Assembly: GCA_017547585.1 (NCBI GenBank)
Contig: JAFYPH010000006.1
Span: 1-38,560, forward strand
Origin: Bacteroidaceae bacterium
GTDB lineage: Bacteria; Bacteroidota; Bacteroidia; Bacteroidales; Bacteroidaceae
Direction of reading: 5' to 3'
DNA length: 38,560 bases
The notes beneath the pieces are model-generated. The model ran no database searches. It saw only the letters and a program-made list of their open reading frames with translations, and was not told the origin of the DNA. A program made the translations under genes and the position numbers. Position 1 is the stretch's first letter, and the number at the start of each line of letters is the position of its first letter. Below are positions 1 to 38,560 of this stretch, one piece after another.

Positions 1-63
1 TTCGTCTAACGTAACCTTTCTTCCGGTGTTCTCACCATTAATATTTAATACGCTGACTTCCAT
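1..63 (-). CDS. rplD: 50S ribosomal protein L4, first 21 codons (partial)
   Basis: The minus strand from 63 to 1 reads [12 protein letters not shown] followed by TGRKVTLDE, which matches the N-terminus of Bacteroidales L4. The gene runs off the left edge of the window. Its ATG (61-63) shares one base with the rplC stop codon (TAATG arrangement), so the two are probably translationally coupled. L4 binds 23S rRNA and lines the exit tunnel. In E. coli it also regulates the S10 operon, but nothing here shows that for this organism. Confidence 0.85.
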   Translation of the reverse strand, partial: MEVSVLNINGENTGRKVTLDE

Positions 64-680
64 TATTTCTCTACAATTACGATTGAACCATTATAACCGG
101 GAACAGAACCCTTGATAACAAGAAGATTGTGTTCGGGTATTACTTTTAACACCTGCAGATTGTGAGTAGTTACACGAGCGTTACCCATCTGTCCACCCAT
201 GCGCAAACCTTTAAATACTTTTGCGGGGTAAGAACATGCACCGATAGAACCCGGCTTGCGAGCTCTGTTGTGCTGACCGTGTGTAGCCTGACCTACACCA
301 CCAAAGCCGTGTCTTTTCACAACACCCTGGAAACCGCGGCCCTTAGAGGTACCGATAACGGTTACATAAGCTGTGTCTGCGAAGAGATCAACCGTGAGGA
401 CGTCGCCTACGTTGAGAGCTGTCTCAAAATTCTTGAACTCGGCCAAGTGTCTCTTGGGGCTTACTCCGGCTTTCTTGAAGTGACCGAGAAGGGGTGCGCT
501 TACGCGGCTCTCCTTCTGCTCCTGGAAACCAACCTGAACAGCCTCATAGCCGTCCTTCTCGATTGTTTTCACCTGAGTAACTGCACAAGGACCTGCTTCG
601 ATAACAGTGCATGGAATATTCTTACCCTCGGCACTGAAAACGGAAATCATTCCGATCTTTTTTCCTAATAATCCTGGCAT
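63..680 (-). CDS. rplC: 50S ribosomal protein L3
   Basis: A 205-residue protein of the usual L3 length, starting [12 protein letters not shown]. The conserved central loop is present ([21 protein letters not shown] and then [20 protein letters not shown], about residues 124-165), which reaches toward the peptidyl-transferase centre. L3 is an early assembly protein of the large subunit. It lies 43 bp downstream of rpsJ and overlaps the rplD start by one base, the standard S10-operon order rpsJ-rplC-rplD. No promoter is visible between rpsJ and rplC, so it is probably cotranscribed from further upstream. The identification is secure. Confidence 0.97.
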
Positions 681-723
681 TTCAGTTTTGATTTAGATAT
701 TAATAATAATTTATTTTAATTGA

Positions 724-1029
724 CTACACTTTGATTTCTACCTCTACACCGCTGGGCAGCTCAAGTTTCATGAGAGCATCAACTGTCTTAGCTGTTGAGC
801 TGTAGATGTCGATAAGTCTCTTGAAAGAAGAGAGCTGGAACTGCTCGCGTGACTTCTTGTTAACGAAGGTTGAGCGGTTAACTGTAAAAATACGTTTGTG
901 TGTGGGCAAGGGGATGGGACCGCTAACGATTGCACCTGTTGCCTTCACTGTCTTTACAATCTTCTCGGCTGACTTGTCAACCAAGTTGTGATCGTAAGAT
1001 TTGAGTTTGATTCTGATTTTCTGACTCAT
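724..1029 (-). CDS. rpsJ: 30S ribosomal protein S10
   Basis: The start is placed at the Met of [20 protein letters not shown], giving 101 residues, the usual S10 length. An in-frame extension of 19 residues upstream looks non-coding and would run into the fusA-rpsJ hairpin. The S10 core is clear ([20 protein letters not shown], then [18 protein letters not shown]). S10 sits in the head of the 30S subunit and serves as NusE in transcription antitermination. Here it directly follows fusA, so the str and S10 operons are joined without tuf. The leader before the ATG is A/T only and has no Shine-Dalgarno sequence. Confidence 0.97.
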
Positions 1030-1066
1030 TTGTTTATTTTTATTAATATTGTATTTACAAGTAATT

Positions 1067-1102
1067 GCCCGCCGGTTAAGAGTCATTCGCTAACCGGTGG
1101 GC
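1067..1102 (-). promoter_or_regulatory. Intercistronic hairpin between fusA and rpsJ
   Basis: On the minus strand a 12-position stem (1102-1091 pairing with 1078-1067, GCCCACCGGTTA against TAACCGGCGGGC, one A-C mismatch) encloses a 12-base loop. It lies 13 bases after the fusA stop and 38 bases before the rpsJ start. No T-tract follows, so it is not a standard intrinsic terminator. A processing or mRNA-stability element, or a partial terminator that lowers S10-operon expression relative to fusA, are both possible. Confidence 0.55.
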
Positions 1103-1115
1103 TTTTACATTATTT

Positions 1116-3224
1116 TTACTTATTGTTGATCTCCTCGAGAATTGCCTTAGTAAGTGAAGCACTTACCTGCTCGTGGTGATCGTAGATCATAGAAGATGTT
1201 GCACGACCTGAGGTGATGGTACGCAAAGATGTAACGTAACCGAACATCTCTGACAGGGGAACCATAGCCTTAACGATGCGGGCACCTGTGCGGCTTGTCT
1301 CGAAGCCCTCTACCTGACCGCGACGTTTGTTAAGGTCGGCGATTACATCACCCATGCTCTCCTCGGGAGTTACTACCTCGAGTTTCATGATAGGCTCGAG
1401 AAGTACGGGGTTAGCTTTGAGGCAAGCTGACTTGTAAGCCTGGATAGCACAAACCTCGAACGACAACTGGTCAGAGTCGACTGTGTGGTAGCTACCATCG
1501 AGCAATGTCACCTTCAAAGAGTCTACGGGATAACCTGCGAGAACACCTGACTTGAGTGCAGACTGGAAACCTTTCTGAACTGCGGGGATGAACTCCTTGG
1601 GCACGTTACCACCCTTAACCTCGTTCACGAACTGCAAGCCACCCTCTTTGAAGTCGGGATCGGCAGGACCTACTGAAACAACGATGTCAGCGAACTTACC
1701 CTTACCACCGGTCTGTTTCTTGTATGTCTCGTGAACCTGTACTGTATCTGTGATAGCCTCTTTGTAGCTAACCTGGGGTTTACCCTGGTTACACTCTACG
1801 CCGAACTCACGTTTCAGACGGTCGATGATAATATCGAGGTGAAGCTCACCCATACCCGAGATGATTGTCTGACCAGACTGCTCATCTGTCTTAACGGTAA
1901 ATGTGGGATCCTCCTCGGCGAGTTTACCAAGACCTGTAGCAAGTTTGTCGAGGTCTTTCTGAGTTTTGGGCTCAACCGCGATGCTGATAACGGGATCGGG
2001 GAAGTCCATAGACTCGAGTACGATGGGTGCATCCTCGTCGCACAATGTGTCACCTGTACGAACATCTTTCATACCGATGATTGCGCCGATGTCACCTGCG
2101 CCGAGAACCTCAACGGGATTCTGCTTGTTAGAGTGCATCTGGAACATACGTGAGATACGCTCTTTGCGGCCTGAACGGCTATCGTAGATGTAAGAACCTG
2201 ACTCGACCTTACCTGAGTAAACACGGATATAGATCAAACGACCAACGAAGGGGTTAGTTGCAATCTTGAACACGAGAGCAGAAGTCTTATCTGTCTCAAC
2301 GGGCTGACGGCTCTCCTCCTCGTCTGTTTTGGGGTTCATACCTGTAACAGCCTCGATATCGAGGGGTGAGGGAAGGTAAGCACATACATAGTCAAGAAGA
2401 GGCTGAACACCCTTGTTCTTGAATGAAGAACCGCAAGTCATGGGAGTAAGCTCCAATGAAAGTGTACCCTTACGGATAGCAGCTCTCAACTCCTCAGCTG
2501 TAACAGAATCGGGATCCTCGAGAACCTTCATCTCCAACTCCTCGTCGAACTCTGCTGCCTTGTAAAGAAGATTCTCACGCCACTGTGCTGCATCGTCTGC
2601 AACCTCTGCGGGGATATCCATGATAGTGTACTCTGTACCCTTAGCTGCATCATCCTCGTAAACGAAAGCCTTCATGGTTACAAGGTCAACGATACCTTTG
2701 AACTGCTCCTCTGAACCGATGGGGATTGCAATAGGACAGGGATTAGCACCGAGAACCTCCTTCATCTGACGAACTACTGAGTAGAAGTCAGCACCTGAAC
2801 GGTCCATTTTGTTTACGTAAGCGATACGGGGAACATTGTATTTGTCAGCCTGACGCCATACAGTCTCTGACTGGGGCTCAACACCACCTACTGCACAGTA
2901 AGCAGCGATAGCGCCGTCGAGTACACGCAATGAACGCTCTACCTCTGCAGTAAAGTCAACGTGTCCCGGAGTGTCAATCAGGTTGAACTTGTATGTCTTG
3001 TCCTGCCATTTCCAGAATGCTGTTGTAGCAGCAGATGTGATAGTGATACCACGCTCCTGCTCCTGCTCCATCCAGTCCATTGTCGCTGCACCATCGTGTA
3101 CCTCACCGATTTTGTGTGTCAAACCTGTGTAGAAGAGGATACGCTCGGATGTTGTTGTCTTACCGGCGTCGATGTGCGCCATAATACCGATGTTACGGGT
3201 CAAATTCAAATCGATTTCAGCCAT
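1116..3224 (-). CDS. fusA: Translation elongation factor G
   Basis: A 702-residue EF-G of normal length. The GTPase motifs are in order: [10 protein letters not shown] (P-loop, about residues 16-25), the RGITI switch I region, DTPGH (G3) and NKMD (G4). Domain II, domain III and the domain IV stretch [15 protein letters not shown] follow. EF-G drives GTP-dependent translocation of tRNA and mRNA and, with RRF, ribosome recycling in the cytosol. It lies 20 bp after rpsG in the normal str order. Bacteroidota often carry further EF-G paralogues elsewhere; the location in the str cluster and the full motif set make this the principal copy. Fusidic-acid response cannot be judged by eye. Confidence 0.97.
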
Positions 3225-3244
3225 CTTTCAAATAGTCTTAAAGA

Positions 3245-3721
3245 TTAGAAACGGAAATGTGCGAATGCACGGTTAGCCTCTGCCATGCGGTGCATATCCT
3301 CCTTACGTTTGAAAGCACCACCCTGGTTGTTGTATGCGTCCATGATCTCTGCGCAGAGTTTGTCTGCCATAGTCTTACCGCCACGTTTGCGAGCGAAAAG
3401 AATCATGTTCTTCATAGAGATTGACTCTTTACGATCAGCGCGGATCTCTGTGGGCACCTGGAATGTAGCACCACCGATACGGCGAGATTTAACCTCAACT
3501 TTGGGAGTAATATTCTCGAGAGCCTGCTTCCAGATTTCGAGAGCAGTTTTCTCCTCGTTCTTCATCTTTGCTGCAACGAGGTCGAGAGCACCGTAGAAAA
3601 TTGTGTAAGAGACGTTTTTCTTTCCGTCGTACATCAAATGGTTAACGAATTTAGAAACCATCTGATCGCTGTAAACGGGATCGGGAAGGATCACACGTTT
3701 TTTTGGTTTTGCTTTTCTCAT
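3245..3721 (-). CDS. rpsG: 30S ribosomal protein S7
   Basis: A 158-residue S7 beginning MRKAKPKKR. It has the conserved NHLMYDGKK and [13 protein letters not shown] stretches (about residues 27-35 and 78-90) and ends in the typical AFAHFRF. S7 nucleates assembly of the 30S head on the 3' domain of 16S rRNA. It lies 196 bp downstream of rpsL and 20 bp before fusA. In E. coli S7 represses the str operon by binding the rpsL-rpsG spacer; the unusually long structured spacer here is compatible with similar control, which is inference only. Confidence 0.97.
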
Positions 3722-3917
3722 TTTCTTTTAGTCGAAAATTGTGTTTTGTTTGGGGCTGCGTTATTGTCTGCTTCAACGACTCCTCTGAGTCATTTACTCA
3801 ACCTTCATAACTTATTCCAACAAACCAAAACTGTTATTAAAATTAAGTTTGAAGTCTTATTCTTTTTTATCCGAAAGAAAGAATCACTTCGCTAATCTTT
3901 CGCTTTCTTTTAGAAGA
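3722..3917 (-). promoter_or_regulatory. rpsL-rpsG spacer with small stems
   Basis: These 196 bp between rpsL and rpsG contain no plausible gene. On the minus strand they include a GACTC/GAGTC stem (around 3779-3792) and a larger GAAAG/CTTTC pairing near the rpsL stop (around 3865-3905). In E. coli the corresponding spacer is the binding site for repressor S7. Position and length make this a candidate leader for S7 feedback, but I cannot see a confident copy of the E. coli fold. No clear T-tract terminator or TAnnTTTG promoter was found. Confidence 0.3.
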
Positions 3918-4298
3918 TTACTTCTTAGCCTTGGGACGTTTAGCACCGTATTTTGAACGACGCTGTGTACGGTTAGCTACACCTGCTGTATCCAATGTAC
4001 CGCGAACGATGTGGTAACGTACACCGGGGAGGTCCTTAACACGACCGCCACGAACCAATACGATTGAGTGCTCCTGCAAGTTGTGACCTTCACCGGGGAT
4101 GTAAGAGTTAACCTCTTTCTGGTTAGTCAAACGCACGCGAGCTACTTTTCTCATTGCAGAGTTAGGCTTCTTGGGAGTGGTTGTGTAAACACGCACGCAC
4201 ACGCCACGACGCTGGGGACAGTTGTCGAGTGCGGGAGATTTACTCTTCTCAACCAAAACCTCTCTGCCTTTTCTTACTAATTGCTGAATTGTAGGCAT
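3918..4298 (-). CDS. rpsL: 30S ribosomal protein S12
   Basis: A 126-residue S12 with the hallmark [10 protein letters not shown] (residues 40-48) and [12 protein letters not shown] (residues 85-96). Lysines 43, 44 and 88, whose substitution commonly gives streptomycin resistance, are all wild type. Asp89, the beta-methylthiolation site in other bacteria, is present. S12 lies at the decoding centre and helps codon-anticodon proofreading. It is the first ribosomal gene of the block; a candidate promoter lies about 90 bp upstream and an intrinsic terminator separates it from the DUF3467 gene. Confidence 0.97.
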
Positions 4299-4387
4299 TT
4301 TGTTTAGTTTTTAATTATTATATTGTATTTTAATATTTTACGCTTCAAGTTCGTGCCAAAATTGCACAATACACCTTTTTCGGTCTG

Positions 4388-4395
4388 CAAAGTTA
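4388..4395 (-). promoter_or_regulatory. Candidate -7 box for the rpsL operon
   Basis: The minus strand reads TAACTTTG followed by C, matching the Bacteroidota -7 consensus TAnnTTTG. It lies between the terminator of the DUF3467 gene and rpsL, giving a predicted leader of about 80 nt. A -33 TTTG at the proper distance is weak. The leader contains a short GTGC/GCAC stem near 4357-4371. Confidence 0.5.
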
Positions 4396-4452
4396 CTGAT
4401 TTTATTTGGAATAAAAAACATTTGAATTTATTTTTTTGAAAAAAGTTTATAT

Positions 4453-4486
4453 TAAAAAATCTGCACCCCTCAAATGGAGTGCAGAT
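4453..4486 (-). terminator. Intrinsic terminator of the DUF3467 gene
   Basis: Minus-strand stem of 11 pairs (4486-4476 with 4469-4459; ATCTGCACTCC against GGGGTGCAGAT, one T-G wobble), loop of 6, followed by a run of T (4458-4453). It lies 17 bp after the stop codon of the gene at 4503-4817 and insulates it from rpsL. Confidence 0.85.
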
Positions 4487-4502
4487 TCTCTGTTTTTTCA
4501 TT

Positions 4503-4817
4503 TTAAGCGTCGCCTTTGGGCTTTATTTTTGTCACCGGAGTGATATTTTCGTTTCTTCGCAGCTCTATTTCGCCGAAATTGGCCTCGTACCTATTTATAT
4601 TATCGCGCAAAATGAGCATAAGGCGTTTGGCGTGTTCGGGAGCCATCACCACCCTCGAGCGCACCTGCGCCTTGCCGACGCCGGGCAGCAGAGAGATAAA
4701 ATCGAGTACAAACTCGGACGACGAGTGCGCAATGAGTGACATATTGGAGTACACGCCCTCGGCCACATTCTCTTTGAGTTCAATCTCCATCGACGGAGCT
4801 TTTTTATTATCTTCCAT
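4503..4817 (-). CDS. DUF3467 domain protein
   Basis: A 104-residue acidic, soluble protein without signal peptide or membrane segment. It matches the DUF3467 family: MEIELKENVAEGVYSNM at the start, then AHSSSEFVLDFISLLPG and VVMAPEHAKRLMLIL. The function of the family is unknown. From memory, in many Bacteroidales this gene lies between rpoC and rpsL; here the rpsL side of that arrangement is kept but the upstream neighbour is an FKBP lipoprotein gene, so rpoBC must be elsewhere. It has its own terminator. No clear TAnnTTTG box lies between the preceding terminator and its ATG, so its promoter is uncertain. Confidence 0.85.
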   Translation of the reverse strand: MEDNKKAPSMEIELKENVAEGVYSNMSLIAHSSSEFVLDFISLLPGVGKAQVRSRVVMAPEHAKRLMLILRDNINRYEANFGEIELRRNENITPVTKIKPKGDA

Positions 4818-4840
4818 AGTACATTATATATATTAGTAGA

Positions 4841-4877
4841 ATAAAAAACAGCAGTGTCCGGGGCCGAACACCGCTGT
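4841..4877 (-). terminator. Intrinsic terminator after the FKBP gene
   Basis: Minus-strand hairpin of 10 outer pairs (4877-4868 ACAGCGGTGT with 4857-4848 ACACTGCTGT, one G-T wobble), extended inward by CGG/CCG pairs, followed by TTTTTT and ATT (4848-4841). It lies 70 bp past the stop codon of the FKBP lipoprotein gene and ends the glyQS-FKBP unit. Confidence 0.85.
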
Positions 4878-4946
4878 CCGTTTTTGCAAACTTTATATCA
4901 TCTTGAACGATAAAAGCTGTAAAATGTAACAAAAAAATGAATCTTT

Positions 4947-5570
4947 TTAATAATCATCCGGGACGGGAGTACCTATAGGATAGAAATCCACGAGGTTGAG
5001 GTCAAAAATAAGTGTCGAATAGGCGGGAATGCCGCTGACATCCGTACGACCTTCGTAGCCGAGTGTTGCAGGAACATAAATGCGCCAAACATCGCCCGTG
5101 GCACGTGTCAGTCCTTTCTTCATCTGCATCATGGCAGTTGTCCAGCCACGCACGCAGCCCCTAAGGTTCAGCTTTTGCGGAACATTAACCTCGGGGTCGA
5201 GCTTTCCAAGATAGGACTCGTCGAAAATATTTCCCTCGGGGAAGGTCTTCGACGGGATGAAACGGCCACGATAGTTCACAAGCACCGTATCGGTGAAGGC
5301 GGGTGACTCGGTGCCGTCGCCTTCGCGAATTACCTGGCAGTAGACATAATATTGATTGTCCCACTGCAGAGTGTCGTTCATGCCGTAGGCAAGAAAGACC
5401 TTCCAGTCGCCCGACTCATTGGCACGCGCAACCTTGGCAATGGAGTCGATGTACGCTACATTGCGGGCCGCCCAATTATCGTACTCGCCGGCCTCTTCTG
5501 TTTCGTCGCAGGAGACGAGCCCCATGAGCGCGACGAACAAAAAGAGCGAATAGATTTTTAACATCTTCAT
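4947..5570 (-). CDS. FKBP-type peptidyl-prolyl isomerase lipoprotein
   Basis: A 207-residue protein with a lipoprotein signal (lipobox LVSC, Cys21), so probably membrane-anchored in the envelope. The C-terminal half is an FKBP fold: DTVLVNYRGRF (about residues 94-104), the substrate pocket around VRGWTTAMMQMKKG, VPATLGYEG and the closing strand STLIFDLNLVDF. It should catalyse cis-trans isomerisation of X-Pro bonds in exported proteins. The N-terminal 90 residues are a dimerisation or linker region I do not recognise. It starts 10 bp after the glyQS stop, so the two are probably cotranscribed, although no functional link is evident. A terminator follows. Confidence 0.88.
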   Translation of the reverse strand: MKMLKIYSLFLFVALMGLVSCDETEEAGEYDNWAARNVAYIDSIAKVARANESGDWKVFLAYGMNDTLQWDNQYYVYCQVIREGDGTESPAFTDTVLVNYRGRFIPSKTFPEGNIFDESYLGKLDPEVNVPQKLNLRGCVRGWTTAMMQMKKGLTRATGDVWRIYVPATLGYEGRTDVSGIPAYSTLIFDLNLVDFYPIGTPVPDDY

Positions 5571-5580
5571 ATAAAGAACG

Positions 5581-7122
5581 TTAAGAGAGTTTCTTAAGCA
5601 CTGAGGTGATGCTTACCTTGTCCTGCAAGAGCTCGCGCAGGTCGGCAATAGCCACACGACGCTGCTCCATTGTGTCGCGGTCGCGCAGGGTAACCATATT
5701 ATCCTCGAGAGTCTGGTGGTCGACAGTCACACAGTAGGGAGTACCGATGGCATCCATACGACGGTAACGCTTGCCGATAGAATCCTTCTCTTCGTAGTAG
5801 CAGTTGAAGCTGAACTTGAGCTCGTTCATAATCTCACGAGCCTTCTCGGGCAGGCCATCCTTCTTAACCAAAGGAAGCACAGCAAGCTTCACGGGAGCAA
5901 GAGCTGCGGGCAGCTTGAGCACCACGCGTGACTCGCCATTCTCGAGTTTCTCCTCGTTGTAGGCAGCGCACATTACGCTGAGGAACATACGGTCGACACC
6001 GATAGAGGTCTCGATAACATAGGGAGTGTAGCTTTCGTTGAGCTCGGGATCGAAATATTTGATATTCTTTCCGCAATACTTCTCGTGCTGGCTGAGGTCG
6101 AAGTTGGTGCGAGAGTGGATACCCTCTACCTCCTTGAATCCGAAAGGCATCTTGAACTCGATGTCTGTCGCAGCATTAGCATAGTGAGCGAGCTTCTCGT
6201 GGTCGTGGTATCTGTACATATCATCGCCGAAGCCGAGAGCCTTGTGCCATTTCAGGCGGAAGGCCTTCCAGTGCTCGAACCACTCCATCTCTTTGCCGGG
6301 CTGAACGAAGAACTGCATCTCCATCTGCTCGAACTCTCTCATTCTGAAGATAAACTGGCGAGCAACAATCTCGTTGCGGAACGCCTTACCAATCTGTGCA
6401 ATACCGAAGGGGATGCGCATACGGCCGGTTTTCTGCACGTTAAGGTAGTTTACGAAAATACCCTGTGCAGTCTCGGGACGAAGGTAAACTTTCATTGCGC
6501 CGTCGGCTGTAGAGCCCATTTCTGTAGAGAACATAAGGTTGAACTGACGCACCTCTGTCCAGTTGCGTGTACCCGATACGGGGCACACAATCTCCTCGTC
6601 GAGGATAATCTGACGAAGCTCCTCGAGGTCTACATTGTTCATCGCCACAGAGAAACGCTCGTGCAGAGCATCGCGTTTAGCCTTCTCGGCAAGCACTTTG
6701 GGGTTAGTCTCGCAGAACATTGCTCTGTCGAACGACTCGCCGAAACGTTTGGCAGCCTTGGCAACCTCTTTCTCTATCTTCTCGTCGTATTTTGCAATCT
6801 GCTCCTCGATGAGCACGTCTGCTCTATATCTTTTCTTGGAGTCGCGGTTGTCAATCAAGGGATCGTTGAACGCATCCACGTGACCCGACGCCTTCCAAAT
6901 TGTAGGGTGCATGAAAATAGCAGAATCGATACCCACGATATTGTCGTGGAGCAGCACCATACTCTGCCACCAATAAGTCTTAATATTATTCTTCAACTCC
7001 ACGCCCATCTGACCATAATCATAGACAGCACCGAGGCCGTCGTATATGTCACTCGAAGGAAAAACAAAGCCATATTCCTTGCAGTGGGCTACCACTTTCT
7101 TAAATACATCTTCTTGAGCCAT
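5581..7122 (-). CDS. glyQS: Glycine--tRNA ligase, homodimeric type
   Basis: A class II synthetase of 513 residues that charges tRNA-Gly with glycine using ATP. The start is taken at MAQEDVFKKV, since family members begin there and the nine residues before it (MRKILDLYK) lie in the AT-rich leader. Class II motifs are visible: motif 2 GKAFRNEIVARQFIFRMREF, FVQPG, and motif 3 near VIETSIGVDRMFL. The anticodon-binding domain occupies the last 100 residues (LAPVKLAVLPLVKK and on). This is the alpha2 (eukaryote-like) enzyme, not the alpha2-beta2 GlyQ/GlyS pair, as is usual for Bacteroidota. FKBP follows after 10 bp. Confidence 0.96.
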   Translation of the reverse strand: MAQEDVFKKVVAHCKEYGFVFPSSDIYDGLGAVYDYGQMGVELKNNIKTYWWQSMVLLHDNIVGIDSAIFMHPTIWKASGHVDAFNDPLIDNRDSKKRYRADVLIEEQIAKYDEKIEKEVAKAAKRFGESFDRAMFCETNPKVLAEKAKRDALHERFSVAMNNVDLEELRQIILDEEIVCPVSGTRNWTEVRQFNLMFSTEMGSTADGAMKVYLRPETAQGIFVNYLNVQKTGRMRIPFGIAQIGKAFRNEIVARQFIFRMREFEQMEMQFFVQPGKEMEWFEHWKAFRLKWHKALGFGDDMYRYHDHEKLAHYANAATDIEFKMPFGFKEVEGIHSRTNFDLSQHEKYCGKNIKYFDPELNESYTPYVIETSIGVDRMFLSVMCAAYNEEKLENGESRVVLKLPAALAPVKLAVLPLVKKDGLPEKAREIMNELKFSFNCYYEEKDSIGKRYRRMDAIGTPYCVTVDHQTLEDNMVTLRDRDTMEQRRVAIADLRELLQDKVSITSVLKKLS

Positions 7123-7146
7123 CTTATATAAATCTAAAATTTTCCG

Positions 7147-7154
7147 CAAAGTAA
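7147..7154 (-). promoter_or_regulatory. Weak candidate -7 box for glyQS
   Basis: The minus strand reads TTACTTTG followed by C, about 25 bp before the glyQS ATG. It differs from TAnnTTTG at the second position. No convincing -33 element was found. Confidence 0.3.
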
Positions 7155-7237
7155 ATCATTTTTTCTGAAAAAGCCCCCATTGTACACTAAATAATTAAGA
7201 AGCTTTATATTATTTCATAGCACGTGCAATAGCAAGA

Positions 7238-8572
7238 TTACATGTTTACATCTATAGCTGCTGCGAAAAGACGTTCGGGGTCAAAAAAACAAGCACAACT
7301 GTTAACCAGATGACACAGGTCGGGTTTCAGACGCCCCTTAAACACTCGGCGACCGTTCACGACAAGTGTGACTTTTTTGCTAAAATCCACCATATCCGGA
7401 GCCAAATACAATGTAAAGCGCCCCTTGTTTACAGGGGATGTCTTTATCTGCTGACGTATGGGGATTCCCCATCTTGGTTCGCGGCCTCCGGCAATATATT
7501 CTACGTGTTGCAGAGTAACATTTATCACATTATCTGAGATTGTCATTTCGTAACGTGTGCGTTCTTTGCCACCGGCCGTATCGCGTTCATGAACCTCGAC
7601 ATTGTAGAAACCGTTGCGATAGCGACCATTCATCGGGAGGTCCTCCCAAATGAAATGGCGCGGACGTGGCGAACGTGCAAATTTACGCATCCAGGGTGTA
7701 GTGGGACTGTAGTCAATATGATGTCCGCGGCCAGGGATAAGCTGCACATTATGGCGATATTCTTCGGGGTACAATTTTTGCAGACTATCCAAAAGCTCGC
7801 CCGCACGACGTGTAAGAAGGTTGCGACCGAACATGTAGTCATCGGCTCCGGTAAGTAAAGAGAATGCAACATGTCCCAAATTCTCAACCGGGGCGCAGTC
7901 TATAATTTCGCCACCGGCCATAGGGCCGGCTGCCGCCAAATAATCGGCATAAAAAGATGCAAGGCGCTGGCTACCGTATCCACCTTCGGATATTCCGAAA
8001 AGATAGATGCGGTTGGCATCCACACTTCCATCGGCAAGAAGCTGACGCAACAAACGCTCCCAAACATATTGTTTACTTTGCTGATACCATCTGTAATGCT
8101 TTTCGCTGGGAATTTGTGGAATAAAATAGAGCGATGGCGCATCGTCGAAGCGTTTGCAAAGTTTGTATCCTATTGCAAATTCGCTATCTTTTGGGCCGGA
8201 ACCGTGCAAATAGAGGATGAAGGGCCATCCGTCTTCGGGGCGCTCGCCTTTGGAGCCGAAATAGAAAGGCATTACAGTGTCGTACTCCTGTATATGTGGC
8301 AGATGCCAACGTAAGGTGTCGGCATTGGTAAGAGGAGATATTTCCGGAAGTTTCTCCTCGCAGAAGGCTTTGTTTGCCCTACTCCATGCCTGCCAAACAA
8401 ACTCTTTATACTCTTCTACTTTTGCTCGCTTTATGCGACCGGTTGGGGCCGACGAGAGGTTTTCTCCTTGCAGAATGGCTGTAAAGTATTGTTCGATAGC
8501 AGCTCTATCTTGCGCTTGTATCGCCATGGACAGGATAAAAAACAGCGAGAGAGTAAAGAAACTTTTTTTCAT
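7238..8572 (-). CDS. Secreted alpha/beta hydrolase (esterase-like) with C-terminal beta domain
   Basis: A 444-residue protein with a signal peptide (MKKSFFTLSLFFILSMAIQA). The first ATG, at 8572, is chosen; a TTG two codons earlier is less likely. The nucleophile elbow GISEGGYG puts Ser195 at the active site. An oxyanion-hole HGSG lies at residues 123-126, a candidate acid Asp in TGADD, and the catalytic His in GRGHHIDY (284/285). Residues after about 300 form a separate beta-rich domain (WEDLPMNGRYRNGFYNVEV and on). The layout resembles secreted carbohydrate esterases and LpqC/PHB-depolymerase-like enzymes. The substrate is unknown; acetyl or feruloyl groups on polysaccharide are guesses. 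Its promoter lies in the palindromic repeat at 8631-8720. Confidence 0.7.
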   Translation of the reverse strand: MKKSFFTLSLFFILSMAIQAQDRAAIEQYFTAILQGENLSSAPTGRIKRAKVEEYKEFVWQAWSRANKAFCEEKLPEISPLTNADTLRWHLPHIQEYDTVMPFYFGSKGERPEDGWPFILYLHGSGPKDSEFAIGYKLCKRFDDAPSLYFIPQIPSEKHYRWYQQSKQYVWERLLRQLLADGSVDANRIYLFGISEGGYGSQRLASFYADYLAAAGPMAGGEIIDCAPVENLGHVAFSLLTGADDYMFGRNLLTRRAGELLDSLQKLYPEEYRHNVQLIPGRGHHIDYSPTTPWMRKFARSPRPRHFIWEDLPMNGRYRNGFYNVEVHERDTAGGKERTRYEMTISDNVINVTLQHVEYIAGGREPRWGIPIRQQIKTSPVNKGRFTLYLAPDMVDFSKKVTLVVNGRRVFKGRLKPDLCHLVNSCACFFDPERLFAAAIDVNM

Positions 8573-8630
8573 GCTCAATGATTATTTATCTTAGTGATGA
8601 AAACTACGTTGAAAATACAAAATGCCCCCG

Positions 8631-8720
8631 CAAATATACTAACAAACGAGCGAAACAGTATCAAGCCTGCTTGAATATTTCAAAGCGGGAGCAGCGTATA
8701 TTCGCCGACAGGCAAATTTA
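8631..8720 (-). repeat. Promoter-bearing palindromic repeat, single copy upstream of the hydrolase
   Basis: Reading on the minus strand: a -7 box TAAATTTG (8720-8713) is the left arm of palindrome P1 (TAAATTTGCC, loop TGTC, GGCGAATATA, ending at 8697; 9 of 10 positions pair, counting T-G). Then comes the AT-rich hairpin P2, with core TCAAGCAGGCTTGA (about 8670-8657), then CTCGTTTGTT, and a second -7 box TATATTTG (8638-8631) that faces the hydrolase gene. Distance between the two -7 boxes is 82 bp. Same architecture and partly the same sequence as the copies at 26829-27099 and 33171-33269. Confidence 0.75.
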
Positions 8721-8770
8721 GGAACATTTCCCTAATAATAGCAACACAATCTCTAAAAATAGAAGTCGTT

Positions 8771-8804
8771 TTTGCTCTATTATTCAAGAAAAAGCATAAA
8801 TTTG
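8771..8804 (+). promoter_or_regulatory. Candidate promoter of the parC operon
   Basis: -33 element TTTG (8771-8774) and -7 box TAAATTTG (8797-8804), 22 bp apart. This puts a start site near 8811, about 70 nt before the parC ATG. Confidence 0.6.
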
Positions 8805-8881
8805 CAGAACAAAGAGAGAATGCTTCATTAAAATAACAAAGAACGACGCAAAACAGGGTAATAAAAGCCCTCTGACAGACT

Positions 8882-11545
8882 ATGAGCGACAACAATTTTG
8901 AAGATAACAGAGAAGAAATCACTTACGAGCAGACAGGCGAAAATCAGCAAGAGCAAGAGGTACACTCGGACTACAGGCCGGCCGAAGCACAGAACAAGCA
9001 CAGGCTCACAGGCATGTACAAGAACTGGTTCCTCGACTACGCATCGTATGTAATTCTTGAACGCGCCGTCCCCCACCTGAACGACGGATTGAAGCCCGTG
9101 CAACGACGCATTCTGCACGCAATGAAGGAGCTCGACGACGGCCGCTACAATAAAGTGGCTAACATCGTGGGCCACACTATGCAGTACCACCCCCACGGCG
9201 ACGCCTCCATCGGCGGAGCACTCGTGCAGTTGGGACAGAAGGAGCTGCTCATCGACTGCCAGGGTAACTGGGGAAACATTCTCACAGGCGACTCGGCAGC
9301 GGCGCCCCGTTACATAGAGGCGCGTCTCTCGAAATTTGCCAACGAGGTTATCTTCAACCCCAAGACCACCGAGTGGAAGCTCTCTTACGATGGCCGCAAC
9401 AAAGAGCCCATCACCCTGCCCGTGAAATTCCCGCTGCTGCTTGCACAGGGAGTCGAGGGTATCGCCGTAGGTCTTTCATCACGCATACTGCCGCACAACT
9501 TCAACGAAATATGCGACGCTGCGGTAGCCTACCTTAACAAAGAGGAGTTCTCGCTCTACCCCGATTTTCAGACAGGCGGCAGCATAGACGTGTCGCGCTA
9601 CCACGATGGCGACCGCGCGGGCCGCGTGCGCATAAGAGCAAAAATATCGAAGTCGGAGGATGGCAAGAGCCTGCTGATTACAGAGATTCCCTATGGAAAG
9701 ACCACGCCCGTAGTCATCGACTCCATACTGAAGGCTATTGACAACGGCAAGATAAAGGTGCGCAAGGTGGACGACAACACTTCGGACAAGGTGGAGATTA
9801 TGGTGCATCTGGCCCCGGGAGTGTCGTCGGACAAGACCATCGACGCGCTCTACGCCTTCACCGACTGCGAAATAAGCATCACCCCCTGCTGCTGCGTCAT
9901 CGACAACAACACCCCCGTATTCCTGACGGTGAGCGACATTCTTCGTCGTTCGGTGGACAACACCATGGAGCTGTTGCGCCAGGAGCTGCTCATACGCAAG
10001 CGCGAACTGCTGGAGCAGTTGCACTTTGCATCACTCGAGCAGATATTCATCGAGGAGCGTATATATAAGGATAAAGAGTTCGAGCAGGCAAAAGACATGG
10101 ACAGCGCGCTTGCCCACATTGACCTGCGTCTGACGCCCTACAAGGAGAGTTTCATACGCGAGGTTACGCGCGACGACCTTCTGCGCCTGATGGAGATAAA
10201 GATGGCACGCATCCTGCGATTCAACAAGGATAAGGCCGAAGAGCTTATCGCACGCATCAAGGACGAGGTTGCCGACATCGACAAGCGTCTGGCCAATATG
10301 GTAAAGGAGACTATAAAGTGGTTCACGATGCTGAAGGAGAAGTACGGCGCAGGATTCCCGCGCTGCACAGAGATACGCAACCTCGACACCATTGTCGCGG
10401 CAAAGGTAATCGAGGCCAACCAGAAGCTCTACATCAACCGCGCCGAGGGATTCATAGGAACATCGCTCAAGAAAGAGGAGTTTGTTACCAACTGCTCGGA
10501 CATCGACGACATTATACTTTTCTACAAGGATGGAAAGTACAAGATAGTGAAGGTGAGTGAGAAACTTTTCGTAGGAAAGAACGTTATCCACATAGACGTA
10601 TTCAAGAAGAACGACAAGCGCACTATATATAATGTAGTCTACCGCGACGGCCACAAGGGAATACACTACATCAAGCGTTTCGCCGCCACAGGAATGACAC
10701 GCGACAAGGAGTACGACCTTACACAGGGCACCGCCGGCTCGAAAATTGCATATTTCTCGGCCAACCCCAACGGCGAGGCAGAGGTTATAAAAGTGATGCT
10801 GAAGCCCAACCCCCGTCTGCGCAACGCCATCATAGACAAAGATTTCAGCACCGTGGCCATCAAAGGACGCCAGTCGATGGGTAACATACTGACAAAGAAC
10901 GAGGTGCAGCGCATTTCGCTCAAGCGTCACGGAATCTCTACCCTGGGTGGAAGAAAAGTGTGGTTCGACCGCGATATTCTGCGCATAAACTTCGACAACC
11001 ACGGAGAGTACCTGGGCGAGTTCCACGGCGACGAGCAGATACTTGTAATAAGGAACAATGGTGAGTTCTACCTGACTCCCATCGACCTTAACAACCACTA
11101 CGAGGAGGACACGATGATTATAGAGAAATACGACCCCGCGAAGGTGTGGACGGCTATTCTCTACGACGCGTCGCAGCAGAATCTGCCCTACGTGAAGCGC
11201 TTCACGCTGGACGCAAACATGAAAAAGCAGAATTGCCTGGGCGAGAACCGCGAGAGCAAGCTCATATGGTTCAGCGACACCCCCTACCCGCGCATACAGG
11301 TGATGTTTGGCGGAGGCGACCAGTTCCGCGAGCCTCTGGTGCTGGAGCTCGACGAATTTATCGGCACCAAGAGCTTCAAGGCACGCGGCAAGCGACTGAC
11401 GCAGTACGTCATCGACGAGATTATCGAGCTTGAGCCCACGCGCCACCCCGAGCCGCCGGCACTGCCCGAGCTTTCCGAGACTGACGACGAGAGCGACGAG
11501 AATGGTGGCGACAGCGCCGTACAACTGAATCTTTTCGAAGAATGA
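8882..11545 (+). CDS. parC: DNA topoisomerase IV subunit A
   Basis: An 887-residue type IIA topoisomerase A subunit. The winged-helix/tower core starts near residue 45 (LTGMYKNWFLDYASYVILERAVPH, with DGLKPVQRRILHAM after it). The catalytic tyrosine is Tyr144 in AAPRYIEARLS. The C-terminal domain (from about residue 520) has no canonical GyrA box QRRGGKG, only a degenerate KGRQSMGN, which favours ParC over GyrA and fits the Bacteroidetes ParC type. It decatenates daughter chromosomes with ParE, which is not in this window. The QRDR reads HPHGDASIGGAL, so Ala108 and Gly112 stand where E. coli ParC has Ser80 and Glu84. The tail is acidic. It overlaps the next gene by 4 bp (ATGA). Confidence 0.93.
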   Translation: MSDNNFEDNREEITYEQTGENQQEQEVHSDYRPAEAQNKHRLTGMYKNWFLDYASYVILERAVPHLNDGLKPVQRRILHAMKELDDGRYNKVANIVGHTMQYHPHGDASIGGALVQLGQKELLIDCQGNWGNILTGDSAAAPRYIEARLSKFANEVIFNPKTTEWKLSYDGRNKEPITLPVKFPLLLAQGVEGIAVGLSSRILPHNFNEICDAAVAYLNKEEFSLYPDFQTGGSIDVSRYHDGDRAGRVRIRAKISKSEDGKSLLITEIPYGKTTPVVIDSILKAIDNGKIKVRKVDDNTSDKVEIMVHLAPGVSSDKTIDALYAFTDCEISITPCCCVIDNNTPVFLTVSDILRRSVDNTMELLRQELLIRKRELLEQLHFASLEQIFIEERIYKDKEFEQAKDMDSALAHIDLRLTPYKESFIREVTRDDLLRLMEIKMARILRFNKDKAEELIARIKDEVADIDKRLANMVKETIKWFTMLKEKYGAGFPRCTEIRNLDTIVAAKVIEANQKLYINRAEGFIGTSLKKEEFVTNCSDIDDIILFYKDGKYKIVKVSEKLFVGKNVIHIDVFKKNDKRTIYNVVYRDGHKGIHYIKRFAATGMTRDKEYDLTQGTAGSKIAYFSANPNGEAEVIKVMLKPNPRLRNAIIDKDFSTVAIKGRQSMGNILTKNEVQRISLKRHGISTLGGRKVWFDRDILRINFDNHGEYLGEFHGDEQILVIRNNGEFYLTPIDLNNHYEEDTMIIEKYDPAKVWTAILYDASQQNLPYVKRFTLDANMKKQNCLGENRESKLIWFSDTPYPRIQVMFGGGDQFREPLVLELDEFIGTKSFKARGKRLTQYVIDEIIELEPTRHPEPPALPELSETDDESDENGGDSAVQLNLFEE

Positions 11546-12402
11546 TAAAAAGAGTGATTAATATAATTGTGCTTTTGGCGCTGTCGCTACTGCCGACAGT
11601 GTCAAAAGCACAATTTTCTTGTGGCGACACAATTAACAGCTGCCGCATAAGGGTGAGCAGCACCACCCACGGAGTGGCCCTGCTCAACAACCTCGACACC
11701 TATCTGTCGGGCTACGACTATCGTGGCGCAGGCTACCACTACAACCGCGAGAACTTCCGCGACGCAATGTTCGGGCGACACAAGCTGAAGTACCAGACAA
11801 TCTTCAGCGGCATTCTGGGAGCGACCGAGCTCTACGACTCGAAGCAGTATTCACTGATGCTGAAGCAGTCGTGGGGAGCCTATCGCCCCTTCAAGATGGG
11901 CGAGCGTCTGCAACTGCTTGCCGGAGCGCAGATGCAGCTGACGGGCGGCGCACTCTACATCCCCACCAACGGCAACAATCTTGTATCGGCCAAGCTGAGT
12001 GCCTCGCTGGCCGCCTCGGGAATGGCAATATACAAGATACCCCTGCGCACAAAAACCGTGACCGCCCGCTACCAGATAGACATTCCCCTGATGGGCGTCG
12101 CCTTCTCCCCCGCCTTCGGGCAGTCGTACTACGAGATTTTCGGTCTTGGCAACTACGGCAATATTCTGCATCTGACGCACCCCTTCAACGCCCCCTCGTG
12201 GCGACACATAGTGTCGGCCGACATTCCTTTGGGCAAGAGAGGAGGCACCACCCTGCGCGCAGCCTACATTGCCGACATTTTCCAGTCGGACATCAACGAA
12301 CTGCGCACGCACATATACAGCCACACATTCTCGGTGGGCATTGTAAAGACCTTATATAATATAAAAGGAGGCGACCCCCTGAAAATCCATTCGCCATATT
12401 AA
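11542..12402 (+). CDS. DUF3316 family outer-membrane-like protein
   Basis: A 286-residue protein with a signal peptide (cleavage after about residue 23, SKA-Q). The body is rich in alternating amphipathic beta strands with small and aromatic residues (KLKYQTIFSGILGATELYDS, LAGAQMQLTGGALYIP). It resembles the Bacteroidales DUF3316 family, which looks like a small outer-membrane beta-barrel. Function unknown. It starts inside the parC stop codon (ATGA overlap) and ends 1 bp before the S41 protease ATG, so all three should be cotranscribed and translationally coupled. Confidence 0.7.
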   Translation: MIKRVINIIVLLALSLLPTVSKAQFSCGDTINSCRIRVSSTTHGVALLNNLDTYLSGYDYRGAGYHYNRENFRDAMFGRHKLKYQTIFSGILGATELYDSKQYSLMLKQSWGAYRPFKMGERLQLLAGAQMQLTGGALYIPTNGNNLVSAKLSASLAASGMAIYKIPLRTKTVTARYQIDIPLMGVAFSPAFGQSYYEIFGLGNYGNILHLTHPFNAPSWRHIVSADIPLGKRGGTTLRAAYIADIFQSDINELRTHIYSHTFSVGIVKTLYNIKGGDPLKIHSPY

Positions 12403-12403
12403 A

Positions 12404-13447
12404 ATGAGAAGAAAGCTATTCACATATATAATCGCACTGTTGACACTGGCGCTGCCCTGCTCGTGCATCGAAGAGGAGAGTTTCGACAACAGCATCACAG
12501 GCAACTTCGACGCACTGTGGAGCCTCATCGACCAACGCTACTGCTTCTTCGACTACGCCGAAGAGCAGTTTGGCCTCGACTGGAACAGAGTCTACCACAA
12601 GTACAAGGCCAAGATTGACGAAAAGACAAGCGACCGACAGCTTTTCAATATTTGCGGAGAGATGCTGGGCGAACTGCGCGACGGGCACGTTAACCTCGCG
12701 TCAGTCTACGGAACAACATACTATTGGGAGTGGAAACTGAACCACCCGGCCAACTTCAGCGACTCGTTGCAGAGAAACTATCTGGGCAACAAGTTCAAGC
12801 TGAACAACGGAATAAGATACACGGAACTGCCCGACAGTATTGCATACGCCTACGTAGGCTCGTTCGAAAGCAGCATAGGCAACGGCAACCTCACGGCCCT
12901 GCTCTTCGACGTCTCTGCGTGCAAGGCGCTCATTTTGGACGTGCGCAACAACGGCGGAGGACTGATTACTGCTGCCGAGACACTCGCCTCGCACTTCACC
13001 GACACGAAAGTAAAGATTGGATCCATACAGCACAAGACAGGCACTGCCCACGACGCATTCTCGTCGCCCGAGCCCATGTATCTGTCGCCCGGCGACGGAG
13101 GAATATGGAAACGTCCGGTAATTGTACTCACCAACAGAGGGGTGTTCAGCGCAGCCAACCATTTTGTGATGATGATGAGAGAGCTGCCCCACGTAACCAT
13201 CGTCGGCGACAAGACCGGAGGCGGCTCGGGCCTGCCCTTCAACAGCACTCTGCCCAACGGCTGGAGCGTGCGCTTCTCGGCCAGCCCCATACTCGACGCC
13301 GACGGCAATCAGACGGAATTTGGAATTGAGCCTGACGTAAGAGTGGACATCACCTCCGAGGATTGGAACAGAGGAGTGGACACAATTATTGAAAAGGCGA
13401 TAAAAATCGCCAAAGAGCAGACTGACGGCAAAAAGCCTGTAAGCTAA
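12404..13447 (+). CDS. S41 family C-terminal-processing-type peptidase, lipoprotein
   Basis: 347 residues, with a lipoprotein-type signal (MRRKLFTYIIALLTLALPCSC, lipid Cys at 21 or 19). A short N-terminal helical domain (DALWSLIDQRYCFFDY, tricorn-C1-like) precedes the peptidase fold ALILDVRNNGGGL. The catalytic pair is Ser249 in GVFSAANHF and Lys270 in VGDKTGGGSG, the Ser/Lys dyad of S41 enzymes. No obvious PDZ domain is present between them, which is common for these short Bacteroidetes members. It probably cleaves envelope proteins or peptides. Third gene of the parC operon. Its stop codon interleaves with that of the convergent gene at 13444. Confidence 0.88.
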   Translation: MRRKLFTYIIALLTLALPCSCIEEESFDNSITGNFDALWSLIDQRYCFFDYAEEQFGLDWNRVYHKYKAKIDEKTSDRQLFNICGEMLGELRDGHVNLASVYGTTYYWEWKLNHPANFSDSLQRNYLGNKFKLNNGIRYTELPDSIAYAYVGSFESSIGNGNLTALLFDVSACKALILDVRNNGGGLITAAETLASHFTDTKVKIGSIQHKTGTAHDAFSSPEPMYLSPGDGGIWKRPVIVLTNRGVFSAANHFVMMMRELPHVTIVGDKTGGGSGLPFNSTLPNGWSVRFSASPILDADGNQTEFGIEPDVRVDITSEDWNRGVDTIIEKAIKIAKEQTDGKKPVS

Positions 13448-14193
13448 CGACGCCAAAATTTCACATCCACGTAGAGGGGCAGATGATCCGAGGCGATGCT
13501 GTCGCCAAAGAGCACCTCACTTTTAAGAGTCTCGCACGAATATCCATTATCGAGAGCATAGATAAAGTCGATGCACTCCTCGGGATTGACAGAGGGGTAG
13601 GTTGCATCGGCGGGATTGTTGAGCACCTTGAAAGAGCGCGCAAGCAACTGCTGCTCGGGGTCGCCCACGCAACAGTTCATGTCGCCCACAAGGAAAAGAG
13701 GCTTTTCGCACCCCTGCAGAGCCTCGCAGAGAACCTCAGCCGAAGCCACACGGTCGTCGCCCTTGAGCGGAAAGTGGGTGCAGCAGGCTACATATTTCTC
13801 GAACTCAACCACCAGCAGACGACGCGCCTCGCCACTGCTCACCAGCGGCACCACACGCACAGCGACAGGCTCTTCGCGCGACAAAAGCCCCAGCCCGTAG
13901 CTGCCACCACCGAACTTTATTGCCGACGCATAGGAGGCGAACATTCCCGTCGCGGATGCAAGCTCGTTGATGCACACTTTGCCATTGTTGCGCGCCGTAG
14001 CGCTGTCGAGCTCTTGCAGAGCCACAAAGTCGGGCGACACGCGGTTGATAACCTCGGCGATGCGCGCATAATCAATCTTTCCATCCACGCCGCGGCAATG
14101 ATGCACATTGTAACTCATCACACGCATAGTGTCGCCGCCACACGAAACGAGCATGGCACAAAGAAGAGCGAAAGAGCAGAGAATCTTATACAT
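13444..14193 (-). CDS. Endonuclease/exonuclease/phosphatase family lipoprotein
   Basis: 249 residues, with a lipobox LVSC (Cys18), so envelope-anchored. The metal-dependent EEP fold shows its motifs in order: MSYNVHHCRG (Asn), ALQELDS (Glu), THFPLKGDDR, GDMNC (Asp/Asn) and the terminal SDHLPLYVD (Asp-His). The family includes DNases, sphingomyelinases and inositol-phosphate phosphatases; secreted lipoprotein members in Bacteroidetes are usually annotated only to family level. The substrate is unknown. It converges on the S41 gene with a 4-bp overlap. It follows the acyltransferase gene on the same strand, but a terminator separates them. Confidence 0.85.
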   Translation of the reverse strand: MYKILCSFALLCAMLVSCGGDTMRVMSYNVHHCRGVDGKIDYARIAEVINRVSPDFVALQELDSATARNNGKVCINELASATGMFASYASAIKFGGGSYGLGLLSREEPVAVRVVPLVSSGEARRLLVVEFEKYVACCTHFPLKGDDRVASAEVLCEALQGCEKPLFLVGDMNCCVGDPEQQLLARSFKVLNNPADATYPSVNPEECIDFIYALDNGYSCETLKSEVLFGDSIASDHLPLYVDVKFWRR

Positions 14194-14220
14194 ATTATTG
14201 ATATTTTCGGAGGAAGGTTA

Positions 14221-14256
14221 TTAAAAGAGGCTGTGCCAAAAAAGATTGACACAGCC
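14221..14256 (-). terminator. Intrinsic terminator of the acyltransferase gene
   Basis: Minus-strand stem of 9 pairs (14256-14248 GGCTGTGTC with 14237-14229 GGCACAGCC, one T-G wobble), T-rich loop, followed by TCTTTTAA. It lies 24 bp after the acyltransferase stop codon and before the EEP lipoprotein gene. Confidence 0.75.
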
Positions 14257-14280
14257 GTATGATTGTGGGAACAGCAACAA

Positions 14281-15429
14281 TTACTCGGTTGCCTTAATGT
14301 AGTTTTTCACGGGGTTAGCATACATTTCGAGAATCTTTCCGCGCAGGAATGCCTCGTCCTTGTTGGGAAGGTCAATCTTCTGCAACTGTCCTGCAAGATA
14401 AGCGTCGAGAGCAGCCTTCTCCTCGGCTGTATACTTGTCGGCGAAGCGGGTGTCGCCTGTGAGAAGCTCGTAGAAATAGTAGTTCACGGGCCAGAAACGG
14501 TAGTTGCTGTGTATCGCGCGGTCGATAATCTGTGCAGCGGCAGCAAACTTTTCGCCTTTGCCAAGATTGGGGTCGAGAGCATCGAGGTCGTCGTTGATGC
14601 ACTTTGCCACATGATAGTGGATGTGACCTTTGTAGCCGAAGAGACCTGTCTGCATATTCAGAAGGTCGTCGAAGGGCGACTTTTTGTGCTCGGGATTGTC
14701 GCGTTTCTGCTGATACTCTTTGGCCTTCAGGTAGTCGCAGGGGTCAAACTCGTAAGAGATTGCCGTGGGGGCAATGTTCAATGCCTTGAGCGCCTCCATG
14801 GGATCACCGGGCGAGTGCATTGCAAGCATCTTCAGCACACTCTCGGCTGTAAAGTCGTTGCTATCCTTGGCACGTCCCTCGCGCTGCGCAATCCACACAG
14901 GCTGCTTCTTGTCGGCAATCGCGAAGCGGATGTACGACGAAAGACGCTTCGAAGAGGCAAGCAGTTCGCCCATGGTGAGCGAGCGCTGCACGATGAAGCT
15001 GCGGTTCACGCGCACAAGCTTCTTTATCCAGGGACGGATGAGAAGGTTGTCGCCAATGGCAATCTCGACAGTGTTTTTAATCTCCTCGACAAGCAAAATA
15101 TCGAGGAAGGCCGAGTCGAGGATAATATCCCTGTGGTTGGAGATGTAGAGTGCATTGGAGAGCTGCTCTTTATTGTCGTAGCTGAGTGTGAGTCCCTTGC
15201 TCAGTTTGTCCAGAAGCCCATAGAGGAAAGGTTTCACAAGAGCCACCTGAAACTCGAGGTTGGTCTTGCAGCCCCTCATCGCGCCACTAATCTGTTCGTA
15301 CGAGAGCTGCGGGAAGGCGCGAGTCATCATTTCCTTGAACTCTTCGTCGGCGATGAGTTCTTCAAATATGGCGGGAAGTTCCTCGGGGGAATAGGGACGA
15401 ATATCGTCAAATTCTGCAGGAGTTATCAT
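14281..15429 (-). CDS. PlsC/GPAT-like 1-acylglycerol-phosphate acyltransferase
   Basis: 382 residues, cytosolic face, no signal peptide. The acyltransferase core lies at about residues 90-200: motif I SNHRDIILDSAFL (His99, Asp101, Asp105), a GDNLL plus VNRSF block (motif II) and WIAQREGRAKD (Glu184-Gly-Arg, motif III). Motif I is HRDIILD rather than the textbook HX4D, with Asp at +2 and +6; this variant seems usual for the Bacteroidetes family. The enzyme would transfer an acyl chain to a glycerol-phosphate or lysophosphatidate-type acceptor in phospholipid synthesis. The C-terminal 170 residues (after GHIHYHVAKCI) are an extension without a known motif. Single gene with its own terminator; a candidate promoter lies in the inverted repeat at 15465-15511. 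Confidence 0.8.
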   Translation of the reverse strand: MITPAEFDDIRPYSPEELPAIFEELIADEEFKEMMTRAFPQLSYEQISGAMRGCKTNLEFQVALVKPFLYGLLDKLSKGLTLSYDNKEQLSNALYISNHRDIILDSAFLDILLVEEIKNTVEIAIGDNLLIRPWIKKLVRVNRSFIVQRSLTMGELLASSKRLSSYIRFAIADKKQPVWIAQREGRAKDSNDFTAESVLKMLAMHSPGDPMEALKALNIAPTAISYEFDPCDYLKAKEYQQKRDNPEHKKSPFDDLLNMQTGLFGYKGHIHYHVAKCINDDLDALDPNLGKGEKFAAAAQIIDRAIHSNYRFWPVNYYFYELLTGDTRFADKYTAEEKAALDAYLAGQLQKIDLPNKDEAFLRGKILEMYANPVKNYIKATE

Positions 15430-15464
15430 AATTCTAAATTTTGAACATTGTTTAACATTTATGC

Positions 15465-15511
15465 AATATTCGGCAAAAATATTGATATATGCAATACTTT
15501 TGCCGAATATT
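15465..15511. repeat. 14-bp perfect inverted repeat with opposed -7 boxes
   Basis: AATATTCGGCAAAA (15465-15478) and its exact complement TTTTGCCGAATATT (15498-15511) are separated by 19 bp. Each arm overlaps a TAnnTTTG box: TATTTTTG on the minus strand (15481-15474), reading into the acyltransferase gene, and TACTTTTG on the plus strand (15495-15502), reading toward no plus-strand gene. There is no T-run after either arm, so it is not a normal terminator. The TTTGCCG core recalls palindrome P1 of the malQ repeats. Confidence 0.75.
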
Positions 15512-15538
15512 CACCTTTGCAGGCAGCAAACTGCTACG

Positions 15539-16531
15539 CTACTGCCCTATTTTCGGAACAATAATTTTCTCGGAAACCTCTATGCGCCAGGCACCTTTGC
15601 CGACGTCGCGGTCGCGGCGCATCTTCATGGGAGCAATCAGCGTCTGACGAGGGGTAATCTCTTTCATATTCTTGTGTGCATGGTACACCATATAGAATTT
15701 CTTACCCGTGCGGAAGACTGTATGGTGGCCCGTACCCATGTATCCGCAGTGGCGATGCAGCACAGGGTTTTTCTCGTAACGCTCATAAGGCCCCATGGGA
15801 GAGTCGGCCACAGCAAAGCCCACCGCATAGTCCTGACTGCGGAAGTCGTTGCAGCTGAATGTAAGATAATATTTACCTTTATATTTGAAAGTGAGAGGGC
15901 CCTCGGCTATTCGTCCCATCTTCTTCTCCCACGTACCCTCGCGTGCATCTATAAGCTCGCGCGCAGTCTCAACCTTCACATTCATAAGGTCGGGGGTCAT
16001 TTCTGCCACCCAGATGATGTTTCCACCACCCTCCAGACGCACCCAGAACATATAAGCCTTGCCATCGTCGTCGACAAAGATTGAAGCGTCTATTCCACGC
16101 TCGTTGGGCAGATAGGGACGCTGCTCTTTCTGCACAAAGGGGCCGCAGGGCGAGTCGGACTCGGCGCAGCATATATGAAGGTCGCTGCTGTAGGTCATTA
16201 TAAATTTATCACCGTGCTTGTAGACCTCGGGAGCCCAGAACATGCTGTTGCCCCAAACATCGTCCTTGTGCATGGCAAGGCCGTTCTTTGCGTTTCCGCA
16301 TCGGCGGCTCCACTGCTTCATGTCGCGCGAACGGTAGACAACAATGCCATCGGCCGCCTCGGTGCCATAAATATAATACCACCCATCGTGCTCAATAACA
16401 AAAGGGTCGGCAAGCATCAGTTGGTTGGGAAGCGCAACACCCACCGTCGCGCCCTCTTTGTTGTCGTTAGCCACAGCCACATGCGAAAGAGCCGCAACTA
16501 ACATCAGGAACAAAATCTTTTTCATAAACAT
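15539..16531 (-). CDS. Glycoside hydrolase family 43 enzyme, secreted
   Basis: 330 residues with a signal peptide (MFMKKILFLMLVAALSHVAVA; Met3 is an equally possible start). The five-bladed propeller of GH43 is supported by the three acidic residues: Asp42 in LMLADPFVIEHDG (general base), Asp148 in RGIDASIFVDDDG (pKa modulator) and Glu210 in GRIAEGPLTFKY (general acid). The length fits a catalytic domain without accessory modules. GH43 members are mostly beta-xylosidases and arabinofuranosidases or arabinanases; the subfamily cannot be fixed by eye. It lies 4 bp after the preceding small membrane-protein gene, in the same direction, and a GH10 xylanase lies elsewhere in the window, so a role in arabinoxylan use is plausible. 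Confidence 0.88.
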   Translation of the reverse strand: MFMKKILFLMLVAALSHVAVANDNKEGATVGVALPNQLMLADPFVIEHDGWYYIYGTEAADGIVVYRSRDMKQWSRRCGNAKNGLAMHKDDVWGNSMFWAPEVYKHGDKFIMTYSSDLHICCAESDSPCGPFVQKEQRPYLPNERGIDASIFVDDDGKAYMFWVRLEGGGNIIWVAEMTPDLMNVKVETARELIDAREGTWEKKMGRIAEGPLTFKYKGKYYLTFSCNDFRSQDYAVGFAVADSPMGPYERYEKNPVLHRHCGYMGTGHHTVFRTGKKFYMVYHAHKNMKEITPRQTLIAPMKMRRDRDVGKGAWRIEVSEKIIVPKIGQ

Positions 16532-16535
16532 ATTT

Positions 16536-17036
16536 CTATTCTATCTTCTCTAATATCAAATAACCCGGCTCATTTTTCTTTGCTTTAAATTTAGCATCCT
16601 CTTTTTTCACGCAAGAACAATTACCTCTGAAGTGCACACTTCCTTTAATAAAATATTGATATGTATAATCATCTTTATACCAAACCTCAGAAAACACCAC
16701 CTTGTCATCCTTTATAAAAGAAACAGCTTCATCTTGTAAAAGTGAGTAAGACACTCCATTTACGGTTATTTCATTTTCTCCTCCTAAGTTACGCACAACA
16801 AAGTAATCCCAATCGAATGGCATAACCTCGGCAAGGTCAATAATGCTCTCGCCATTGCTATCTTTGTTCCACCACCATTCCCACAACACTAAATAGTCTG
16901 TTTTATTTTTTATGTTAATTGCGCCCATTAAATACAGGAATGCAACAATAACCAATACGCAAAAAATAAATGATAGTGCAAAAAAAGCTATGAATATACG
17001 TTTAATATATTTCTTCAATTGTTTATTAAGCTCCAT
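16536..17036 (-). CDS. Small membrane-anchored protein, paralogue B (unknown function)
   Basis: 166 residues that I do not recognise. One N-terminal membrane segment (about residues 13-37, FIAFFALSFIFCVLVIVAFLYLM) is followed by a soluble domain. It shares blocks with the gene at 17054: a TDYLVLWEWWWNKD tract, a NGESIIDLAEVMPFDWDY tract, DKVVFSEVWY, and a C-terminal EDAKFKAKK and LILEKIE. The DNA of these blocks is also very similar, so the pair looks like a fairly recent tandem duplication. Base composition is visibly more AT-rich than the flanking genes, suggesting transfer. A duplicated immunity protein is one possibility; no domain proves it. Confidence 0.65.
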   Translation of the reverse strand: MELNKQLKKYIKRIFIAFFALSFIFCVLVIVAFLYLMGAINIKNKTDYLVLWEWWWNKDSNGESIIDLAEVMPFDWDYFVVRNLGGENEITVNGVSYSLLQDEAVSFIKDDKVVFSEVWYKDDYTYQYFIKGSVHFRGNCSCVKKEDAKFKAKKNEPGYLILEKIE

Positions 17037-17053
17037 AATTCATTTAAGCACGA

Positions 17054-17581
17054 TTATCTTTCTATTTTCACTAATATCAAATCTCCATCGTCATCTTTTG
17101 TAGTTTTGAATTTAGCATCCTCTCTTTTTATACAAAAGCAACCATCTATAAAAGAAACAATCCCTTTGGGGAATTCACGTATATTACTCAGTATATTAGA
17201 TCCTTCATACCATACTTCTGAAAAAACAACTTTGTGGTTCTTTATGAAAGCAAGACCTTTATCCCCCAACAATCTAGGGGAACTTTTGTCTATGCCTGAT
17301 TCTTTTCTTAATGTTTCTACATCACAATCTACATTGTATGAAATCATATAATCCCAATCAAAAGGCATAACCTCGGCAAGGTCTATTATGCCCTCGCCAT
17401 TGTTATCTTTGTTCCACCACCACTCCCAAAAGATTAAATAGTCGGTTTCAGTCTTTATGTTAATTACACCCGTTGCACGTAAGACAATGAAGGTAAAGAA
17501 TGCGCAACAAAGATATAATAGTATTGCAAAAGTTATCAATATCCGCTTAATGACTTTATTAAATATTCTAACAGTTCCCAT
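17054..17581 (-). CDS. Small membrane-anchored protein, paralogue A (unknown function)
   Basis: 175 residues, the upstream paralogue of the gene at 16536. A membrane segment spans about residues 14-36 (LITFAILLYLCCAFFTFIVL), then comes the shared TDYLIFWEWWWNKD, NGEGIIDLAEVMPFDWDY, NHKVVFSEVWY, CFCIKREDAKFK and LILVKIER. It is 9 residues longer, mainly by an insertion near VETLRKESGIDKSSPRLL. Its 5' end overlaps, in another frame, the 3' end of the broken coding stretch at 17536-17697, the kind of overlap seen between coupled genes. The gap to paralogue B is 17 bp. AT-rich composition. Function unknown. Confidence 0.65.
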   Translation of the reverse strand: MGTVRIFNKVIKRILITFAILLYLCCAFFTFIVLRATGVINIKTETDYLIFWEWWWNKDNNGEGIIDLAEVMPFDWDYMISYNVDCDVETLRKESGIDKSSPRLLGDKGLAFIKNHKVVFSEVWYEGSNILSNIREFPKGIVSFIDGCFCIKREDAKFKTTKDDDGDLILVKIER

Positions 17582-17697
17582 CTCTTTTTCGGGGTTGTAA
17601 AATGTTTTTGTTCTTCATACTGTGCCTTCTCTAATTCTTCAGGCAAAAAACCATTTTCATCGACGCGACTATAATATTCTTTCAGAATATCGTATTT
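17536..17697 (-). pseudogene. 3' end of a truncated gene (53 codons open, no start)
   Basis: On the minus strand an open frame of 53 codons runs from 17697 to a TGA at 17536. It reads KYDILKEYYSRVDENGF, then LPEELEKAQYEEQKHFT and TPKKRWELLEYLIKSLSGY. It looks like real protein (charged, helical, no rare-codon noise). A TAG sits immediately before it and there is no ATG or good start, and the metallophosphatase stop codon is only 17 bp upstream. The simplest reading is the C-terminus of a gene whose front was deleted. Its tail overlaps the start of the gene at 17054 by 46 bp in another frame. I do not recognise the family; the tail of a toxin next to its immunity genes is a guess. Confidence 0.5.
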
Positions 17698-17714
17698 CTA
17701 TTGTGAGTGGCCTT

Positions 17715-18845
17715 TTACTTTTTGATTTTTATATCATATTGGTCGTATGAAGCTGTACGCCATGCAAATTTTGCAGTTACTCTTGACAATGCAAACAGCG
17801 GCGAGTAAGTTCTTACTCCTATTGTTTCGCCATCGGGATAGAACTCAAGAATGCGCAGCCAACAGTCGCCACCGTTGCCGTTCCAATCGCCGTCGCCCTG
17901 TTGGGAATTGAACATCATCTGAAAGACTTCGCGACCATTGGCGGCCTTGTCTACACGAAACGACGAAGTGGGACTATAATCTGTCGCAGCGACACTCTCC
18001 TTTATTTCGGGGGCCTGCCCTGCGTGGCCACTAAGCACAAGCACTATATTTTCTGAGGGGTAGATAAGTCTCTGCCACACATCCTCGGGCTCGTTGCACG
18101 GTGCAAGTGTGTAATTGCTTTTTTTGAGACGTTCGCCTTTGTTATTGAGCCACGAGTGTGTGAGTACTATCACTCTGTGCTTTTTGAAACGCTCACTCGC
18201 GACAAGAGTCTTTGCCCACTCAAGTACTTCGTCACGCGGAGCAAATTCAAATGTCAACAACAGGATATTGCCCCACTTTTCATCGTAGAATTCATACGCA
18301 GAATTTTCCATCGTATGAACGCCTGTCCAATTGGAGCACGTGGCAACAAGCGTTTTTTCAAATTTTATGTTGCGTTCGGGGTAGATGTATTGTGGCGCAT
18401 TTGAATGGCGGTCGGTGGCGGTAATGTGCCCAATGTCGTGGTTGCCTTGAGCAATAACATAGGGCAGACGATTATCCAAACGTGCCAGCGCACGCGACAC
18501 TGCCTGCCACTGCTGCGTGCCCGTCTGGTCGCCATTATACTTGTTGGGTAAAGGTGCCGAAATTATTTTTCCATTCTGCTCGACCATGTCTCCCGTGAAG
18601 AGCGCAGCCTTTATATTCAATCGCTCGATATTTTGCGCGACCCATGCAGTCTGCAATTCAAATAGTGGCTGGTTGGCCGCAAATTTTGTATAACTCTGTG
18701 CGTCGGGCACAAGAATCATGCTGAAAGATTTTTTATCCTGCAAAGCCGGATAGACGGGTATTTGCGGTTCACCCTCGGGTGCCTGTGCCATAGATACATT
18801 CAGCAGGAACAGTGAACAGAGAGCAGCGAAAAAATATTTTCTCAT
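17715..18845 (-). CDS. Secreted calcineurin-like metallophosphoesterase
   Basis: 376 residues from the Met of MRKYFFAALCSLFLLNVSMAQ, which begins a clean signal peptide and lies 22 bp after the dusB stop; an ATG ten codons earlier would overlap dusB. Metallophosphoesterase motifs occur in order: VPDAQSY (first metal Asp; Gln replaces the usual His of DxH), FTGDMVEQ, QGNHD, LTHSW and SGHAG. These place two metal ions for phosphoester hydrolysis. The substrate is unknown; exported members of this type act on nucleotides, phospholipids or phosphosugars. It follows dusB in the same direction, probably by cotranscription. Confidence 0.85.
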   Translation of the reverse strand: MRKYFFAALCSLFLLNVSMAQAPEGEPQIPVYPALQDKKSFSMILVPDAQSYTKFAANQPLFELQTAWVAQNIERLNIKAALFTGDMVEQNGKIISAPLPNKYNGDQTGTQQWQAVSRALARLDNRLPYVIAQGNHDIGHITATDRHSNAPQYIYPERNIKFEKTLVATCSNWTGVHTMENSAYEFYDEKWGNILLLTFEFAPRDEVLEWAKTLVASERFKKHRVIVLTHSWLNNKGERLKKSNYTLAPCNEPEDVWQRLIYPSENIVLVLSGHAGQAPEIKESVAATDYSPTSSFRVDKAANGREVFQMMFNSQQGDGDWNGNGGDCWLRILEFYPDGETIGVRTYSPLFALSRVTAKFAWRTASYDQYDIKIKK

Positions 18846-18867
18846 GGCTATTGTTTTTTTGGTTATT

Positions 18868-19848
18868 TTATCCATATGTCTGCTCTATCTTGTCGAGGAT
18901 AGAGAAGAGCTCTTCGAGTTTTTCGGCGCGCAGCATTGCTATTCTCAATGGGCGAAAATCTGTCAAGCCCTTCAACAGAGGCGTTGCTGCAAGATGGCGA
19001 CGTATGTGCAGAATTCCGCGTCGTTCGTCGAGACGCTCGACACTGTCCATCACCTGTGCGCGCAGAATATCCATTGTCTCTTTGAAAGTGAAGGGCGTCG
19101 CATGCTCGCCATGCTCAAGATAGTGCTTAACCTCGCGGAAAATCCATGGGCGACCGAAGCTGGCGCGACCAATCATCACCGCATCGACTCCGTAGCGCTC
19201 GAAACACTCTTTGGCGCGCTCGGGGGTGGTGATGTCGCCGTTGCCGATGATGGGGATTCTCATGCGGGGATTCTCCTTTATCTTGCCTATAAGGGTCCAA
19301 TCGGCCTCGCCCGTGTACATTTGGGCGCGTGTGCGGCCATGCACTGTGAGCGCGGCAATGCCACAATCCTGCAACGCCTCGGCAAGCTCTACAATTACCT
19401 TGCTGTTGTCGTCCCAGCCCAGACGGGTTTTCACGGTTACGGGAATCTTCACAGCATCCACCACCGCCTTTGTTATCTGCAACAGTTTGGGAATATTCTG
19501 CAACATTCCCGCGCCGGCGCCCTTGCGGGCCACCTTCTTCACCGGGCAGCCGAAATTGATGTCGAGAACATCGGGGCGGGCAGCCTCGACACGCTTGGCA
19601 GCCTCGACCATGGGCTCGACCTCGTTTCCATATATCTGTATGGCGACGGGGCGTTCCTCGTCGCAGATGTTCAATTTCTGCACCGAGCGATTGACGTCGC
19701 GTATGAGCGCGTCGCTCGACACAAATTCCGTGTACACCATGTCCGCACCGAAGCCCTTGCACATCAGGCGGAAGGCGGCGTCGGTAACATCCTCCATGGG
19801 AGCGAGAAACACAGGGTAACGTCCGAATTCTATATCAGCAATCTTCAT
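18868..19848 (-). CDS. dusB: tRNA-dihydrouridine synthase B-type
   Basis: 326 residues from MKIADIEFGRYPVFLAPMED; a TTG two codons earlier touches the fbp stop codon and is less likely. A TIM barrel binding FMN: APMEDVTD (FMN contact), DINFGCPVKKV with catalytic Cys101, the HGRTRAQMYTG active-site loop and GNGDI plus MIGRASFGRPWIF (phosphate binding). Dus enzymes reduce uridines in the tRNA D-loop with NADPH. The K-rich catalytic loop (KKVARKGAGAG) is of the DusB type. It follows fbp with only 6 bp between stop and ATG. Confidence 0.92.
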   Translation of the reverse strand: MKIADIEFGRYPVFLAPMEDVTDAAFRLMCKGFGADMVYTEFVSSDALIRDVNRSVQKLNICDEERPVAIQIYGNEVEPMVEAAKRVEAARPDVLDINFGCPVKKVARKGAGAGMLQNIPKLLQITKAVVDAVKIPVTVKTRLGWDDNSKVIVELAEALQDCGIAALTVHGRTRAQMYTGEADWTLIGKIKENPRMRIPIIGNGDITTPERAKECFERYGVDAVMIGRASFGRPWIFREVKHYLEHGEHATPFTFKETMDILRAQVMDSVERLDERRGILHIRRHLAATPLLKGLTDFRPLRIAMLRAEKLEELFSILDKIEQTYG

Positions 19849-19854
19849 TTTCAA

Positions 19855-21831
19855 TTAATTTTCTTTGAGCCAGCCTTTGCGATAGGCCTGCAACAACATT
19901 TCAAGTTCGTCTATCTGCTTGCGAAGCTCGCGGCCGATGTCTGTGTCGGCTACAAGTACGCGGCGGTTGGAGCTCTCGACAAGAGAGGTTGTCGACTGAA
20001 TGTCGATTCCTTCGAGCACCGCCTCTTCGGTTGAGGTGAAGGGCGCATGCTGCACAAGCTGGAAGCCGCGGCTGTGATAGACGAGTGTGTAGCCGGCGAT
20101 ACCTGTCTTCGAGTGGTAGGCGCGCGCAAAGCCGCCGTCGATGACCATCAGTCGTCCGCCGGCCTTTATGGGATTCTCGCCCTTGCCCGCCTTCACGGGA
20201 ACGTGGCCGTTGATAATGTGGCGATGGGCACCGGTGACCTCAAAGTCGTCGAGCAGTCGCTCGCACACCTCTTCTTTGTCGCGCAGCTTGAAGTACCAGC
20301 CTTTATCCTCGGCGTGTACCTCTTTGTCCTTTATAAAATAGCGCTCAAAGGTGGTCATCTTGGACTTGTCGAAAAGGGGGCTGTCGACGCCGCACCACAG
20401 GTACCAGAAGTAGTCGCGGGCGTAGGCCTTCTCCTCTTCGTCGGCACCCTCTTCGTAGGCGAGACGTATAATCTGCTCGATGCGCTGCATAAGGTCTTTG
20501 CCTTTGTATGTATGTCCCTGAATATTGACCTCGCGCAACGAGCCATCCTCGTTCAGGGGCATCGATGCGTGGAACAGCAGGTTGGAGTTGCACACAGAGT
20601 ACATTCCTCCGTGTGTCAGCAGGCACTGCATGTGTCGCTGCAGACGCTCGCTTGTGCGGAAAGAGCGCACAAGGCTGTCCATAATCTCTTGCTCCTCTTC
20701 GTTCAGGCAGTAGGGGTTGTCGGGGTCGATTGTGGGGAAGAAACGATCCTCTATCTTGTAGGTTTTTCCGTAATAGTTTATCGTTCCCTTGTCGAAGTTC
20801 ATATGTTCGAGCAGACAACGGTGGCCCATGTTCCAGTCGGGATTCTGCAGATAGAGCTGCGACTCGAGCTTGAACTGGATGACGGCAATAGCCTTGTGCA
20901 TCTGGGCGATGAGACGCTGCGTCTTTTCGCGCGGAGAGTTTGTTCCATTATCTTCGATGAAGGGGCGGAAAATGTCGCAGGGGTCGTCGGCGTATGTCTC
21001 CATGGCAAATGTCGCCAGCGGCACCATATTTATTCCGTAGCCATCCTCGAGAGTCTTTGTGTTTGCGTATCGCAACGACAGACGTATGACAGCCGCCGCA
21101 CACGCGGGGTTTCCGGCTGCCGCGCCCATCCACAGGACATCGTGGTTGCCCCACTGAATGTCGAGATTGTGGTAGTTGCACAGCGTGTCCATTATAAGAT
21201 GGGCACCGGGGCCTCTATCGAAGATGTCGCCCAGAATGTGCAGCCTGTCGATCGAAAGACGCTGTATAAGGTAGCACAGCTGGATGATGAATGGCTCGGC
21301 GCGACGCGTGCGTATGATGGTTCTTATAATGATATTGTAATACTCGTGCTTATTCTGTCCGTCGGATGTCTCGTTGAGCAGCTCCTCGATGATGAATGCA
21401 AACTGCTCGGGCAGACTCTTGCGCACCTTGGAGCGAGTGTACTTTGACGACACGTTACGGCAGACCATTATAAGCCTGTTGAGCGCTGTCTGATAAAAGT
21501 CATTCATATTCCTGCGCGAGAGCTTCACAAGTTCGAGCTTCTCTTCGGGGTAATATATAAGGGTACACAGCTCCTTAATCTCTTCCTCACTCAGAAATTT
21601 GTCGAAAATCTCGCGCACCTTGCGGCGGATGTTACCCGAAGCGTTGCGCAGCACATGCTGGAAGGCCTCGTTCTCGCCATGAAGGTCGGCGAGGAAGTGC
21701 TCGGTGGCTTTGGGAAGATACATTATCGCCTCGAGGTTGATAATCTCGGTTGTCACTCGGGGCACATTGGGAAACTCCTTGGCAAGCAGCTGCAGATAGC
21801 GCATATTGTCACGAATATTTTTCATTGCCAT
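19855..21831 (-). CDS. fbp: Fructose-1,6-bisphosphatase, class III
   Basis: 658 residues, matching the long class III (Firmicutes-type) FBPase, which is the common gluconeogenic enzyme of Bacteroidetes and is unrelated to class I FBPase. Metallophosphoesterase motifs: ADLHGENEAF (about residue 45), ILGDIFDRGPGAH (about 200), WGNHDVLWMGAAAGN (about 230), and near the C-terminus INGHVPVKAGKGENP with MVIDGGFARAYHSKTG. It removes the 1-phosphate from fructose 1,6-bisphosphate in the cytosol. First gene of a fbp-dusB-metallophosphatase run. The ATG at 21831 is used; Met3 is also possible. A leu-operon terminator lies just upstream. Confidence 0.94.
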   Translation of the reverse strand: MAMKNIRDNMRYLQLLAKEFPNVPRVTTEIINLEAIMYLPKATEHFLADLHGENEAFQHVLRNASGNIRRKVREIFDKFLSEEEIKELCTLIYYPEEKLELVKLSRRNMNDFYQTALNRLIMVCRNVSSKYTRSKVRKSLPEQFAFIIEELLNETSDGQNKHEYYNIIIRTIIRTRRAEPFIIQLCYLIQRLSIDRLHILGDIFDRGPGAHLIMDTLCNYHNLDIQWGNHDVLWMGAAAGNPACAAAVIRLSLRYANTKTLEDGYGINMVPLATFAMETYADDPCDIFRPFIEDNGTNSPREKTQRLIAQMHKAIAVIQFKLESQLYLQNPDWNMGHRCLLEHMNFDKGTINYYGKTYKIEDRFFPTIDPDNPYCLNEEEQEIMDSLVRSFRTSERLQRHMQCLLTHGGMYSVCNSNLLFHASMPLNEDGSLREVNIQGHTYKGKDLMQRIEQIIRLAYEEGADEEEKAYARDYFWYLWCGVDSPLFDKSKMTTFERYFIKDKEVHAEDKGWYFKLRDKEEVCERLLDDFEVTGAHRHIINGHVPVKAGKGENPIKAGGRLMVIDGGFARAYHSKTGIAGYTLVYHSRGFQLVQHAPFTSTEEAVLEGIDIQSTTSLVESSNRRVLVADTDIGRELRKQIDELEMLLQAYRKGWLKEN

Positions 21832-21864
21832 GCTTCTTTTATAAGTTTCTGTTGAATATCGAGC

Positions 21865-21912
21865 AAAAAAGCCCGCCTGACTTTTTGTGTAAAAAAAATC
21901 GGGCAGGCTTTT
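21865..21912 (-). terminator. Intrinsic terminator of the leu operon
   Basis: Minus-strand stem of 12 positions (21910-21899 with 21880-21869; AAGCCTGCCCGA against TCAGGCGGGCTT, one wobble, one mismatch), 18-base loop, followed by TTTTTT (21870-21865). It lies 18 bp after the leuB stop. Confidence 0.85.
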
Positions 21913-21928
21913 GATTGGAATTATCTTT

Positions 21929-23002
21929 TTACTTTTTGTTGATGTAGTCTACAATCCATGCGCCCACCTCGGCTGTACCATATTTGGTGTCGCCATCGCT
22001 CTGGAGGTCGGGAGTGCAAACATTCTGGGCCATCGAAGCGTTCACCGCCTCGCGGATGAGGGCACCCTCTTCGAGAAGTCCGAATGCGTACTCGAACATC
22101 ATTGCGGCCGAGAGGATTGTCGCCAAGGGGTTGGCGATGTTCTTGCCGGCAGCCTGAGGCCATGAGCCGTGGATGGGCTCGAAGAGCGAAGTGTGTACGC
22201 CGATAGATGCCGAAGGCAGCAGACCCATTGAGCCGGTAATCACCGAGCCCTCGTCTGTGAGGATGTCTCCGAACATATTCTCTGTAACCATTACGTCGAA
22301 CGACGAAGGCCACTGGATGAGGCGCATAGCTGCATTGTCCACGAACATGAATTCTGTCTCGACCTCGGGGTACTGCTTGGCAATCTCGCCTGCAACCTCG
22401 CGCCACAGACGTGAAGTTGCGAGCACGTTAGCCTTGTCGACAACGGTTACCTTCTTGCGGCGCTTCATTGCATACTCGTAAGCGAGCTTAACGATGCGCT
22501 CAACCTCTTCGCGAGTGTACACGCAGGTGTCGTAGGCTGTGTTTCCATCCTCGGAACGGCCCTGGGGACGACCGAAATAGAGTCCGCCTGTGAGCTCGCG
22601 AATGCACATAAAGTCGGCACCTCTTACAATCTCGGGACGAAGAGGAGACTTGTCGATGAGCGACTCGAAGGTTGTCACGGGACGAAGGTTAGCATAGAGG
22701 CCGAGCTTCTTGCGCATTGCAAGAAGTCCCTGCTCGGGACGTACCTTGGCCGAGGGGTTGTTGTCGAAACGAAGGTCGCCAACTGCGCCGAAGAGCACTG
22801 CATCGCTCTGCATACAAAGTTCGTGAGTCTCCTCGGGATAGGGATTGCCTGTTGCGTCAATCGCGCATGCGCCCACAAGGCCCTTCTTGTAATCCAATGT
22901 GTGGCCGAACTTGTTGCAAACGGCCTTTGTAACCTCTAACGCCTGTGCTATAATCTCGGGACCGATGCCGTCGCCCGGGAGCACTGCTATTTTTATATTC
23001 AT
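21929..23002 (-). CDS. leuB: 3-isopropylmalate dehydrogenase
   Basis: 357 residues. It oxidises and decarboxylates 3-isopropylmalate to 2-oxoisocaproate with NAD+. Markers: [12 protein letters not shown] (N-terminus), [17 protein letters not shown] with [36 protein letters not shown], and [18 protein letters not shown] (NAD site). The length is usual. Last gene of leuA-leuC-leuD-leuB, 28 bp after leuD, with a terminator right behind. Confidence 0.96.
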
Positions 23003-23030
23003 TGTATTCTTTTCTTATATAATTGTGAAA

Positions 23031-23621
23031 CTATCGTTGCGCCTCCCAGCTCTCGATTTTGTCTTTGTTGCTGAGCAGGAAGTCAATATCGTCGAGGCCG
23101 TTCATTAGACAATGCTTTTTGTAGGCATTAATCTCGAATGTCTCGGACTTTCCTGTGGCGGTGTTTGTGATTGTCTGCTCGGGCAGATTCACAATAACCT
23201 CGGTGCGGGGATTAGCATAAATTGAGTCGAAAAGCTCTTTCAGGAACTCCTCGGTAACCACTACGGGCAGCACAAAGTTGTTGAGCTCGTTGTTCTTGTG
23301 AATGTCGGCAAAGAAGCTCGAAACGACCACGCGGAAGCCATAGTCGGCAATGGCCCACGCTGCATGCTCGCGGCTCGAGCCCGAGCCGAAGTTCTTGCCC
23401 GCCACAAGTATCTGTCCCGAATATGTAGGGTCGTTGAGCACGAAGCTCTCTATCTTGTTGCCCTGCTCGTCGAATCGCCAGTCGCGGAAAAGATTCTCGC
23501 CGAAGCCCTCGCGGGTGGTTGCTTTCAGGAAGCGTGCGGGCACAATCTGGTCGGTGTCGACATTCTCGAGCGGCAGAGGAATGCAAGAGTCTTTTATTAT
23601 ATTGAATTTCTCTTTTTTCAT
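23031..23621 (-). CDS. leuD: 3-isopropylmalate dehydratase, small subunit
   Basis: 196 residues. The swivel domain of isopropylmalate isomerase: VDTDQIVPARFLK near the N-terminus and the substrate-binding loop VAGKNFGSGSSREHAAWAI (about residues 72-90). It pairs with LeuC to interconvert 2- and 3-isopropylmalate. 12 bp after leuC, 28 bp before leuB. Confidence 0.96.
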   Translation of the reverse strand: MKKEKFNIIKDSCIPLPLENVDTDQIVPARFLKATTREGFGENLFRDWRFDEQGNKIESFVLNDPTYSGQILVAGKNFGSGSSREHAAWAIADYGFRVVVSSFFADIHKNNELNNFVLPVVVTEEFLKELFDSIYANPRTEVIVNLPEQTITNTATGKSETFEINAYKKHCLMNGLDDIDFLLSNKDKIESWEAQR

Positions 23622-23633
23622 CGTTACTGTTTT

Positions 23634-25028
23634 TTAAAGGAATTTACGCGGGTCGGTTATCTTGCCTGTGATGGCTGCTGCGGCTGCAACGTAGGGGCTT
23701 GCGAGGATGGTGCGTGCGCCCTGTCCCTGACGACCCTCGAAGTTGCGGTTGCTGGTCGATACTGCATATTTTCCGGCAGGAATCTTGTCCTCGTTCATTG
23801 CGAGACAGGCCGAGCATCCGGGCTCGCGCAGTTCGAAGCCTGCCTCGGCAAAGATAGCTGCAAGGCCCTCCTCTTCTATCTGGCGGAAGACGCCCCACGA
23901 GCCGGGAACAATCCATGCTGTAACATTCTCGGCCTTCTTGTTGCCCTTAACAATCTCGGCAAATGCACGGAAGTCCTCGATGCGTCCGTTGGTACAAGAA
24001 CCGATGAACACATAGTCGATGGGGTGACCTTCGAGCTTTTCGCCTGCGCTGAAGCCCATATATTCGAGAGACTTCAGGTAAGATGCCTGACCGGCCTCGG
24101 GCTGTGTCTCGACTGCGGGCACTGCCTCGCTGATGCCGATACCCATTCCGGGGTTGGTGCCGTATGTCACGCGGGGCTCGATGTCCGATGCCTGGAAGGT
24201 AATCTCCTTGTCGAACACTGCATCCTCGCTGCTGGGCAGAGTCTTCCAATAGGCAACAGCCTTGTCCCACTCCTCGCCCTGAGGTGCATATTCGCGACCT
24301 TTGATATATTCGAATGTAATTTCGTCGGGAGCGACCATTCCTCCACGCGCACCCATCTCAATTGAGAGGTTGCAGAGTGTCAGACGGCTTTCCATGCTCA
24401 TTGAACGTATCGCCGAGCCTGCATACTCTACAAAGTAGCCTGTGGCGCCGCTGGTTGTCATCTTTGAAATGATGTAGAGCGCAACATCCTTGGCTGTTAC
24501 TCCCTTGCCGAGCTCACCCTCTACGTTGATGCGCATAGACTTGGGCTTCTGCTGCAGGATGCACTGCGATGCAAGCACCATTCCCACCTCGCTTGTTCCG
24601 ATGCCGAATGCAACGGCACCCATAGCTCCGTGGGTAGATGTGTGCGAGTCGCCGCACACGATTGTCATTCCCGGCAATGTAAGGCCAAGCTCGGGACCAA
24701 CCACATGGATGATTCCGTTCTTGGGGTGCTTCATTCCAAAGTGTGTGAGGCCAAACTCATGAGCGTTGCGTGTGAGTGTCTCTACCTGTTTGCGAGAGAC
24801 AGGCTCCTCGATGGGCTTGTCCTGATTCTTTGTGGGGATATTGTGGTCGGGCATACAGTAGATTCTGTCGGGACGAAGACATTTGATGCCTCGGCTTCTG
24901 AGGTCGTCAAAAGCCTGAGGCGATGTTACTTCGTGGCAGTACAATCTGTCAATATAGAGCTGTGTGGGCCCGTCCTCAACTTTATGTACAATATGGGAAT
25001 CCCATATTTTATCGAAAAGTGTGTTCAT
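23634..25028 (-). CDS. leuC: 3-isopropylmalate dehydratase, large subunit
   Basis: 464 residues, an aconitase-family enzyme. The three cysteine ligands of the [4Fe-4S] cluster are Cys345 in [12 protein letters not shown] and Cys405/Cys408 in [12 protein letters not shown]. Other markers are [26 protein letters not shown] and the [11 protein letters not shown] substrate loop near the C-terminus. Works with LeuD in the second step of leucine synthesis. 6 bp after leuA, so tightly coupled. Confidence 0.96.
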
Positions 25029-25034
25029 TGTTTC

Positions 25035-26531
25035 TTAATCGCGGAATTTGTTTATACAGTCAATGTATGCCTCGACAGACGCCGATACAATGTCGGTGTT
25101 CGCGCCGAATCCATAGTAATTCACGTCGTTGTACTCTACCTGCATGTGTACCTTACCAACGTCGTCGCTACCCTTGCTGATAGCCTGGATGGTGAACTCA
25201 CGCAGTGTCATGTCGCGCTTGATAATCTGCTTCAGAGCATTGATAGCTGCATCCACGGGGCCGTTGCCGGTAGCTGCGCTCTCGAAGAGCTCGCCAGAGA
25301 TGCGCAATCCGAGGCTGGCAACCGAACGGATGTTCAGGCCTGTTGTCACCTGCAGATACTCGAGCTTGATACCCTTGTTTGTGCTGCGGTCGGCACCTGC
25401 AAGCATCAGAATATCGTCGTCGTTGATCTCTTTTTTCTTGTCGGCGAGACGCAGGAACTGCTCGTAGATCTCGTTGAGTTTCTCGGCCTCGACCTCGATG
25501 CCGAGTACAGAGAGACGGTGCTTCAATGCCGCGCGTCCGCTACGTGCGGTCAATACGATTGAATTGTCGTCGATACCCACATCTTTGGGGTTCATAATCT
25601 CGTATGTGCTTACATCTTTCAGCACGCCATCCTGGTGGATACCCGATGAGTGGGCAAAGGCGTTGCGTCCCACGATAGCCTTGTTGGGCTGAACGGGCAT
25701 GTTCATAAGGCTCGAAATCATGCGGCTTGTGGGGTAGATTTTCTGAGTGCTGATGTTTGTCTCAATGTTGAGCATGGGGTGACATTTTGTAATCATCACA
25801 ATCTCCTCGAGTGAGGTGTTACCCGCACGCTCGCCGATACCGTTGATGGTAACCTCTACCTGACGCGCACCATTGATGACACCCGAGAGTGTGTTCGCGG
25901 TTGCCATTCCCAGGTCATTGTGACAGTGTGTAGAGATTATCGCCTTGTCGATGCAGTCTACGTGCTCCATCAGGTACTTGATTTTTGCACCATACTCGTG
26001 GGGCAGACAGTAACCTGTGGTGTCGGGAATGTTCACAACTGTTGCACCGGCCTTGATAACTGCCTCGACCACGCGTGCGAGGTACTCGTTGTCTGTACGG
26101 CCCGCATCCTCGGCGTAGAATTCAACATCCTCGACATATTTTTTTGCATATGAAACGGCTCTCACCGCTGTCTCGATGATTTTCTCGCGTGTAGAGCGGA
26201 ATTTGTACTGGATGTGTGAATCGGATGTTCCCACACCTGTGTGGATACGTTTGCGCTTTGCGAACTTCAATGCCTCGGCTGCACAATCGATATCTTTTTC
26301 AACGGCACGTGTAAGCGCACAGATTGTGGGCCATGTTACCGCTTTTGAAATTTCAATTACAGAATTAAAGTCTCCGGGGCTCGAAATGGGGAAGCCCGCC
26401 TCAATAACATCGACACCAAGCATTTCGAGCTGCTTTGCCACCTGAATCTTCTCCACTGTATTCAACTGACATCCGGGCACCTGCTCGCCATCGCGCAGCG
26501 TGGTATCGAAAATGTAAAGTCTGTTATCCAT
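25035..26531 (-). CDS. leuA: 2-isopropylmalate synthase
   Basis: 498 residues from [20 protein letters not shown]; an open frame extends 41 codons further upstream but runs through the leader and promoter. DRE-TIM metallolyase core: [21 protein letters not shown] (metal-binding His-x-His), [13 protein letters not shown], and [21 protein letters not shown] with [10 protein letters not shown]. The last 130 residues form the leucine-binding regulatory domain ([28 protein letters not shown] with [11 protein letters not shown]), so leucine feedback is expected. It condenses acetyl-CoA with 2-oxoisovalerate. Citramalate synthase is an alternative by fold, but the leuCDB context decides for leuA. 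Confidence 0.95.
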
Positions 26532-26622
26532 AGCTTTATAATTTTTATTTATTATTACTCTTTTTAATTTCTCTTTCAGAGTCCGGCGGCACTCGGCGAA
26601 TGCTACCGCCCCTAAAATTTTA

Positions 26623-26630
26623 CAAATATA
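26623..26630 (-). promoter_or_regulatory. Candidate -7 box of the leu operon
   Basis: The minus strand reads TATATTTG at 26630-26623, a full match to TAnnTTTG, about 92 bp before the leuA ATG. The leader that follows can form a GC-rich stem (GGCGGT against GCCGCC, about 26606-26583). I see no leucine-rich leader peptide and no T-tract, so no attenuator is claimed. Confidence 0.5.
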
Positions 26631-26828
26631 ATGCTTTCTTTTCAAAATTTGCACTTTCGCGTGCTATTATTTATTAAAAATGCGCGTGCGCAAGGGAGGA
26701 AAGTCGAAAGAGAAGCAAAATTATGGCCGTTTTTGATAATTTTCTTTAAAATTTGAGCAGGAATCGACCATTCGATAATTTTGCTGAAAAGGGACAGGAT
26801 ACTATTTGAATTTTTGCGCGACCTTAAG
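26631..26828. other. Gene-free stretch between the leu promoter and the malQ repeats
   Basis: Together with the repeats this belongs to a 591-bp gap between leuA and malQ. The only structure seen in this part is an 11-bp exact inverted repeat, AGCAAAATTAT (26714-26724) and ATAATTTTGCT (26775-26785), 50 bp apart. No gene is visible. Confidence 0.5.
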
Positions 26829-27099
26829 TAAATTTGCCGTAAACGGCGAATTTAGGATGCGGCTCGCTGCAAAATATTAAAGCAAGCTTTATTTTTTACT
26901 CGCCTTTAAATAAATTTGTCTTTCACTATATTTGCCGTAAACGGCGAATATATACTGCACTCGCTGCAAAATATTAAAGCAAGCTTTATATTTTGCTCGT
27001 TTGTCACTATATTTGCCGCTCAGCGGCCAATATAGGATGCGGCTCGGAATAAAAATCAAGTAAACTTTATTTTTCTTCTCTCGCCTTTCACTATATTTG
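26829..27099 (+). repeat. Tandem array of three promoter-bearing palindromic repeats upstream of malQ
   Basis: Units start at 26829, 26927 and 27008 (98, 81 and 84 bp), and the array closes with a -7 box at 27092-27099. Each unit opens with palindrome P1, whose left arm is a -7 box: TAAATTTGCCGT/ACGGCGAATTTA (26829-26854), TATATTTGCCGT/ACGGCGAATATA (26927-26952), TATATTTGCCGCT/AGCGGCCAATATA (27008-27034). Then CTCG, hairpin P2 (core TAAAGCAAGCTTTA in units 1 and 2; CAAGTAAACTTT in unit 3), CTCG again, and CACTATATTTG leading into the next unit. A further TAAATTTG lies at 26911-26918. Arm bases change together between units (A/T swaps at the outer arm), so the pairing is kept. Confidence 0.85.
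27092..27099 (+). promoter_or_regulatory. Proximal -7 box for malQ
   Basis: TATATTTG followed by C, the last box of the repeat array. It predicts transcription starting near 27106, which leaves only about 17 nt of leader and favours the ATG at 27123 over the one at 27111. Four further TAnnTTTG boxes in the same orientation lie upstream in the array (26829, 26911, 26927, 27008). Confidence 0.6.
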
Positions 27100-27122
27100 C
27101 AATCTATTAGATGATTTTAACA

Positions 27123-29663
27123 ATGAAAAAGATAAAATTTATAGTTACTTTTCACACTGATGCTGACACGACGATTCAGGTGAAATATCGTTTCCGTACA
27201 ACCGGAGGCGAAGAATTCGAGAATCGTTTGCAGCTGGACGAGACTGCGCCCGACACTTGGAGCGGCTTTCTCACATTCAACAACGACACTACCGAACTTA
27301 CATATGGCTACGAGGTTGCACGCAACAACGCGACCGTGCGCGGCGAATGGGGCGACACTCCCCACAAGGTCGACCTCGAGGGCGATGAGTCTTCGTGGCA
27401 GCTTTTCGACAAATGGTTCGACTCGCCCTTCTGCAACTATATGCAGAGTGGATTGTTCAAGAAATTTTACCATTGCAAGAGCAGCGAAGGATACAAACAG
27501 ATTACACTCCCCCGCAGCAATGCCGACCTTCTCTTCTTCGACATTCAGGCCTGCGGACTCGCTGCCGACGAGACACTCGTGCTCACAGGCGAGGCCGAGG
27601 CACTTGGAAGCTGGGAGCCCTCGCGTGCCATACGCATGACAAACACAGCCTTCAATCGTTGGCAGTGCGTCGTGGAGCGAGCGCCGCTGTGCAACAAAGA
27701 ATTGAAATTCAAATTCGTAGCACTCGACACAAAGAGTGGCGAGGCACGCTGGGAGCCGGGCGAAAACCGCTCGCTGTTCGTGAGCGACGAGGAGCGCCCC
27801 ACCATCAGCCGCCACACATTCGAGGGGCTGAACTTCGGAGCACCGCGTCTGCGCGTCGCAGGAACCGTAATTCCGTTATTCTCATTGCGTTCCGAGAGCA
27901 GTTGGGGCATCGGAGACTTCGGCGACCTTAAAAAGATGGCCGAGTGGTTGGCCGCCACCGGGCAGCATGTACTGCAGCTATTGCCCGTGAACGACACTAC
28001 CATCTACGGCGGCGAGGGCGACTCGTACCCCTACAACTGCGTTTCGGTCTTTGCGCTGCACCCGCAATATATTGATATTTCGGCACTTCCCGCAATAAAA
28101 GATGGCAGGACACGCGCAGCATTCTTCCGCCGCGCCAAGCGTCTGAACGAGAGCCGCACATTCGACTACCCTGCCGTGAACGAGCTTAAAGAGAGCTACC
28201 TGAGAAAACTCTACGAAGAGAGCGGCGCGAAACTGCTCGAAAGCCCCGAATACAAGCTCTTCGAGAAGGAGCAGCAAGCATGGTTGAGGCCCTACTGCGC
28301 CTACCGCTTTTTGTCAAAGAAAATTTGTCCCGGACCGGGTAATTGGGGAGCCTACGCATCGTACACCGCCGACACCTGCGACCGCCTGAAAAAAGAGTAC
28401 GACGATGCTGCCCACGAAATGGGCTATCATGCTCTTGTTCAATATTTTCTATACTCGCAGCTAAAAGATGCACACGAGCACTCACTCTCCTTGGGCGTTG
28501 CGCTGAAAGGCGACATTCCCATCGGCGTTGCTCCCGACGGAGTGGACGTGTGGTGCGACAGAAAGCTGTTCAACTGCAACGGCTCGGCAGGAGCGCCGCC
28601 CGACGCATTCTCGGCCGACGGACAGAATTGGGGATTCCCCACATATAATTGGGAGACGATGGCGCTCGACGGCTACGCTTGGTGGAAACAGCGCCTGAAA
28701 TATATGTCAAACTTTTTTGACGCCTACCGCATCGACCACATTCTGGGATTTTTCCGCATTTGGGAGATCCCCTCATACGTAGCGAGCGGCCTTTCGGGAC
28801 ACTTCAGGCCCAGCATGCCCCTAACCATCGAAGAGATTGAAAAGGCTGGATTCTACTTCGACGCAGCGCAGCACTCATGCGCAAAAGCAACGGAGCTGCC
28901 CACCGACAAGCCCGCCGACCTTCTCTTCATCCCCGACGAGACACTGCCCGGCTACTATCACCCGCGCATAATGGCCTCGGAGACAAAATGTTACCGAGCG
29001 CTGGGCGAGCGCAACAAGCAGGCGTTCGACCGCATATACGAAGACTTTTTCTATCACCGCCACACGAATTTCTGGTTCGAGGAGGCGATGAAAAAGCTTG
29101 CTCCCCTGCTCAGTGCAACATCGATGACAGCCTGCGGCGAAGACCTGGGAATGATTCCCGCCTGCGTACCTTGGGCAATGGACAACCTGCAGATACTCTC
29201 ACTAGAAATTCAGCGTATGCCCAAACAGTATGGAGTAAGATTCGCGCGCACCGAGGAGTACCCCTATCTGTCGGTGGCGACACCCTCGACCCACGACATG
29301 AGCACACTGCGCGAATGGTGGACCGAGAGCCCCGAGGAGACACAGCATTTCTACAACGAGGCTATCGGCCGCGAGGGAAAGGCACCCGCCGAAATGGACG
29401 GAGCAACAGCAAAAGCTATCCTCGCAATGCATCTGAAGTCGCCCTCGATGCTGACAATGATAGCATGGCAGGACTGGATGGCCATGGACGAGCGTCTGCG
29501 CCACCCCGATGCTCTCGAAGAGCGAATAAACATCCCCGCCAACAGAGGACACGTATGGAACTACAGAATGCACATGACCATCGAAGAGCTGTGCAAGCAG
29601 AGAGCATTCAACGAGACAGTCTCGCAGATGATACAGGAGTCGGGACGCTCGACCGAAGCATAA
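27123..29663 (+). CDS. malQ: 4-alpha-glucanotransferase, DPE2-like, with N-terminal starch-binding domains
   Basis: 846 residues from MKKIKFIVTFHT; the ATG four codons earlier would be about 5 nt from the predicted transcript start. Two CBM20-type starch-binding domains precede the enzyme (residues about 1-100, and about 130-235, with VLTGEAEALGSWEPSRAI). The GH77 domain starts near residue 250 (GTVIPLFSLRSESSWGIGDF). Catalytic residues: Asp538 (DAYRIDHILGFFRIW), Glu673 (CGEDLGMIP) and Asp725 (STHDMSTLREWW). The layout matches plant and bacterial DPE2, which transfers glucose from maltose to larger glucans. No signal peptide, so cytosolic. Single gene behind the repeat array. Confidence 0.93.
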   Translation: MKKIKFIVTFHTDADTTIQVKYRFRTTGGEEFENRLQLDETAPDTWSGFLTFNNDTTELTYGYEVARNNATVRGEWGDTPHKVDLEGDESSWQLFDKWFDSPFCNYMQSGLFKKFYHCKSSEGYKQITLPRSNADLLFFDIQACGLAADETLVLTGEAEALGSWEPSRAIRMTNTAFNRWQCVVERAPLCNKELKFKFVALDTKSGEARWEPGENRSLFVSDEERPTISRHTFEGLNFGAPRLRVAGTVIPLFSLRSESSWGIGDFGDLKKMAEWLAATGQHVLQLLPVNDTTIYGGEGDSYPYNCVSVFALHPQYIDISALPAIKDGRTRAAFFRRAKRLNESRTFDYPAVNELKESYLRKLYEESGAKLLESPEYKLFEKEQQAWLRPYCAYRFLSKKICPGPGNWGAYASYTADTCDRLKKEYDDAAHEMGYHALVQYFLYSQLKDAHEHSLSLGVALKGDIPIGVAPDGVDVWCDRKLFNCNGSAGAPPDAFSADGQNWGFPTYNWETMALDGYAWWKQRLKYMSNFFDAYRIDHILGFFRIWEIPSYVASGLSGHFRPSMPLTIEEIEKAGFYFDAAQHSCAKATELPTDKPADLLFIPDETLPGYYHPRIMASETKCYRALGERNKQAFDRIYEDFFYHRHTNFWFEEAMKKLAPLLSATSMTACGEDLGMIPACVPWAMDNLQILSLEIQRMPKQYGVRFARTEEYPYLSVATPSTHDMSTLREWWTESPEETQHFYNEAIGREGKAPAEMDGATAKAILAMHLKSPSMLTMIAWQDWMAMDERLRHPDALEERINIPANRGHVWNYRMHMTIEELCKQRAFNETVSQMIQESGRSTEA

Positions 29664-29669
29664 AAACAC

Positions 29670-29697
29670 ACAAGGGTGGCAAAATTGCCACCCTTGT
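29670..29697. terminator. Perfect 13-bp hairpin after malQ
   Basis: ACAAGGGTGGCAA (29670-29682) pairs exactly with TTGCCACCCTTGT (29685-29697). It lies 6 bp after the malQ stop. The following bases (TGCATATA) are not a good T-tract, so termination may be weak or helped by Rho; an mRNA-end stabiliser is also possible. Confidence 0.6.
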
Positions 29698-29764
29698 TGC
29701 ATATACTACCCCGCACGCAGAAAAGAATCTTCGCCCGCAGGCAAACAAACTCCGTTTTTTTCAT

Positions 29765-29772
29765 TATGTTTG
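29765..29772 (+). promoter_or_regulatory. Candidate -7 box for the MgtC-family gene
   Basis: TATGTTTG matches TAnnTTTG and lies 22 bp before the ATG at 29795. The -33 region is not distinctive. Confidence 0.45.
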
Positions 29773-29794
29773 TAGAGACTAAAATACAGCTATT

Positions 29795-30457
29795 ATGATT
29801 ATGGATTTTGTCATCAGGCTGCTGACCGCAGGAATATTGGGTGCAATCATCGGACTCGAAAGAGAGTACCGCGCCAAAGAGGCAGGCTACCGCACACACT
29901 TTTTAGTGTCGCTGGGCAGCGCACTCATAATGATAATTTCGCAGCATGGATTCGGCGAAGTGCTGGGAGAGACGGGCGTGGGGCTCGACCCCTCGAGAAT
30001 AGCCGCGCAGGTTGTCACAGGCATCGGATTCATCGGCGCCGGCACAATAATATTGAACAAGCAGATTGTGCGTGGCCTCACCACCGCCGCGGGAATATGG
30101 GCAACCTCGGGCATCGGACTATGCATAGGCGCAGGAATGTACACCCTGGGATTCTCGGCCACGGCACTGACACTCATAGGGTTGGAGCTGCTGAGCAGAG
30201 TATTTAAGAACTTTGGATTGAGAAGTTTCGCAATAGAATTCTCTACCCGCAGCAGAAGCCTGCTCAACGACATTCCCACAGCATTCGCGGGGCGCGACTT
30301 TATAATAATTTCGTACCAGATGAACGAGAAAAGATGCGACGGAGAGACTGTGTACAGCATCAGCATGGTGATAAAATCCAAAAGACGCGAAGAGGAGGCC
30401 GACATTATCGCCTACCTGAACAGCTTCGAGGAGATTACCATCCACAAGGTTGAATAG
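29795..30457 (+). CDS. MgtC/SapB family membrane protein
   Basis: 220 residues. The N-terminal two thirds carry four or five hydrophobic segments with the family signature: GAIIGLEREYRAKEAGYRTH (about residues 16-35), then SLGSALIMIIS, ARIAAQ-type RIAAQVVTGIGFIGAGTII and GLTTAAGIWATSGIGLCIGAG. The C-terminal 80 residues form a soluble, ACT-like tail. MgtC relatives are tied to magnesium limitation, phosphate balance and, in pathogens, growth in macrophages; the role in this organism is not known. Met3 (29801) is an alternative start. It stands alone between the malQ hairpin and the tRNA-Leu repeat array. Confidence 0.87.
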   Translation: MIMDFVIRLLTAGILGAIIGLEREYRAKEAGYRTHFLVSLGSALIMIISQHGFGEVLGETGVGLDPSRIAAQVVTGIGFIGAGTIILNKQIVRGLTTAAGIWATSGIGLCIGAGMYTLGFSATALTLIGLELLSRVFKNFGLRSFAIEFSTRSRSLLNDIPTAFAGRDFIIISYQMNEKRCDGETVYSISMVIKSKRREEEADIIAYLNSFEEITIHKVE

Positions 30458-30482
30458 TATCGCGCACAATCGGTAATGCCCC

Positions 30483-30758
30483 GCTTGCACTACTTTGGAT
30501 AAGATAGGCGGCACCTCGGACGGGTTGTTGAGCGACAGCGAAAAAGAAAAAATAAACGAGATTTATTTTTTTCTTCATAAACAAGTTTGCACTACTTTGG
30601 ATAAGATAGGCAGCACCTCGGAAGAAAAAATAAACGAGATTTATTTTTTTCTTCAAAAACAAGTTTGCACTACTTTGGATAAGATAGGCGGCACCTCGGA
30701 AGAAAAAATAAACGAGATTTATTTTTTTCTTCACTCGGTTTGCACTATCTTTGCAAGG
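30483..30758 (+). repeat. Tandem repeat array upstream of tRNA-Leu
   Basis: Units start at 30483 (102 bp, with about 24 extra bases), 30585 (78 bp) and 30663 (75 bp), followed by a partial fourth unit at 30738. Each reads TTTGCACTACTTTGG, ATAAGATAGGCGGC, ACCTCGG, then a hairpin GAAGAAAAAATAAA/TTTATTTTTTTCTTC, then a spacer. In the partial fourth unit the box is intact, TATCTTTG (30746-30753), and serves the tRNA; in the full units one T is missing (CTACTTTG). The downstream AAGATAG of each full unit is the exact complement of CTATCTT, so the same box-palindrome, CTCG, hairpin layout is present as at malQ and cdd. Confidence 0.85.
30746..30753 (+). promoter_or_regulatory. -7 box for tRNA-Leu
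   Basis: TATCTTTG followed by C, 33 bp before the first base of the tRNA. It is the only intact TAnnTTTG box of the tandem array. Confidence 0.6.
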
Positions 30759-30786
30759 CAAAAGCAAAAATGGCAGTTTGCACCAT

Positions 30787-30868
30787 GCGCCTGTGGCGAA
30801 ATTGGTAGACGCGCCAGACTTAGGATCTGGTGTTTCGCGACGTGTAGGTTCGAGTCCTATCAGGCGCA
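30787..30868 (+). tRNA. tRNA-Leu (anticodon UAG)
   Basis: 82 bases that fold as a class II tRNA. Acceptor stem GCGCCTG (30787-30793) pairs with CAGGCGC (30861-30867), discriminator A at 30868. D stem GCG/CGC with the GG of the D-loop, anticodon stem CCAGA/TCTGG with loop CTTAGGA (anticodon TAG at 30821-30823), a long variable arm, and T arm GTAGG/CCTAT with TTCGAGT. CCA is not encoded. It decodes CUA and other CUN leucine codons. It is flanked by the array promoter and a strong terminator. Confidence 0.97.
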
Positions 30869-30870
30869 CA

Positions 30871-30910
30871 ATCGAGGAAAATCAGAAAAGATTTTCCTCG
30901 ATTTCTTTTT
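30871..30910 (+). terminator. Intrinsic terminator of tRNA-Leu
   Basis: Perfect 13-bp stem ATCGAGGAAAATC (30871-30883) / GATTTTCCTCGAT (30890-30902), loop of 6, followed by TTCTTTTT. Confidence 0.92.
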
Positions 30911-30927
30911 ATAATATTTCTACGGGA

Positions 30928-30962
30928 AAAAGAGCGCCATATTGCTCTTTTATCTATTTTTG
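30928..30962 (+). promoter_or_regulatory. Candidate promoter of the GH10 gene with an abutting hairpin
   Basis: A -7 box TATTTTTG (30955-30962) lies 34 bp before the ATG. Immediately upstream is an exact 8-bp stem, AAAAGAGC (30928-30935) and GCTCTTTT (30944-30951), just 3 bp from the box. A hairpin directly before the -7 box echoes the P2 hairpins of the repeat loci, although the sequence differs. Confidence 0.5.
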
Positions 30963-30995
30963 CAAAAGCAAGAAACAACTATAATATCATCCACA

Positions 30996-32117
30996 ATGAA
31001 AAGAGTATTCATCATCGCCACCCTGCTGATGGCAGTGGCGACCATCGACGCGCAAAAGCCGTTGAGAAAGGCTTTTAAAGATAAATTCCTGATAGGCGCG
31101 GCGCTGAATGCCCATCAGGTGAGGAGCAACGACCAAAAGCTGCACGACCTTATACGCCGCGAGTTTAGTTCGGTGGTTGCCGAGAACTGCATGAAGAGCG
31201 GCTCGCTGCAACCGCGCGAAGGGGTGTTCCGCTTCGACGACGCCGACAGGCTGGTGGCTCTCGCCGAGAGGAACGGGCAGGCTGTCATCGGCCACTGCCT
31301 TGTGTGGCATTCACAGGCACCCGACTGGTTCTTCACCGACGAAAAGGGCAACGACGTCAGCCGCGAGGTGCTCATCGAGCGTATGCGCAAACACATTCAC
31401 ACGGTGGTGACACATTTTAAAGGAAAGGTGAAAGGCTGGGACGTAGTGAACGAGGCTATCGAGTGGGACGGCAAGATGCGCGAGTCGAAATTCTACAAGA
31501 TTATAGGCGAGGAGTTCATCAGCCTCGCGTTCAAGTTCGCCCACGAGGCCGACCCTGACGTGGAGCTTTACTACAATGACTACGGAATGGACGGAAGGTT
31601 GAAGCGCGAGGCCGTAGTGCGCATGGTGCGCAAGCTGAAGGCCGACGGACGAAGGATTGACGCCATAGGAATGCAGTCGCACGTAGCATTCTCGACCCCG
31701 TTCGACGAGTATGAGCGCAGCATAGAGGCTTTTGCCGCCGAGGGCGTAAAGGTGATGATTACCGAGCTTGACCTGAGTGTGCTCCCCTGGCCGCACGGGA
31801 ATATGGGCGCTGCCGTGGAGAACAATTTCGAGTATCAGGAGAGGATGAATCCCTTCCGCAAGGGGCTTACAAAGGAGATGGAGGAAAAGCAGACGGACTT
31901 TTTCTGCCGCCTGTTCGATATTTATCTGCGTCATGCGGACGACATTACCCGAGTGACTTTCTGGGGCGTAGGCGACGGCGATTCGTGGAAAAACAACTGG
32001 CCGGTGCGCGGACGCACAGACTACCCATTAGCATTCGACCGCGAGTATCGTGCGAAGCCTTTTGTGGCAGAGATTATAAAGATGGCAAAGAGATACAAAA
32101 AGTCGCGAAGAAAATAG
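30996..32117 (+). CDS. Endo-1,4-beta-xylanase, glycoside hydrolase family 10
   Basis: 373 residues from MKRVFIIATLLMAVATIDAQ, a signal peptide; an upstream TTG would add 18 residues and is rejected. A single GH10 barrel: FLIGAALNAHQ, ENCMKSGSLQP, GHCLVWHSQAPDW, the acid/base Glu153 in GWDVVNEAIEWD, YYNDYG, GMQSHV, the nucleophile Glu257 in VMITELDLSVLPW, and TFWGVGDGDSW. It should cut internal xylan bonds after export to the periplasm or beyond. No carbohydrate-binding module. The convergent LysM gene begins 42 bp downstream. No SusC/SusD genes are near, so it is not in an obvious utilisation locus here. Confidence 0.95.
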   Translation: MKRVFIIATLLMAVATIDAQKPLRKAFKDKFLIGAALNAHQVRSNDQKLHDLIRREFSSVVAENCMKSGSLQPREGVFRFDDADRLVALAERNGQAVIGHCLVWHSQAPDWFFTDEKGNDVSREVLIERMRKHIHTVVTHFKGKVKGWDVVNEAIEWDGKMRESKFYKIIGEEFISLAFKFAHEADPDVELYYNDYGMDGRLKREAVVRMVRKLKADGRRIDAIGMQSHVAFSTPFDEYERSIEAFAAEGVKVMITELDLSVLPWPHGNMGAAVENNFEYQERMNPFRKGLTKEMEEKQTDFFCRLFDIYLRHADDITRVTFWGVGDGDSWKNNWPVRGRTDYPLAFDREYRAKPFVAEIIKMAKRYKKSRRK

Positions 32118-32159
32118 CAGGCTCTTTATTGCCCGAAAAAAATGATGGCTGCAAAGTTT

Positions 32160-33113
32160 TTATCTGAGCCTTACAATATCGCCCACCTTGAGCGTTGCAT
32201 AGCTCTCGTACTCGGGATTCAGTTTGTAGAGATTCTTCAGACGAACGCCATATTTCTGCGAGATTGAGTAGAGGCTCTCGCCATTGGCTGTCGTGTGGAA
32301 GTTGTGGCCCTTCACGGCCTTTGTGCGTTTCTTCTCAAGATAGATAATGTCGCCCGCCTTTATATTGTAATCCTTATAAAGGTCGTTGTATTTTATCAGC
32401 TTGCGACGCGAGATTCCAAGCTCGTCAGAGAGTGAGCCGAAGGTGTCGCCGGTGTTAGCCACCATATAGAGAAGACCACCGGAGGTGTAAAGAGGGCGAC
32501 CGACCGAGCCTTCGCCAACGGCTGCAGACGACGAGTACGATGCAATATCGTTCTTGGAGTATTTGTCGTACTTGTCGAGGCCGTAGCGCTCGATGAGACT
32601 GATTAGTTTCTGAGGATAGGCAGGATCTTCGGCGTATCCGGCCTTCTTGAGCCCGCGCGCCCACCCTTTGTAGTCGGTGGTGCTGAGACTGAAGAGCGCC
32701 GCGTATCGAGGACGCAGCAGGAACTGCGAATGGTCCTCGTAAGAGTCGCGCGCGCTGTCGTACACTCGGAACTCGCACAATCGGCCATTATCCATTGTGG
32801 TGGTGGTGCGTCCGGTCCAATTGTTATGGGCCTTGATTCCAAAGTGGTTGTTCGACTTTTGTGTGAGAGAACTCTTTCCTGCACCCGATTCGAGCAATCC
32901 TTGCGCCAGAGTGATGCTGGCCGGTATTCTGTGACGATGCATCTGCTCCACTGCCAACGGATAATATGTATAAATATAGGCTTCGTAAGAGTCGCGTGCA
33001 GTTGATACTGTGGGAGTATTAATCTTTGTAGTCTGTGTCTGTTTGGTGGTGCTGCAGCTTGCAAGGGCTAAGAGCGCAGCAACAACTATTGCTGTGTTAA
33101 AAATGTGTTTCAT
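32160..33113 (-). CDS. GH73-type glucosaminidase lipoprotein with two LysM domains
   Basis: 317 residues. Lipoprotein signal (LASC, Cys20). The glucosaminidase domain covers about residues 40-185, with the catalytic Glu75 in ITLAQGLLESGAGKS, followed by NNHFGIKAH, FRVYDSARDSYEDHSQFL and YAEDPAYPQKLISLIERY. Two LysM repeats follow, about residues 214-258 and 270-317 (YSISQKYGVRLKNLYKLNP). It should bind and cut peptidoglycan glycan strands in the periplasm, for cell-wall turnover or separation. Transcribed alone, divergent from cdd and convergent to the GH10 gene. Confidence 0.92.
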   Translation of the reverse strand: MKHIFNTAIVVAALLALASCSTTKQTQTTKINTPTVSTARDSYEAYIYTYYPLAVEQMHRHRIPASITLAQGLLESGAGKSSLTQKSNNHFGIKAHNNWTGRTTTTMDNGRLCEFRVYDSARDSYEDHSQFLLRPRYAALFSLSTTDYKGWARGLKKAGYAEDPAYPQKLISLIERYGLDKYDKYSKNDIASYSSSAAVGEGSVGRPLYTSGGLLYMVANTGDTFGSLSDELGISRRKLIKYNDLYKDYNIKAGDIIYLEKKRTKAVKGHNFHTTANGESLYSISQKYGVRLKNLYKLNPEYESYATLKVGDIVRLR

Positions 33114-33170
33114 GTATCAAATTTTATTTTCGAAATACAAATTAAAGGAATAAATTGGTTTTATGCAAGT

Positions 33171-33269
33171 GTTTATTTTATCTTTGAGGAAATTCTCGAA
33201 GATTGATTGCACTCGCTGTGAAATATTCAAGCAAGCTTGATATTATTTCGCTCGTTTATTTTATCTTTG
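33171..33269 (+). repeat. Promoter-bearing palindromic repeat between 16-bp direct repeats, upstream of cdd
   Basis: GTTTATTTTATCTTTG occurs twice, exactly, at 33171-33186 and 33254-33269. Each copy contains a -7 box TATCTTTG (33179-33186 and 33262-33269). The first box forms the left arm of P1: TATCTTTGAG, loop GAAATT, CTCGAAGAT (33179-33203). Then comes GCACTCGCTG, hairpin P2 (GAAATATTCAAGC, AA, GCTTGATATTATTTC), and CGCTCG before the second direct repeat. The downstream copy serves cdd. The sequence between is closely related to that at 8631-8720 and to the malQ array. Confidence 0.85.
33262..33269 (+). promoter_or_regulatory. Proximal -7 box for cdd
   Basis: TATCTTTG followed by CC, 21 bp before the cdd ATG. 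It is the second of two identical boxes 83 bp apart. Confidence 0.6.
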
Positions 33270-33289
33270 CCAATAAGAAGTTATTATTT

Positions 33290-33778
33290 ATGAAAGAGAT
33301 TATCCTGAACACAGTCGTAAAGGTATGCACATACGACGAACTGTCGGCCGCCGACACTCAATTGGTCGATGCTGCTCGCGAGGCGGCAAAGAAAAGTTAC
33401 GCCCCCTACTCGCGCTTCAACGTGGGAGCGGCGGTGCTCCTCGACAGTGGAGAGATTGTCACCGGCAGCAATCAGGAAAATGCGGCCTACCCTTCGGGCC
33501 TGTGCGCCGAGCGCACGACGCTCTTCTGTGCGGGAGCGCAGCACCCCGACAAGGCTGTGGAGGCTATCGCCATTGCCGCCCGCACCGCCGACGGAGAGAT
33601 TGAAACACCAATTTCGCCCTGCGGAGCGTGCCGTCAGGTGATGCTCGAAACGGAAATGCGCTCGTCGCGTCCCATGCGCATCATTCTCTATGGCGCGCAG
33701 CAGTGCCACATTATAGAGGGCGGCACAAAAGAGCTGCTGCCACTATCTTTCGGCGCGGAATTTCTGGAAAATGTATAA
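33290..33778 (+). CDS. cdd: Cytidine deaminase
   Basis: 162 residues from MKEIILNTVVKVCTYDEL; the frame is open further upstream but that part lies in the promoter repeat. Zinc-dependent deaminase: Cys72 and the proton-shuttle Glu74 in SGLCAERTTLF, Cys111 and Cys114 in PCGACRQVM; substrate contacts SRFNVGAAVL and GSNQENAAYPSG. It converts cytidine and deoxycytidine to uridine forms in pyrimidine salvage. It is the homotetrameric short type. A phosphatase gene follows after 15 bp. Confidence 0.95.
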   Translation: MKEIILNTVVKVCTYDELSAADTQLVDAAREAAKKSYAPYSRFNVGAAVLLDSGEIVTGSNQENAAYPSGLCAERTTLFCAGAQHPDKAVEAIAIAARTADGEIETPISPCGACRQVMLETEMRSSRPMRIILYGAQQCHIIEGGTKELLPLSFGAEFLENV

Positions 33779-33793
33779 ACAAAAAATACCCCT

Positions 33794-34270
33794 ATGAAAA
33801 AGATAATGTTCGTTTGCCACGGAAACATCTGCCGCTCACCGATGGCGGAGTTTGTATTCAAAAACCTTGTTGCGAAACGCGGTCTCGACAAGGAATTCTA
33901 TATACGTTCGTCGGCCACCAGCAGCGAAGAGATTGGAAACGGAGTCTACCCCCCGGCGGCCTATGAACTTGGACGCAACAACATCCCTGTCGACAAGGAG
34001 AAACGCGCCCGACGCATCACCCGCGAAGATTATATGGAGTATGACATGATAATTGTCATGGAGCAGTATAATATAAGGAATCTGAACGCCGTAGCAGGCT
34101 TCGACCCCGAGAACAAAATATGGAAACTGCTCGACTTTGAGACCCCCGACTATGTGGAGCAGTGTGCCGGAGGCGACATTTCGGACCCATGGTACCACGG
34201 CGACTTTTCAAAGACCTACAAAGAGATTGTACGCGGCTGCGAAGGACTGCTAAAATACCTCGGCTATTAA
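33794..34270 (+). CDS. Low-molecular-weight protein-tyrosine phosphatase
   Basis: 158 residues. The P-loop CHGNICRS gives nucleophile Cys8 and Arg14 close to the N-terminus, and the general acid is Asp131 in ISDPWYHGDF. The length and layout are those of LMW-PTPs (Wzb/YwlE type), which act on phosphotyrosine or phosphoarginine. It lies 15 bp after cdd, probably cotranscribed. No capsule kinase is near, so the substrate is open. Confidence 0.93.
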   Translation: MKKIMFVCHGNICRSPMAEFVFKNLVAKRGLDKEFYIRSSATSSEEIGNGVYPPAAYELGRNNIPVDKEKRARRITREDYMEYDMIIVMEQYNIRNLNAVAGFDPENKIWKLLDFETPDYVEQCAGGDISDPWYHGDFSKTYKEIVRGCEGLLKYLGY

Positions 34271-34374
34271 GAAAAGAGAGTCGAAGAAGAAAAAACAGGC
34301 ACGAACGGTCCTAAATTCTCAAAAAACAACGTACCTTTACAAAAGCACATATAAACACATTTAAAATATACACT

Positions 34375-36327
34375 ATGAACAAATTCATCAGAATGGTATC
34401 GGCAATAATGCTTTTTGCATTGATACCCATCGCCGTACAGGCGCAGAAGGTGGTAAAAATTTCATCACCCGACAAGAAAATTACCGTAGACCTCACAACC
34501 GAGAAGGGTAAATTTGGCTGGACAGTCAACCGCGACGGAGCGAAAGTCTACTCAATGGAGGACGTAAGAATGATTATCAACGGCAACACCTTCGCCGGCA
34601 ACGCTGCTGTAAAGAATGTTAAGCAGAAGAGCGTAAGCGAGACAATTGAGCCCGTCGTTCCCATCAAGTTCTCAAAAATCGAGAGCAACTACACAGAGGC
34701 AACAATCAACTTCGGCTCGTACAAGATTGAAATGCGAGTAATGAACAACGCCGTTGCCTACCGTTTCGTTACAAACATCAAGGGCGAAGTTACCGTCGAG
34801 AACGAATATTTCACAATGCTCCCCGCCGACGGATTCACAGCACACTTCCAGCCCTGTAACTCATTCAACACCTCTTACGAGACACATTATCAGCACAAGT
34901 CTGTAAACGACTGGGTAAGAGACAACAGACTCGCTACAATCCCCATGCTTCTCTCGGGCGAGGGCGACACACAGCTGCTCATCGGCGAGAGCGACGTTGA
35001 CGACTACCCCCGTATGTTCTTCAAAGGCAACCGCAAGGGAATCTCTACTGCATTCCCCAAATCACCCATCAAATGGGAACCTTGGGGCGACCGCGGATGG
35101 ACAATCACCGAAGAGGGACACTACATTGCAAAGACACAGGGTAAACGTGCATTCCCCTGGCGCTACGTAGTAATCACCGACTCAAAAGGTATCATCGAGC
35201 AGACAGTACCCGCACAGTTGGCACGCAAGAGCGCACTCACCGACACAGACTGGATTAAGCCCGGACAGGTGAGCTGGGAGTGGTGGAACGGCGCAGTGCC
35301 CTACGGCCCCGACGTTAACTTCCGTGCAGGTAACAACTACGACACATACGCCTACTTCATCGACTTTGCAGCAAAATACGGTGTCGAGTATATTCTTCTC
35401 GACGAGGGTTGGGCAAAGAGCACACGCGACCCCTACACAGCCAAAGAGGACATGCACCTTGACAAACTTATCAAATATGGTAAGGAGAAGGGCGTGGGCA
35501 TCATCATCTGGTTGCCTTGGTTGACAGTTGAGCAGAACTTCGACCTCTTCAAGAAATACGCCGAGTGGGGCGTTGCCGGAGTCAAGATTGACTTTATGGA
35601 CCACGCTGACCAGTGGATGGTTAACTTCTACAAAAGAGTGATGATTGAAGCAGCAAAGAACAAGCTGCTTGTGGACATGCACGGCTCGTTCACTCCCATG
35701 GGCTTGGAGTATGAGTACCCCAACTTCCTCTCTTACGAGGGCGTGCTCGGTCTTGAGCAGATGGGTGGCTGTCGTCCCGACAACACACTGTTCCTCCCCT
35801 TCATCCGTAACGCAGTGGGTGCAGCAGACTTCACCCCCGGAGGTATGAACAACCGTCAGCCCCACAACAACCAGGGTGGCCGCCCCAACTCAGTAGTATC
35901 GGGCACACGCGCCTACCAGATGGCACTCTACGTAGTTCTCGAGAGCGGCATTCAGATGTTGGCCGACAACCCCGCAGAGTACTACAAGAACGACGATTGT
36001 ACAAAATACATTGCATCGGTACCCACCACATGGGACGAGACACGCGCTATCGCCTCTGAGGTTGGTAAATATGTAATCGTTGCTAAGCGCAAAGGCGAAA
36101 AATGGTTCATCGGCGCTATCTGCAACGGTGAGCAGAATGAGCTTAAGTTCGACGTTAAGCTCGACTTCTTGGGCGACAAAGAGTACAAGCTCACAGGCTA
36201 CAAGGATGGTATCAACGCCGACATGCAGGCTATGCACTACAACAAGGTAGAACAGAAGGTGACAAAGAACAGCACCATCGAGATTAAGATGGTGAAGAAC
36301 GGTGGATTCGCCGCTGTCATCGAATAA
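34375..36327 (+). CDS. Glycoside hydrolase family 97 enzyme, secreted
   Basis: 650 residues with a signal peptide (ends IAVQAQ, about residue 23). An N-terminal beta-sandwich (about residues 25-290) is followed by the GH97 barrel: PGQVSWEWWNG, EYILLDEGWA, IIIWLPWLTVEQ, GVAGVKIDFMDHADQWM, LLVDMHGSFTPMG and YPNFLSYEGVLGLEQ. GH97 contains inverting alpha-glucosidases (SusB) and retaining alpha-galactosidases. The Asp in VKIDFM stands where I believe retaining members have their nucleophile, which would favour the retaining group, but this needs an alignment. Transcribed alone, with a strong terminator behind. A weak box TACCTTTA lies at 34332-34339. Confidence 0.9.
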   Translation: MNKFIRMVSAIMLFALIPIAVQAQKVVKISSPDKKITVDLTTEKGKFGWTVNRDGAKVYSMEDVRMIINGNTFAGNAAVKNVKQKSVSETIEPVVPIKFSKIESNYTEATINFGSYKIEMRVMNNAVAYRFVTNIKGEVTVENEYFTMLPADGFTAHFQPCNSFNTSYETHYQHKSVNDWVRDNRLATIPMLLSGEGDTQLLIGESDVDDYPRMFFKGNRKGISTAFPKSPIKWEPWGDRGWTITEEGHYIAKTQGKRAFPWRYVVITDSKGIIEQTVPAQLARKSALTDTDWIKPGQVSWEWWNGAVPYGPDVNFRAGNNYDTYAYFIDFAAKYGVEYILLDEGWAKSTRDPYTAKEDMHLDKLIKYGKEKGVGIIIWLPWLTVEQNFDLFKKYAEWGVAGVKIDFMDHADQWMVNFYKRVMIEAAKNKLLVDMHGSFTPMGLEYEYPNFLSYEGVLGLEQMGGCRPDNTLFLPFIRNAVGAADFTPGGMNNRQPHNNQGGRPNSVVSGTRAYQMALYVVLESGIQMLADNPAEYYKNDDCTKYIASVPTTWDETRAIASEVGKYVIVAKRKGEKWFIGAICNGEQNELKFDVKLDFLGDKEYKLTGYKDGINADMQAMHYNKVEQKVTKNSTIEIKMVKNGGFAAVIE

Positions 36328-36352
36328 GCAGAGGATACCCTCACGCATACAC

Positions 36353-36390
36353 AGCAATGGCTGCCCGAAAGGCAGCCATTGCTTGTTTAT
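36353..36390 (+). terminator. Intrinsic terminator of the GH97 gene
   Basis: Perfect 13-bp stem AGCAATGGCTGCC (36353-36365) / GGCAGCCATTGCT (36371-36383), loop CGAAA, followed by TGTTTAT. It lies 25 bp after the stop codon. Confidence 0.85.
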
Positions 36391-36613
36391 ATAGTGGTGC
36401 AAACGGGGCATATAATCCCTGTCAATTTTACTGACAAACTCTTTTGGAGGAATCGTCTCTTTTCGCCATTTTTTCGCCCAAACAATCTAACTATTTTACT
36501 TTAAAAGAATTGCCTCTTTCGGGGCATTTTTCCGAAGTTGCTGCTTGCACAAAAAATTAAATTTTGCAAGCAATTTTAAACTCCATTTTTATACGTATTT
36601 GCGCAATAATGAT
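36391..36613 (+). other. Gene-free stretch with two hairpins
   Basis: No open frame of note. A small hairpin TGCCTC/GGGGCA (36511-36526) is followed by TTTTT and could be a weak terminator. A second stem TGCTTGCA (36542-36549) / TGCAAGCA (36565-36572) lies before the promoter of the 59-residue gene. Because no coding gene precedes the first hairpin, a short untranslated RNA from about 36400 to 36531 is conceivable; no known RNA family was recognised. Confidence 0.35.
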
Positions 36614-36621
36614 TACCTTTG
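36614..36621 (+). promoter_or_regulatory. Candidate -7 box for the 59-residue gene
   Basis: TACCTTTG followed by CAC, 34 bp before the ATG at 36656. No equally good box is found between the next terminator and purF, so purF may depend on this promoter through read-through. Confidence 0.5.
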
Positions 36622-36655
36622 CACATCCGATTAATTTGAAGAATCAAGATTATCT

Positions 36656-36835
36656 ATGAGTAACCAAAGATATATGCAATATGGTGTTTCTGCATCTGAC
36701 AAGAGTGCACACAATAGCACCGGATTCACGAAGAGCTTTGGTTACGCGCCTCAAATTGCAGAGCGCACAGAAGATAGCGGAAGAAACAAAGAAATAATCA
36801 TACGTTCAAACAATAGTGTGTATACCTACAGGTAA
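36656..36835 (+). CDS. Small protein of 59 residues, unknown function
   Basis: The frame begins MSNQRYMQYGVSASDKSAHN, continues STGFTKSFGYAPQIAERTED and ends with a basic and hydrophobic IIIRSNNSVYTYR. Hydrophilic, no signal peptide or membrane segment, no cysteine. It has a good -7 box upstream, begins about 28 nt after the expected transcript start, and is closed by a strong terminator 7 bp after its stop, so it looks like a genuine short transcription unit. I do not recognise the family. A leader peptide for the following purine genes is the main alternative. Confidence 0.55.
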   Translation: MSNQRYMQYGVSASDKSAHNSTGFTKSFGYAPQIAERTEDSGRNKEIIIRSNNSVYTYR

Positions 36836-36842
36836 AGGAGAA

Positions 36843-36877
36843 AGTGTGCTACAAGCAAATGTAGCGCACTTTTTTTT
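36843..36877 (+). terminator. Strong intrinsic terminator between the 59-residue gene and purF
   Basis: Stem of 11 pairs AGTGTGCTACA (36843-36853) / TGTAGCGCACT (36860-36870, one T-G wobble), loop AGCAAA, followed by TTTTTTT. Within the small gene, GCACAC (36707-36712) and TAGCAC (36715-36720) are complementary to parts of the left arm, so an alternative pairing that opens the terminator is possible on paper. Confidence 0.88.
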
Positions 36878-36936
36878 CACGAAGAGTTTGAATATTAACA
36901 TGTAAAATAAAGTATAACAAATTATAAAATTTAATT

Positions 36937-38358
36937 ATGTCTGGTTTTTTTGGATGTGTATCCCGAAAAGAATGTGTAAATGATGTATTCTATGGAACAG
37001 ACTATCATTCGCATTTAGGCACCAAGCGTGCAGGTATGGCATTCTATAATGGTTCGAAATTCGTACGTTCAATCCACTCGTTGGAAAATGGATATTTCAG
37101 AAATAAATTCGAGGATGAGTTGCACAGATTCAGTGACTCACAGATGGGTATAGGTGTAATTTCGGACTGCGAGTCGCAGCCTATTACCATCACTTCACAT
37201 TTGGGGAGATACGCTGTCGTGACAGTAGCCCGCATTGAAAATATAGAAGAGCTCACAGAAAAAATGCTGAGCCAACGTATGCATTTTGCCGAACTTTCGA
37301 GCTCGGGCATCAATGCCACAGAATTGGTAGCCATGCTCATAGGCATGGGCAATTCTATCAAAGAGGGTATTGAGTATGTGCAGAACAACGTGAAAGGATC
37401 GTGCTCAATGCTTGTCCTCACCGACCATGCTATTTATGCTGCCCGCGACAAATTCGGAAGAACCCCAATATCAATTGGTAAAAACGACAAAGGCTACGTT
37501 TGCGCCAGCGAAAGCTCAAGCTACGCAAACTTGGGCTATAGCTTCGTAAGAGACCTGGGCCCCGGCGAAATTGTACAGATGAGCGCCGATGGCGTTCGCG
37601 AGGTTACCCCTCCGGGCTGCCGCAAACAGATATGCTCTTTCCTTTGGGTGTACTACGGCTATCCTTCTGCATGGTACGAAGGAATCAATGTCGAGGACGC
37701 ACGATACGAGAGTGGCGCAGCAATGGCCAAGCACGATGCTGACCTTGAGATTGACTACGCAGCCGGAATCCCCGATTCGGGTATCGGACACGCTATCGGA
37801 TACGCCAACCAGAAGGCCGTACCCTACAAGAGACCTTTTGTGAAATATACTCCCACCTGGCCCAGAAGCTTCATGCCCCAGAACCAGAAGATGAGAGACC
37901 TTGTTGCCAAGATGAAGCTCCTCCCGAACGAAAGACTCACATACGGAAAGCGAGTGGTGTTCATGGACGACTCTATCGTGAGAGGTACACAGCTGAAAGA
38001 CAACATCGTAAAGCTGCACGACACAGGCATCAAGGAGGTACACATGCGCATTGCATGCCCGCCGTTGATTTTCCCCTGCCGATTCTTGAATTTCTCTACA
38101 TCGCGCAGCACATACGACCTCTACGCACGCAGAATCATCAGAGACATGGAGGGCACCGACAACCTCACAGACGAGACATGCATGAAATACATCAACCCCG
38201 ATGGCGAGAAGCACAAGGAGATGGTAGAGATCATGCGCAAGCATCTGCAGCTCACATCGCTCAAGTTCCAACGTCTCGACGACCTTGTAAATGCTATCGG
38301 ACTGCCGAAGTGCGACCTGTGTACCCACTGCTGGGACAACAGCAGCTACACAGAGTAG
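36937..38358 (+). CDS. purF: PurF-like amidophosphoribosyltransferase with atypical glutaminase domain
   Basis: 473 residues of the PurF family (glutamine PRPP amidotransferase, first step of purine synthesis). The phosphoribosyltransferase half is normal: the PRPP loop VVFMDDSIVRGTQ (residues 340-352) and GIPDSGIGHAIGYA. The N-terminal half has the Ntn-type glutaminase fold but starts MSGFFGCVSRKEC: Ser stands at position 2, where PurF needs Cys as nucleophile, and the usual QHRGQ segment is replaced by SHLGTKRAG. Cys7 and Cys14 are the nearest cysteines. The C-terminus has a cysteine cluster (Cys459, Cys462, Cys465), which may hold iron-sulfur or zinc as in the Fe-S type PurF of Bacillus. 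A second, canonical PurF probably exists elsewhere. Followed by guaA after 62 bp. Confidence 0.82.
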   Translation: MSGFFGCVSRKECVNDVFYGTDYHSHLGTKRAGMAFYNGSKFVRSIHSLENGYFRNKFEDELHRFSDSQMGIGVISDCESQPITITSHLGRYAVVTVARIENIEELTEKMLSQRMHFAELSSSGINATELVAMLIGMGNSIKEGIEYVQNNVKGSCSMLVLTDHAIYAARDKFGRTPISIGKNDKGYVCASESSSYANLGYSFVRDLGPGEIVQMSADGVREVTPPGCRKQICSFLWVYYGYPSAWYEGINVEDARYESGAAMAKHDADLEIDYAAGIPDSGIGHAIGYANQKAVPYKRPFVKYTPTWPRSFMPQNQKMRDLVAKMKLLPNERLTYGKRVVFMDDSIVRGTQLKDNIVKLHDTGIKEVHMRIACPPLIFPCRFLNFSTSRSTYDLYARRIIRDMEGTDNLTDETCMKYINPDGEKHKEMVEIMRKHLQLTSLKFQRLDDLVNAIGLPKCDLCTHCWDNSSYTE

Positions 38359-38420
38359 AATAGATTCAATAAAAAACATTTAGTGTAAAGAATAATAATA
38401 TAAATAAAATAAGTAGTTAT

Positions 38421-38560
38421 ATGAAACAGGACATGATTGTAATATTGGACCTTGGAAGCCACGAAAATACCGTGGTTGCCAGAGCCATCCGTGCATTGGG
38501 AGTATACAGCGAAATTTACCCCCACGACATCACAGCAGAAGAGTTGAAGGCACTCCCCAA
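38421..38560 (+). CDS. guaA: GMP synthase (GuaA-like), N-terminus only (partial)
   Basis: From the ATG at 38421 the frame reads MKQDMIVILDLGSHENTVVA, then RAIRALGVYSEIYPHDITAE, and runs off the window. This matches the start of the class I glutaminase domain of GMP synthase in Bacteroidales. The canonical opening is ILDFGSQYTQLIARRVRE; here LGSHENT replaces FGSQYT, suggesting the variant form. The catalytic Cys-His-Glu triad and the ATP pyrophosphatase domain lie beyond the window, so activity cannot be judged. It follows purF in the same direction, which fits purine nucleotide synthesis. Confidence 0.75.
   Translation, partial: MKQDMIVILDLGSHENTVVARAIRALGVYSEIYPHDITAEELKALP

What the first reader, a model, noticed from the sequence alone, without database searches (positions are those of the whole stretch)
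26829..27099. Tandem promoter-palindrome units upstream of malQ, with compensating base changes
Three head-to-tail units each start with a -7 box that is itself the left arm of a palindrome. The outer arms read TAAATT/AATTTA in unit 1 and TATATT/AATATA in unit 2, and unit 3 has a new centre (GCCGCT/AGCGGC) that still pairs. The seventh position is never a Watson-Crick pair (T-G, T-G, T-C). Arms that change together argue for selection on the folded or dyad structure, not just recent copying. All boxes face malQ, giving up to five stacked -7 boxes. Possible roles: tandem promoters, operator dyads overlapping the -7 box, or a small structured RNA. This kind of element is not one I can name.
Basis: partly seen in the sequence, partly recalled or inferred. 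Interest (0 to 1): 0.85.

Follow-up and report, generated by a model that had tools for sequence, protein, structure and literature searches.

The report
Promoter repeats that spread between genes
Upstream of malQ sit three copies of an 80-100-base promoter unit that, in this genus of gut bacteria and some related families, has spread from gene to gene, each copy joined to the next exactly at the promoter's -7 box, and whose palindrome arms really do change together.

Summary
In detail: window 26829-27099 has three head-to-tail units, five -7 boxes facing malQ and three palindromes whose left arm is a -7 box. It is a family, found in 25 of 25 sampled genomes of the genus; similar units were read in three other Bacteroidales families. 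Arrays lie a median 44 bp before a gene they face (147 of 155 classified). Arms co-vary (51 double-changed cells, shuffles 17.8) and position 7 is almost never Watson-Crick (1 of 83). Single units come and go exactly box-to-box between sister species and between copies of one repeat. Non-sister species share few array positions. In arrays with both broken and intact boxes, the gene-proximal box is intact in 12 of 14, so stacked promoters are probably not all needed. The excess of G.T over A.C mismatches expected of a sense RNA is absent. Best reading: a spreading promoter repeat whose gene-proximal unit is the working promoter. How it moves is unknown; a Y1 transposase was not found in 23 of 25 genomes.

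The parts
26829..27099 (+). array of three promoter units, head to tail, facing malQ
26805..26836 (+). likely resident promoter at the left end of the array: TTTG (26805-26808), 20 bp, box TAAATTTG (26829-26836)
   Evidence: sequence; assignment as the original promoter is inference
26829..26854 (+). palindrome HP1 of unit 1, left arm = -7 box
26873..26896 (+). dyad HP2 of unit 1
   Evidence: does not fold better than shuffles here
26911..26918 (+). -7 box TAAATTTG, right end of unit 1
26927..26952 (+). palindrome HP1 of unit 2, left arm = -7 box
26970..26993 (+). dyad HP2 of unit 2
27008..27034 (+). palindrome HP1 of unit 3, new centre, left arm = -7 box
27051..27074 (+). dyad HP2 of unit 3 (B type), one pair changed from C-G to T-A
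27092..27099 (+). gene-proximal -7 box TATATTTG, the likely working promoter of malQ
   Evidence: role inferred
27123..29663 (+). malQ, 4-alpha-glucanotransferase (a start at 27111 is also possible)
25035..26537 (-). leuA, 2-isopropylmalate synthase, divergent neighbour
8631..8720 (-). another single unit in this window
30490..30753 (+). another array in this window, facing tRNA-Leu; three internal boxes broken, last box 30746-30753 intact

Best explanation
An interspersed, tandem-stacking promoter repeat. A unit runs from one -7 box to the next: box plus right arm (palindrome HP1), CTCG, dyad HP2 over the -33 region, CTCG, short spacer, box. Shown: the unit occurs throughout the genus, faces genes at promoter distance, is present or absent precisely between boxes, and both dyads co-vary. 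Inferred: (1) the gene-proximal box drives the gene; (2) transcription starts about 5 bases after the box, for an internal box the centre of HP1; (3) units spread as copies using the 8-bp box as seam (template switching or recombination helped by hairpins, or an unidentified recombinase), which leaves the gene a working promoter; (4) arms stay paired because palindromes are exchanged or corrected as DNA, while position 7 stays unpaired because pairing it would make a backward-facing -7 box or break the forward one.
For: Family in 25 of 25 genus genomes. Pattern hits far above the reversed-pattern control. 147 of 155 classified arrays face the next gene, median 44 bp. Final box 18 nt before the RNase P RNA model and 34 nt before tRNA-Leu. 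Exact one-unit differences at L219/L324, L237/L328 and L379/L391; unit-bearing and unit-less copies of one repeat in G013. Non-sister genomes share 14 downstream genes over 15 pairs. Co-variation of HP1 and HP2. Last box intact in 12 of 14 mixed arrays, P 0.003.
Against: No transcription data. Loci were largely fetched by a pattern that includes the box, which biases towards intact boxes. Direction (gain or loss) of the one-unit differences is not known, and no clean filled/empty pair at a single-copy promoter was found: most of the 21 G021/G045 comparisons differ in more complex ways. At L378/L388 all three boxes changed A to C while the facing arms did not, and a second palindrome changed on one side only. 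Background intergenic boxes also face genes (321 of 388), so orientation alone is weak. The count of pairs with any double change does not exceed shuffles (4 against 4.1). 58 of 154 arrays keep two or more intact boxes.
Confidence: 0.68

Rival explanations
1. The co-changing arms are mainly a mutational footprint: template switching at palindromes during replication makes and mends arms, with little selection for the fold. This can be true together with the best explanation.
For: No strand bias among imperfect pairs (10 G.T, 20 A.C). One-step two-arm change CGG/CCG to CGC/GCG between nearly identical loci. Two G013 copies without the unit carry the mirror form TTCG in the box. The mechanism is described for RNA hairpins in PMC8794818 (abstract and opening text).
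Against: Position 7 is left unpaired in 82 of 83 palindromes, so correction is not free to act everywhere; whole-palindrome exchange between units (L229/L331) explains part of the co-variation without it.
Confidence: 0.35
2. Stacked promoters are selected as such: several units give a gene more or better timed transcription.
For: 58 of 154 arrays keep two or more intact boxes; unit number differs between sister species.
Against: Broken boxes lie upstream: the last is broken in 2 of 14 mixed arrays where 7.3 are expected; in the window's tRNA-Leu array all internal boxes are broken.
Confidence: 0.15
3. A structured RNA: arrays are read through from upstream and the hairpins act in the transcript.
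For: Palindromes fold well as RNA; the T.G at position 7 would be a wobble pair on the sense strand.
Against: 10 G.T against 20 A.C elsewhere; the inferred start lies at the palindrome's centre; nothing but tRNA-Leu matches Rfam in the window.
Confidence: 0.08
4. A single-strand (Y1, IS200/IS605 or REP type) transposon whose arm pairs with its cleavage site.
For: Box, facing arm and hairpin are laid out much as such elements are (recalled); insertion right after a fixed sequence.
Against: PF01797 matched in 2 of 25 genus genomes but in 13 of 16 genomes of other genera.
Confidence: 0.06
5. Operator dyads for a regulator that overlaps the -7 box.
For: A dyad overlaps the box.
Against: Arm sequence and spacing vary freely, downstream genes look unrelated and mostly differ between species.
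Confidence: 0.03

Closest known systems
BrickBuilt MITE of Porphyromonas gingivalis (PMC4596501: abstract and section 9 read)
   Same: Bacteroidales; intergenic; tandem units that expand and contract; carries promoters; proposed there as a possible mobile promoter
   Different: 23-nt units between leader and tail with terminal inverted repeats; promoters in both directions; 4-base target duplications (GAAA, AAAA); here 80-100-base one-way units that end exactly at a -7 box
BOX elements of Streptococcus pneumoniae (PMC3049150: listing and start of abstract; the rest recalled)
   Same: modular intergenic repeat with a variable number of units and hairpins
   Different: not built around a promoter box, other phylum
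Correia elements of Neisseria (passages of the review PMC10969869)
   Same: short spread element placed upstream of genes and able to supply promoters
   Different: terminal-inverted-repeat element; not tandem box-to-box units (recalled)
REP, BIME and REPIN palindromes with RAYT transposases (passages of PMC3733652)
   Same: short palindromic repeats, arrays, spread through genomes
   Different: tagged GTAG or CGTC; GTAG type tied to Y1 transposases; here no such tag in the unit and Y1 not found in 23 of 25 genomes
Template-switch hairpin evolution (PMC8794818: abstract and opening text)
   Same: one-step compensatory changes in palindrome arms
   Different: described for RNA genes; here the palindrome is in promoter DNA

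Membership tests
Bacteroidota sigma-A promoter | -7 box TAnnTTTG | tested here: met
   187 of 214 units defined without the box carry it within 14 bases after CTCGYYTKT (44 of 6420 random 14-mers), in loci partly fetched by a box pattern; consensus from passages of PMC9723704
Bacteroidota sigma-A promoter | -33 TTTG about 19-20 bp upstream of the box | tested here: inconclusive
   present by eye at the left box of the malQ array (26805-26808) and in units ending HP2 in CTTTG; others have TTTA or TTCA; no count made
Bacteroidota sigma-A promoter | mapped transcription start | not testable with these tools
   no transcript data
MITE | terminal inverted repeats at the unit's ends | tested here: inconclusive
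   only looked for by eye in the unit borders; no clear pair seen
MITE | target site duplication shown by filled and empty sites | tested here: inconclusive
   units are bordered by two copies of the box, as a duplication would give, but gain or loss is not resolved
REP with RAYT | Y1 (PF01797) transposase in the genome | tested here: not met
   matched in 2 of 25 genus genomes, not in the window's own (drafts)
REP with RAYT | GTAG or CGTC tag at the foot of the palindrome | tested here: not met
   by eye in units; the recurring tetranucleotide is CTCG
BrickBuilt | 23-nt tandem units with leader and tail | tested here: not met
   unit spacing here 81-98 bp in the window and mostly 83-86 in other arrays
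Known RNA family (Rfam 15) | match above gathering score in the array | tested here: not met
   only tRNA-Leu in the window

The most novel reading that the evidence does not exclude
A promoter-homing mini-element: the unit's arm base-pairs with the -7 box of the target, on the strand that RNA polymerase opens, and this pairing guides insertion right after the box, so the element lands only in promoters, duplicates the box and leaves the gene expressed. It would be a new way of choosing targets, carried out by a host enzyme or an unknown recombinase, in several Bacteroidales families.
Probability: 0.13. Interest if true: 0.92.

Novelty: new variant of a known kind. Interest (0 to 1): 0.7.

Why it matters
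If right, promoters of many genes, housekeeping genes among them, in a whole group of gut bacteria are copies of one repeat and move between genes as species diverge. It gives a natural system for asking how expression survives promoter replacement, and a clean test of whether co-varying palindrome arms in DNA reflect selection or template switching. It also warns that base-pair co-variation alone does not prove an RNA.

Tried and rejected
Small RNA or leader: set low on mismatch bias, inferred start and Rfam. Operator: set low on arm variability and gene mix. Y1 transposase: searched and largely absent. Pairing of bases just outside the box with bases after the arm: no excess. Phages and plasmids as carriers: 0 exact hits for the B-type box pattern in viral contigs; partial hits to two unverified faecal phage scaffolds for the window array and to one Phocaeicola record for a unit from another family; no plasmid hit for the window array; one scaffold and the Phocaeicola record were read.

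Literature: the listings showed no paper that describes this repeat; these listings show only the top 6 to 15 of up to 1,172 papers. In one search, 22 papers hold one of three short strings from the unit; 15 were listed, all for the first string, with unrelated titles, and 7 were not seen. The paper holds 'bacteroid' once, in a passage not shown. The library lacks most subscription journals.

Limits of counts: the first gene calling put 23 of 154 arrays inside open frames and was replaced by a hexamer model. In one search only 122 of 240 units fit the strict expression. In some searches, 70 of 90 non-terminal boxes carry the AA anchor and give 45 distinct rows, two of them out of register. HP2 rows were chosen by best hairpin and so lean towards pairing; one search repeats the test with an anchor (206 of 240 units, 55 distinct rows). 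In one search the shuffle maximum equals the observed value. In one search six of the 14 mixed arrays are from G007 and may not be independent. One search used the loci held (for G041, 20 arrays from 30 of 46 hits). One search's alignments force unlike stretches together and its output was cut; one search replaces it, and its pair L232/L328 is a mismatch of loci. Genes named in the report as recA, ssb, radA, thyA, dUTPase, tatC, surE, secA and recF are named by recall from printed sequence, not by a family search.

Full report
1. The observation. The array is as described. Three palindromes each start with a -7 box: 26829-26854, 26927-26952, 27008-27034. Five boxes (starts 26829, 26911, 26927, 27008, 27092) face malQ (4-alpha-glucanotransferase); the divergent neighbour is leuA. 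A second dyad recurs at 26873-26896, 26970-26993 and 27051-27074 and overlaps the -33 region; one of its pairs is C-G in units 1 and 2 and T-A in unit 3. The three box palindromes fold far better than shuffles (z -4.5, -4.6, -3.7); of the second dyads, unit 1's does not (z 0.54) and the others do moderately (z -2.4, -2.9).

2. It is a family. A search with the array hit 25 of 25 genomes of the genus (G000-G024), 10 to 24 matches each, and 1 of 16 genomes of other genera, that one at E 0.003 (at most 17 candidates per genome were scored). The pattern CTCGYYTKTN{0,6}TANNTTTG gives 24 hits in the window's genome against 1 for the reversed pattern, 55 against 0 in G001 and 44 against 3 in G007, 54 and 48 against 0 and 0 in G021 and G013, and 46 against 1 in G041. 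In 295 Bacteroidales genomes, most are near control level; genera in six other families have a genome with 8 or more hits (f22, f29, f68, f88, f108, f109; f108 only 8 against 2, and G277 of f29 22 against 5). It is patchy within some genera (17, 1 and 0 in g70). I read 20 loci from f109, f88 and f22 only: the same plan with another HP2. There the box's variable base pairs with the arm in 10 of 11 anchored units (shuffle mean 5.3, maximum 10). Upstream sequences printed tie several genomes of the genus to named MAGs: Bacteroidales bacterium SIG128 and SIG131 and Bacteroidaceae bacteria from roe deer, water buffalo and yak. A human faecal scaffold and a Phocaeicola massiliensis record hold similar units.

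3. Place. With genes called by a hexamer model, 174 arrays were found: 13 inside a predicted gene, 6 with no downstream gene in the locus, 147 facing the next gene and 8 not. The median distance from last box to start codon is 44 bp. Five of the 8 exceptions belong to one repeat family of G013. As background, other intergenic TANNTTTG boxes in these loci face the next gene in 321 of 388. By recall from the printed sequence, downstream genes include recA, ssb, radA, thyA, dUTPase, tatC, surE, secA and recF. A final box lies 18 nt before the RNase P RNA model start (L008) and another 34 nt before tRNA-Leu in this window.

4. The palindromes. Of 90 non-terminal boxes, 83 pair at 6 or more of 8 positions with a downstream arm; shuffles give about 11. 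The offset is 10 in 64 of the 83. Position 7 is T.G in 73, T.T in 8, T.C in 1 and T-A in 1. For terminal boxes, mostly with no unit behind them, 57 of 152 reach 6 pairs and position 7 is T-A in 38 of these. On 45 distinct rows the 12-pair helix has 51 double-changed cells (shuffles 17.8, 0 of 500 as high), 89.8% of cells paired (79.8%), and slid registers reach at most 9 double-changed cells; the number of pairs with any double change is no higher than in shuffles (4 against 4.1). The box's fourth base matches the arm in 31 of 45 first units (14 expected, shuffle maximum 22) and 53 of 69 internal ones (27, maximum 38), and left and right box agree at that base in 41 of 45. Inner arms come as AGG/CCT, AGA/TCT, CCG/CGG, CGG/CCG, CAG/CTG, AAG/CTT and others around a TAAA loop. 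The second dyad, anchored on AAG....CTT, pairs at its three tested columns in 45, 47 and 41 of 55 rows (shuffle means 27, 18, 21; maxima 42, 32, 33). With the box at -12 to -5, as mapped in a flavobacterium (PMC9723704, passages), the start would fall on the centre of the box palindrome; that is an inference from another class. A paired position 7 would put a full TANNTTTG on the other strand facing backwards; this is my reading of why it stays unpaired.

5. Probably not an RNA. Outside position 7 the imperfect cells of the 45 rows are 10 G.T or T.G, 20 A.C or C.A and 29 others. A sense RNA should favour G.T. This fits structure or processing as DNA.

6. How units come and go. G021 and G045 are close (20 flanks 92-99% identical). 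At L219/L324 and L237/L328 one species has exactly one more unit, between two copies of the box, and unlike the neighbouring unit in its HP2. In G020/G004, L379/L391 differ by exactly one unit, here with the same HP2 and another HP1. At L229/L331 the arms read CCAT/ATGG in one species and CGGT/ACCG in the other. At L378/L388 all three boxes read TATATTTG in one species and TATCTTTG in the other while the facing arms stayed; one palindrome changed CGG/CCG to CGC/GCG on both sides, and the next changed on one side only. In G013, of 34 matches to one repeat, 30 loci were read: 10 carry the unit (one of them two), 3 a single box without unit (2 of these with the box changed to TTCG), 1 the box segment flipped, 4 neither, and 12 were too different upstream to class. 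L409 and L400 form a pair with and without the unit, seam at the box. The other G021/G045 comparisons (21 in all) mostly differ in more complex ways; one G021 array (L160) has no unit in G045, one pairing (L232) is a mismatch of loci, and further module types occur. Gain and loss are not told apart.

7. Turnover. Downstream genes of arrays in six genomes (16, 20, 29, 27, 31 and 31 arrays) give 14 shared genes over 15 genome pairs, some only distant homologues, and none between G000 and its nearest relative G041. Of 30 malQ loci, only the window's own has the pattern within 600 bp upstream; two of the others hold only 155 and 259 bp there.

8. Which box works. In 14 arrays with both intact and broken boxes the last is broken in 2 (7.3 expected, P 0.003; six of the 14 are from G007). 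In the window's tRNA-Leu array all three internal boxes are broken alike and the last is intact. So the gene-proximal promoter seems to be kept and the others free to decay, though 58 of 154 arrays have two or more intact boxes.

9. Mechanism. Most likely the unit is a spreading promoter module with the -7 box as seam. Candidate routes are template switching or recombination at the box helped by hairpins (PMC8794818 describes one-step mending of hairpin arms; abstract and opening text), or an unknown recombinase. A Y1 transposase is unlikely (2 of 25 genomes, against 13 of 16 in other genera). Whether the arm guides insertion to a matching box is the bold reading.

10. Status. Closest published kin are BrickBuilt, BOX, Correia and REP elements; I know of none with the -7 box as unit border, and the searches listed under Tried and rejected showed none. 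I file it as a new variant of interspersed, palindromic, promoter-carrying repeats.

Noticed in passing
window 30490-30753: Array of three more degenerate units before tRNA-Leu (the 78-bp tandem repeat); all internal boxes broken to TACTTTG, last box TATCTTTG intact.
   Followed up: partly
window 8631-8720 (- strand): Single unit upstream of a short secreted-looking protein; left box TAAATTTG, right box TATATTTG, arm fits the right box.
   Followed up: partly
L399-L428 (G013): A repeat with ends like TATTnnTGTCCGRTAAAA (by eye) occurs in 34 matches and carries the promoter unit in some copies, so the unit can hitchhike on another mobile element.
   Followed up: partly
L225, L226, L228 and their G045 partners: Further module types inside arrays, for example an AATAAAAGTAAACTTTTATT hairpin between CTCG tags and a GGCTTCGCCGAAG segment.
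   Followed up: no
L378 versus L388 (G020, G004): All three boxes of one array changed at the same base between near-identical species, including the left one in unique flank; a very short conversion tract or box turnover is needed.
   Followed up: no
genus g1: MalQ is only 45-51% identical between the window's species and most others of the same genus, so the genus is very deep.
   Followed up: no
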